DNA of 44,811 bases from Pseudomonadota bacterium (lineage in GTDB: Bacteria > Pseudomonadota > Gammaproteobacteria > Burkholderiales > Burkholderiaceae_C), in assembly GCA_021815805.1 (NCBI GenBank), contig JAKAZQ010000027.1, forward strand, positions 1 to 44,811. Reading direction: 5' to 3'. Positions 1 through 44,811 of this stretch are shown here, piece by piece. Each line of letters starts with the position of its first letter. Positions within the stretch are counted from its first letter, which is position 1. Below the pieces are notes generated by a model that did no database searches, was not told where the DNA came from, and saw only the letters and a program-made list of their open reading frames with translations. The position numbers and the translations under genes were made by a program.

Positions 1-13
1 TCTGCCGGCCGCC

Positions 14-1804
14 GTGGCTGCCGCGCCGGCCGCGGCGACGCCCGCCACGGCCCCGCCGCCCCGCCCCGACGCCGGCATCGCCAAGCTCATCGACCGCACC
101 GCGCACGCCATGCAGGCGCGGCGCACGCTGGGGCTTTCGCCGGCCTCGCTCGGGCTGGCCGCCGCCGACTGGTCGACCCACCTGCTGGCCTCGCCGGGCA
201 AGCGCCTCGAACTGCTCGACGAGGCGGCGCGCATGGCGGCGCTGTACGGGCATTACCTGGGCCAGGTGCTGACGCATCGGCGCGGCCAGCCGGATCCCGA
301 CTGCTGCGTGCGAGCGGAGGATCGCGACCAGCGTTTCCGCGACCCGGCCTGGCAACGCTTTCCGTTCAATCTGCTGCAACAGGCCTTCCTGCTGCAGCAG
401 CAGTGGTGGCAGCAGGCGACCACCGGGGTGCGCGGGGTGTCGCGGCATCATGAACAGGTGGTGTCGTTCACGGCCCGGCAGTTGCTCGACATCATGGCGC
501 CGAACAACCTGCTGCCGAGCAACCCCGAGGTGCTCGACGCCACGTTGCAAAGCTCGGGCGCCAACCTGCTTCGCGGGTTCAACACCTGGTGGGACGATCT
601 GCAGCGCCTGGCCAGCGGCGCGCCGCCGGCCGGCAGCGAGTCCTTCGTGCCGGGGCGCGATGTCGCGCTGACCCCGGGCAAGGTGGTGATGCGCAACCGC
701 CTGATCGAGCTCATCCAGTACACCCCCACGACCCCGCAGGTGCGTCCGGAACCGGTGCTGATCATTCCGGCCTGGATCATGAAGTACTACATCCTCGACC
801 TGTCGCCGCACAACTCGCTGGTTCGCCATCTCGTCGACCAGGGCTACACGGTGTTCATGATCTCGTGGAAGAACCCGACCGGCGACGAGCGCGATCTCGG
901 CATGCAGGACTACCTCGATCTCGGCCCGCTGGCGGCACTCGACATGGTCGGGCGCATCTGCCCGCAGGTCGGGGTGCATGGCGCCGGCTACTGCCTGGGC
1001 GGCACCCTGCTGTCGATCGCCGCGGCGGCGCTGGCGGCGCGCGGCGATCGCCGGCTCGCCACGCTCACGCTGCTGGCGTCGCAGGTCGACTTCACCGAGC
1101 CGGGCGAGCTGTCGCTGTTCATCGACGACAGCCAGGTGAGCTTTCTCGAGGACATGATGTGGGCGCAGGGCTACCTCGACACGACGCAGATGGCGGGGGC
1201 CTTCCAGATGCTGCGCTCGTACGACCTGATCTGGTCGCGCATCACGCGCGACTACCTGCTCGGCCAGCGCCGTGCGCCGAACGATCTGATGGCCTGGAAC
1301 GCCGACGCCACGCGCATGCCCTACCGCATGCACAGCGAGTACCTGCGCGGCATGTACCTGAACAACGACCTCGCCGAGGGCCGCTGGCGCGTCGACGGGC
1401 GCGCCGTCAGCGTGGAGGACGCGCCGCAGCCCCTGTTCGTGGTCGGCACCGAGAACGACCACGTGGCGCCATGGCCCTCGGTGTACAAGATCCACCTGCT
1501 GACCCACGCGGAAATCACCTTCGTGCTCACCAGCGGCGGCCACAACGCCGGCATCGTCAGCGAACCCGGACACGACGGGCGGCATTACCGCTGGGCCAGC
1601 CGCCAGCCCGGGCAGCCGGGTCAGCCGTACCTGGATCCGCAGCACTGGCTGGCGCGCGCACGGCCCGAGCGGGGTTCGTGGTGGCCGCTCTGGGTGGACT
1701 GGCTGGGGCGGCACAGCGGCGCGCCGAGCGCTGCGCCGCCGACCGGCGCGGCCGACATGCCGCTGCTCGGCGATGCTCCGGGAAGCTACGTCCTGCAACG
1801 CTGA
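14..1804 (+). CDS. phaC: Class I-type polyhydroxyalkanoate (PHB) synthase
   Basis: Polymerises 3-hydroxyacyl-CoA into PHA at the granule surface. The protein (596 aa from the GTG at 14) has an alpha/beta-hydrolase fold. The lipase-like box GYCLGG carries the nucleophile Cys327, followed by Asp482 (GTENDHVAPW) and His510 (GGHNAGIV), so the full catalytic triad is present. The length and Cys position are close to Ralstonia-type PhaC (589 aa, Cys319, from memory). The reading frame stays open to the window edge, so the true start may lie just upstream of base 1. It is followed 14 bp later by the MaoC-Pta gene and acetate kinase on the same strand, which suggests an operon linking PHB turnover with acetyl-CoA/acetyl-phosphate metabolism. 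Family call is certain; the start is not. Confidence 0.93.
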   Translation: MAAAPAAATPATAPPPRPDAGIAKLIDRTAHAMQARRTLGLSPASLGLAAADWSTHLLASPGKRLELLDEAARMAALYGHYLGQVLTHRRGQPDPDCCVRAEDRDQRFRDPAWQRFPFNLLQQAFLLQQQWWQQATTGVRGVSRHHEQVVSFTARQLLDIMAPNNLLPSNPEVLDATLQSSGANLLRGFNTWWDDLQRLASGAPPAGSESFVPGRDVALTPGKVVMRNRLIELIQYTPTTPQVRPEPVLIIPAWIMKYYILDLSPHNSLVRHLVDQGYTVFMISWKNPTGDERDLGMQDYLDLGPLAALDMVGRICPQVGVHGAGYCLGGTLLSIAAAALAARGDRRLATLTLLASQVDFTEPGELSLFIDDSQVSFLEDMMWAQGYLDTTQMAGAFQMLRSYDLIWSRITRDYLLGQRRAPNDLMAWNADATRMPYRMHSEYLRGMYLNNDLAEGRWRVDGRAVSVEDAPQPLFVVGTENDHVAPWPSVYKIHLLTHAEITFVLTSGGHNAGIVSEPGHDGRHYRWASRQPGQPGQPYLDPQHWLARARPERGSWWPLWVDWLGRHSGAPSAAPPTGAADMPLLGDAPGSYVLQR

Positions 1805-1818
1805 AACCGCACCGACCG

Positions 1819-3261
1819 ATGACGGACTGGATCGAGAACCGCCCGCTGGCCGAGCTTCGCATCGGCGATACCGCAACCCTGACCCGCAGCTTCACGCGCG
1901 AGGACCTGCAGACCTTCGCGCTGGTGTCGGGGGATGTCAATCCGGCCCACGTCGACGCCGAGTACGCGGCCAGCGACGAGTTCCACGCCGTGGTGGCGCA
2001 CGGCATGTGGAGCGCCGCGTTGATCTCCAGTGTGCTGGGCACCCAGCTGCCGGGCCCCGGAACGGTGTATGCGGGACAGGACCTGCGCTTCCTGCGCCCG
2101 GTGTTCGTCGGCGACACCGTGCGCGTGACCGTCACCGTGACCGCCATCGAGCCGGCGGCGCAGAAGCCGCCGCAGGCGCGCCTGAGCTGCAGCGTGGTCA
2201 ACCAGCGCGACGAGCCGGTGGTCGAGGGCGAGGCGGTGGTGTTCGTGCCGCAGGCCAAGGTGCGCCGCCCGCGCACCCACCTGCCGCGCCTGGAATTGCG
2301 CGATCCCGGCGCCAAGCTTCGCGCACTCGTCGCACAGGCCCAGCGCGCACGCGCCGGGCAGGCTCCGCTGCGCATGGCGGTGGTGCACGCGGTCGACGCG
2401 GTGTCGCTGGGCGGAGCCGTCGACGCGGCGCGCGCCGGGCTCATCGAGCCGGTGTTCGTCGGCCCCGAGGCACGCCTGCGCGCCGCCGCGCAGGCCGCCG
2501 GCATCGACCTGGCGCCCTACGCCATCGAACCGACCGAGCACAGCCATGCGGCGGCCGCGCGCGCCGCGGCGATGGCGCGCGAGGCGCGCGTCGAGGCCGT
2601 GATGAAGGGCTCGCTGCACAGCGACGAGCTGCTGCACGCGCTGCTCGACGCCAGCGCCGGGCTGCGCACGGCGCGCCGCGTCAGCCATGTGTTCGTGATC
2701 GACGCCGTGGGCCTGCCGCAGCTGCAACTGCTCACCGACGCGGCGGTCAACGTCGCGCCCGACCTCGCGGCCAAGCGCGATATCGTGCAGAACGCCATCG
2801 ACCTCGCGCACGCGCTGGGGATGGCGAATCCACGGGTGGCGATCCTGTCGGCCGTGGAGACGGTGACCCCGAAGATTCCCTCGACCCTCGACGCTGCGGC
2901 ACTGTGCAAGATGGCCGATCGCGGCCAGATCCGCGGCGGCGTGCTCGACGGACCGCTGGCCTTCGACAACGCGGTGTCGCTGCGCGCGGCGCGCACCAAG
3001 GGCATCGTCTCGCCGGTGGCCGGCCGCGCCGACGTGCTCGTCGCGCCCGACCTGGAGGCGGGCAACATGCTGGCCAAGCAGCTCGAATACCTGGCCGAGG
3101 CCAAGGTCGCCGGCATCGTGCTGGGAGCGCGCGTGCCCGTGGTGCTGACCAGCCGCGCCGATCTGCCCGATGCGCGCCTGGCCTCGTGCGCGCTGGCCGT
3201 GCTGCTGGCGGCGCATGCCGCCGCCGGCGCCACGCCGGACGACGCCGGAGCGCCGGCATGA
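1819..3261 (+). CDS. Bifunctional MaoC-like enoyl-CoA hydratase / phosphate acetyl(butyryl)transferase
   Basis: A 480-aa fusion. Residues 1 to about 150 are a MaoC/hot-dog hydratase domain with the catalytic motif D39-x-N-P-x-H44, which hydrates trans-2-enoyl-CoA to (R)-3-hydroxyacyl-CoA, the PHA synthase substrate. From about residue 170 to the end is a PTA_PTB domain that exchanges CoA and phosphate on an acyl group to give acyl-phosphate for acetate kinase. It lies between phaC and ackA, and its TGA overlaps the ackA ATG (ATGA), so the pair is probably translationally coupled. No clear Shine-Dalgarno precedes the ATG at 1819. The fusion is known in Proteobacteria. Whether the acyl group is acetyl or longer cannot be read from sequence. 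Confidence 0.92.
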   Translation: MTDWIENRPLAELRIGDTATLTRSFTREDLQTFALVSGDVNPAHVDAEYAASDEFHAVVAHGMWSAALISSVLGTQLPGPGTVYAGQDLRFLRPVFVGDTVRVTVTVTAIEPAAQKPPQARLSCSVVNQRDEPVVEGEAVVFVPQAKVRRPRTHLPRLELRDPGAKLRALVAQAQRARAGQAPLRMAVVHAVDAVSLGGAVDAARAGLIEPVFVGPEARLRAAAQAAGIDLAPYAIEPTEHSHAAAARAAAMAREARVEAVMKGSLHSDELLHALLDASAGLRTARRVSHVFVIDAVGLPQLQLLTDAAVNVAPDLAAKRDIVQNAIDLAHALGMANPRVAILSAVETVTPKIPSTLDAAALCKMADRGQIRGGVLDGPLAFDNAVSLRAARTKGIVSPVAGRADVLVAPDLEAGNMLAKQLEYLAEAKVAGIVLGARVPVVLTSRADLPDARLASCALAVLLAAHAAAGATPDDAGAPA

Positions 3262-4535
3262 GCGCGGCGCCGGGCGTGGAACACACGCACACGCGCGCGC
3301 CGGACGCGCAAGCCGCGCCGGCGCCGGGCGGCGCCGCGGCCACGCTGCTGAGCATCAACGCCGGCTCGTCGAGCCTGAAGTTCGCGCTGTTCGCGCACCC
3401 CCGCGGCAGGCACGCCGGCCCGCTGCCGGCGGCGCGGCTGCGCGGCGAGATCGACCTGCGCGACGGGCGCGCGCTGCTGCGCTGGCAGCAGCCGGGCGCC
3501 CCGGAGCGCAGCGTCGAGCCCGACGCCGAACGCGGGGACATCGGCGCCGAGACGGCCTGGCTGGTGCACTGGCTGGACCAGGCCATGGGGCTGCCGCGCC
3601 CGGACATCGTGGCGCATCGCATCGTGCATGGCGGCCTGCGCTTCACGCGCGCCACGCGCATCGACGCCGCGGTGGAGGCCGAGCTGGGCCGCCTGCGCAG
3701 CCTCGCGCCGTTGCACCAGGGCCCCGGGCTGGACGGCGTGCGCGCGGCGCGCCAGGCGCTGCCGGCAGCGGTGCAGGTCGCCTGCTTCGACACCGCGTTC
3801 CACGCCGGCCATGCCGACGCCGAGCGGCGCTACGCCATTCCGCGCCGCTGGCACGATCTCGGCTACCAGCGCTACGGCTTCCACGGGCTGTCGTTCGACG
3901 CCATCAGCCGGCGCCTGCCGGGCCTGCTCGGCGCGCGCGCCGACGGCGCGGTGGTGGTTGCGCACCTGGGCAGCGGCGCCAGCCTGTGCGGCCTGCGCGG
4001 ATTGCGCAGCCGCAGCACCACGATGGGCTACACCGCGCTCGACGGCCTGGTCATGGCGACGCGCTGCGGCAGCCTCGACCCCGGGCTGGTGCTGCACTGG
4101 ATGCAGCAGGACGACCTGCAGCCGCAGCGCATCTCCGACCTGCTGTACCGCGAAAGCGGACTGCTCGGAGTCTCGCAGATCAGCGCCGACCTGCGCGCGC
4201 TGATGGCCAGCGACGACGCGCGCGCCGGCGACGCCGTGGAACTGTTCATCGCCTCCGCGGTGCGCCACGTCGGCGCGGTGGCGGCGAGCATCGGCGGGCT
4301 CGACGCGCTGGTCTTCACCGGCGGCATCGGCACCCACCAGCCGCTGGTGCGCCAGGCCATGGTGGAACGCCTGGCATGGCTCGGCCTGCAACTCGACGCG
4401 CCGGCCAACGCGGCCGGCGGGCCGCTGATCTCCAGCGCGTCGAGCCGCGTGCCGGTGCTCGTGCTGGAGACCGACGAGGAGGCCGTGATGGCGCTGCAGG
4501 CGGCCGAACTGTGCGGCCTGCCGACGCCGCGGTGA
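3258..4535 (+). CDS. ackA: Acetate/propionate kinase
   Basis: Makes ATP from acetyl- (or propionyl-) phosphate and ADP. The protein is 425 aa, slightly longer than the usual ~400 because of a ~30-residue N-terminal extension. Visible motifs: NAGSSSLK (34-41), the HRIVHGG arginine region (120-126), FDTAFH (177-182), HLGSGAS (236-242), MATRCG and TDEE (405-408). Two usually conserved places differ: the FHGTSH segment reads FHGLSF (208-213), and the GIGENS loop reads GIGTHQ (356-361). It overlaps the MaoC-Pta gene by 4 nt, so the two enzymes form a Pta-AckA substrate-level phosphorylation pair. The variant residues hint at altered substrate range; this is inference. Confidence 0.9.
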   Translation: MSAAPGVEHTHTRAPDAQAAPAPGGAAATLLSINAGSSSLKFALFAHPRGRHAGPLPAARLRGEIDLRDGRALLRWQQPGAPERSVEPDAERGDIGAETAWLVHWLDQAMGLPRPDIVAHRIVHGGLRFTRATRIDAAVEAELGRLRSLAPLHQGPGLDGVRAARQALPAAVQVACFDTAFHAGHADAERRYAIPRRWHDLGYQRYGFHGLSFDAISRRLPGLLGARADGAVVVAHLGSGASLCGLRGLRSRSTTMGYTALDGLVMATRCGSLDPGLVLHWMQQDDLQPQRISDLLYRESGLLGVSQISADLRALMASDDARAGDAVELFIASAVRHVGAVAASIGGLDALVFTGGIGTHQPLVRQAMVERLAWLGLQLDAPANAAGGPLISSASSRVPVLVLETDEEAVMALQAAELCGLPTPR

Positions 4536-4542
4536 GCCACTG

Positions 4543-5811
4543 ATGCCCGTCGCGCTGCCCGCCCTGCTGCTGCAGTTCGCCGTCACCAGCGTGCTGGCGT
4601 TCGTGCTCGGACTGGAACTCCACGGCTACCGCCGCGCGCAGGACGAGGGGGTCGGCTTCGGCACCACCCGAACCCTCACGCTGGCCGGCGCCGCCGGCTT
4701 CGTGCTGTGGCTGCTCGACGGCCAGCGCCCGCGCGGGCTTTACCTCGGCGGGCTCGTGGCGCTGGCGGCGTGGCTGGCGGTCGACCTGGCGCGCGCCGAG
4801 CGCACGCAGGGCGCCGGCGGCGAACTGCTGCCGACCATGATCGCGCTGCTCGCCTACGCGCTCGGCCCGCTGGTGCTCACGCAGCCGGCGTGGATGCCCG
4901 CGGCCGTGCTGATCGTGGCCATCCTGATGCTGGCGGAAAAGCCGGTGATCCGCAAGCTCTCCGACGCCATGCCGGTGTCGGAGGGAGTCACGCTGGTGAA
5001 GTTCCTGATCATCGCCGGACTCGTGCTGCCGCTGCTGCCGGACACGCCGATTCCCGGACTGCCGAGCATCAGCTACGCCAAGGTGTGGCTGGCCGTGGTG
5101 CTGATCTCGGCCATTTCCTATGCCGGCTACCTCGCCCACACCTATCTGTTCCCGAAGGCCTCGACCCTGCTCACCGGGCTGCTCGGCGGGATCTACTCGA
5201 GCACCGCGGCCACCGTCGTGCTGGCGCGCCAGGCACGCCAGGACGCGCTGCTCGCGCGCCAGGCGCCGGCCGCCACCGTGCTGGCCACCGCCATGATGTA
5301 CCTGCGCCTGTGGGCGGTGATCGCCGTGCTCGGGCATCGCGACGCCGCGCTGCGCCTGGCCCTGCCCTTCGGCTCGCTATGCGCGCTCAGCCTGGGGGTC
5401 ACCTGGCTGCTGTGGCGGCGTGCCGGCGACGACGTCGCCGCGCCGACACGCCTGGGCTCGCGCAACCCGCTGGACCTGCCGGTGGCCTTCGTGTTCGCCG
5501 GCCTGTTCGTCGCCTTCGCCGCGCTGACCTCGCTGGTCACCGGACATTTCGGGGTCGGCGGACTCAACGTGCTGAGCTTCGTGGTCGGGCTCAGCGACAT
5601 CGATCCCTTCGTGCTGTCGCTGCTCGCCGGTCACTTCCAGGTCGGCGAGGCCGCGGTGATCCACGCCGTGCTGATCGCCTCGGGCAGCAACAACCTGCTC
5701 AAGGCGGTGTATGCGATGGCGCTTTCGCGGCGGCGCGCCATGCTGCCGGCGGCGGGCTGGCTGGTGCTCAGCCTGCTGCTGTCGCTGGCGTGGGCCGCCT
5801 ACGCGCCGTGA
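4543..5811 (+). CDS. MgtC/SapB-type DUF4010 integral membrane protein
   Basis: A 422-aa, strongly hydrophobic protein with about a dozen predicted membrane segments. The N-terminal ~140 residues resemble the MgtC/SapB fold (FVLGLELHGYRR, then GTTRTLTLAGAAG), and the rest matches the DUF4010 family (GGIYSSTAATVVLARQ; SDIDPF; ASGSNNLLKA). Members are thought to be inner-membrane proteins of unknown transport function. It begins 7 nt after ackA on the same strand, so it is probably the last gene of that operon; the next gene converges on it from the other strand. No enzymatic motif is visible, and its role in the energy module is unknown. Confidence 0.85.
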   Translation: MPVALPALLLQFAVTSVLAFVLGLELHGYRRAQDEGVGFGTTRTLTLAGAAGFVLWLLDGQRPRGLYLGGLVALAAWLAVDLARAERTQGAGGELLPTMIALLAYALGPLVLTQPAWMPAAVLIVAILMLAEKPVIRKLSDAMPVSEGVTLVKFLIIAGLVLPLLPDTPIPGLPSISYAKVWLAVVLISAISYAGYLAHTYLFPKASTLLTGLLGGIYSSTAATVVLARQARQDALLARQAPAATVLATAMMYLRLWAVIAVLGHRDAALRLALPFGSLCALSLGVTWLLWRRAGDDVAAPTRLGSRNPLDLPVAFVFAGLFVAFAALTSLVTGHFGVGGLNVLSFVVGLSDIDPFVLSLLAGHFQVGEAAVIHAVLIASGSNNLLKAVYAMALSRRRAMLPAAGWLVLSLLLSLAWAAYAP

Positions 5812-5841
5812 GCCGGCGGCCAGCGGCCCGCGCGTGACGCG

Positions 5842-6954
5842 TCAGTCGGCCATGCGGCGTCCGAAGCGCCAGCCCGCGGCGAGCATGCTGAGCACGGCGA
5901 TGCCGGCCAGCGGCAGGTATTGCGGCAGCAGCTGGTGCATGCCGGCGCCCTCCAGGAACACGCTGCGGTTGATGACCAGGAAGTAGCGCATCGGGTTGGC
6001 CAGCGTCAGCCACTGCACGATGCGCGGCATGTTGGCGATCGGCGTGGCGAATCCCGACAGGATGACCGCCGGCACCATGAACAGGAACACGCCCAGCAGG
6101 CCCTGTTGCTGGGTCTGCGCGATGGACGAGATCATGAGCCCGACGCCGACCGCGGCAAGCAGGAACAGCAGCATGCCGACGCCGAGCGCGGCGACGCTGC
6201 CGGTGAACGGCACGCCGAACCACCGCACCGCGACGAACGCGGTGAATACGCCCTCGAGGCCGCCGATGAGCACGCCGGGCAGCGCCTTGCCGAGCAGGAT
6301 CTCGAACGGACGCAGCGGCGTGACCAGCAGCTGATCGAAGGTGCCGAGTTCGCGCTCGCGCGCCACCGACAGCCCGGTGACCAGCAGCGTGATGACCAGC
6401 ATCAGCAGCGCCACGATCCCCGGCACGATGAACCAGCGCGACAGCAGGTCGGGGTTGAACCAGGCGCGCAGGCGCAGCCGCGCCGGGCTCGCCGGCCAGC
6501 CGTGGGCCTGCGCCCATGCGTCGTCGAAACCCTGCAGCACGCCGTTCACGTCGCCCTGCACGATGGCCGCGGTGTTCGAGTCGCGGCCGTCGATGATCAC
6601 CTGCAGCTGCGCCTCCTGGCCGCGCAGCAGGCGACGCGAGAAGTCGGGGCCGATGTGCAGCACCAGCAGCGCGCGGCGCTGGTCGATCCAGCTGCGCAGC
6701 TCGCGCTGCGCATGCAGCGTGCCGACGCGCCGGAATTCGCCGGAGCCGTCGAAACGGGCCAGCAGCTGGCGCGCGGCATGTCCGCCGTCCTCGTCGTACA
6801 CGGCATAGGGAATGTGGTTCAGGTCGAAGGTCGCGGCGTAGCCGAACACCATCAACTGCAGCAGCGGCGGCCCGATCAGCACGGCGCGGCTCGCCGCGTC
6901 GCGCAGCAGCGCGAGCAGCTCCTTGACGATCAGGGCACGGATGCGTTGCCACAT
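5842..6954 (-). CDS. ybhR: ABC-2 type exporter permease (YbhR-like)
   Basis: A 370-aa permease of the ABC-2/YhhJ-YbhR family. One N-terminal membrane helix (ALIVKELLALLRD, then hydrophobic) is followed by a large periplasmic domain (about 45-175) and five further C-terminal helices. The family motif ARERELGTFDQLLVTPLRP links the periplasmic and membrane parts. It is the last gene of a minus-strand series ordered membrane fusion protein, double ATPase, permease, permease, which matches the E. coli ybhGFSR operon exactly. It starts 21 nt after the first permease ends. It presumably forms a heterodimer with that permease. The substrate is unknown; drugs, bile-type compounds or cations are options from the family. 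Confidence 0.87.
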   Translation of the reverse strand: MWQRIRALIVKELLALLRDAASRAVLIGPPLLQLMVFGYAATFDLNHIPYAVYDEDGGHAARQLLARFDGSGEFRRVGTLHAQRELRSWIDQRRALLVLHIGPDFSRRLLRGQEAQLQVIIDGRDSNTAAIVQGDVNGVLQGFDDAWAQAHGWPASPARLRLRAWFNPDLLSRWFIVPGIVALLMLVITLLVTGLSVARERELGTFDQLLVTPLRPFEILLGKALPGVLIGGLEGVFTAFVAVRWFGVPFTGSVAALGVGMLLFLLAAVGVGLMISSIAQTQQQGLLGVFLFMVPAVILSGFATPIANMPRIVQWLTLANPMRYFLVINRSVFLEGAGMHQLLPQYLPLAGIAVLSMLAAGWRFGRRMAD

Positions 6955-6975
6955 GGGAGCGGGCGGCGCGGCGCT

Positions 6976-8091
6976 TCAGTCCAGACGCTTGCGCGCGCGC
7001 AGGCGCGCCGCGCCGAAGAACAGCAAGGCCATCAGCGCCAGCGCCGCGCTGTTGGCCAGCAGCACGGCGGGAATGTTCCCGGCGAGGAACAGGGTGTGCA
7101 GGATGGCGACGAAATAGCGCGCCGCCACGAGGTGGGTCAGGAACTGCACCGGCGCAGGCATCGAACCGATGTCGAAGATGAAGCCGGAAAGCAGGAACGC
7201 CGGCAGGAAGGTGGCGATCACGGCGACCTGCGCGACCACGAACTGGCTTTTCGCGAGGGTCGAGATCAGCAGGCCCATGCCGAGCGCCGCCAGCAGGAAC
7301 AGCGCGGCGCATGCGACGAGCAGCAGCAGGCTGCCGCGCAGCGGCACCAGGAACATCCAGCGCGCCATGGCCACCGACAGCAGCATGCCGCCCATGCCCA
7401 GCCCGAAATACGGCAGCAGCTTGCCCAGCAGGATCTCGTCCATGCTGACCGGCGTGGCCATGAGCGCCTCCATGGTGCCGCGTTCCCATTCGCGCGCCAC
7501 CACCAGCGCGGTGAGCAGGGCCCCGATCAGGGTCATGATCACCGCCACCAGCCCCGGCACGAGAAAATCCCGGCTGCGCAACGCCGGGTTGAACCACACC
7601 CGCACCTGCGTCTGCACCGGCTGGCGCAGCAGCCGGCCGCCGGCCTGCGCCGACTGCATCAGCCAGTTGCTCCACACGCCTTGCAGGTAGCCCTGCACGA
7701 TGCGCGCGGTGTTGGCGTCGACGCCGTCGACCCAGACCCCGACGCTGGCGCCCCGTCCGTCGAGCACGCCGCGGCTGAAATCCGCGCGCAGGTGCACGAT
7801 GGCGCGCACCCTGCCGCCCAGCAGCGCCTGGCGCGCGCAGCGCATGTCGGCGCAGGCCTGCACGGCGAACTGCGCGGAATCGCGCAGGCCGGCGACCAGG
7901 GACTCGGTCTGCGGCGAGGGCTGGTCGACGACCACCGCCAGTGGAACGTGGCGCGCATCCAGCGACACGCCGTAACCGAAGAGCAGCAGCAGCAGCACCG
8001 GAAGCACGAAGGCGATGGCGATGGCCGACGGGTCCCGCACGATCTGCAGGGCCTCCTTGCGCATCAAGGCGCGCAGGCGCATGGCGTTCAT
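6976..8091 (-). CDS. ybhS: ABC-2 type exporter permease (YbhS-like)
   Basis: A 371-aa permease paralogous to its downstream neighbour: N-terminal helix (SAIAIAFVLPVLLLLLFGYG), periplasmic domain with VDGVDANTARIVQGYL, then the linker AREWERGTMEALMATPVS and five C-terminal helices. Two starts are possible. The ATG at 8091 gives an N-terminus typical of the family. The ATG at 8127 overlaps the ATPase stop as ATGA and would add 12 residues. The first was chosen because a G-rich stretch lies upstream and the added residues have no family counterpart, but the second would couple translation. With the neighbouring permease it should form the membrane channel of the exporter. Confidence 0.85.
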   Translation of the reverse strand: MNAMRLRALMRKEALQIVRDPSAIAIAFVLPVLLLLLFGYGVSLDARHVPLAVVVDQPSPQTESLVAGLRDSAQFAVQACADMRCARQALLGGRVRAIVHLRADFSRGVLDGRGASVGVWVDGVDANTARIVQGYLQGVWSNWLMQSAQAGGRLLRQPVQTQVRVWFNPALRSRDFLVPGLVAVIMTLIGALLTALVVAREWERGTMEALMATPVSMDEILLGKLLPYFGLGMGGMLLSVAMARWMFLVPLRGSLLLLVACAALFLLAALGMGLLISTLAKSQFVVAQVAVIATFLPAFLLSGFIFDIGSMPAPVQFLTHLVAARYFVAILHTLFLAGNIPAVLLANSAALALMALLFFGAARLRARKRLD

Positions 8092-8123
8092 TCCCGTCAC
8101 CCCCGCGTGCGCCGCGCGCCCCG

Positions 8124-9902
8124 TCATGGCGCGCGCCGCAGCGCCGCCTCGTGCGCCTGGACCAGGCCGACGAAGGCCTGCGCCATGTCGGGCTCCGGCT
8201 GCTGCGCGGTGCGTGCGAGCTGGCGGATCTCGCGCGGCGTGCCGCTGGCCAGGATCTCGCCCTGCGACATGAGCACCAGGCGATCGCAATACTCCGCCTC
8301 GTCCATGAAGTGCGTCGTCACCAGCACGCTCACGCCCTGCGCCGCCAGCGCGTTGATGCGCTGCCAGAATTCGCGGCGCGCGAGGGGATCCACCCCCGAC
8401 GTGGGCTCGTCCAGGAACAGCACCTGCGGGTGGTGCATCAGCGCGCACGCCAGCGCCAGGCGCTGGCGGTAACCCTGCGCCAGCTCGGAGGCGTTGCTGC
8501 GCGTCACCGCGCCGAGTTCGAACTCGTCGCAGGCCCATTGCAGCCGCTGCCGCCGCTCGGCGCCGCGCAGCGCGTAGGCGGACGCGAAGAACTGCAGGTT
8601 CTGCGCCACGCTGAGGTTGCCGTACAACGCGAATCGCTGTGCCACGTAGCCGATGCGCCGGCGCGCCTGCATCGAGGCGTGGCGCATGTCCTCGCCGGCC
8701 ACGCGCAGGCTTCCGGCGCTGGGCGCGAGCAGGCCGCAGAGCATGCGAAAGGTCGTGCTCTTGCCGGCGCCGTTGGCGCCGAGCAGCCCGAACACCTCGC
8801 CGCGACGCACCTCGAAGCCGATATCGCGCACGGCCACGAACGCCCCGAAGCTGCGACGCAGCCCATGCACCTCGATGACCGGTGCCGGTGCCGGTGCCGG
8901 TGCCGGTGCCGGCGTCGTCGCGTCGACGCCGAAGGCGCGCGGCGGCGCCGCGGCCGGTGCCGCCACGGTGGCCGGCGCGGCCTGGCGGCGCCGCAGCGCG
9001 ACGACAAAGGCGTCCTCGAACAGCGGCTCGCGCGGCTCCCAGGTCTCGCCCGGCTGCGCCGGCGGCGGCAGCGCGTCCAGCACCACGCGCACGCCCTCGC
9101 CCTGCAGCAGCGCGTCGGCCACGCCGGGGCGGCGCTGCAGGGCCAGCTGCAACTGCCGGCGCCCGAGCGCGCTGCTGCGCACCATGTGGCAGCGTCCGCG
9201 CAGCGGGGCCTGGAAATCCGCCGCGGCGCCCTGCGCCAGCACGCGCCCCTGCTGCAGCAGCACGATGTGCTGGCACCACTGCGCCTCGTCCAGATACGCG
9301 GTGCTCACCAGCACGCTGGTGCCGTGCCGGCGCATGCCGACGATGATGTCCCACAACTCGCGCCGGGAGATGGGGTCGACGCCGACGGTCGGCTCGTCGA
9401 GCAGCAGCAGGCGCGGCTGGCGCAGCAGGGCGCAAGCCAGCCCGAGCTTCTGGCGCATGCCACCGGACAGCGCGCCGGCGCGCCGCCCGCCGAACGGCGC
9501 CAGCGCGGTGAGGCGCAGCAGGTCGGCGAAGCGCGCCGCCCGCGCGGCGTGCGCAAGCCCCTGCAGATCGGCGTACAGCTCGAGGTTTTCCTGCACGCTG
9601 AGCTCGTCGTAGAGGCCGAAACGCTGCGGCATGTAGCCGATGGACTCCGGGATGGCGTGCGCCTGGTCCACGCTGTGCAGGCCGAACACGCGCACCTCGC
9701 CGGCGTCCGGGCGCAGCAGCGCCGCGGCCAGGCGCAGCAGCGTGGTCTTGCCCGCGCCGTCGGGGCCGAACAGCCCGCTGACCACGCCGCGCGGAATGCT
9801 CAGGTCGAGTTCGCGCAGCGCCTGCACCGCGCCCGCGCCACGCCCGAAACTCTTGCTCGCGCCGCGCACCAGCAGCGCCGGGGCCGTGTCAGCGACAGGC
9901 AT
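8124..9902 (-). CDS. ybhF: Double-domain ABC exporter ATPase (YbhF-like)
   Basis: A 592-aa protein with two complete nucleotide-binding domains. Domain 1: Walker A GPDGAGKTT (46-54), signature LSGGM (146-150), Walker B LLLLDEPTVGVDP. Domain 2: Walker A GANGAGKST (376-384), signature-like LAQGY (475-479), Walker B VLFLDEPTSGVDP. The domains are joined by a ~45-residue Ala/Pro-rich linker that includes a run of Pro-Ala pairs encoded by a perfect hexanucleotide repeat (8881-8910). It powers the permease pair downstream. Its start overlaps the 3' end of the membrane fusion gene by 14 nt. The degenerate second signature is usual for this subfamily as far as I recall. Confidence 0.92.
   Translation of the reverse strand: MPVADTAPALLVRGASKSFGRGAGAVQALRELDLSIPRGVVSGLFGPDGAGKTTLLRLAAALLRPDAGEVRVFGLHSVDQAHAIPESIGYMPQRFGLYDELSVQENLELYADLQGLAHAARAARFADLLRLTALAPFGGRRAGALSGGMRQKLGLACALLRQPRLLLLDEPTVGVDPISRRELWDIIVGMRRHGTSVLVSTAYLDEAQWCQHIVLLQQGRVLAQGAAADFQAPLRGRCHMVRSSALGRRQLQLALQRRPGVADALLQGEGVRVVLDALPPPAQPGETWEPREPLFEDAFVVALRRRQAAPATVAAPAAAPPRAFGVDATTPAPAPAPAPAPVIEVHGLRRSFGAFVAVRDIGFEVRRGEVFGLLGANGAGKSTTFRMLCGLLAPSAGSLRVAGEDMRHASMQARRRIGYVAQRFALYGNLSVAQNLQFFASAYALRGAERRQRLQWACDEFELGAVTRSNASELAQGYRQRLALACALMHHPQVLFLDEPTSGVDPLARREFWQRINALAAQGVSVLVTTHFMDEAEYCDRLVLMSQGEILASGTPREIRQLARTAQQPEPDMAQAFVGLVQAHEAALRRAP
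8881..8910. repeat. Hexanucleotide tandem repeat, 5 x GGTGCC, in the ATPase linker
   Basis: Five uninterrupted copies of GGTGCC lie inside the double ATPase gene. Read on the coding (minus) strand they give alternating Pro and Ala in the linker between the two nucleotide-binding domains. Because the unit is 6 bp, slippage would change linker length by two residues without breaking the frame. Confidence 0.95.
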
Positions 9903-10920
9903 CGGAGGCGGCCCCCGCGGCGTTGTCGCGCAGCGCGATGCGCACCGTCACCGGCATGCCCAGGCGCAGGCCCGCCGCCGGGCCGCACACGTACACGCGC
10001 ATGCGATAGACGAGCTCGGTGCGCAACTGCGAGGTCTCGACCTGCCTGGGCGTGAACTCCGCGGTCGGCGAGATGAAACCGATCCAGGCGGCGAACGGCC
10101 GTCCGGGGAAGCTGTCGCTGAACACCTCGGCGTGCATGCCCGGAGCCACCTTGCCGAGATCCGGCTCGCCGACGTAGGCACGCACCCACAGCGGGTCGCG
10201 CAGCGCCAGCGTGAGCACCGGGACCTGCGGCGAAGCCATGTCGCCGACCTCGAGAATGCGGTTTTCCACCACGCCGTCGGACGGCGCACGCAAGGTGGCG
10301 TCGGCGAGCTGGCGCTGCGCCAGCGCGAGCGCTGCGCGATCCGCCTCGACCAGCGCGGCGGCGGCGGCGACATCCTGGCGCCGCGGCCCCTGCAGCGCCA
10401 GGCTCAGCGCCTGCGCGGCCCGCTCCTGCGCGGCCTGCGCGCCGCGCAGCGCGGCCGTGGCATTGTCCAGATCCTGGCGCGGCAGGAAACCGGAGTCGAC
10501 CAGCCGGCGCTGCCTGCGCCAGCTGACGCGCGCATTGACCAGCGTGGCGCGCGCCGCCTGCAGCTCGGCGCGCGCCTGCGCGATCTCCTGCGGACGGCTG
10601 CCGGCGCGCAGGCGCGCCAGCACATTGCGCTGCGCGGCCAGCGTGGCGACCGCGCGCTGCGCCTGGTCGCGCAGGCGCTGGTCGTCGAGTCGCGCCACGA
10701 CCTGCCCCTTGCGCACGCGCTCGCCCTCGCGCACCGCCAGGTCGCGGATGCGCCCGACGGCGTCGAAGGCCAGTTGCACCTGGCGCAGGTCGACATTGCC
10801 GTACAGCGTGAGCCGCGGCGCCTGCGCCTGGCGCGGTCGTGCCAGCCACCAGACCAGCGCCAGCGCCGCCAGCAACAGCAGCGCCGCCGGCAGGATGATC
10901 ATGCGCTTGCGCAGGGGCAT
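9889..10920 (-). CDS. ybhG: HlyD/YbhG-type periplasmic membrane fusion protein
   Basis: A 343-aa adaptor of a tripartite efflux system. A single N-terminal membrane anchor (about 8-26) is followed by a lipoyl/barrel-sandwich half (NVDLRQVQLAFDAVGRI, then EGERVRKGQVVARLDD), a long Gln/Ala/Arg-rich coiled-coil hairpin (about 75-190), the second lipoyl half (LRAPSDGVVENR) and a beta-barrel domain. The ATG at 10920 was chosen because it places the anchor at the N-terminus; an in-frame ATG 96 nt upstream would add a Pro/Arg-rich stretch unlike the family. It is first gene of the exporter operon and divergent from a TolC-like gene. An FNR-like promoter candidate lies 63-103 nt upstream. Confidence 0.88.
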   Translation of the reverse strand: MPLRKRMIILPAALLLLAALALVWWLARPRQAQAPRLTLYGNVDLRQVQLAFDAVGRIRDLAVREGERVRKGQVVARLDDQRLRDQAQRAVATLAAQRNVLARLRAGSRPQEIAQARAELQAARATLVNARVSWRRQRRLVDSGFLPRQDLDNATAALRGAQAAQERAAQALSLALQGPRRQDVAAAAALVEADRAALALAQRQLADATLRAPSDGVVENRILEVGDMASPQVPVLTLALRDPLWVRAYVGEPDLGKVAPGMHAEVFSDSFPGRPFAAWIGFISPTAEFTPRQVETSQLRTELVYRMRVYVCGPAAGLRLGMPVTVRIALRDNAAGAASDACR

Positions 10921-10982
10921 GGTTCGAGAGCTTCCGCGGGGAGGACGCGATGGCGGACCGCCAAGCGTTTTCTCCTGCGGGA

Positions 10983-11023
10983 ATTGTCGCAGCCGGGCCC
11001 GGATGTTTTCTGCCAAAGATCAA
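10983..11023 (-). promoter_or_regulatory. Candidate FNR-type promoter of the ybhG operon
   Basis: Read toward ybhG, the intergenic region holds TTGAT-CTTT-GGCAG (11023 to 11010): a perfect FNR half-site and a poor second one. After 21 nt comes GACAAT (10988 to 10983), 4 of 6 matches to TATAAT. This is the spacing of a class II FNR/CRP promoter. The site also lies 27 bp upstream of the divergent tolC-like ATG, so it might affect both genes. Prediction only. Confidence 0.4.
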
Positions 11024-11049
11024 GCTTTCCTCATCCCGCGACGCATAGC

Positions 11050-12540
11050 ATGCTGCGCAGGTGGCCGATCGACCGCCTGCCCTCGCCCATGCCGATGCCC
11101 GCCGCCGCCTCCACTCCCCGCCCGGCCCGCAGCCGCCGCGCCGTCTGCGCGCTGGCTGCGCTGCTGGCCGTGGCTTGCAGCGCGCCGGCGCGCGCGCAGA
11201 CGCTGCTGCAGGCGTTTGCGCGTGCCCAGCAGCACCAGCCGCAGCTGCGCGGCGCACGCGCCGCCTACGCCGCCGCGCTGCAGCGCGTGCCGGCGGCGCG
11301 TGCGCGGCTGCTGCCGCAGATCAGCGCCAGCGCCGGCCTCGCCGACGGCCTGCACGACGAGACCGGCACGCCGCTGCTGCGCATGTTCGGGCTGGTCACC
11401 CACTGGAACTTCCTGCAACGCGATGTCGGCGTCGACGCCACGCAGGCGCTGTATGCACCGGGCGACGACATCGCGGTGCGCCAGGCGCGGCTGGCTGCCG
11501 AGATCGCCTATGCGCGCCTGGCCCGCGCCGATCAGGAATTGATCCTCGCGGTGGCCCAGGACTACTTCGACCTGCTGGCCGCGCGCGACAGCGTGCAGTC
11601 GCTGCGCGGCGAGCAACGGGCGACGCTGCGCCAGCTGCAGGCGGCGCATGCGCAGTTCGACGCCGGCCGCGGCACCATCGTCAACGTCCGCGACGCGCAG
11701 GCGCGTGCCGACCTGCTGGCGGCGCGCCTGATCGCGGCGCGCAACCAGCGCGCGCTGGCGCGCGACACGCTGCAGACCCTGATCGGCGGCCGCCTGGGCA
11801 GGCCGGCGCCGCTGCTGGAGGCTGCGCGCCTGCCGGCGCCCGCCGGCGATGCTGCGCAATGGGCGGCGCGCGCCGAGCGCGACAACCTGCAGGTCGCGCA
11901 GGCACGCCTGGCCTTGCGCATCGCGCGCTGGCAGGTGCGGCGCACGGCCAGCGAGGGCCTGCCGCGCGTGCAGGCCTACGCCCGTGTGGACCGCCTGAGC
12001 ACGAGCGGCGGCGGCCAGGTGTTTCCGTTCGGCGATCGCATCGACAGCGCCAGCATCGGCGTGCGCATGCAGTGGCCGCTGTTCACGGGCTATGCGCTGA
12101 GCAGCCAGCAGCGCGAGGACGCCGCCCTGCTGGACAAGGCGCGGCAGGATCTCGAGGCTGCGCGCGAGACCGCATCGCTGCAGGCGCGCAGCGCGTTCGC
12201 CGCATGGGCCGCGGCGCGCGCGCGTGCCCACGCGCTGCGCGTCGCGCTGCGCTCGAGCGGCAGTGCGCTGCAGGCGGAGCGCACCGGCTTCGACGTCGGA
12301 CTGCGTGTCAGCCAGGACGTGCTCGACGCGCTGGCGCGGGTGTCCGACACCCGGCGCGAAGCCGAGCAGGCGCGTTACGACCAGGTGATGCAGTCGCTGC
12401 GCCTGAAATTCGCCGCCGGGCGTCTCGACGAGCGCGACCTGGCCGAGGTCGACGCGCTGCTGCGCGGCGGCTCCGGCGAGGAGCCCGGACAACCCGGGAC
12501 GCCGCGAAATTCGCCGCCGGCGAGCGCGCCGGCGCGGTGA
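11050..12540 (+). CDS. TolC-family outer membrane efflux protein
   Basis: A 496-aa protein with a Sec signal peptide (basic RSRR, hydrophobic ALAALLAVACSA, cleavage likely after ARA at about residue 46). The mature part has the two-fold repeated helical-hairpin organisation of TolC/NodT proteins: QAFARAQQHQPQLRGARAAY near the start, a central RQARLAAEIAYARLARADQE and a second copy after residue 280. It forms a trimeric outer-membrane duct. Its position, divergent from the YbhGFSR-like exporter, suggests it is that system's exit duct. Alternative ATGs at 11089 and 11095 would still leave a complete signal peptide and may be the real starts. Confidence 0.88.
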   Translation: MLRRWPIDRLPSPMPMPAAASTPRPARSRRAVCALAALLAVACSAPARAQTLLQAFARAQQHQPQLRGARAAYAAALQRVPAARARLLPQISASAGLADGLHDETGTPLLRMFGLVTHWNFLQRDVGVDATQALYAPGDDIAVRQARLAAEIAYARLARADQELILAVAQDYFDLLAARDSVQSLRGEQRATLRQLQAAHAQFDAGRGTIVNVRDAQARADLLAARLIAARNQRALARDTLQTLIGGRLGRPAPLLEAARLPAPAGDAAQWAARAERDNLQVAQARLALRIARWQVRRTASEGLPRVQAYARVDRLSTSGGGQVFPFGDRIDSASIGVRMQWPLFTGYALSSQQREDAALLDKARQDLEAARETASLQARSAFAAWAAARARAHALRVALRSSGSALQAERTGFDVGLRVSQDVLDALARVSDTRREAEQARYDQVMQSLRLKFAAGRLDERDLAEVDALLRGGSGEEPGQPGTPRNSPPASAPAR

Positions 12541-12562
12541 CGGCGCGCAAACCGGCGGGCGC

Positions 12563-13015
12563 CTAGGCCGCGGGCGCGGCGTCCCCGGGGTGCACCAGCA
12601 GCACCGCGCAGCCGCAGCCGCGCGCCACCGCCTCGGCCACGCTGCCCAGCACCAGGTTGCCCACGCCGCTGCGCCCGTGGCTGCCGAGCACGACGAGCTG
12701 CGCCCGCCAGGCAGCGGCCTCGGCGCACACCGCGTCGGCGACGCGCGGCGCGGCCGCGCCGGTTTCCGTGATGGCCGTGCTGACGTCGACGCCGAACTGC
12801 GCCGCCCGGTTCATCCAGTCGTCGAGCAGCAGCCGGGCATCGCTGTTCATGGTCGACGCCATGCCGGGCAGGCTGCCGGCGAGGCTGGCGCTGTCGACGA
12901 CGCACACCATGCGCAACGAGGCGCGCAGGCCGCGCGCCAGTGCGATGGCGTGCTCGGCGGCGTGCTGGGCGGTGCCGCTGGCGTCCAGCGCGAGCAGGAT
13001 TCGTGAGTACATCAT
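12563..13015 (-). CDS. Universal stress protein (UspA family)
   Basis: A 150-aa single-domain Usp. It starts with the family pattern YSRILLALDASGTAQHAAEHAI and ends with the ATP-binding-type motif VLGSHGRSGVGNLVLGSVAEAV (G-x2-G-x9-G-S), followed by a CAVLLVHP beta strand. ATP-binding Usps act in stress survival, often under low oxygen. The start is a double ATG (13015 and 13012); GGAG at the usual distance favours the second. It is the last gene of the phasin-phaB-ppk2-eRF1-like-usp series and converges on the tolC-like gene, leaving only 22 nt between the stop codons. Confidence 0.92.
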   Translation of the reverse strand: MMYSRILLALDASGTAQHAAEHAIALARGLRASLRMVCVVDSASLAGSLPGMASTMNSDARLLLDDWMNRAAQFGVDVSTAITETGAAAPRVADAVCAEAAAWRAQLVVLGSHGRSGVGNLVLGSVAEAVARGCGCAVLLVHPGDAAPAA

Positions 13016-13050
13016 GGGCTCCGGGAAAGTGGTTGCAGGCAGACGCGCGC

Positions 13051-13443
13051 TCACAGCCCGAGCCGGGTGCGGCCGTCGTGCGCGCGCAAGCACTCCCGCG
13101 CGCCGCGCACCAGGGTCTCGTCGGGCAGGCGCTGGCTGGTCTGCACGGCCACCACGCTGGCCGCCAGTGCCGGCGCATGGCGCTGCAGGTGTTTCAGGAA
13201 TTCGCTCTTGGCCAGCCCGGGTCCGCTGAGCACGACGGCGTCGGCGCCGTCCAGCGCACGCGCGACGGCGTCGAGAAAGGCCCGATCGGGGGCGGCGCGG
13301 GCCCCGCTCACCGAGCCTTCGCGCCGGTGCAGGCGCGGGTGCTCGGACTGCGCGATCACGGTCTTGCTGGTCGCCTCGTCGCGCAGCTGCAGCACGTGCG
13401 CCTCGGCATGGTTGAGCCAGACGACAAAGCGGGATGGGGGCAT
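13051..13443 (-). CDS. eRF1-domain/host-attachment-like small protein
   Basis: A 130-aa protein starting WLNHAEAHVLQLRDEATS, with a central DGADAVVLSGPGLAKSEFLKHLQRH and a C-terminal LVRGARECL. This pattern resembles bacterial proteins annotated as 'translational machinery protein' or 'required for attachment to host cells', distantly related to domain 3 of eRF1/Pelota. A very good Shine-Dalgarno (AAGGAG, 7 nt from the ATG) is present. It lies between ppk2 and usp, with 34-35 nt gaps, in the PHB/polyphosphate series. A ribosome-related role in dormancy is conceivable but is inference; the family assignment is from recognition only. Confidence 0.65.
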   Translation of the reverse strand: MPPSRFVVWLNHAEAHVLQLRDEATSKTVIAQSEHPRLHRREGSVSGARAAPDRAFLDAVARALDGADAVVLSGPGLAKSEFLKHLQRHAPALAASVVAVQTSQRLPDETLVRGARECLRAHDGRTRLGL

Positions 13444-13477
13444 GACAGGGCTCCTTGCCGCGACGCTGCGCCACGCC

Positions 13478-14272
13478 TCATGGTGCGATCAGGCCGGCGC
13501 GCAGCGCCTCTTCCGAATAGGCGAACACCACGTGCGGATCCGGGCGCACCAGGTCGGCATCCTTGCCGTGATAGTCGAGGTGGCTCAGCAGGTGGCGGAT
13601 CAGGTTCAGGCGGGCGAGCTTCTTGTCGCCGGCGCGCACCACGGTCCACGGCGCGTGCAGCGTGTGGGTGCGCGCGAACATGATGTTGCGCGCGCGGCTG
13701 TAGTCCTTCCAGTGCTCCTGCGCGACCGCGTCGATCGGGCTCAGCTTCCACTGCTTGAGCGGATCGGTGCGGCGCGAGCGCAGACGCTTGCGCTGCTCGT
13801 CGCGCTCGATGTCGAGGTAGTACTTGAACAGACGGATGCCCGAGCGCACGAGCATCTGCTCGAACACCGGCACGGTGTCGAGGAACTCCTCGTAGCGCGC
13901 GGCATCGCAGAAGCCCATGACCGGCTCCACGCCGGCGCGGTTGTACCAGCTGCGGTTGAACAGCACGAACTCCTGCGCCGCCGGCAGATGCGGGACGTAG
14001 CGCTGGAAATACCAGGCGGTGGCCTCGTGGTCGGACGGCTTGCCGAGGGCCAAGACCCGGGTCTCGCGGGGGGAAAGATGCTCCACCACGCGCTTGATGG
14101 TGCCGTCCTTGCCCGCCGCGTCGCGTCCCTCGAGGATGAGCAGCAGGCGCTCGTCGTGCGCGATCAGGTGCTTCTGGTACTTGACCAGTTCGATCTGCAG
14201 CGCGCGCAGCGCGCGCGCGTAGCCCGGAGCGGCGGAAGCCGGGGCGGGACTGGATGAACGGGTTCGGGCCAT
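13478..14272 (-). CDS. ppk2: Polyphosphate kinase 2 (PPK2 family)
   Basis: A 264-aa single-domain PPK2 that transfers phosphate between polyphosphate and nucleotides (ADP to ATP or GDP to GTP, possibly AMP to ADP). Walker A GRDAAGKDG is at 49-57, the lid region is KRLRSRRTDPLKQWKLSP, and the Walker B-region motif reads FNRSWYNRAGVEP (105-117). In many members I recall, the first residue of that motif is Asp (DRSWYNR); here it is Asn106. An ATP-regenerating role would fit beside PHB and acetate kinase genes. A possible own promoter (TATGCT at 14337-14332) lies 60 nt upstream, in the 121-nt gap after phaB. Confidence 0.92.
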   Translation of the reverse strand: MARTRSSSPAPASAAPGYARALRALQIELVKYQKHLIAHDERLLLILEGRDAAGKDGTIKRVVEHLSPRETRVLALGKPSDHEATAWYFQRYVPHLPAAQEFVLFNRSWYNRAGVEPVMGFCDAARYEEFLDTVPVFEQMLVRSGIRLFKYYLDIERDEQRKRLRSRRTDPLKQWKLSPIDAVAQEHWKDYSRARNIMFARTHTLHAPWTVVRAGDKKLARLNLIRHLLSHLDYHGKDADLVRPDPHVVFAYSEEALRAGLIAP

Positions 14273-14393
14273 GGCGAAACGTGGCGGAGCGGACGAGGGT
14301 TTCAGCGCGCCACGCGCGCCGTGCCGGACACAGCATAGGACGCCGCGGGCCTGCCGTGCAGCCCACGCTCGCGTTGCGGGTCGCGGCTCGGGC

Positions 14394-15119
14394 TCACGCC
14401 AGGTACTGCCCGCCATTCACCGCCAGCGTCGCTCCGGTGATGAACCCGGCACGCTCGTCGACCAGGAACGACACGGCATGCGCGATCTCCTCCGGACGGC
14501 CGAGGCGGCCGAGCGGGATCTGCGCCTTGATGCCCTCCAGGACCGGCGCGTCGATGCCGGCGAGCATGTCGGTGTCGGTGTAGCCGGGCGCCACCGCGTT
14601 CACCGTGATTCCCTTGCGCGCCGACTCCAGCGCGAGCGCCTTGGTGAATCCGATCACCCCGGCCTTGGCCGCGGAGTAGTTGGCCTGCCCGAACTGCCCC
14701 TTCTGGCCGTTCACCGAAGAGATGTTCACGATGCGCCCCCAACCCCGCGCGCGCATGCCCTCGATGACCGAACGGGACATGTGGAACAAGGCGTCGAGAT
14801 CGTCCTGCATGACGTCCCGCCATTGCTGCAGGCTCATGCGGTGCAGCATCGCGTCGCGCGTCACCCCCGCGTTGTTGACCAGCACGTCGACGCCCTGGCC
14901 CAGCGCGCGCTGGACCTCGCGCACGCCGGCCTGGCAGGCCTCGTGGTCGGCGACATCCCAGCGGAACGTCGGCAGGCCCGTGGCATGGCGAAAGGCCTCG
15001 GCCGCCGCCTCGTTGCCGCGATAGTTGACCGCCACGCGCAGCCCGTCGGCGGCGAGGCGGCACGCGATGGCCGCGCCGATGCCGCGCGTGCCACCGGTGA
15101 TCAATGCCGTTCGTGTCAT
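14394..15119 (-). CDS. phaB: NADPH-dependent acetoacetyl-CoA reductase
   Basis: A 241-aa short-chain dehydrogenase that reduces acetoacetyl-CoA to (R)-3-hydroxybutyryl-CoA for PHB synthesis. The cofactor loop is GGTRGIG (9-15), NNAG is at 82-85, and the catalytic Ser135, Tyr148 and Lys152 lie in NISSVNGQKGQFGQANYSAAKAG. The stretch VNGQKGQFGQ is diagnostic of PhaB rather than FabG. Shine-Dalgarno GGAG is 7-8 nt from the ATG. It follows the phasin gene by 28 nt and precedes ppk2 in the same direction. With phaC at the left edge, synthesis from acetoacetyl-CoA is covered; no beta-ketothiolase is in the window. Confidence 0.94.
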   Translation of the reverse strand: MTRTALITGGTRGIGAAIACRLAADGLRVAVNYRGNEAAAEAFRHATGLPTFRWDVADHEACQAGVREVQRALGQGVDVLVNNAGVTRDAMLHRMSLQQWRDVMQDDLDALFHMSRSVIEGMRARGWGRIVNISSVNGQKGQFGQANYSAAKAGVIGFTKALALESARKGITVNAVAPGYTDTDMLAGIDAPVLEGIKAQIPLGRLGRPEEIAHAVSFLVDERAGFITGATLAVNGGQYLA

Positions 15120-15147
15120 GGCCGTCTCCCCACGCAGGGCCGGCGCC

Positions 15148-15723
15148 TCAGGAGGCGCGCCGCCGCGCCGCCGGGCGCGCGCGCGCCGCGGCCGCGGCGT
15201 CGGGAGCCGGCGCGGCGCCGGCCTGCCCTGCGTCCTGCGCCAGGCGCTGCATCTGCTCGCTCAGCGAACGCGCGGCCTGCGCCTGCGAGTGGGTCCAGTT
15301 CTGCAGCGCCTGCGTCAGCATCTCGGTGCTGCCGCGCAACCAGTCGGTCTGGCCGTTGCCGGCTCCCGGCGTCGCCTGCGCCGCCGCCTGCAGGCTTTGC
15401 TGCAGGTGCTCGGCGCTTTGCCGCAGGGCCTGCGAAAAACCGGCCTGCATGGCGCCGGCGATCTCGCCCAGTTGCTGCACGTAGGCCGCCGCCTGCGTGC
15501 CGTCGCCGCGCAGCGCCTGCTGCGGCAGCGCCGCCCATTCGCGCGGATCGCGCGCCTGCAGCGCGTCGCGCATGGCCTGCGAGGTGTTCTGCGCCAGCTC
15601 GCGCACGGCCTGCAGGTGCAGGCGCGTCAGCTGGTCGAGGCCGGCCAGCGCGCTGTCGAACATGCCGGTGAAGCATTCGAGTTCGGCGCGCTGCGCGGCC
15701 TGGAGGTGCTCGCTGGGGTTCAT
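15148..15723 (-). CDS. phaP: Phasin (PHB granule-associated protein)
   Basis: A 191-aa, all-helical protein rich in Ala, Gln and Leu with no cysteine-rich or membrane segments apart from a single Cys near the N-terminus. The order FDSALAGLDQLTRLHLQAVRE, then LAQNTSQAMRDAL and AAAYVQQLGEIAGAMQAGFSQAL, matches the phasin family that coats PHA granules. The C-terminus is basic and Ala/Arg-rich (PAARRRAS), which could contact DNA or granule surfaces; that is inference. Shine-Dalgarno AGGAG lies 7 nt before the ATG. It is the first gene of the minus-strand storage operon, and its upstream region carries the best FNR-like site of the window. Confidence 0.9.
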   Translation of the reverse strand: MNPSEHLQAAQRAELECFTGMFDSALAGLDQLTRLHLQAVRELAQNTSQAMRDALQARDPREWAALPQQALRGDGTQAAAYVQQLGEIAGAMQAGFSQALRQSAEHLQQSLQAAAQATPGAGNGQTDWLRGSTEMLTQALQNWTHSQAQAARSLSEQMQRLAQDAGQAGAAPAPDAAAAARARPAARRRAS

Positions 15724-15787
15724 GGTCGGCTCCTGGCTTGTGCGGCGACGCGTGCATGGCGCCGCCGTCCGTGGGACATACTCCCGG

Positions 15788-15829
15788 AGTGTCTTCCAGC
15801 GCGCGCGATTTGTCATTGACCTGGATCAG
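15788..15829 (-). promoter_or_regulatory. Candidate FNR-type promoter of the phasin-phaB-ppk2-usp series
   Basis: Read toward phaP the site is CTGAT-CCAG-GTCAA (15829 to 15816), 8 of 10 matches to the FNR consensus TTGAT-N4-ATCAA. GACACT (15793 to 15788, 3 of 6 to TATAAT) follows 22 nt downstream. The dyad centre is about 99 bp from the phaP ATG. The spacing fits class II activation near -41.5. It is the strongest of four similar sites in this gene island. Confidence 0.5.
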
Positions 15830-15859
15830 CGCATGCCGGGCGCGCCGCGAAGACGCCCG

Positions 15860-17851
15860 CTACAGGCCGAACGGATACGTCTCGGGCAAGCCGTCCAGCG
15901 CCAGCGCGCCGAGCGGCGTGACTGCGCTGGTGCGGTCCATCCAGACATACTCGTCGAACTGGCGCGGCAGCACCGACTCGAAGTAGTGGCTGGCCAGTTC
16001 ACTGTCGGGGCGGTAGATCACGCCGACCGCGCGCTGCAGGCGCGCCTGCAGCAGGCCGCCGACGTCGTCGCCGGGCTGCGTGCCGCGCAACGGCAGCAGC
16101 AGTCCGGGCATGCCGCTGTCGTGGAACACGCGCTCGTAGCTGTGCGCCGCCGACGGGCGCAGCCTCATGACCTCCATCGGTGCATCCCACTGCCGGGCCG
16201 CCGCGACCTCGCCGCCATGGGTTCCGAAGCCGATGCTGTAGGCGCGCTCGCCGAACACCTTGCGGCACAGGCGCCCGATGTTGAACTCGCCGCGCAGCGC
16301 CATCTCGGTGGCGGCGGAGTCGCCGATGTGCGCGTTGTGCGCCCAGATCACGGCGCGGCTTTGCGGGCCGCGGAAGTCCAGCAGGGTGCGCAGGGTCTCG
16401 AACATGTGTCCGTCGCGCAGGTTCCAGGACGCACGCGAACCGTAGTACATGGTGCGGTAGTAGCGCTCGGCATTCGCCACCAGGCGCGCGTTCTGCAGCG
16501 CATCGAGAAAGCCCTCGCCGTCGAGCGGGCTGTAGGCCGCGTGGCTGTGCAGCATGTCGCGCAGCATGGCGACCACCTCGTTCTCGCACGAGCGGTAGCG
16601 CGCCGTCAGCGCGGCCTGGGCGTAGGCGGCCGGGTCGCCCTCCCACGGACTGAGGCAGCCGTAGCGCCGGCGCGCGACGCGCGCCGTCTCCGGGTCGATG
16701 CGCTCGAGATAGTCCAGCACGCGCTCGATCGAGCCGTAGAGGCTGTACAGGTCGAGCCCGTAGAACGCGACGCGCCGCGTCGGCTGCAGCCCGGCATTGA
16801 AGCCATGCAGCCAGTCGACGAAGTCCGCGACCTCGCGGTTGCGCCACATCCAGGTGGGAAAGCGCGCGAAGGCCTGCCACTGCGCCGGCGCGGACGCGGC
16901 GTGGCGCACGTAATGGTCGATGCGCGCGGCGTCCGGCCAGTCGGCCTCGACCGCGACGAAGTCGAAGCCGCGACGCTCGATCAGGGCACGCGTGAGGCGC
17001 TGGCGCATGCGATAGAACTCGGCGCTGCCGTGCGAGGACTCGCCGATCAGGACCACGCGCGCCAGGCCGATGCGGCGCAGCAGCGGCTCCAGATCCGCCT
17101 GCTCGAGATCGTCGAAGGCCTCGCCCGCGGCGCCCACCGCGGCCGCCAGCCGCGCCTCCCCGGCCGGCACCGCGGCGCCCTGGCGCGGCAGCCCTGCCGT
17201 TTCCACGAAGGAGCCGCCGAGCAGCGGCGCGAGGTGCAGGTCGGCGACGTCCTCCTGCTGGTACTGCAGCTCGGAAATGCGGCGCACGCGCACCAGTTCC
17301 TGGGCGCGCGCGGCGCCGCCGGCGTACAGGACCAGCCGGCCGCCGCGCGCCAGCTGCTCGCGCAGCGCAAGCGACGGGTCGGCATGGCCGGGGTGCACCA
17401 GCACGGCGTCGAACGGTGCCTGCGACGGCCAGCCGGCCGCCGCGTCGCCGTGCATCACATGCACGTTGCGCGGCCCGCTGCGCGAGAAGCGCTCGGCCGC
17501 CTGCTCGGCCACGCGCGCGTCCGGCTCCACGCTGTAGACATCGGCGGCGATGCGCGCCAGCACGGCGCTGCCATAGCCGCAGCCGGTGCCGATCTCCAGC
17601 ACCTTCTCGCCGCCGCGCAGCCCCAGCGCGGCGATGCCCAGCGCCAGCGCGTAGGGTTGTTCGAGCAGGCGCCCCTGCGGCAGCGGCAGCGAGGTGTCCT
17701 CGTAGGCGAATTCGCGCATCTCGGGGGGCAGGAATTCCTCCCGCGGCACGTCGAGCAGCGCGTCCAGCACGAGCGGCTCCTGCACGCCTCGCGCGATGAT
17801 CTGGTGTTGCACCATCCATTGCCGGCGGCGCGGGAAGTCAGGCTGGGGCAT
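15860..17851 (-). CDS. Isoaspartyl O-methyltransferase-like / erythromycin-esterase-like fusion protein
   Basis: A 663-aa two-domain protein. Residues 1 to about 215 are a SAM-dependent PCMT-like domain (motif I VLEIGTGCGYGSAVLA at 84-99; HGDAAAGWP; FDAVLVH). The usual PCMT active-site motif GQTISQP reads GRLLEQP (60-66), so the conserved Thr and Ser are replaced. Residues from about 250 on are an erythromycin-esterase-like domain with the family Glu and His (GESSHGSAEF), VEADWPDA and the second His in WAHNAHIGD. Shine-Dalgarno GGAG is 7 nt from the ATG. Such fusions occur in stress-related loci. No antibiotic link is implied by context; damaged-protein or ester repair are guesses. Confidence 0.85.
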   Translation of the reverse strand: MPQPDFPRRRQWMVQHQIIARGVQEPLVLDALLDVPREEFLPPEMREFAYEDTSLPLPQGRLLEQPYALALGIAALGLRGGEKVLEIGTGCGYGSAVLARIAADVYSVEPDARVAEQAAERFSRSGPRNVHVMHGDAAAGWPSQAPFDAVLVHPGHADPSLALREQLARGGRLVLYAGGAARAQELVRVRRISELQYQQEDVADLHLAPLLGGSFVETAGLPRQGAAVPAGEARLAAAVGAAGEAFDDLEQADLEPLLRRIGLARVVLIGESSHGSAEFYRMRQRLTRALIERRGFDFVAVEADWPDAARIDHYVRHAASAPAQWQAFARFPTWMWRNREVADFVDWLHGFNAGLQPTRRVAFYGLDLYSLYGSIERVLDYLERIDPETARVARRRYGCLSPWEGDPAAYAQAALTARYRSCENEVVAMLRDMLHSHAAYSPLDGEGFLDALQNARLVANAERYYRTMYYGSRASWNLRDGHMFETLRTLLDFRGPQSRAVIWAHNAHIGDSAATEMALRGEFNIGRLCRKVFGERAYSIGFGTHGGEVAAARQWDAPMEVMRLRPSAAHSYERVFHDSGMPGLLLPLRGTQPGDDVGGLLQARLQRAVGVIYRPDSELASHYFESVLPRQFDEYVWMDRTSAVTPLGALALDGLPETYPFGL

Positions 17852-17886
17852 CGCGTTTCTCCACGGCTGCGGCGCACGATGGGCGC

Positions 17887-17929
17887 AGTGTGCGCCAGCC
17901 GCCGCCCCCCTTTCCTTGACGTGGAGCAG
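17887..17929 (-). promoter_or_regulatory. Candidate FNR-type promoter of the methyltransferase/esterase fusion gene
   Basis: Read toward the gene, CTGCT-CCAC-GTCAA (17929 to 17916) matches 7 of 10 positions of TTGAT-N4-ATCAA. CACACT (17892 to 17887) follows 23 nt downstream and shares ACACT with the phasin -10 candidate. The centre is about 71 bp from the ATG. It fills the 106-nt gap after the beta-CASP nuclease gene. Confidence 0.4.
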
Positions 17930-17957
17930 CTTGGCCACCGCGCCCGCCCCGGCGCGC

Positions 17958-19355
17958 TCAGCGCAGCAGGATCGGCTCGCCGGCGCCGGGGATCTGGTGC
18001 GCCACGCCGTGCTGCTCGAGCAGTTCGGCGAAGCTGCGCGTGGCGCGGTCGAGATCCCCGTGCACCAGGAAGACGCGCCGCGGCGTTCCGCAGGCCGTCA
18101 GCCAGGCGAGCAGTTCGCTGCGCCCGGCGTGGGCCGAGAAGCCGTTGATGGTGTGCACGTGCGCCCGCACCTCGACCTGCTCGTCGAACAGGCGCACGCT
18201 GTCGGCGCCGTCGATGATGCGCCGGGCCAGCGTGCCCTGCGCGGCGAAGCCGACGAACACCACGCTGGCCGACGCGTTGCCCAGGTTGTGGCGCAGATGG
18301 TGGCGCACCCGCCCGCCGCTGCACATGCCCGAGCCGGCCATGATCACCGCGCCGCCGCGGACGCTGTTGATGGCCATGGACTCGGCGGTGTCGCGGGTCA
18401 TGCGCAGGCCCGGCAGGCTCAGCGGGTCGCTGCCGTGCAGGCGGCGCGCGAACTCCGGGCGCAGGCAGGCCGGATAGCGCAGGAAGATCTCGGTCGCCGA
18501 GATGGCCATCGGCGAGTCGAGGAACACCGTGAGGTGGCGCGGCAGGTCGCCGTGCTCGATGCCGTGACCCAGCGCGTACAGCACCTCCTGCGCGCGCTCG
18601 AGGGCGAAGGTGGGAATGATCACGTTGCCGCCGCGCGCGTGGGTCTGCGCCACCACCTGCACCAGTTCGTCCACCGACTCCGTCCAGCCGCGGTGGTCGT
18701 GATCGCCGTAGGTGGTCTCCATGACCACGTAGTCGGGGGCCTCGCCGGGCGGCTGCGGATCGCGCAGCAGCGCGCGCCCGGGGTTGCCGATGTCCCCGGA
18801 GAAATACACCGTGCGCCGCTGCCCGGCGTCGTCGAGTTCGAGCAGGATGGACGCCGAACCCAGGATGTGCCCGGCGTCGAGGAAGGTCGCGTGCACGCCG
18901 TCGGCCACCGCGAGGCGCTGGCCGTACGGCGCGCTGGTGTCGAAAAAGTCCATGCTGTGGAAGGCGTCGGCCAGCGTGTACAGCGGCTGCGCCGAGACGT
19001 CGTGACGCCATGGATGGCGCTGCGCGCGACGCGCTTCCTCCTCCTGCAGCCCGGCCGCGTCGGCCAGCACCAGGCGTGCCAGTTCGCGGGTCGCCACCGT
19101 GCACGCGATGCGCCCGCGAAAGCCCCGCTTGACCAGCAGGGGGATGCGCCCGCAGTGGTCCAGGTGCGCATGGCTGAGCAGCAGCACGTCGATGCTCGCC
19201 GGATCGAAGCCGAAGTCCTGCGCGTTTTCCTCGACCAGCTCGCGCCCGCCCTGGAACATGCCGCAATCGACCAGCACGCGGGCACGCCCGGTCTGGATCA
19301 GGTGGCACGAGCCGGTGACCTGCTTGGCCGCGCCGTGGCAGGAAAGCCGGATCAT
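17958..19355 (-). CDS. Metallo-beta-lactamase/beta-CASP RNase
   Basis: A 465-aa protein of the CPSF73/YsxB-like bacterial RNA exo/endonuclease group. The metal-binding motif HAHLDH is at 62-67, AGHILGSA and SGDIGNPG follow, and the beta-CASP region carries PTFALERAQEVLY, GSGMCSGGR and the final NGFSAHAGRSEL and LVHGD motifs. The expected acid and His ligands all appear present. It would cleave RNA in the cytoplasm. Shine-Dalgarno GGAGG precedes the ATG, and the start overlaps the stop of the PRPP-synthetase-like gene (ATGA). With the NMP phosphorylase upstream it may feed nucleotides from RNA turnover into salvage; this is inference. Confidence 0.9.
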   Translation of the reverse strand: MIRLSCHGAAKQVTGSCHLIQTGRARVLVDCGMFQGGRELVEENAQDFGFDPASIDVLLLSHAHLDHCGRIPLLVKRGFRGRIACTVATRELARLVLADAAGLQEEEARRAQRHPWRHDVSAQPLYTLADAFHSMDFFDTSAPYGQRLAVADGVHATFLDAGHILGSASILLELDDAGQRRTVYFSGDIGNPGRALLRDPQPPGEAPDYVVMETTYGDHDHRGWTESVDELVQVVAQTHARGGNVIIPTFALERAQEVLYALGHGIEHGDLPRHLTVFLDSPMAISATEIFLRYPACLRPEFARRLHGSDPLSLPGLRMTRDTAESMAINSVRGGAVIMAGSGMCSGGRVRHHLRHNLGNASASVVFVGFAAQGTLARRIIDGADSVRLFDEQVEVRAHVHTINGFSAHAGRSELLAWLTACGTPRRVFLVHGDLDRATRSFAELLEQHGVAHQIPGAGEPILLR

Positions 19356-20299
19356 GGCGCCTCCACGCTGCGCGCCGCGCCGATGCCGCGCAGCGCGTCG
19401 ACGAGTTCGGCGTCGAGCCCGATGCGCTCGACGCCGGCCGGCGCATCCACGCTGTCGCTGCACGCCACGCGCGCGGCGCCGGCGCCGCGCAGCCGTTGCA
19501 GCGCGCCCGGCGCGAACAGCCCGTGCGTGACCACGCACACGGCGCCCTGCAGCCCCTGTGCGCGCAATGGCCCGAGCACCGCGGCGAGGGTCGCGCCCGA
19601 GCTCGCGATGTCGTCCAGCAGCACCGGCGTGCGCCCGCGCCAGCGCCGCATATCGGGCAGCTCGCTCGACACCTCGCGATCGCCCCGCCGCTGCTTGTGC
19701 AGCACGAGCATGGGCGCCGCCACGCGCGCCGCCACGTCGGCGACCCACTGCCGGCTTTCGGCGTCCGGGCCGATGAGCAGCGGATGCGCGACCTCGGCGC
19801 CGATCCAGCGCGCGATCGGCCCGGCCGCATGCACCACGCGCGAGCGCAGCGTATACACCTCGGCCAGCGAGGCGATGCGGTGCAGGTGCGGATCGACGGT
19901 GATCAGCCAGTCGAAATGCTGCGAAAGCCAGCGCGCGTAGATGCGCGCCGAAACCGCCTGGCCCGGCGCGAAGGCACGATCCTGGCGCATGTAGGCCAGG
20001 TACGGCGCGACCAGGCCGAGCCGGGTGGCGCCGAGTTCGCGCAGCGTCGCCGCCGCCATGAGCAGCGGCACGCTGCGCGCGTCCGGGTCCTGCAGCGTGC
20101 AGACCAGCGCGGCCGGGCCGCGCGGCGCCTGCACGCGCACCAGCGACTCGCCGTCGGGAAAGCGATGCAGTTCGAGCTGCGCCAGCTGCGCCGCGTCCGC
20201 CAGGCCGGCGACCAGCGCCTCGGCGCGCGCCTCGTTTCCCGGCATGGCATAGACCTGCAAAGGGTGCGCTGCGAGCGCGCGGCATGCGACAGGGCTCAT
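19352..20299 (-). CDS. Ribose-phosphate pyrophosphokinase (PRPP synthetase) family protein
   Basis: A 315-aa Prs-family protein that would make PRPP from ribose-5-phosphate and ATP. The ATP-binding segment YMRQDRAFAPGQ (103-114), the metal site DPHLH (136-140) and the PRPP loop LLDDIASSGATL (227-238) are visible. These differ from the housekeeping class I Prs motifs (RQDRK..RVPIS, DLHADQIQGF, VDDMIDTAGT) and look closer to the archaeal/class III-type forms. It overlaps both neighbours by 4 nt: the phosphorylase stop upstream and the RNase start downstream. It is probably an accessory Prs dedicated to this operon. Its substrate could be ribose phosphates released by the neighbouring phosphorylase; this is inference. 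Confidence 0.87.
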   Translation of the reverse strand: MSPVACRALAAHPLQVYAMPGNEARAEALVAGLADAAQLAQLELHRFPDGESLVRVQAPRGPAALVCTLQDPDARSVPLLMAAATLRELGATRLGLVAPYLAYMRQDRAFAPGQAVSARIYARWLSQHFDWLITVDPHLHRIASLAEVYTLRSRVVHAAGPIARWIGAEVAHPLLIGPDAESRQWVADVAARVAAPMLVLHKQRRGDREVSSELPDMRRWRGRTPVLLDDIASSGATLAAVLGPLRAQGLQGAVCVVTHGLFAPGALQRLRGAGAARVACSDSVDAPAGVERIGLDAELVDALRGIGAARSVEAP

Positions 20300-21819
20300 G
20301 ACGGATCCAGATGCACGATGCCGGGGTGATGGCGCACGAAATCCAGCGCGTAGTCGAGCTCGCCCTGGGATTCGGCATGCAGGTCGAACAGCGGCTGGCC
20401 GCGCTGCACCCGCTCGCCCACGTGCACATGCAGCAGCAGCCCGGCGGTGCAGGCGTGCGGAGCGCCGGCGAGCTTGGCCGCGCGCGCCAGCAGGCGATTG
20501 TCGATGCGCTGCACGCAGCCGGTATGCGGCGCCGGCACCGGGCGCTGGAACGGCGCCACGCCGGGCTCGCGCAGCGCGCCCTGCGCGCGGCAGATGGCCT
20601 CGAACTTGCGCCAGGCGCTGCCGTCGGCGAGGCTGTGCGCGGCCAGCTCGCGTGCCGCCTGGCCCGACTCCAGGCCGCCCAGCTCGATCACCGCGGCCGC
20701 CAGGTCGAGCGCGCGTCGGCGCAGGTCGTCGGGCGCATCGGCGTGGTTCTGCAGCACGCGCAGCACGTCGTGCGCCTCCAGCGCCGGGCCGACGCCGCGC
20801 CCGACCGGCTGCGAGCCGTCGGTGATCAGCCCGAGCAGCCTGAGCTCGAGGGCGCGCGCGCTGGCCTGCAGCGCGTGCAGCAGCGACTGCGCCTGCTGCG
20901 CGCTGCGCACCTTGGCGGTCGGCCCGGTGGGGATGTCGATGACCACGTGCGTGGCGCCGGCGGCGGCCTTCTTGGACAGCACCGAGGCCACCAGTTGCGC
21001 CTCGCTGTCCAGGTCGAGCATGCGCTCGACGCGGATCAGCAGGTCGTCGGCCGGACTCATGTTCATGGCGCCGCCCCAGACCATGCAGGCGCCCTCGCTT
21101 TCGACCACGCGGCGCATCTGCGCCAGGTCGAGATCGACGCGGGTGATGGTCTCCAGCGTGTCGGCGGTGCCGGCCGGCGACGTGATGGCGCGGGAGCTGG
21201 TCTTCGGCATGAGCAGGCCGAGCGCGGCGGCGATCGACACCACGATCGGCGTCGTGCGGTTGCCGGGCAGGCCGCCGATGCAGTGCTTGTCGACGACCAC
21301 GCCCTGCGGCCAGCTCATGCGCGCGCCGGCATGCACCATGGCGCGCGTGAGGCTGGTGACCTCGCCGCTGCTCATGCGCCCGCCGGCGCAGGCGACGAGG
21401 AAGGCCGCGATCTCGACATTCGACAGCCGGCCGTCGACGATCTCGCCGATCACCGCCTCGAAGGCGCCCTCGCGCAACGCGCCGCCGAAGACCTTCGCGC
21501 GCACATGGCTCATGGCGTCGCTGGCGCGGGCGAAGCGAAAGCGCAGGCGCTCGTCGCTGCGCGGCTGCAGGCGATGCCAGGCGGCCTCCGACAAGCCGAC
21601 CTCGCCGGGCGCCAGCAACTCGCCCTGTCGCAGGATGTTCAAGGTGGCGACGATCGAGCGCGCATCTCCCAGCACCTCGATGCGGGCATGCGCCTCGAAA
21701 CCCTCGGCGCGCACCACCGGCGAGTCGGCGCGCAGCACCACCACCGGCTCGTGGTGGGTGTCGATCCCCAGGCGGCGCGGCAACAGCGAGAACGGCGGCG
21801 CGGCGGGCGCTTGCTCCAT
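20296..21819 (-). CDS. AMP/NMP phosphorylase (thymidine phosphorylase family, long archaeal-type form)
   Basis: A 507-aa member of the nucleoside phosphorylase II family. It has the ~85-residue N-terminal domain found in archaeal AMP phosphorylases and absent from E. coli DeoA (440 aa). Key segments: KHCIGGLPGNRTT (178-190), KTSSRAITSPAGTAD (206-220) and a C-terminal SQPVGRGVGPALEA. AMP phosphorylase splits NMP with phosphate into base and ribose-1,5-bisphosphate; the long form plus these motifs favour that over thymidine phosphorolysis. It is the first gene of a three-gene overlapped operon. GGGGGAG precedes the ATG, and an FNR-like promoter candidate lies upstream. The activity has not been shown for this bacterial branch to my knowledge. 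Confidence 0.88.
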   Translation of the reverse strand: MEQAPAAPPFSLLPRRLGIDTHHEPVVVLRADSPVVRAEGFEAHARIEVLGDARSIVATLNILRQGELLAPGEVGLSEAAWHRLQPRSDERLRFRFARASDAMSHVRAKVFGGALREGAFEAVIGEIVDGRLSNVEIAAFLVACAGGRMSSGEVTSLTRAMVHAGARMSWPQGVVVDKHCIGGLPGNRTTPIVVSIAAALGLLMPKTSSRAITSPAGTADTLETITRVDLDLAQMRRVVESEGACMVWGGAMNMSPADDLLIRVERMLDLDSEAQLVASVLSKKAAAGATHVVIDIPTGPTAKVRSAQQAQSLLHALQASARALELRLLGLITDGSQPVGRGVGPALEAHDVLRVLQNHADAPDDLRRRALDLAAAVIELGGLESGQAARELAAHSLADGSAWRKFEAICRAQGALREPGVAPFQRPVPAPHTGCVQRIDNRLLARAAKLAGAPHACTAGLLLHVHVGERVQRGQPLFDLHAESQGELDYALDFVRHHPGIVHLDPS

Positions 21820-21849
21820 GACTCCCCCGCGTATATGTGGGATAGCCCC

Positions 21850-21890
21850 AGCATACCCCTGCGGGAAAATGGAACCTTGACCTGGTGTCG
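21850..21890 (-). promoter_or_regulatory. Candidate promoter of the phosphorylase-Prs-RNase operon
   Basis: Read toward the gene, CGACA-CCAG-GTCAA (21890 to 21877) has one good FNR half-site and a poor other half (4 of 10 overall), but it shares CCAGGTCAA with the phasin site. TATGCT (21855 to 21850, 4 of 6 to TATAAT) follows 21 nt downstream, giving a leader of about 24 nt. The rest of the 159-nt gap down to the kch stop shows nothing else. Confidence 0.4.
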
Positions 21891-21978
21891 TGTCCCGCGA
21901 ACAACGGCCAGGGAATTCGCGTGCCAGCGCGGCGCCGCGCGCCGTGCCGCATCGCCGGGCGCGAACACCGCCTGCCCG

Positions 21979-23189
21979 TCAGTCCGTGTGCGCGAACAAA
22001 AGCCGGGACACCGTCTCGTTGTCGATCGGCTCGTCGAACAGCGAACGCACCAGCAGATCGCTGCCCAGCACCTGGGGCGCGAACAGCATGTCCGGCTGCA
22101 CGCGGCGGATTTTCGCCAGGTGGCGGGCGTCGTTGACCCCGGCGATGGTCTTCACCGTCGGCGCCAGTTCCTTCACGGCCAGCACGGCGAAGGCATTCTC
22201 GGCGTCGTCGTCGCGCAGCGTCAGCACGGCCTGCGCGTGCGGCACCCCGGCGAGTTCGAGCACCTCGTTGCGCGTGGCGTCGCCGACCACCACGTCGGCG
22301 TCGGCCGGAAACGGCGAGGCCTGGCCCGGGGCCAGCACCACGGTGACCGCGACGCCGCGCTGCTGCAAGGCCCGCCAGGCTGTGTAGGCCAGCGCCGAGC
22401 CGCCCAGAATCACGAAATGATTGCGCCTCTGCTGCTTTTGCATGCGTCCCTCCAGAGCCCGTTTGATGCTGCCGCCGACCACCGGCCCGATGACCACCGA
22501 CAAGGTGGTGGCGAACACCGTGATGCCCAGCACGATGAGCGAGACCGTGAACATGCGCGCGTGCAGCGTGCGCGGCACGATGTCCCCGTAGCCGACCGTG
22601 GACATGGTCTCGATGGCGTAGTACAGCGCGCTGCCGAGGTCGCGGATGGGCGGCGTGTAGCCCTCGCCGAACCACAGGCTTCCCAGGGTACCGTACAGCA
22701 GCAGGCTGCCGATGCTCAGCAGCGCGAACAGCGAGCCGGCGGCGATGCTGCTGCGATGAAAGCGCCGGGCGTAGACCAGCAGCACCAGCACCAGCAGTGC
22801 GCAGGCGCCGAGCGCGGACAGCGGGCGCGGCACGCTCACGAGCATGAGGCCGCCGGCGAGCAGGCCGAGCAACAGCGCGATCAGCCACGCCAGACGCGCC
22901 CGCGTCGGCAGCGCGAAGGCCATCACGATGAGCCCGAGGCCCGGCATGGCACGCGGCAGCACCATGAGGTCGGCCAGGCCCGGCACGCCCGCGGAGGCGT
23001 CGAGCAGGTGCAGCGAGCCGCCGATGCCGGCGAACTGCGGGCGCAGCACGAGCCCTCCGGCCAGCGCGCACAGCAGCGCCGCCAGGGCCTGCGGGCCGTG
23101 GCGCTTCCAGCCGCCGCGCAGGCGCCCGAGCAGCAGCATGCCCTGGCGGCGCAGGCGCCGCCACCAGGGCTCGCGCGCGGCCTGCTGGC

Positions 23190-23193
<4 letters not shown>
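21979..23193 (-). CDS. kch: Kch-type potassium channel with RCK/TrkA-N domain
   Basis: A 404-aa inner-membrane channel. About six membrane segments span residues 35-245, with the selectivity filter TVGYGD at 199-204. A cytosolic RCK domain starts near 254 (HFVILGGSALA) and continues with VVVGDATRNEVLELAGV, DDDAENAFAVL and the C-terminal MLFAPQVLGSDLL. These align closely in memory with E. coli Kch (417 aa), including its non-canonical Rossmann loop. The start is GTG at 23193, overlapping the stop of the FAD oxidase (GTGA). Last gene of the wrbA-oxidase-kch series. NAD(H) or redox control of K+ flux would fit the neighbours but is inference. Confidence 0.91.
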
Positions 23194-25252
<2,059 letters not shown>

Positions 25253-25254
25253 CT

Positions 25255-26493
25255 ATGCGCGCTCGTGCCGTCCGGGCTGAAGTCTCCCGCGTGCTGCGCA
25301 TGCTGCGCCCGCTGCGCGAGCGCTTCGAGCACTGCCGCCTGGCGCAGACCGCCGGCAGCCTGACCTTCACCACCTTCATCTCGCTGGTTCCGCTGCTCGC
25401 GGTGGGGCTGGCGCTGTTCACCGCGTTCCCCGCCTTCCAGCACCTGCAGCAGCATCTGCAGCAGCGCCTGGCCAGCGCCGTGCTGCCGCCGCGCGTCGGC
25501 AGCACCGTGCTGGGCTACCTGAACGCCTTCGCGCAGCGCGCCGCGGGGCTTGGCGCGGCCGGCCTCGCCGGCCTCGCGCTGAGCGCGCTGTCCCTCATGT
25601 TCACGGTCGAGCGCGCGCTCAACACCATCTGGTACACGACGCGCCGGCGCGGCCTCGGCCAGCGCGTGCTGGTGTACTGGGCGGCGATCACGCTGGGCCC
25701 GCTGATGCTCGGCGCGGCGCTCGCCGCGTCGGCGGCGGTGCTGGCCTCGCGACAAGGCTGGATGCACCATGTGCCGGGCGGCTCCGGGGCCTTGCTGAGC
25801 CTGTTTTCCTGGGCCCTGCTGGCGCTCACGCTGGCCGCGCTGTATCGCTACGTGCCCAACGCCGACGTGCGCTGGCGCGACGCGCTGGCCGGCGCCGCCA
25901 TCGCCGCGCTGGGCTTCGGCCTCGCAGGTCGCCTGTTCGGCGCCTATGTCGGCAGCGTGGCGAACTACACCGCCGTGTACGGAACCTTCGCGGCGCTGCC
26001 GGTGTTCCTGCTGTGGCTCTATGTCAGCTGGATGCTCGTGCTGCTGGGCGCGTTGCTCGCCGCGCATCTGCCGCTGCTGCGCCTGCACGTGCCCGAACGC
26101 GCGGCCGTCGTGGGCGCCGATTTCCTGCTCGCGCTGCGCCTGCTGCGCCGGCTGCACGAATCCCGCGCACACGCGCATGCCGGGGCCGGCACCCTCGAAC
26201 TGGCCGGCGCGCTGCACTGCGACCCGTTGCAGCTGCATCCGTTGCTCGAACGCCTCGAGAACCTGGGCTGGATCGGCCGCGTCGCGCCGACGCGGCGACG
26301 CCGCGAGCGTCGCTGGGCCCTGCTCGTGGATCCGGGCCGGGTCGACGCGGCGCCGCTGCTGGACGCGCTGGTGCTCGATCATCACGCAACGAGCGTCGTA
26401 TCGCCAGACCTCGCACGCAATCTGGAACAGGTCTGGCACGGCTCGAGCGTCGAACAATTGATACGTCGCGAGCCTCGGCAATTCCCCGAATAA
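25255..26493 (+). CDS. yihY: YihY/BrkB-family inner membrane protein with C-terminal winged-helix-like domain
   Basis: A 412-aa protein. About residues 30-275 hold six membrane segments with the family pattern AGSLTFTTFISLVPLLAVGLALF, then NTIWYT and the NYTAVYGTFAALPVFLLWLYVSW signature. The C-terminal ~130 residues are soluble and look like a winged helix (ELAGALHCDPLQLHPLLERLENLGWI), followed by an Arg-rich strand. The family was once called RNase BN in error; function is unknown. A TGTAAT -10-like hexamer sits at 25216-25221 within wrbA. No Shine-Dalgarno precedes the ATG at 25255; an in-frame ATG at 25300 is an alternative start. Confidence 0.88.
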   Translation: MRARAVRAEVSRVLRMLRPLRERFEHCRLAQTAGSLTFTTFISLVPLLAVGLALFTAFPAFQHLQQHLQQRLASAVLPPRVGSTVLGYLNAFAQRAAGLGAAGLAGLALSALSLMFTVERALNTIWYTTRRRGLGQRVLVYWAAITLGPLMLGAALAASAAVLASRQGWMHHVPGGSGALLSLFSWALLALTLAALYRYVPNADVRWRDALAGAAIAALGFGLAGRLFGAYVGSVANYTAVYGTFAALPVFLLWLYVSWMLVLLGALLAAHLPLLRLHVPERAAVVGADFLLALRLLRRLHESRAHAHAGAGTLELAGALHCDPLQLHPLLERLENLGWIGRVAPTRRRRERRWALLVDPGRVDAAPLLDALVLDHHATSVVSPDLARNLEQVWHGSSVEQLIRREPRQFPE

Positions 26494-26559
26494 CCGCAGG
26501 CTCACCGGGAGAGGTCTGGCGCGAGGCGCCCACTGCCCTGCACAATGCCGTGTCCCCCC

Positions 26560-26594
26560 TTGCACACCGTGCGGCTGCGACGGCGCGGTGCAAG
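26560..26594. other. Imperfect inverted repeat upstream of the 138-aa hypothetical gene
   Basis: CTTGCAC-A-CCG (26560-26570) and CGGTGCAAG (26586-26594) can pair over 9 bp with one bulge and a 15-nt loop. It lies in the 130-nt gap after yihY, 30 nt before the next ATG. It could end yihY transcription, bind a regulator or fold in the leader. No U-tract follows. Confidence 0.4.
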
Positions 26595-26623
26595 CCCCGA
26601 GGCCCCGAGCAGGAGACGCGAGC

Positions 26624-27040
26624 ATGCAGATCACGGTCCACCGCGGTCCCGAACTCTGGCGCGAACGCCGCAGCCTGGCCGCGGCCACCTACGGCCTGGC
26701 ACGTGCCCTGCAGCGCCGCAGCCCGAACGGCGTCGCATTCGTGCCCATTCGCACCCTGCAGGTGCTGGCCATCATCGACCGCGACGAGTTCGTGTTCGTC
26801 GACAGCCAGCAGCGCGCCTGGGCGCTGCTGGCGTGGGAGCGCCTGCAGCCGGAGCAACGCACATCGCTGCAACAGGCCGTCGCATTCGACGCCGTCGGCT
26901 ACGACGACGCCGCGCACGGGGTCATGCTGCGCCTGCCGCGCGAGTTGCACGACGCGCTGTGCACGCTCGCCGAACGCCAGCGCGAGGATCAGCCGGCACG
27001 CCTGCTGCGCTTCCGGCCGCGCCTGCGGCACAGCGGCTGA
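26624..27040 (+). CDS. Conserved-looking hypothetical protein, 138 aa
   Basis: No family recognised. The protein is soluble, mixed alpha/beta by appearance, with no signal peptide or cysteine. Notable stretches are NGVAFVPIRTLQVLAIIDRDEFVFVD, a likely beta-rich core, and LRLPRELHDALCTLAERQRED, a likely helix. The codon usage is like its neighbours and an excellent Shine-Dalgarno (AGGAG, 8 nt spacing) precedes the ATG, so the gene is probably real. It stands alone between yihY and a convergent operon. Confidence 0.75.
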   Translation: MQITVHRGPELWRERRSLAAATYGLARALQRRSPNGVAFVPIRTLQVLAIIDRDEFVFVDSQQRAWALLAWERLQPEQRTSLQQAVAFDAVGYDDAAHGVMLRLPRELHDALCTLAERQREDQPARLLRFRPRLRHSG

Positions 27041-27081
27041 TGTCCCGTACCGCCACTGACCGCGATCAGCGGAACAGGACA
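27041..27081. terminator. Bidirectional hairpin between convergent genes
   Basis: TGTCC (27041-27045) pairs with GGACA (27077-27081), and inside it CC-A-CTGA pairs with TCAG-C-GG around the loop CCGCGA. It lies directly after the 138-aa gene's stop and just before the stop of the opposing small gene, so it could end transcription from both sides. No U-run follows, so intrinsic termination is uncertain. Confidence 0.45.
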
Positions 27082-27104
27082 CGCGGCGCCTGCCGCGCGA
27101 GGCC

Positions 27105-27416
27105 TCAATCGTCGTCGCCGAGTTCGGGATCCCAGCCGCGTGCGCGCGCCTGCTCGATGGCGCGCTCGTAGACCTCGCGATGCCGCTGCCGGAGATCCGG
27201 GGGCAGCCGGCTGGGCAGGTGGCCGTGACGATCCCACTCCCGCTCGACGCGCTGCGCGAGCTCCTGCATGCGGGCCAGGCTCCAGCCGCTGCAATCCTGG
27301 TCGTCCGGCAGCAGGCCGAAGACATGCGCGTCGAGCACGATGCGCCCGAGCTGGGTCAGGCCATGGCGATCGGCATGCCATCCGGGGTAGGTGTTCGAGT
27401 TCGTCATCGCGCTCAT
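27105..27416 (-). CDS. Small hypothetical protein coupled to carbonic anhydrase
   Basis: A 103-aa soluble, acidic and helix-rich protein. It contains LTQLGRIVLDAHVFGLLPDDQDCSGWSL, then heptad-like charged helices (QELAQRVEREWDRHG, REVYERAIEQARARGW) and ends in GDDD. No family recognised. The ATG at 27416 overlaps the carbonic anhydrase stop (ATGA), which argues for translational coupling and a real gene; a second in-frame ATG is at 27407. It may be a partner or a metabolic accessory of the anhydrase, but nothing in the sequence shows this. Confidence 0.75.
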   Translation of the reverse strand: MSAMTNSNTYPGWHADRHGLTQLGRIVLDAHVFGLLPDDQDCSGWSLARMQELAQRVEREWDRHGHLPSRLPPDLRQRHREVYERAIEQARARGWDPELGDDD

Positions 27417-28081
27417 TCGCGTGAAAGGTCGATATTCCGCAAGGCGCGTGCGACACCATCGGCGATCCCGACGCTGTCGCTGACGGCCAGCCCGAGGTCG
27501 CGCAACAGGCCGTCGCGCAGCCCGTAGACGCACGCGTGCACCGCCACGCGCTGCCCGCGCGCCCAGGCATCCTGCAGCACCGTGGTGCGGCACACGTTGC
27601 GCGCCTGATCCAGCGCATTGAGCTCGCACAAACGGTTCAGGCGCTGCGCGGGCGGCAGCGCTTCCAGGCGCGACGCATGGCGTTCCAGCACGTCGCCGAC
27701 ATGGCCGAGCCAGTTGTCGGCGAGGCCGACGCGCGCACCGTCGAGCACCGCCTTCACGCCGCCGCAGCCGTAGTGCCCGACGACCAGGATGTGCTGCACG
27801 CGCAGCACGTCGACGGCGAACTGCAGCGTGGCCATCGAGTTCATGTCGGAATGCGGCATCACGTTGGCCACGTTGCGATGCACGAATACCTCGCCCGGGG
27901 CCAGGTCGATCACCTCGTTCGCCGGCACGCGCGAGTCGGCGCAGCCGATCCAGAAGTACTTGGGCGCCTGCAGGCGCGCCAGCTCGGCGAAGAAATCGGG
28001 GCGCGTGTCGTTGACCCGCCGCACCCAGCGGCGATTGTTGTCGAACAGGACGGAGTAGTCGGGATCGGCTTGGGCGGTCAT
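27413..28081 (-). CDS. can: Beta-class carbonic anhydrase
   Basis: A 222-aa zinc enzyme that interconverts CO2 and bicarbonate. The zinc ligands Cys47, His103 and Cys106 and the Asp49-Arg51 dyad are all visible in GCADSRVPANE and VGHYGCGGVKA. The segment FVHRNVANV and the length match E. coli Can (220 aa). It supplies bicarbonate for carboxylations at low CO2. It is upstream of and overlapping a small hypothetical gene, and separated by 79 nt from nitronate monooxygenase on the same strand. No clear Shine-Dalgarno. Confidence 0.95.
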   Translation of the reverse strand: MTAQADPDYSVLFDNNRRWVRRVNDTRPDFFAELARLQAPKYFWIGCADSRVPANEVIDLAPGEVFVHRNVANVMPHSDMNSMATLQFAVDVLRVQHILVVGHYGCGGVKAVLDGARVGLADNWLGHVGDVLERHASRLEALPPAQRLNRLCELNALDQARNVCRTTVLQDAWARGQRVAVHACVYGLRDGLLRDLGLAVSDSVGIADGVARALRNIDLSRE

Positions 28082-28160
28082 GGCATCGGGCAGGCTGCGC
28101 CATCGCGGAGCCAGCGCCCGATGCTAACCCACGCCGATGCGGCGGCGCCCGCGGCCGGAC

Positions 28161-29126
28161 TCAGGCCGCCAGCCCGCACAGGCGCCGGCGCGCCGCCTCG
28201 TATTCGCGCTGCAGGCGTTCGACCAGCTGTCGCGCCGGCAGCACCTCTCGCACCGCGGCGATGCCCTGCCCGCAGCCCCAGATGTCCTTCCAGGCCTTCG
28301 CGCCGCCCACGGCGGCGGCGAAGTCCATCTGGCTCGGGTCGCCCGACGGCAGGTTGTCCGGGTCGAGTCCGGCGGCGCTGATGGAGCCGCGCAGGTAGTT
28401 GCCGAGCACGCCGGTGAACAGGCTGGAGTACACGATGTCGCGCGCGCTGCTGTCGACGATCATCTGCTTGTAGCCCGGCACGGCGCGCGCTTCCGCGGTG
28501 GCGATGAAGGCACTGCCGATGTATGCCAGGTCGGCACCCATGGCCTGCGCCGCCAGAATCGACTCGCCGCGTGCGATCGCCCCGGACAGCACCAGCGGCC
28601 CGTCGAACCAGGCACGGATTTCCTGCACCAGCGCGAACGGCGACAGCGTGCCGGCATGGCCTCCGGCGCCGGCCGCCACGGCGATCAGGCCGTCGGCGCC
28701 CTTTTCCACCGCCTTGCGCGCGAAGCGGTCGTCGATCACGTCGTGCAGCACCACGCCGCCCCACGCATGCACCGCCTGGTTGACCTCCGGGCGCGCGCCC
28801 AGCGACGTGATGACCAGCGGCACGCGGTAGCGCGCGCACAGCTCCATGTCGTGCTCCAGGCGGTCGTTGCTGCGGTGCACGATCTGGTTCACCGCGAACG
28901 GCGCCGCCGGCTGCTGCGGATGCGCGCGGTCCCACGCGGCGAGCGCTTCGGTCACCTGCGCCAGCCATTCGTCGAGCTGCGATGCCGGACGCGCGTTGAG
29001 CGCCGGAAAGCTGCCGACGATGCCGGCTGTGCATTGCGCGATCACCAGTTCCGGCTGGGAAATGATGAACAACGGAGAACCGATCACCGGCAGGCGAAGA
29101 CGCGACAACGTGGCAGGCAGGGACAT
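28161..29126 (-). CDS. Nitronate monooxygenase (2-nitropropane dioxygenase family)
   Basis: A 321-aa FMN-dependent TIM-barrel protein. Visible are LPVIGSPLFIIS at the N-terminus (flavin site), GVVLHDVIDDRFARKAVEKGADGLIAVAAGAGGHAG (substrate/FMN region with the GAGGHAG loop), LVLSGAIARG and ADLAYIGSAFIATAEA. The loop GGHAG carries the catalytic-type His of the family. It oxidises alkyl nitronates; many homologues have unknown physiological substrates. It is probably cotranscribed with the acyl-CoA dehydrogenase upstream, 43 nt away, which suggests an organic-acid context rather than nitro compounds. Confidence 0.9.
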   Translation of the reverse strand: MSLPATLSRLRLPVIGSPLFIISQPELVIAQCTAGIVGSFPALNARPASQLDEWLAQVTEALAAWDRAHPQQPAAPFAVNQIVHRSNDRLEHDMELCARYRVPLVITSLGARPEVNQAVHAWGGVVLHDVIDDRFARKAVEKGADGLIAVAAGAGGHAGTLSPFALVQEIRAWFDGPLVLSGAIARGESILAAQAMGADLAYIGSAFIATAEARAVPGYKQMIVDSSARDIVYSSLFTGVLGNYLRGSISAAGLDPDNLPSGDPSQMDFAAAVGGAKAWKDIWGCGQGIAAVREVLPARQLVERLQREYEAARRRLCGLAA

Positions 29127-29169
29127 GGGGTTCCGGGGTTCGGGGAGCGCGGGATCGTCGGAAAAACGC

Positions 29170-30957
29170 TCAGAAGGCTTCGGCCGGCAGCGCCATCACG
29201 CTGTCGGCGCCCGCCACCACGGCGTCGCGCAGTGCCGCGCAACGCGGCAGCAGGTGGGCGCAGAAGAATTCGGCGGTGGTGCGCTTGGCCTGCGCGAAAT
29301 CGGCCTGGTCGGCCGGCAGGCGCGCGCACGCCAGCCAGGCGCGGCCCATCTGCCAGGCCGCGAACAGGTAGCCGCAGGCCATCAGGTAAGGCACGCTGCC
29401 GGCATAGGCCGCCGCGGCACGCTCGGCTCCCGCGTCGACGACGAACCCGACGATCTGCTCGAACGCCTGCAACGCCTCGTCCAGGCGCTGCGCCATGGCC
29501 CGCGCCGATGCCGCCGACTCGGCGCCCAGCTGCCGTTGCGTGGCGCGCACCTCGGCGGCGAAGCGCCGCGCCATGGCCCCTGCGTCACGCAGGGTCTTGC
29601 GCCCGACCAGATCGTTGGCCTGGATCGCCGTGGTGCCCTCGTAGATGGTGAGAATGCGGGCATCGCGATAGTGCTGCGCGGCGCCGGTCTCCTCGATGAA
29701 GCCCATGCCGCCATGCACCTGCACCCCGAGCGAGGCGGCCTCGATGCTCACTTCGGTGCAAAAGCCCTTGACCACGGGCACGAGGAATTCGTAGGCCGCC
29801 GTGTGCTCGGCGCGCTGCGCGGCATCGGCCGCACCGATGCCGAGGTCATGCCGCGCCGCGGCGTACAAGGCCAGCGCGCGACTGCCCTCGGCCAGCGCGC
29901 GCATGCCCATGAGCATGCGTCGCACGTCGGGGTGGTGCACGATGGTCGCCGATTCCCTGCCGCCCGGCGGCCGCGACTGCACGCGCTGGCGGGCGTATTC
30001 CGAGGCCTGCTGGCGCGCGCGCTCGGACAGCGCCACGCCCTGCATGCCGACGGCGTAGCGCGCCGCGTTCATCATGATGAACATGAACTCGAGGCCGCGC
30101 CCGGGCTCGCCCACCATCTCGGCCACCGCACCGGCGCCGACCTCGCCATGGCCGTCGCCGAACAGCAGCACCGCGGTCGGGCTGGCCTTGATGCCCAGCT
30201 TGTGTTCGATGGACGCGCACCAGACGTCGTTGCGACGCCCGTCGGCGAGGAACTTGGGCGCGATGAACAGCGAGATGCCCTTGACCCCTGGCGGTGCATC
30301 GGGAAGCCGCGCGAGCACCAGATGCACGATGTTCTTCGCCATGTCGTGCTCGCCGTACGTGATGTAGATCTTCTGTCCGAACAGGCGATAGCTGCCGTCC
30401 GGCTGCGGCACCGCGCGCGTGCGCACCAGGGACAGGTCCGAGCCTGCCTGGGGCTCGGTCAGGTTCATCGTGCCCGTCCACTCGCCCGACACCAGGTGCG
30501 GCAGGTAGTGCTGCTTCTGCGACTCGGAGCCCGCGGTGAGCAGCGCCTCGATGGCGCCGTCGGTGAGCAGCGGGCACAACGCGAAGCTGAGGTTCGCGCT
30601 GTTGAGCATCTCGTTGCAGGCCGCCCCGATGAGCTTGGGCAGGCCCTGCCCGCCATACTGCGCCGGATGCTGCAGGCCCTGCCAGCCGCCCTGGGCGAAC
30701 AGCTCGTAGGCCTCGCGGAACCCGGGCGAGGTGGTCACCGCGCCCTGCGCCCACGACGCCGGGTGCAGGTCGCCAGGGTGGTTCAGCGGCGCCAGCGCCT
30801 CGCGCGTGAAGCGCGCGCATTCGTCGAGCACCGCGGCGGCCGTCTCGGCGTCGGCGCCGGCCTCGCGGTACACCGGCAGCGCGCAGACCTGGTCGAGTCC
30901 GGCGAGCTGCTCGAGCACGAACATCATGTCCCGCAGCGGGGCGTTGTAGTCACTCAT
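29170..30957 (-). CDS. Acyl-CoA dehydrogenase, long DmdC-like form
   Basis: A 595-aa flavoprotein. It has the acyl-CoA dehydrogenase N-terminal domain with [15 protein letters not shown] (flavin/substrate loop), the central barrel and the C-terminal helical domain with [11 protein letters not shown] and the catalytic-base segment IYEGTTAIQ. An extra C-terminal domain of about 130 residues places it in the ~600-aa branch (DmdC/AidB-like; many annotated as 3-methylmercaptopropionyl-CoA or medium/long-chain dehydrogenases). Electrons go to ETF, whose two subunits are encoded just upstream on the same strand. Shine-Dalgarno AGGA is 7-8 nt before the ATG. Exact chain specificity is unknown. Confidence 0.92.
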
Positions 30958-31009
30958 CGGGAGTCCTGCTGGATGAAGGGTGGGTCTGCTGCGCGCGCGC
31001 GGCGCAGGC

Positions 31010-31942
31010 TCAGAGCTGGCTCACCAGCTCGGGCACGGCGCTGAACAGGTCGGCCACCAGTCCGTAGTCGGCGACGCCGAAGATCGGCGCCTCCTCGTCC
31101 TTGTTGATGGCCACGATGACCTTGGAGTCCTTCATGCCCGCCAGATGCTGGATCGCCCCCGAGATGCCGACCGCGACGTACAGCTGCGGCGCGACGATCT
31201 TGCCGGTCTGCCCGACCTGCCAGTCGTTGGGCGCGTAGCCGGCGTCGACCGCGGCGCGACTGGCGCCCATCGCCGCGCCCAGCTTGTCGGCCAGCGGGGT
31301 CATGACCTGGTCGAAGTGCTCCTTGCTGCCCAGGCCCCGGCCGCCCGAGACGACGATCTTCGCGCCGCCCAGCTCGGGGCGCTCGCTCTTCGTCTGCTCG
31401 CGGCCGACCAGCGCGCTCTTGCCGCTGTCGGCCACGGCGTCGACCGACTCCACCGCGGCGCTGCCGCCTGCGGCCGCGACCGGGTCGAAACCGGTGGTGC
31501 GCACGGTGATCACCTTCACCGCATCGGCGCTCTGCACCGTGGCGATGGCGTTGCCGGCGTAGATCGGACGATCGAAGGTGTCGGGCGCCAGCACGTGGAT
31601 GATGTCGGAGATCTGCATCACGTCGAGCAGCGCGGCCACGCGCGGCATCACGTTCTTGCCCGACGCGGTGGCCGGGGCCAGGATGTGGCTGTAGCTGCCC
31701 GCCAGCGCCACCACCTGCGCGGCCAGGTTCTCGGCGAGCTGCTCGCCCAGCTGCGGCGCATCGACGCACAGCACCCTGGCCACCCCGGCGATGCCGGCGG
31801 CGGCCTGCGCCACCGCGGCGCAGCCGCTGCCGGCGACCAGCACGTGCACCTGGCCGCCGCAGGCCGCCGCGGCGGCCACCGTGTTGAGCGTGGCCGCCTT
31901 CAGGGCCTGGTTGTCGTGTTCTGCAATCACGAGTGCGGTCAT
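31010..31942 (-). CDS. etfA: Electron transfer flavoprotein alpha subunit
   Basis: A 310-aa FAD-binding ETF subunit. The C-terminal FAD domain shows [35 protein letters not shown] and the final [23 protein letters not shown], all diagnostic. It accepts electrons from acyl-CoA dehydrogenases and passes them to ETF:quinone oxidoreductase. A strong Shine-Dalgarno (GAGGA, 7 nt) overlaps the etfB stop codon; the gap to etfB is 10 nt. Forms one unit with etfB and the acyl-CoA dehydrogenase. Confidence 0.96.
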
Positions 31943-31952
31943 GGCTTGTTCC

Positions 31953-32702
31953 TCAGATCACCTTGGCTTCGTTCTTCAGCTTGCTCACCAGCGTCGCCAC
32001 GTCGGGCACCTTGACGCCCGCGCCGCGCTTCGGCGGCTCGCTCACCTTCAGCGTCTTCAGGCGCGGCGCGACGTCCACGCCGAGGTCTTCCGGGCTGAGG
32101 GTGTCCAGCGGCTTCTTTTTCGCCTTCATGATGTTGGGCAGCGTGACATAGCGCGGCTCGTTCAGGCGCAGGTCGGTGCTGACCACCAGCGGCAGCGCCA
32201 GCTCGAGGGTCTCGAGACCGCCGTCCACCTCGCGCGTGACCCTGGCCTTGCCGGCGTCGAGTTCCACCCTGGAGGCGAAGGTCGCCTGGCCCCAGCCGAG
32301 CAAGGCCGCGAGCATCTGCGCGGTCTGGTTGCAGTCGTCGTCGATCGCCTGCTTGCCCAGGATCACCAGTTGCGGCTGCTCGCGCTCGACCACGGCGCGC
32401 AGCAGCTTGGCCACCGCCAGCGGCTGCAGCTCGCCGTCGCTGGCCACCAGCACGCCGCGGTCGGCGCCGATGGCCAGCGCCGTGCGCAGCGTCTCCTGGC
32501 ACGCCGCGACGCCTGCGCTGAAGGCGACGATCTCGGTGGCCGCGCCCTTTTCCTTCAGGCGCACCGCCTCCTCCACCGCGATTTCATCGAAGGGGTTCAT
32601 GCTCATCTTGACCCCGGCGGTATCCACTCCACTGCCGTCCGATTTCACGCGGACCTTCACGTTGTAGTCCACCACGCGCTTGACGGCGACCAGAACCTTC
32701 AT
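31953..32702 (-). CDS. etfB: Electron transfer flavoprotein beta subunit
   Basis: A 249-aa AMP-binding ETF subunit. It starts [19 protein letters not shown] and contains [41 protein letters not shown] (nucleotide and partner region) and [20 protein letters not shown], the recognition loop that docks dehydrogenases. Shine-Dalgarno AGGAG is 8 nt before the ATG. It is first gene of the etfB-etfA-acyl-CoA dehydrogenase series, preceded by a 233-nt gap with a TetR-operator-like palindrome. Confidence 0.96.
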
Positions 32703-32883
32703 GCCTTTCACTCCTGTCGGGAACGCACACGCTGCCCCACGCATCGCGACCATCGGCCGCCACGCGCATGCCTGGAAACCGGGATGCAGCGGCGCCCTCG
32801 CCTGCACGAAGGCACCACGCCGCCCCATCGGGAAACGACCCGCGGCACAGGCCTGTCGAAGCCCTGCAGACGCGAGTGCGCAA

Positions 32884-32907
32884 AAAACCGAACGACCGTT
32901 CTTTTTT
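32884..32907. promoter_or_regulatory. TetR-operator-like palindrome upstream of etfB
   Basis: GAACG-AC-CGTTC (32890-32901) is a perfect 5-bp dyad around a 2-bp spacer, flanked symmetrically by A4 (32884-32887) and T4 (32904-32907). It stands about 190 bp upstream of etfB. Fatty-acid regulators of the TetR family bind palindromes of this kind. The 2-nt loop is too short for a terminator hairpin, although A and T runs flank it. The remainder of the 233-nt gap shows no ORF or other clear element. Confidence 0.5.
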
Positions 32908-32935
32908 GCAGTGTATCGGCATCGGCCTCGACGAA

Positions 32936-34246
32936 TCAAGCCCTGCATGCCGCCGCGGCGACCGCGGCCGCGGGTTCGGAAGCCGCAGCCCAGTGCACCA
33001 CGCGCTGCGGAAACGGAATCTCGACCCCGGCGTCGCGCAGCGCACGCCACAGCGCCAGGTTGACGGCGCCGCGTACCCCGAGGGTACCGTTTTCAGGATC
33101 GGCGATCCAGAATCCGACGGTCAGCTCGAGCCCGTCCGCGCCGAAACTGCTCAACACGGCCGACGGGGGCGGCTGCTCGAGCACGCGCGGCACGCCGGCG
33201 GTGGCCTCGACCAGCATGGCGATGACGCGGTCGACGTCGCTGCCGTAGGCCACCGACACGCTGGTCGACAGCCAGATGTTCGGATCGGTGTACGACAGGT
33301 TCTCGATGCGGTGGGAGATCAGCAGCTCGTTGGGCACGATGGACTCGGTGCCGGCGGCGCTGCGCACCACCGTGTAGCGGGTCTTGATGTCCAGGATGCG
33401 CCCCTGGAAGTTCTCCACGCGCACGTTGTCGCCGACCCGCACGCTGCGCTCGAGCAGAATGACGAAGCCCGATACGTAGTTGGCGGCGATGCGCTGCAGG
33501 CCGAGGCCCAGCCCGACGCCCAGCGCGCCGCCGAACACGCCGAGCACGGTGAGGTCGATGCCGACCATCTGCAGCGCGCTGAGCAGCGCCACCGTGAACA
33601 CGCCGGCGCGGATCAGGCGCGAGACGACCAGGCGCAGGTTGATGTCCAGCGGAGACGCCAGCAGGCGCGCCTCGATCAGCGACGACACCCACAGCGCCAG
33701 CAGCAGCGTCAAGGCGACCGAGCCGGCGCCGCGCAGCAGGGTCCAGGCGGTCAGGCGCTGCGTGCCGACCTGCAGCGACACGGCGTCCAGCGAGCGCACG
33801 AGCAGCGGCAGCGCGCCGGCGAGATACAGCAGCACGGCGGCGGCCGCGCACAGGCGCACCACGCCTACCAGCCAGCGCGCCAGATGCGCGTCCGCCAGGG
33901 CGCGGGTCGCCGCGCGCGCGGCGACCCGCGTGAGCAGCCACGCCGCGAGCACCGGCAGCATGAGCCGCAGCAGATCGTCGTGCTGCAGGGTCGCCGACAC
34001 ATGGCGGGTCAGTTGCAGCACCAGCAGCGCCACCAGCGGCAGCGCCACGCCGTGCCGCAGCGCCGCACGCAGCGCGCCGCCGGCGCCGCCGGCACCGAAG
34101 CGCCGCGCGATGACCGCGCCGGCGAGCAGACCGACGGCGAGCGCGGCGAGGATCAGCAGGATCTGGCCGCGCAGCAGCGGCCACGACGGGTGGGCCAGCG
34201 CCTGCAGCAGCGGTGAACCGTGCCGCAGGGCCAGCGCCCGATTCAC
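32936..34246 (-). CDS. MscS-family mechanosensitive ion channel
   Basis: A 436-aa inner-membrane protein. About four to five N-terminal membrane segments (25-220) precede the MscS core: the pore helix and glycine-rich [31 protein letters not shown], the beta domain with [28 protein letters not shown] and [16 protein letters not shown], then the alpha/beta C-terminal domain ending in [12 protein letters not shown]. It releases solutes on osmotic downshock. The start is GTG at 34246, overlapping the stop of the enoyl-CoA-hydratase-like gene (GTGA). The MscS domain is certain; the start is inferred from the overlap. Confidence 0.92.
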
Positions 34247-35064
34247 TGCGGCGTCTTCCACGTCGGCGCGCGCTTTTCCAGGAAGGCCTGCACGCCTTCG
34301 AGCGTGTCGCCGTCGTGGAAATTGCACACCATGGTCTGCGCCGCCAGCTGGTAGGCGCCGCCGAGACCCATTTCGATCTGGCGGTAGAACTGCGCCTTGC
34401 CCATGGCGATGGCCGACGCCGGCTTGGCCAGGATCTGCGTCAGCAGCGCCTCGAGTTCGTCGTCGAGCGCCGCGCCGGCAACCACGCGGTTCACCAGGCC
34501 CCAGTCGCACGCCGTGGCGGCGTCGATGAATTCACCGGTCAGCAGCATCTCCATGGCGCGCTTGCGGGAGACGTTGCGCCCGAGCGGCACGCTGGGCGTC
34601 GAGCAGAACAGGCCCAGATTCACCCCGGAGGTGGCGAAGCGCGCGTCGCTGGCGGCCAGCGCGAGGTCGCATTGCGCCACCAGCTGGCAGCCGGCCGCCG
34701 TGGCCATGCCGTGCACGCAGGCGATGACCGGCTGCGGCAGCGCCACCAGGTCGAGCATGAAGCGCCCGCACAGTTCGAACAGCTCGGCGATCGCGTCGGT
34801 GCCGGCCTGCGGGTACATCTCGCGCAGGTCGTGCCCGGCGCAGAACGCCTTGCCGGCGCCGCGCAGCACGACCACGCGGGCCTGCGCATCGTCGCGCAGC
34901 GGGGCGACGGCGTCGCGCAGCGCGAGCAGCAGTTCGCGCGATAGCGCGTTGTAGGCCTGCGGCCGGTTCAGGGTCAGCGTGACCACGCCGCGCGCGTCGC
35001 GCTCGACCAGCAGCAGGGGCGCCGACGCCGCGCCTTGCGCGGACGGTGATGTGGCGAGGGACAT
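34243..35064 (-). CDS. Enoyl-CoA hydratase/isomerase-like protein (ECHDC3-like)
   Basis: A 273-aa crotonase-fold protein. The CoA-binding/oxyanion segment KAFCAGHDLREM and the second oxyanion segment VHGMATAAGCQLVAQCDLALAA are visible, then GVNLGLFCSTPSVPLGRNVSRKRAMEML. The two catalytic glutamates of true hydratases are not present: the residue after GC is Gln (CQLV) and the FGQPE equivalent reads FATSG. The pattern LFCSTPSVPLGR is typical of the ECHDC3-like branch, whose reaction is unclear. It is coupled by GTGA overlap to an MscS channel, a common layout that does not itself suggest function. Confidence 0.87.
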   Translation of the reverse strand: MSLATSPSAQGAASAPLLLVERDARGVVTLTLNRPQAYNALSRELLLALRDAVAPLRDDAQARVVVLRGAGKAFCAGHDLREMYPQAGTDAIAELFELCGRFMLDLVALPQPVIACVHGMATAAGCQLVAQCDLALAASDARFATSGVNLGLFCSTPSVPLGRNVSRKRAMEMLLTGEFIDAATACDWGLVNRVVAGAALDDELEALLTQILAKPASAIAMGKAQFYRQIEMGLGGAYQLAAQTMVCNFHDGDTLEGVQAFLEKRAPTWKTPQ

Positions 35065-35172
35065 GCGGTGTCTCCGTTCGAAATCGGCGGCGCGCCGGCG
35101 CCGCGCCGTGGCGGGTATTGTGCTCCGGTCGGCGGCGCCGCGGAACCCGCGGGCCGCGCCCGGGCGCCGCGC

Positions 35173-36105
35173 TCAGCCGTCCACGCCGGCGAGCACGCGC
35201 AGGTGTTCGACCACGCTGCGGCCGAGCGCGCTGAGGTTGTAGCCGCCCTCCAGGCACGACACGATGCGCCCGTGGCAGACCTCGGCGGCAAGGTCGCGGA
35301 TGGCCCGCGTGATCCACGCGTAGTCGGCCTCCACGAGTCCGAACTGCGCCATGTCGTCTTCGCGGTGGGCGTCGAAACCGGCCGAGATGAAGATCATCTG
35401 GGGGGCGAATTCGCGCAGCCGCGGCAGCCACTGGTGCGCCACCACCTCGCGCACCTGCGCCCCGCCGGTGTAGGCCGGCAGTGGAACGTTGAGCATGTTG
35501 GAGGCCGGCTCGGCGGTGCCGCTGTACGGGTAGAAGGGGTGCTGGAAAAAACTCGTCATCAGCACCCTGGCGTCGCCCGCCAGGATGTCCTCGGTGCCGT
35601 TGCCGTGGTGCACGTCGAAGTCGATCACCGCCACGCGCTGCAGTTCGCGCGTGTCCAGCGCATGGCGCACCGCCACCGCGACGTTGTTGATGAAGCAAAA
35701 GCCCATCGCCCGATCGTGAGTCGCGTGATGCCCGGGCGGGCGCACGGCGCAGAACGCGTTGTCGAACTCGCCGTCGAGCACCGCGTCGGTGGCCGCGACC
35801 GCGGCGCCCGCCGCGCGCAGCGCGGCGCGCAGGGTGTGCGGGTTCATCAGCGTGTCCGGGTCGATCCAGGCATAGCCGTCCTCGATGTTGCCGCGCGCGC
35901 GCAACTCCGCCAGGTAGAGCGCGCTGTGCGCGCGCTCGAGCTGGTGTTCGTCGGCCAGTGGCGCCTGCACCCGCTGCAGCACCCAGTCGAGCCCGGCGCT
36001 GATCAGCCGATCCTCGATGGCGGCGAGCCGCGCCGGCGACTCGGGATGGTCGCGGCCCATGTCATGGCGGGTGCAATCAGGATGGGTGTAGTACCCGGTT
36101 CGCAT
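35173..36105 (-). CDS. Histone-deacetylase-family amidohydrolase
   Basis: A 310-aa class II-like HDAC/acetylpolyamine amidohydrolase. The catalytic His pair is in RPPGHHA, zinc ligands are in DFDVHHGNGTED and in the later FISAGFDAHRED, and SCLEGGYNL carries the glycine-rich loop near the active site. The family removes acetyl groups from small amines or proteins in bacteria. The ATG at 36105 is preceded by GAGG at good distance; a longer form reaching 36156 is less likely. Divergent from moxR across 105 bp with a shared symmetric promoter region. Confidence 0.92.
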   Translation of the reverse strand: MRTGYYTHPDCTRHDMGRDHPESPARLAAIEDRLISAGLDWVLQRVQAPLADEHQLERAHSALYLAELRARGNIEDGYAWIDPDTLMNPHTLRAALRAAGAAVAATDAVLDGEFDNAFCAVRPPGHHATHDRAMGFCFINNVAVAVRHALDTRELQRVAVIDFDVHHGNGTEDILAGDARVLMTSFFQHPFYPYSGTAEPASNMLNVPLPAYTGGAQVREVVAHQWLPRLREFAPQMIFISAGFDAHREDDMAQFGLVEADYAWITRAIRDLAAEVCHGRIVSCLEGGYNLSALGRSVVEHLRVLAGVDG

Positions 36106-36152
36106 GCGCTGTCCTCGCGGTGGGCGGCCCGCCGGGGCTGCGCGTCCGGCAG

Positions 36153-36183
36153 GCACAATAGCTGGTATCGACGACTATTGTGC
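36153..36183. promoter_or_regulatory. Symmetric divergent promoter region between the deacetylase gene and moxR
   Basis: GCACAATAG (36153-36161) and CTATTGTGC (36175-36183) form a perfect 9-bp inverted repeat with a 13-nt spacer. Each arm contains TATTGT, a good -10 hexamer: plus strand 36177-36182 (about 22-nt leader to moxR) and minus strand 36160-36155 (about 43-nt leader to the deacetylase). The two promoters would overlap back to back. Confidence 0.55.
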
Positions 36184-36210
36184 TCCCGGCGGACCGCGCT
36201 ACCCCTTGCG

Positions 36211-37130
<920 letters not shown>

Positions 37131-37131
<1 letters not shown>

Positions 37132-38132
37132 TGCGCGGCGTCGGCAGCGTCCTGGCGCGCCCGGCGACGGCCCTGCGCGAGCGTTTCGCGCGCTGGGCGC
37201 TGGCGCGCCACGCGCCGGGCCCCGACACCGTGCTGGGGCAGCACAATGTCTACATCCTGCCCACGCCGGCGGGGTGGTTCTTCGCCGTCACCGTGCTCGT
37301 GCTGCTGCTGGGCTCGATCAACTACCAGCTCAACCTCGGCTACCTGTTCAGCTTCGCGCTCGCCGGCAGCGCGATGATGTCCCTGTATGTCACCCATGCC
37401 AACCTGCGGGGCATTCGCCTCAGCGCAGGCGGCGACGATGCGACCGAGTGGTTCGCCGGCACTCCCGGCACGCTGCGACTGCGCCTGCAGGCCGACGGCG
37501 CGCCTCGCTGGGGGCTGCTGGCACGCCTGGAGCAGGCCGAGGAGCGCGCCGTCGATCTCGCCCCCGGCGACAGCGTCGAACTGGCGCTGCCGTGGCGGCC
37601 GCAGCGCCGCGGCCAGGTCGCCTGGCCCGCGCTGCGCCTGCAGACACGCTACCCGCTGGGGCTGTGGCGCGCCTGGAGCGTGTGGCGGCCGCCGCTGCGC
37701 CTGTGGGTGTACCCGCAGCCGCGCCTGCCGGGCCTGCCGCTGCCGGCTCCGTCGGCGCTTCCCGGCGCCGGCTCGGCGCGCCGGCTCGGGGTCGGCGACG
37801 AGCCCGATGAATTGCGGGAATGGCGTCAGGGCGACCCGCTGCGCCGCATGGTCTGGCGCAAGTCCTACGGCGAGCGTCGCATCGTGCGCGCCGCCGGCGC
37901 GTCGCCCGCGCGCGAACTGCTGCGCCTCGACTGGCACGCACTGCCGCCCGGCCTGGACGCCGAACAGCGCCTGCAGCAGTTGTGCGCCTGGGTGCTGCAG
38001 GCGCGACGCGACGCGCTGCCGTGGGAACTGCGCCTGCCGGGCCAGGCCCGCACCGGCGACGGGTCGCCGGCCTACGCGCGCGAATGCCTGCGCCTGCTGG
38101 CGCAGTGGGGCGCCGAAGATGGCGCCCGCTGA
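37131..38132 (+). CDS. DUF58 protein, membrane-anchored
   Basis: A 333-aa protein with two N-terminal membrane segments (about 47-65 and 70-88) and a soluble part. The DUF58 core motif DEPDELREWRQGDPLRRMVWRKSYGER is clear near residue 225. DUF58 proteins resemble VWA folds and work with MoxR ATPases. It overlaps moxR by 1 nt and the transglutaminase gene by 14 nt, so the three gene products are made together and probably form a complex at the inner membrane. Confidence 0.9.
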
Positions 38133-40188
38133 GCCGCGCGCGGCGTCGCGGCGCGGGCTGTCGCGCCGGCTCGGCGCGCTGCCCGAGACGGCGCGCGACA
38201 CGCTGCTCGTGCTGGTGGTGGCCGCGATGAGCCTGGCGCCGCTGCTGCCGCGCATGCCGGCGTGGGCGGCGCTGCTCGCCGCGACCTGGCTGCTGTGGCG
38301 CGCCGCGCTGGCCTGGTCGGGGCGCCGCCTGCCGTCGCGCGTGCTGCTCGCCGCGCTGCTGGCGCTGTGCGTCGGCGGCGTGCTGGCGCAATTCCACACG
38401 CTGTTCGGCCGCGACCCGGGGGTCACGCTGGTCGGCATGCTGCTCGGGCTCAAGCTGCTCGAGACACGCCTGCGGCGGGACGCCTACGTGGTGTTCTACC
38501 TCGGCCTGTTCTGCGTGTTCGCGCAGTTTCTGTACAGCCAGTCGGCCTGGGCCGCGGCCTGGATGCTCCTGTGCACCCTCGGCTGGCTCACCGCGCTGCT
38601 CGACGCCAACCTGCCGGCGCGCCGCCCGCCGCTGCCGCGGCGCCTCGCCACGAGCCTGCGCCTGCTCGGGCTGGGCCTGCCGCTGACCGCGGCGCTGTTC
38701 GTGCTGTTCCCGCGCCTGGCCGGGCCGCTGTGGAGCCTGCCGGACTCGCACCAGGCCGCCACCGGACTGTCCGACGACATGGACCCGGGAGCCATCGCGC
38801 GCCTGGCCCTCGACGACAGCGTGGCGTTTCGCGTGCATTTCGACGGCCCGCTGCCGCCGCTGCGCGACATGTACTGGCGCGGCCCGGTGCTGGGGCATTT
38901 CGACGGCGTGCGATGGACGGCGCTGGCGCAAGGCGGCGCGCCGCCGAAGTTGCGCGGACTCGGCGAGCGCGTGCGCTACACGGTGATCCTGCAACCGACG
39001 CAGCGGCACTTCGCCTTCGCGCTGTCTGCGCCGGCGCGGGCTCCGGCGCTGCAGGGCCAGCCCGGAGTGCAACTGCAGCTGCAGGCCGACCTCACGCTGC
39101 GCGCCGATCATCGCCTGACCCGGGTCACGCGCTTTGCCGCGACCTCCTGGCTGCGCCACGCCTACGGCGCCGGCACGTCGGCGCGGCGCCTGCGCCTGCT
39201 GCTGCGCCTGCCGCCGGGCGACGACCCGCGCAGCGTGGCGCTGGGGCGCGCCCTGCGCGAGCGCTACGGCGCCGGCGGCGCGCCGGCGGTGGCGGCGGCG
39301 GCGCTGCGCATGTTCCGCGACCAGCCGTTCCATTACAGCCTGCACCCCGGCCGGTATCGCGGTCCGGATGCCGTCGACGACTTCCTGTTCCGGCGCCGCA
39401 TCGGGTTCTGCGAGCACTACGCCGAGGCCTTCGTCGTGCTGATGCGCGCGGCGGGCATTCCCGCGCGCATCGTCACCGGTTACCAGGGCGGCTCGTTGAA
39501 TCCCCTCGACGGCATGTGGGTCGTGCGCCAGAGCGACGCCCACGCGTGGGCCGAGTACTGGGTGCGCGGCCGCGGCTGGGTGCGTGCCGATCCGACCGCG
39601 ATGGTCGATCCGGCACGCGTCGATCGCAGCCAGACGCTGACGTCCGCCAGCCCCCTGCTCGGGCTCGCCGTGCTCGGCCCGCGCGACACGCGCGCGCTGC
39701 GCTGGCTGCGCAATGCCGGCGACGCGCTCGACGCGGCCTGGAACCAGTGGGTGCTGGACTACGGCCAGACGCGCCAGCAGCGTCTGATCGGCGCGCTCGG
39801 CCTGGGTCGCATCGGGCGCGCCCAGCTGGCCGCGTCGACGGCGCTGGCCACGGTGCTGATGCTGGCGCTGGGCGGCCTGTGGCTGCAGTGGCGTGCGCGT
39901 GCTGCGCGCGACCCCTGGCAACAGGCCTGGGCCGTGCTGCGCTGGCGGTTGCGGCGCCACGGCGTGCCCAGCACGCCCGGCGAGCCGCCGGCATGGCTGG
40001 CCCGACGCCTGGGTGGGCAGCCCGGCATGCAGGCGGTGTGCGAACTGCTGCTGGAGATGGAGCGCGTGCGCTACGCCGCGCCGGCGGCGGGCCGCGGCGT
40101 GCCGCGCCGGCTGCTCGGACGCGCGCTGCGGGTACGCATGGGCCGCGCACGACCGCCAGGCTCGTCGGGGTCGACGCGCGGATCGTAA
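38119..40188 (+). CDS. tgpA: TgpA-type membrane transglutaminase-like protein
   Basis: A 689-aa protein. A multi-spanning DUF3488 domain (about 30-200, five to six membrane segments) precedes a periplasmic region and the transglutaminase core with Cys431 (GFCEHYAEAF), His475 (DAHAWAEYW) and Asp491 (RADPTA), then one membrane helix near 575 and a C-terminal DUF4129-like cytosolic tail. The order DUF3488-transglutaminase-DUF4129 matches Pseudomonas TgpA, which is essential there. The catalytic triad is complete. It is third gene of the moxR-DUF58-tgpA operon. The substrate is unknown; a role at the cell envelope is inferred from topology. Confidence 0.92.
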   Translation: MAPAEPRAASRRGLSRRLGALPETARDTLLVLVVAAMSLAPLLPRMPAWAALLAATWLLWRAALAWSGRRLPSRVLLAALLALCVGGVLAQFHTLFGRDPGVTLVGMLLGLKLLETRLRRDAYVVFYLGLFCVFAQFLYSQSAWAAAWMLLCTLGWLTALLDANLPARRPPLPRRLATSLRLLGLGLPLTAALFVLFPRLAGPLWSLPDSHQAATGLSDDMDPGAIARLALDDSVAFRVHFDGPLPPLRDMYWRGPVLGHFDGVRWTALAQGGAPPKLRGLGERVRYTVILQPTQRHFAFALSAPARAPALQGQPGVQLQLQADLTLRADHRLTRVTRFAATSWLRHAYGAGTSARRLRLLLRLPPGDDPRSVALGRALRERYGAGGAPAVAAAALRMFRDQPFHYSLHPGRYRGPDAVDDFLFRRRIGFCEHYAEAFVVLMRAAGIPARIVTGYQGGSLNPLDGMWVVRQSDAHAWAEYWVRGRGWVRADPTAMVDPARVDRSQTLTSASPLLGLAVLGPRDTRALRWLRNAGDALDAAWNQWVLDYGQTRQQRLIGALGLGRIGRAQLAASTALATVLMLALGGLWLQWRARAARDPWQQAWAVLRWRLRRHGVPSTPGEPPAWLARRLGGQPGMQAVCELLLEMERVRYAAPAAGRGVPRRLLGRALRVRMGRARPPGSSGSTRGS

Positions 40189-40240
40189 ACTCGGGTACGG
40201 GCGCGCCGCGAGGCTGGCGCCCCGGATCAGGAGGCCAACC

Positions 40241-40618
40241 ATGACCCTTCGAACACTATCGCGGCAATGCGGCGCCGCGCTGCTCAGCGCCGGCATGCTC
40301 GCGCTGCCCCCGGCGGCGCACGCCGAGCTCATCGGCACGCAGCAGATCGCCCGCCAGGCGGCCGCACCGGGTGGCGTCAGCGATGCGCACGCGCGCCGGA
40401 TCCTGGCGCAATTCCTGGCGCGCAGCGATGTACGCGCGCGCCTGCAGCACCTCGGCGTCGGCGAGGCGCTGGCGCAGCAGCGCGTCGCCGCGCTCAGCGA
40501 TGCCGAAGTCGATCGCCTGGCGTCGCGCATCGGATCCCTGCCGGCGGCCGGCAGCCTGGGCTACCAGGAAACCGTGATCCTGCTGCTGGTCGCCATTCTC
40601 GTGGTGCTGGTGGCTTGA
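40241..40618 (+). CDS. PA2779-family small membrane protein
   Basis: A 125-aa protein with a signal peptide (cleavage likely after AHA, about residue 28), a short helical middle part (DAHARRILAQFLARSDVRARLQHLGV; LSDAEVDRLASRI) and a C-terminal hydrophobic tail (ETVILLLVAILVVLVA) that could anchor it. The layout fits the PA2779 family, which is nearly always next to a PA2778-family peptidase, as here. A perfect Shine-Dalgarno (AGGAGG, 6 nt) is present. Function unknown; possibly substrate, anchor or regulator of the next gene's product. Confidence 0.83.
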   Translation: MTLRTLSRQCGAALLSAGMLALPPAAHAELIGTQQIARQAAAPGGVSDAHARRILAQFLARSDVRARLQHLGVGEALAQQRVAALSDAEVDRLASRIGSLPAAGSLGYQETVILLLVAILVVLVA

Positions 40619-41643
40619 AGCCGGCGCTGCGGGCCTGCCGCGGCGCCGCGCCGCGGGCGCTGGGCGCGCTGCTGCTCGGCTGCGCGCTGCTCGCCGGCTG
40701 TGCGCTGCCAGGCAGCGCCGACGCCCCGCAGTTCCGCGACGGCCACCTGGTGCGGCGTCCCGCGGGGCTGCCGCAGCGCGCCGCCGTGCACGGCGTCGCG
40801 TTCTATCCCGACGCCGGCGACGCCTGCGGCCCGGCCTCGCTGGCCGAACTGCTGCGCTTCAGTGGCGTGGACACCGATCCGGGTCGGCTTTCGCCGCAGT
40901 TGCTCACCCCCGGACTCGACGGCACGCTGCAGCCCGACATGCTCGGGGCGACGCGGCGCGCCGGCCGCGTCGCCTATGTCATCGACCCCGACCTCGGCGC
41001 CTTGATGCAGGACGTCGCGGCGGGCTGGCCGGTGCTGGTGCTGCAACGCCTGGGCGTCACCGCGCGCACATGGCACTTCGCCGTGGTGGTGGGCTACGAC
41101 CTCGACCGCGACACCATCACGCTGCGCTCGAGCACGGCGCGCCGCCTGGTGCTGTCGATCGGCACGTTCGACGCGACGTGGAGCGGCGCCGGGCGCTGGG
41201 GTTTCGTGGCGCTGCCGCCGGGGGTGTTCGCGCCGGGCACCACCATGCTGCGCTACCTCGAGGCGGTGGCGCCGATGGAAGGCGTGGCGCCGCAGGCCGC
41301 GCGCCGCGCCTACCAGGACGCGCTGCGCCGCTGGCCGCAGGCCTGGGTGGCCATGATGGGCCTCGGCAACCTGGCCTACGCGCGCCACGACTATGCCCAA
41401 GCGGCGCGCCGCTTCGCGCAGGCGGCGCGGGCCCACCCGGGCGACGGCGATCCGCTGAACAACCTGGCGCAGGCGCGCCTCGCCGCCGGACAGTTCGCGG
41501 CCGCGCGCGACGCGATCGAACGCGCGCGCGGCATCGGCACGCCGAACCCCGCGGTCTATGCGCGCACGCGCCGCCAGATCCAGCGCGCCGCCGCGGCGCA
41601 TGCGTTGGCGCCGCGGCCCGGCGCCTCGAACCCGCAGCGCTGA
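40615..41643 (+). CDS. PA2778-family lipoprotein cysteine peptidase with TPR tail
   Basis: A 342-aa protein if it starts at the TTG at 40615, which overlaps the PA2779-family stop (TTGA). No other start in the frame leaves the signal intact. The N-terminus is a lipoprotein signal with lipobox LLAGC (Cys29). The C39-like papain-fold domain has Cys71 (DACGPASLAEL) and His154 (TWHFAVVVGYD). The C-terminal ~100 residues form tetratricopeptide-like helices (VAMMGLGNLAYARHDYAQAARRFAQAA; DPLNNLAQARLAAGQ). It is a predicted periplasmic lipoprotein peptidase, cotranscribed with its PA2779 partner. Substrate unknown. Confidence 0.85.
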   Translation: MKPALRACRGAAPRALGALLLGCALLAGCALPGSADAPQFRDGHLVRRPAGLPQRAAVHGVAFYPDAGDACGPASLAELLRFSGVDTDPGRLSPQLLTPGLDGTLQPDMLGATRRAGRVAYVIDPDLGALMQDVAAGWPVLVLQRLGVTARTWHFAVVVGYDLDRDTITLRSSTARRLVLSIGTFDATWSGAGRWGFVALPPGVFAPGTTMLRYLEAVAPMEGVAPQAARRAYQDALRRWPQAWVAMMGLGNLAYARHDYAQAARRFAQAARAHPGDGDPLNNLAQARLAAGQFAAARDAIERARGIGTPNPAVYARTRRQIQRAAAAHALAPRPGASNPQR

Positions 41644-41662
41644 GCCGGCGCGCCGCGCCGCG

Positions 41663-42139
41663 TCAGCCGAGCCGGCGCGCGCGCTCGCTCGGGCTGACGA
41701 TGTCGGTGAGCCGGATGCCGAACTTGTCGTTGACCAGCACGACCTCGCCGCGCGCGATCAGGAAGCCGTTCACCAGCACGTCCATCGGCTCGCCCGCCAG
41801 GCGATCCAGATCGACCACCGAGCCCTGCGCCAGTTGCAGCAGTTCGCGGATCTGGATTTTCGTGCGCCCGAGTTCGACCGACAGGGTGACCGGGATGTCC
41901 ATCACCAGGTCGAGTTGCTCGACCCCCGCCGGCGCGCCGCCGTCGGGCTGCAGTTGCGCGAAACTGGCGCGCTGCGCCGGCGCCGGCCCTCCCCCCTGGG
42001 CCGGCGCCGCGGGCGCGGAGGCGGCCGCGGGCGTCTGCTGCTCGGCCAGCGCGGCCTCCCAGTCGTCGCCCATCGCGGGCTCCTCCACCAGCGGGTCGGC
42101 GGCTTCGGTCTGGGCCTCGGTTTGCTCGGAATCGGCCAT
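41663..42139 (-). CDS. fliN: Flagellar motor switch protein FliN
   Basis: A 158-aa C-ring protein. The N-terminal ~75 residues are an acidic then Ala/Pro-rich variable region. The SpoA/FliN domain follows with LDLVMDIPVTLSVELGRTKIQIRELLQLAQGSVVDLDRLAGEPMDVLVNG and LIARGEVVLVNDKFGIRLTDIV, essentially invariant in the family. It builds the base of the switch complex with FliM and FliG. It follows fliM by 66 nt and is the last gene of its run: fliO, P, Q and R do not follow, because the next gene lies convergent on the other strand 19 nt away. Confidence 0.96.
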   Translation of the reverse strand: MADSEQTEAQTEAADPLVEEPAMGDDWEAALAEQQTPAAASAPAAPAQGGGPAPAQRASFAQLQPDGGAPAGVEQLDLVMDIPVTLSVELGRTKIQIRELLQLAQGSVVDLDRLAGEPMDVLVNGFLIARGEVVLVNDKFGIRLTDIVSPSERARRLG

Positions 42140-42205
42140 GGTCGGACAGGTGCGGGGAATCAGGAACGGATGGATGCAGGCGGCGTGGCCGCGGCGCGCG
42201 CGCCG

Positions 42206-43213
42206 TCAGCGCAGGTGAGCCTTGCTCGGTTGCCCCAGGCCGGCCTCGGGCAGCAGGCGCTGGCGGATCTTGAGGGCCATGTTGTCGTCGTGCTGGCCGT
42301 ACTCGCCGACCAGCACCGGGATGCCGTCGACGCGCGCCACCACGGTCTCGGGCATGTCCACGGGAATCACGTCGCCCACGCGCAGCGACAGCAGCTCGCG
42401 CACCAGCACCTCGCGCTGCAGCAGCTCGACCCGCAGTTCCACCGCGGCCTCGCGCATCTCGGTCTGCAGCGCGTGCATCCAGCGCTGGTCGACCTCGTTG
42501 CGATCGGTGGTCATGCCGGTCATCAGCTGATCGCGGATGGGCTCGACCATGCTGTACGGGATGCACACGTGCAGCGAGCCGCCGCCGCCCTCGATCTCCA
42601 CGTCGAAGGTCGAGGCGATGACCACCTCCGTCGGCGTGGCGATGTTGACGAACTGGGGGTTGACCTCGGAGCGAATGACCTCGATGTCCAGCGGCAGCAC
42701 GGGATTCCACGCCGTGCGGTATTCCTTGAACACCATGTCCAGCATGCGGGAGATGATGCGCTGCTCCAGGTTGGTGAAGTCGCGCCCCTCGATGCGCGCA
42801 TGAAAGCGCCCGTCGCCACCGAAGAAGTTGTCCACCACGCTGAAGACCAGGCGGGGATCGAAGATGAACAGCGCCGTGCCGCGAAGCGGCTTGAGTTGCA
42901 CCAGGTTGAGGTTGCTCGGCACCACCAGGGTCCGGATGAACTCGCTGTACTTGAGCAGGCGCACCGCCGACACCGAGATCTCGCTGGAGCGACGCAGGAA
43001 ATTGAACAGGCCGACGCGCCACAGACGGGCAAAGCGTTCGTTGATGACCTCCAGCGTGGGCATGCGCCCGCGCACGATGCGATCCTGGCTGGCGAGGTCG
43101 TACGGGCGCACGCCCTCCTCGGGAGTCTCGTCGATCTCGGGCTCGATCTCCTCGCCGGTGATGCCCTGCAGCAGGGCATCGACTTCATCCTGGGACAGAA
43201 CGTCCTTGACCAT
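42206..43213 (-). CDS. fliM: Flagellar motor switch protein FliM
   Basis: A 335-aa C-ring protein. The N-terminal CheY-binding peptide is present (LSQDEVDALLQGI). The middle CheC-like domain has MPTLEVINERFARLWRVGLFNFLRR and GTALFIFDPRLVFSVVDNFFGGDGRF. The C-terminal SpoA domain has LRVGDVIPVDMPETVVARVDGIPVLVGEYG. It binds phospho-CheY and FliG to reverse rotation. No Shine-Dalgarno precedes the ATG, which overlaps the stop of a 121-codon ORF (ATGA), suggesting translational coupling to it. Confidence 0.96.
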   Translation of the reverse strand: MVKDVLSQDEVDALLQGITGEEIEPEIDETPEEGVRPYDLASQDRIVRGRMPTLEVINERFARLWRVGLFNFLRRSSEISVSAVRLLKYSEFIRTLVVPSNLNLVQLKPLRGTALFIFDPRLVFSVVDNFFGGDGRFHARIEGRDFTNLEQRIISRMLDMVFKEYRTAWNPVLPLDIEVIRSEVNPQFVNIATPTEVVIASTFDVEIEGGGGSLHVCIPYSMVEPIRDQLMTGMTTDRNEVDQRWMHALQTEMREAAVELRVELLQREVLVRELLSLRVGDVIPVDMPETVVARVDGIPVLVGEYGQHDDNMALKIRQRLLPEAGLGQPSKAHLR

Positions 43214-43578
43214 CAGCGCACCACGCGGGAAGTGAGCACCGGGGCGCCCGGCGCGGCGCGGTCCGCAGCACGCGGGTCGCGGCACCGCAGGTACGCGCGC
43301 GGCGATGCCAGCGCTGCCGTCGCGTGCCGTTTCAGCCGGGAATCGGAGATCGTGGAAGCCACGGTGGTCTGCAGGTCGAGGGTTGTGCCATAGTCGGCGG
43401 CGCGCTTGCCGCCACGCGGCGCCGGGCTGATGGAGCGAATGCGCACCGGCCGCCATGAGCCGGCCTGCGCGCCCGCACCGCGGCCGGCGGCGCGGTGCTG
43501 CCCCCCTTGGCCCGCCCGAGCCTGCCCGCCATGCAGCAACTGCGCGCCGCTGTCGCGTGGATACGGATTCCGGTTCAT
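43213..43578 (-). CDS. Unrecognised 121-aa ORF in the fliL position
   Basis: A 121-codon frame between fliK and fliM where fliL usually lies. It has no membrane helix, so it is not FliL. It is basic and rich in Gly, Ala and Arg (RIRSISPAPRGGKR; STISDSRLKRHATAALASPRAYL). Supporting points: AGTAGG before the ATG at a workable distance, ATGA overlap with fliM, and third-position GC above 80% by hand estimate. Against: GC3 is a little lower than the surrounding genes, and no family is recognised. If it is not a gene, 43,214-43,662 is a 449-nt non-coding stretch. Confidence 0.4.
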   Translation of the reverse strand: MNRNPYPRDSGAQLLHGGQARAGQGGQHRAAGRGAGAQAGSWRPVRIRSISPAPRGGKRAADYGTTLDLQTTVASTISDSRLKRHATAALASPRAYLRCRDPRAADRAAPGAPVLTSRVVR

Positions 43579-43620
43579 CGGTTGCCTACTGTAAACGGCA
43601 CGCGGGGCGGGGAGTTGAAT

Positions 43621-43641
43621 ACGCCGGCGCAGCACCGGCGT
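43621..43641. terminator. Hairpin downstream of fliK
   Basis: ACGCCGG (43621-43627) and CCGGCGT (43635-43641) form a perfect 7-bp stem with a 7-nt loop, 22 nt after the fliK stop in the direction of transcription. No U-tract follows, so it may be a weak terminator, a pause site or an RNA-stabilising hairpin rather than a full stop. Confidence 0.4.
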
Positions 43642-43662
43642 TCGCCGACCTCGGCCATGGGC

Positions 43663-44811
43663 TCAGACGTAGGTGTTGACCACGCCGCGCAGCCACGCGG
43701 CGGGCGCCATCGCCGCGGGCAGCGCGGTGGCGCCGCCGTCGGACACGGCCTGCGGCCCCATGCGCGCGGCGCCGCGCGCGCCGCCGCGCGCCTGTCCGCG
43801 CCCCGGATCGCCGCTGCCCACCGAGGCCTGGCTCAGATTGAGCCCGGCGCCGCTGAACATCTCGTGCAGCTGGGGCAGCGCGCCCTGCACCGCCTCGCGT
43901 ACCGCCTGGTGCGGCGAGGCGAACTGGGCGTTGATCTGGCCGCCCTGCATCTGCAGGTGCACCTCGAGCGGACCGAGCTGCGGCGGATTGAGTTGCAGCG
44001 TCGCCGACTGCAGCTTGCCGTCGACGGCGAGCAGCATCTGCTGCCCCAGTTCCTGACCCCACGGCGCGCTTCCCACCGGCGACGGCAGTGCCGCGCTGTA
44101 GGTGGCCGCCGGCTCGCCGCCGGCGCTCGCCCCGGCGAGCGCCGAGCCGAGCTGGGCCGCTGCACCGAGGCTGGCGGCAAGCGCCGCCGGTTGCGCCGCC
44201 GGCGTACCCTGGCCGGCGCCGGGCGCCGCGACGTGCTGGACGCCGCCGAGCTGCGCTGCGCCGGGCGGCGCCGCAGCGGCGTCGCGCGCGCCTTGCGTGG
44301 TCGCGGCCAGCGCGCCGGCCACCACCTGTTCGAACGGCCCGCGCGTGCTCAGCGCCGAGCGCGTCTGCAACGCCTCGGCGCTGGCACGCAACGCGGCGGC
44401 GCCGCTGTCGGGCGACGTCGCCGGCTGCGCCGCCGCGTCGAGCGCGGCACCCGCGCCACCACCCGCAGCGCCGATCGAGGCGCCTCGCAGCGCGTCCAGC
44501 AGGGTGGCCGGCGGCAAGCTCTTGCCGCCCGTGCCGCTGCCGCTCTTGCCGCCTTGCGGCGGCTGCATGCCCGGCGCGCCCTGCGCGCCGAGCGCGGCCC
44601 ATTGCGCCAGCAGCGCCTGCGCCGCGGTGTCGCGCGCGACACGCCCCTTCGCGCTCTGCTGCGCGCCGCCCGCAGCCTGGGCGCCGCTGGCTGTCGCGGG
44701 CTCGGCGCCCGCCGTCTGCGCCGCGCCCTGGGCAGCCGGTGCGGCCTGGGCAGCCTGCGCCGGCGATGGCGGCGTGCCGCGATCCGCCGCCGCCGCCGCC
44801 GTCGCGTTGGC
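43663..44811 (-). CDS. fliK: Flagellar hook-length control protein FliK, 5' part outside the window
   Basis: At least 382 residues; the frame is open to the right edge with no stop, so the start lies outside. The long N-terminal part is Ala/Gln/Gly/Pro-rich and low in complexity, as usual for the FliK ruler. The C-terminal Flg_hook domain is clear: QQMLLAVDGKLQSATLQLNPPQLGPLEVHLQMQGGQINAQFASPHQAVREAVQ, then LPQLHEMFSGAGLNLSQASVGS. It is secreted and sets hook length, switching export specificity through FlhB. The upstream frame (for example QALLAQWAALGAQ at about 44,590-44,630) continues naturally, so internal ATGs such as 44,568 are not the start. Confidence 0.92.
   Translation of the reverse strand, partial: ANATAAAAADRGTPPSPAQAAQAAPAAQGAAQTAGAEPATASGAQAAGGAQQSAKGRVARDTAAQALLAQWAALGAQGAPGMQPPQGGKSGSGTGGKSLPPATLLDALRGASIGAAGGGAGAALDAAAQPATSPDSGAAALRASAEALQTRSALSTRGPFEQVVAGALAATTQGARDAAAAPPGAAQLGGVQHVAAPGAGQGTPAAQPAALAASLGAAAQLGSALAGASAGGEPAATYSAALPSPVGSAPWGQELGQQMLLAVDGKLQSATLQLNPPQLGPLEVHLQMQGGQINAQFASPHQAVREAVQGALPQLHEMFSGAGLNLSQASVGSGDPGRGQARGGARGAARMGPQAVSDGGATALPAAMAPAAWLRGVVNTYV

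Follow-up and report, generated by a model that had tools for sequence, protein, structure and literature searches.

What might a bacterium gain from an operon that joins an archaeal-type nucleotide phosphorylase to a Prs-like protein and a ribonuclease? Such a locus lies in the window, the whole 44,811-nucleotide stretch of a Pseudomonadota contig (JAKAZQ010000027.1) that was analysed here, where the genes run on the minus strand in the order phosphorylase, Prs-like, and RNase, with a 4-nt ATGA overlap at each junction (Table 1). A preliminary description of this DNA had read the genes as an overlapped operon whose products cut RNA, phosphorolyse the resulting nucleoside monophosphates (NMPs), and salvage bases, phosphate, and PRPP during starvation. 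The translations, the two overlaps, and the family profile matches bear out the operon, and the four motifs quoted for it (KHCIGGLPGN, KTSSRAITS, DPHLH, and DDIASSGATL) are all found in the translations.

Table 1. Features of the operon in the window, with family matches from profile searches.
Feature	Position	Strand	Basis
NMP-phosphorylase-type protein, 507 aa	20296..21819	-	NF003338 and TIGR02645, both over cut-off; conserved residues; fold
Prs-like protein, 315 aa	19352..20299	-	NF005537 (PRK07199) over cut-off; changed pyrophosphate loop GPDAESRQW, residues 177-185
Beta-CASP metallo-RNase, 465 aa	17958..19355	-	Beta-Casp PF10996, PF00753, and RMMBL PF07521, all over cut-off
ATGA overlap, phosphorylase/Prs-like junction	20296-20299		
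ATGA overlap, Prs-like/RNase junction	19352-19355		

The AlphaFold2 model of the phosphorylase (pLDDT 88) had AMP phosphorylase as its top fold match, and it superposed on the Thermococcus kodakarensis enzyme (4ga5) with a TM of 0.90 along 502 columns, N-terminal domain included. This match confirms the N-terminal domain that had been claimed for the protein. The motif KTSSRAITS and the NMP-type conserved residues are further features in common with archaeal AMP phosphorylase, whereas the score of the window protein against the curated AMP-phosphorylase profile TIGR03327 (434.3 bits) is below the cut-off of 535. Residues were compared among 136 bacterial, 3 archaeal, and only 2 thymidine phosphorylase (TP) rows, those outside 480-560 aa or containing X having been left out of the alignment; of the positions conserved at >90% in the bacterial rows, 38 are in the archaeal state and unlike both TPs, and 11 are not in the archaeal state. 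At the equivalent of E. coli TP R171, which we take to be a base-site residue of that enzyme, the window phosphorylase has Glu265, and Glu occupies this position in 98% of the 136 rows; the roles of the single NMP-type conserved residues are similarly ones that we assume. Sequence and model together support the view that the protein resembles archaeal AMP (NMP) phosphorylase, mostly with the archaeal conserved residues. Its relatives are annotated as 'thymidine phosphorylase family protein'. The accessible part of PMC8376864 held nothing usable on the AMP phosphorylase active site, and the literature searched, which lay mostly outside subscription papers, yielded no measured activity of any bacterial member.

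The Prs-like protein shares with PRPP synthases its family, the F47/D49/E51 and RQD features, the catalytic K and R, and the DD..T PRPP loop. It differs from them in having DPHLHR where Prs has DLHADQ and in its pyrophosphate loop (D-x-G-(G/A) in Prs), where Gly-Gly is replaced by Glu-Ser to give E-S-x-Q-W after Pro-Asp; this loop presumably holds pyrophosphate in Prs. Catalytic Lys202 and Arg204 were present in 100% of the operon-type Prs rows aligned (rows outside 250-380 aa were left out), and Glu replaced the first loop Gly in 132/132, a count made after removal of L122, which has a canonical loop and a Prs that does not adjoin the phosphorylase. In contrast, G-G was found in 15/15 housekeeping Prs rows, and three archaeal Prs structures have G at the loop position. 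A second Prs with the canonical loop is encoded in the window genome, so the operon protein is not the housekeeping enzyme, and its earlier description as a divergent Prs holds. Nothing usable on the role of the pyrophosphate loop was found in the accessible portions of PMC9232217, PMC3380012, PMC10227994, and PMC5395218.

The archaeal NMP shunt feeds ribose-1,5-bisphosphate (R15P) isomerase and RuBisCO. Unlike the NMP shunt/pentose bisphosphate pathway of T. kodakarensis, the window phosphorylase is partnered with Prs-like and RNase genes, and the window genome (94.5% complete) has no match to RuBisCO (PF00016) or to the IF-2B family of R15P isomerase (PF01008); the absence of both enzymes had been remarked upon earlier for the locus. 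We compared 40 phosphorylase-positive genomes (of 59) with 40 negative ones, hand-picked from 274 mostly by completeness. A RuBisCO-family match occurred in 30/40 positive and 29/40 negative genomes, and because of this near-equality, which shows no association in this sample, dependence on RuBisCO was rejected. The IF-2B family was matched in 28/40 positive versus 34/40 negative genomes, and PhnN, the known R15P-to-PRPP enzyme, was over its cut-off in 4/40 versus 1/40. Six of the 40 positive genomes, the window's included, have neither a RuBisCO nor an IF-2B-family match and no PhnN over cut-off.

An alternative is ordinary salvage, in which the phosphorylase would act on nucleosides, ribose-1-phosphate would be converted to ribose-5-phosphate (R5P), and the Prs-like protein would be a plain second PRPP synthase for base reuse. 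The NCBIfam names ('putative thymidine phosphorylase' and 'ribose-phosphate diphosphokinase') are consistent with this alternative, as are the retained Lys202/Arg204 and PRPP-loop aspartates and the presence of DeoB in three of the six genomes just described (G041, G054, and G004). Nevertheless, DeoB had no match in the window genome and was over cut-off in only 3/40 phosphorylase-positive genomes, the set to which this search was confined; the 38 archaeal-state positions, including the R171-to-Glu265 change, depart from TP (11 others are not archaeal); the pyrophosphate loop has Glu-Ser for Gly-Gly; and a canonical Prs is already in the genome. We consider ordinary salvage rather unlikely.

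The RNase has TTHA0252 as its closest solved sequence (E 1.2e-89) and is like that RNase in its metal motif SHAHLDH (MBL HxHxDH residues H62, H64, D66, and H67), differing from it in being part of a phosphorylase/Prs-like operon. A single 954-aa frame in locus L080 was considered as an RNase-phosphorylase fusion and is not claimed as such because its junction has an N and the record has other Ns.

Among the 274 genomes of the class, 59 were over cut-off for NF003338 and 53 for the Prs family NF005537, and 51 of the latter also had the phosphorylase. The Prs gene was next downstream of the phosphorylase in 55/58 fetched class loci (from 61 over-cut-off NF003338 matches, minus the window itself, G058, and G105), usually overlapping it or separated from it by a small gap, and one of the three exceptions (L078) lies at a contig end. 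In the window-plus-genome_contigs set, which may overlap the class set, Prs was next in 69/81 loci and not next in 12/81. The RNase was directly linked to the pair in 50/120 labelled loci (upstream in 42, downstream in 8), excluding 10 loci with incomplete context and six unlabelled plasmid loci; these counts contain near-copies that amount to one common neighbourhood (L142, L144, L145, L148, L149, and L150) and near-alike loci (L096/L097 and L102/L103). RNase linkage required at least 19 changes on the tree, whereas 60 shuffles averaged 38.6 and never fell below 32, and the RNase-linked pair was found in Pseudomonadota, Bacteroidota, Verrucomicrobia, and Chlamydiota. The co-occurrence on which the preliminary description had hinged its pathway was thus strong for the pair and frequent for the trio. 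Other neighbours were highly variable (Usp, PPK2, P-type ATPases, and SDR).

This variability, along with the 70/120 labelled loci in which the RNase has no direct link, would suit a second alternative, namely that each gene belongs independently to a low-oxygen or stress regulon, so that the three are co-regulated without forming one pathway. The 55/58 adjacency of phosphorylase and Prs, with its small gaps or overlaps, and the 51/53 co-occurrence argue against co-regulation alone, which we regard as distinctly unlikely.

The trio is represented in Bradyrhizobium diazoefficiens by bll3117-bll3116-bll3115, which match it in all three products and in their order and are listed without function in the available portions of PMC6515984 and PMC9104804, whose gene tables were the only places where the trio was found in a search mostly outside subscription papers. 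These sources report, for bll3117, bll3116, and bll3115 in 0.5% O2, protein log2 FC of 2.1, 4.4, and 2.9 and transcript FC of 5.1, 7.7, and 15.4, respectively. Without fixK2, bll3117 was 6.6-fold and bll3115 30.6-fold down; bll3116 is not listed separately in the portion of the FixK2 table examined, which also contains the phosphoketolase-acetate kinase genes bll2518-2517. The part of PMC6515984 available places the trio in its less stringent list, with '-' in the FixK2-target and bacteroid columns; bll3115 is also mentioned in the part of PMC5017801 available. Nothing here supports the starvation setting of the preliminary description; what has been published on this trio concerns low oxygen. 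The preliminary description also suggested that the combination could be an undescribed salvage pathway; the trio was already listed in these tables, whose portions seen give no function for it. The same order was read in B. septentrionale, whose phosphorylase shares 43% identity with that of the window and by which, rather than by the B. diazoefficiens proteins, we gauge the Bradyrhizobium trio as distant.

A putative FixK2 box is given for B. diazoefficiens in the accessible text, whereas none was found before the window operon, and no FNR-like site with ≤2 mismatches lay within 250 bases ahead of the window phosphorylase. Near relatives L094 and L095 have a perfect FNR/FixK-like site before the operon. 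Sites with ≤1 mismatch preceded the operon in 22/131 loci versus 58/831 other operon starts (p 5e-4, kinship ignored), and an FNR-like site with shuffle p <0.01 occurred in only 4 of the first 59 loci. The window as a whole had 25 FNR-like sites versus a shuffle mean of 10.3, from which we draw no inference because many lie inside genes.

A phosphoketolase-type gene was present in 24/138 loci and, in 14, was ≤2 genes away as part of a continuous series of genes on one strand. L093, the closest relative identified (77%), has a phosphoketolase scoring above its cut-off immediately upstream, and on a Criblamydia plasmid the genes follow one another as phosphoketolase, glucan phosphorylase, ATP-cone protein, RNase, phosphorylase, Prs, and acetate kinase. 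Phosphoketolase was mildly commoner with the phosphorylase (24/40 positive versus 15/40 negative genomes) and had no match in the window genome.

The locus is best read as an as yet uncharacterised operon for the salvage or fermentation of RNA ribose, under oxygen control in some hosts; that the trio is one operon reclaiming the ribose of RNA, and in at least some hosts forms part of the response to low oxygen, is a proposal to which we give about even credence. In this scheme, for which we infer all substrates and products, the way the flux runs, and what the operon does for the window organism, the RNase would cut RNA towards 5'-NMPs, the phosphorylase would convert NMP and phosphate to free base and R15P, and the Prs-like enzyme would take the resulting sugar phosphate, linking it to adenine nucleotides and R5P. 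Some relatives may go further and use phosphoketolase and acetate kinase to convert pentose phosphate to acetyl phosphate, ATP, and acetate. It is very unlikely that the Prs-like enzyme forms PRPP out of R15P, one of the two substrates first suggested for it: the step could be vacant for it because no PhnN is over cut-off in the window genome (best 48 bits versus 156), but Prs chemistry places diphosphate onto a free C1 hydroxyl that R15P lacks, R15P to PRPP is a different, kinase-type transfer, and the altered loop, with its role as we assume it, is less like that of a PRPP binder.

For the RNA-ribose operon, one specific though unlikely assignment makes the Prs-like protein a ribose-1,5-bisphosphate:AMP phosphotransferase (R15P + AMP to R5P + ADP), which with phosphorolysis would lead from RNA to ATP; this reaction is the reverse Prs reaction minus the gamma phosphate. 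If so, oxygen-short cells would ferment their own RNA to ATP, with phosphoketolase-acetate kinase where present, and the released AMP would be re-phosphorylated without R15P isomerase, RuBisCO, or PhnN. The question is directly testable because B. diazoefficiens has the trio and deletions can be made there. If the proposed chemistry holds, the families named 'thymidine phosphorylase' and 'ribose-phosphate pyrophosphokinase' would be misnamed, and the operon would represent a so far unassigned bacterial way from RNA to sugar phosphate, and perhaps to ATP, under low oxygen.

The three overlapping genes that the preliminary description proposed as an RNA-to-PRPP salvage operon, encoding an AMP-phosphorylase-like protein, a PRPP-synthetase-like (Prs-like) protein and a beta-CASP RNase, form a real unit: ATGA overlaps join the first to the second and the second to the third in the window sequence, the products match the corresponding families, and the trio recurs in relatives. 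The neighbours were excluded from the unit because most relatives lack them; they comprise, upstream, a potassium-channel-like protein, an FAD-linked oxidase and an FMN-reductase-family protein and, beyond the trio, among others, a PCMT/erythromycin-esterase-like protein, phasin, SDR, PPK2 and Usp.

Features of the window and of loci (L-numbers) fetched around relatives of the phosphorylase or Prs-like protein
Feature	Location	Strand	Family match or context
Phosphorylase gene, 507 aa	window 21819-20296	minus	NF003338, TIGR02645
Prs-like gene, 315 aa	window 20299-19352	minus	NF005537
Beta-CASP RNase gene, 465 aa	window 19355-17958	minus	PF10996, PF07521
PCMT-like and erythromycin-esterase-family domains	window 15860-17938		single reading frame
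MaoC-PTA fusion, acetate kinase, Usp, PPK2, SDR and phasin genes	window 1819-4535 and 12563-15816		
FNR-like site TTGACCTGGATCAG	window 15816-15829		ahead of phasin gene
Divergent phosphoketolase-like family	L096 12621-15035; L172 1369-3738		recurs beside trio; far under phosphoketolase cut-offs
ATP-cone domain protein	L190 2777-3619; L191 1972-2817		directly before RNase; Criblamydia, Pontibacter plasmids
Membrane protein, about 175-221 aa	L034, L035, L038, L043-L050, L053, L055, L071, L075		directly after Prs-like gene in 15 class loci; SDR near in several

The AMP phosphorylase of T. kodakarensis (4ga5) was the closest solved relative of the window phosphorylase by sequence (6.2e-91) and the best match to its structure model (pLDDT 88; TM 0.90 over 502 columns), pyrimidine and thymidine phosphorylases ranking next in fold (TM 0.66-0.73), which upholds the archaeal form first ascribed to this protein. 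Of the positions that the bacterial family conserves at more than 90%, 38, including N187, R188, S209, T213, S214, E265 and K303, carry the archaeal residue, unlike both thymidine phosphorylases; Glu265 aligns with E. coli R171, which we take to be a thymine-binding residue of thymidine phosphorylase. The window protein resembles the archaeal enzyme in its full fold and these 38 positions, but it scores under the curated TIGR03327 cut-off, and 11 equally conserved positions are non-archaeal. AMP, CMP and UMP are the substrates described for the T. kodakarensis nucleoside 5'-monophosphate (NMP) phosphorylase in PMC9700705. Ordinary nucleoside salvage plus PRPP synthesis is a possible but doubtful alternative.

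Within the window's class, the phosphorylase and Prs-like families scored over cut-off in 59/274 and 53/274 genomes, respectively, and together in 51/274. Prs was the next gene downstream of the phosphorylase in 55/58 class loci (60 were fetched: 58 of 61 over-cut-off phosphorylase matches and two with the Prs-like gene alone) and in 69/81 loci comprising the window and the best 80 of at least 583 relatives from a species-genome collection scanned with the phosphorylase alignment, bearing out the co-occurrence of the pair, although such counts are not independent events, since some rows are almost duplicates and loci may be shared between the two sets. In 38 of these 81 loci, the RNase gene immediately preceded the phosphorylase on the same strand; in 5 it was the second gene downstream. 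Two gene orders occur, RNase-phosphorylase-Prs and phosphorylase-Prs-RNase, the latter in the window, L093, L094, L095, L170, L041, L067, L088 and B. septentrionale. In a FastTree phylogeny built from 136 rows of bacteria, 3 of archaea and 2 of thymidine phosphorylases, the bacterial phosphorylases occupied one side of a branch with local support of 92. Conservation of the whole trio held only in part: RNase linkage, present in 50/120 labelled rows, required at least 19 changes on the tree versus a mean of 38.6 (lowest 32) in 60 shuffles, and is therefore partly inherited, with repeated gain or loss. Six loci (L142, L144, L145, L148, L149 and L150, titled Burkholderiales, Pseudomonas, Hydrogenophaga, Pigmentiphaga and Achromobacter) have one almost identical neighbourhood in common, and phosphorylase relatives at E up to 1e-60 occur in 113 plasmid records; from these observations, the gene set looks mobile.

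PMC6515984 places the same-order Bradyrhizobium diazoefficiens genes bll3117-bll3116-bll3115 among those up in 0.5% O2 as protein and transcript; they stand in the more permissive of its two lists, with '-' in the FixK2-target column. The later PMC9104804 gives, without fixK2, decreases of 6.6-fold for bll3117 and 30.6-fold for bll3115; it lists a putative FixK2 box at -74 and predicts that bll3117-bll3116-bll3115 form an operon, and bll2518-2517 (phosphoketolase and acetate kinase) appear in the same fixK2 table. FNR/FixK-like sites with at most one mismatch preceded the operon in 22/131 loci versus 58/831 other operon starts (Fisher p 5e-4, relatedness ignored), and the operons of L094 and L095, which are closely related to the window, have perfect sites ahead of them. 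The window operon differs from its B. diazoefficiens counterpart in having no FNR-like site with two or fewer mismatches ahead of the phosphorylase. Mere co-regulation of the genes is an unlikely account of the arrangement.

The Prs-like protein is not the housekeeping enzyme, because a canonical G-G-loop Prs is also present in the genome (G000:C8), and its initial description as divergent stands. When 133 Prs-like and 15 housekeeping rows were aligned, Phe47, Glu51, Arg105, Asp107, Lys202, Arg204 and Asp230 were 100% conserved in both sets. The Prs-like family differs in the loop after Pro178-Asp179, presumably the pyrophosphate loop, where x-E-S-x-Q-W replaces x-G-G-V, and in having DPHLHR for DLHADQ. 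With one canonical row (L122) left out, the loop Glu occurred in 132/132 and the Ser in 129/132 Prs-like rows; two of the 132 (L091 and L092) come from loci without a phosphorylase. In three archaeal Prs with solved structures, Gly occupies the place of this Glu. As catalytic residues are kept and the loop and DPHLHR are changed, the alignment suggests an enzyme that would retain its nucleotide and ribose-5-phosphate (R5P) sites and handle the C1 phosphate differently. From established Prs chemistry, run in reverse without the gamma phosphate, we infer a candidate reaction, ribose-1,5-bisphosphate (R15P) + AMP -> R5P + ADP. Formation of PRPP from R15P is very improbable.

The absence of RuBisCO and of the R15P isomerase, remarked on earlier for the window, extends to its genome, where RuBisCO, the IF-2B family (which includes the isomerase), phosphoketolase and DeoB gave no match and the best PhnN match scored 48 bits (cut-off 156), though at 94.5% completeness each absence could be a gap. 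Six of 40 phosphorylase-positive genomes (G000, the window's own, G041, G054, G004, G065 and G007) had no RuBisCO or IF-2B match and PhnN under the cut-off; DeoB occurred in only 3/40, all among these six (G041, G054 and G004), so at most a few of these genomes could use a DeoB route. RuBisCO was found in 30/40 phosphorylase-positive versus 29/40 phosphorylase-negative genomes. Because it is equally common without the phosphorylase and six genomes have no R15P-route matches, the archaeal R15P route does not explain the bacterial family.

Phosphoketolase and acetate kinase neighbours suggest where a putative pathway would end. A phosphoketolase-type gene was present in 24/138 loci, in 14 of them at most two genes away in an unbroken same-strand run; in 6/138, acetate kinase was no more than three genes away in a run of this kind. 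The phosphoketolase-type genes near the trio are of two kinds: that of L093 scores over the phosphoketolase cut-off, whereas the other kind is divergent and XFP-like; a gene between Prs and RNase on a Paracoccus plasmid, annotated 'xylulose 5-phosphate 3-epimerase', is taken to be of the divergent kind from its place and size. A Criblamydia plasmid run reads phosphoketolase, glucan phosphorylase, ATP-cone protein, RNase, phosphorylase, Prs and acetate kinase. The ATP-cone protein is possibly a nucleotide sensor; Bacteroidota loci have a similar-looking gene at or near its place. The membrane protein following the Prs-like gene is presumably DUF1614.

The trio is best classed as a putative bacterial version of the route by NMP phosphorolysis, one that has a distinctive Prs-like partner and, often, a linked RNase. 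Its putative role in reclaiming RNA ribose through NMP phosphorolysis is one to which we give about even credence.
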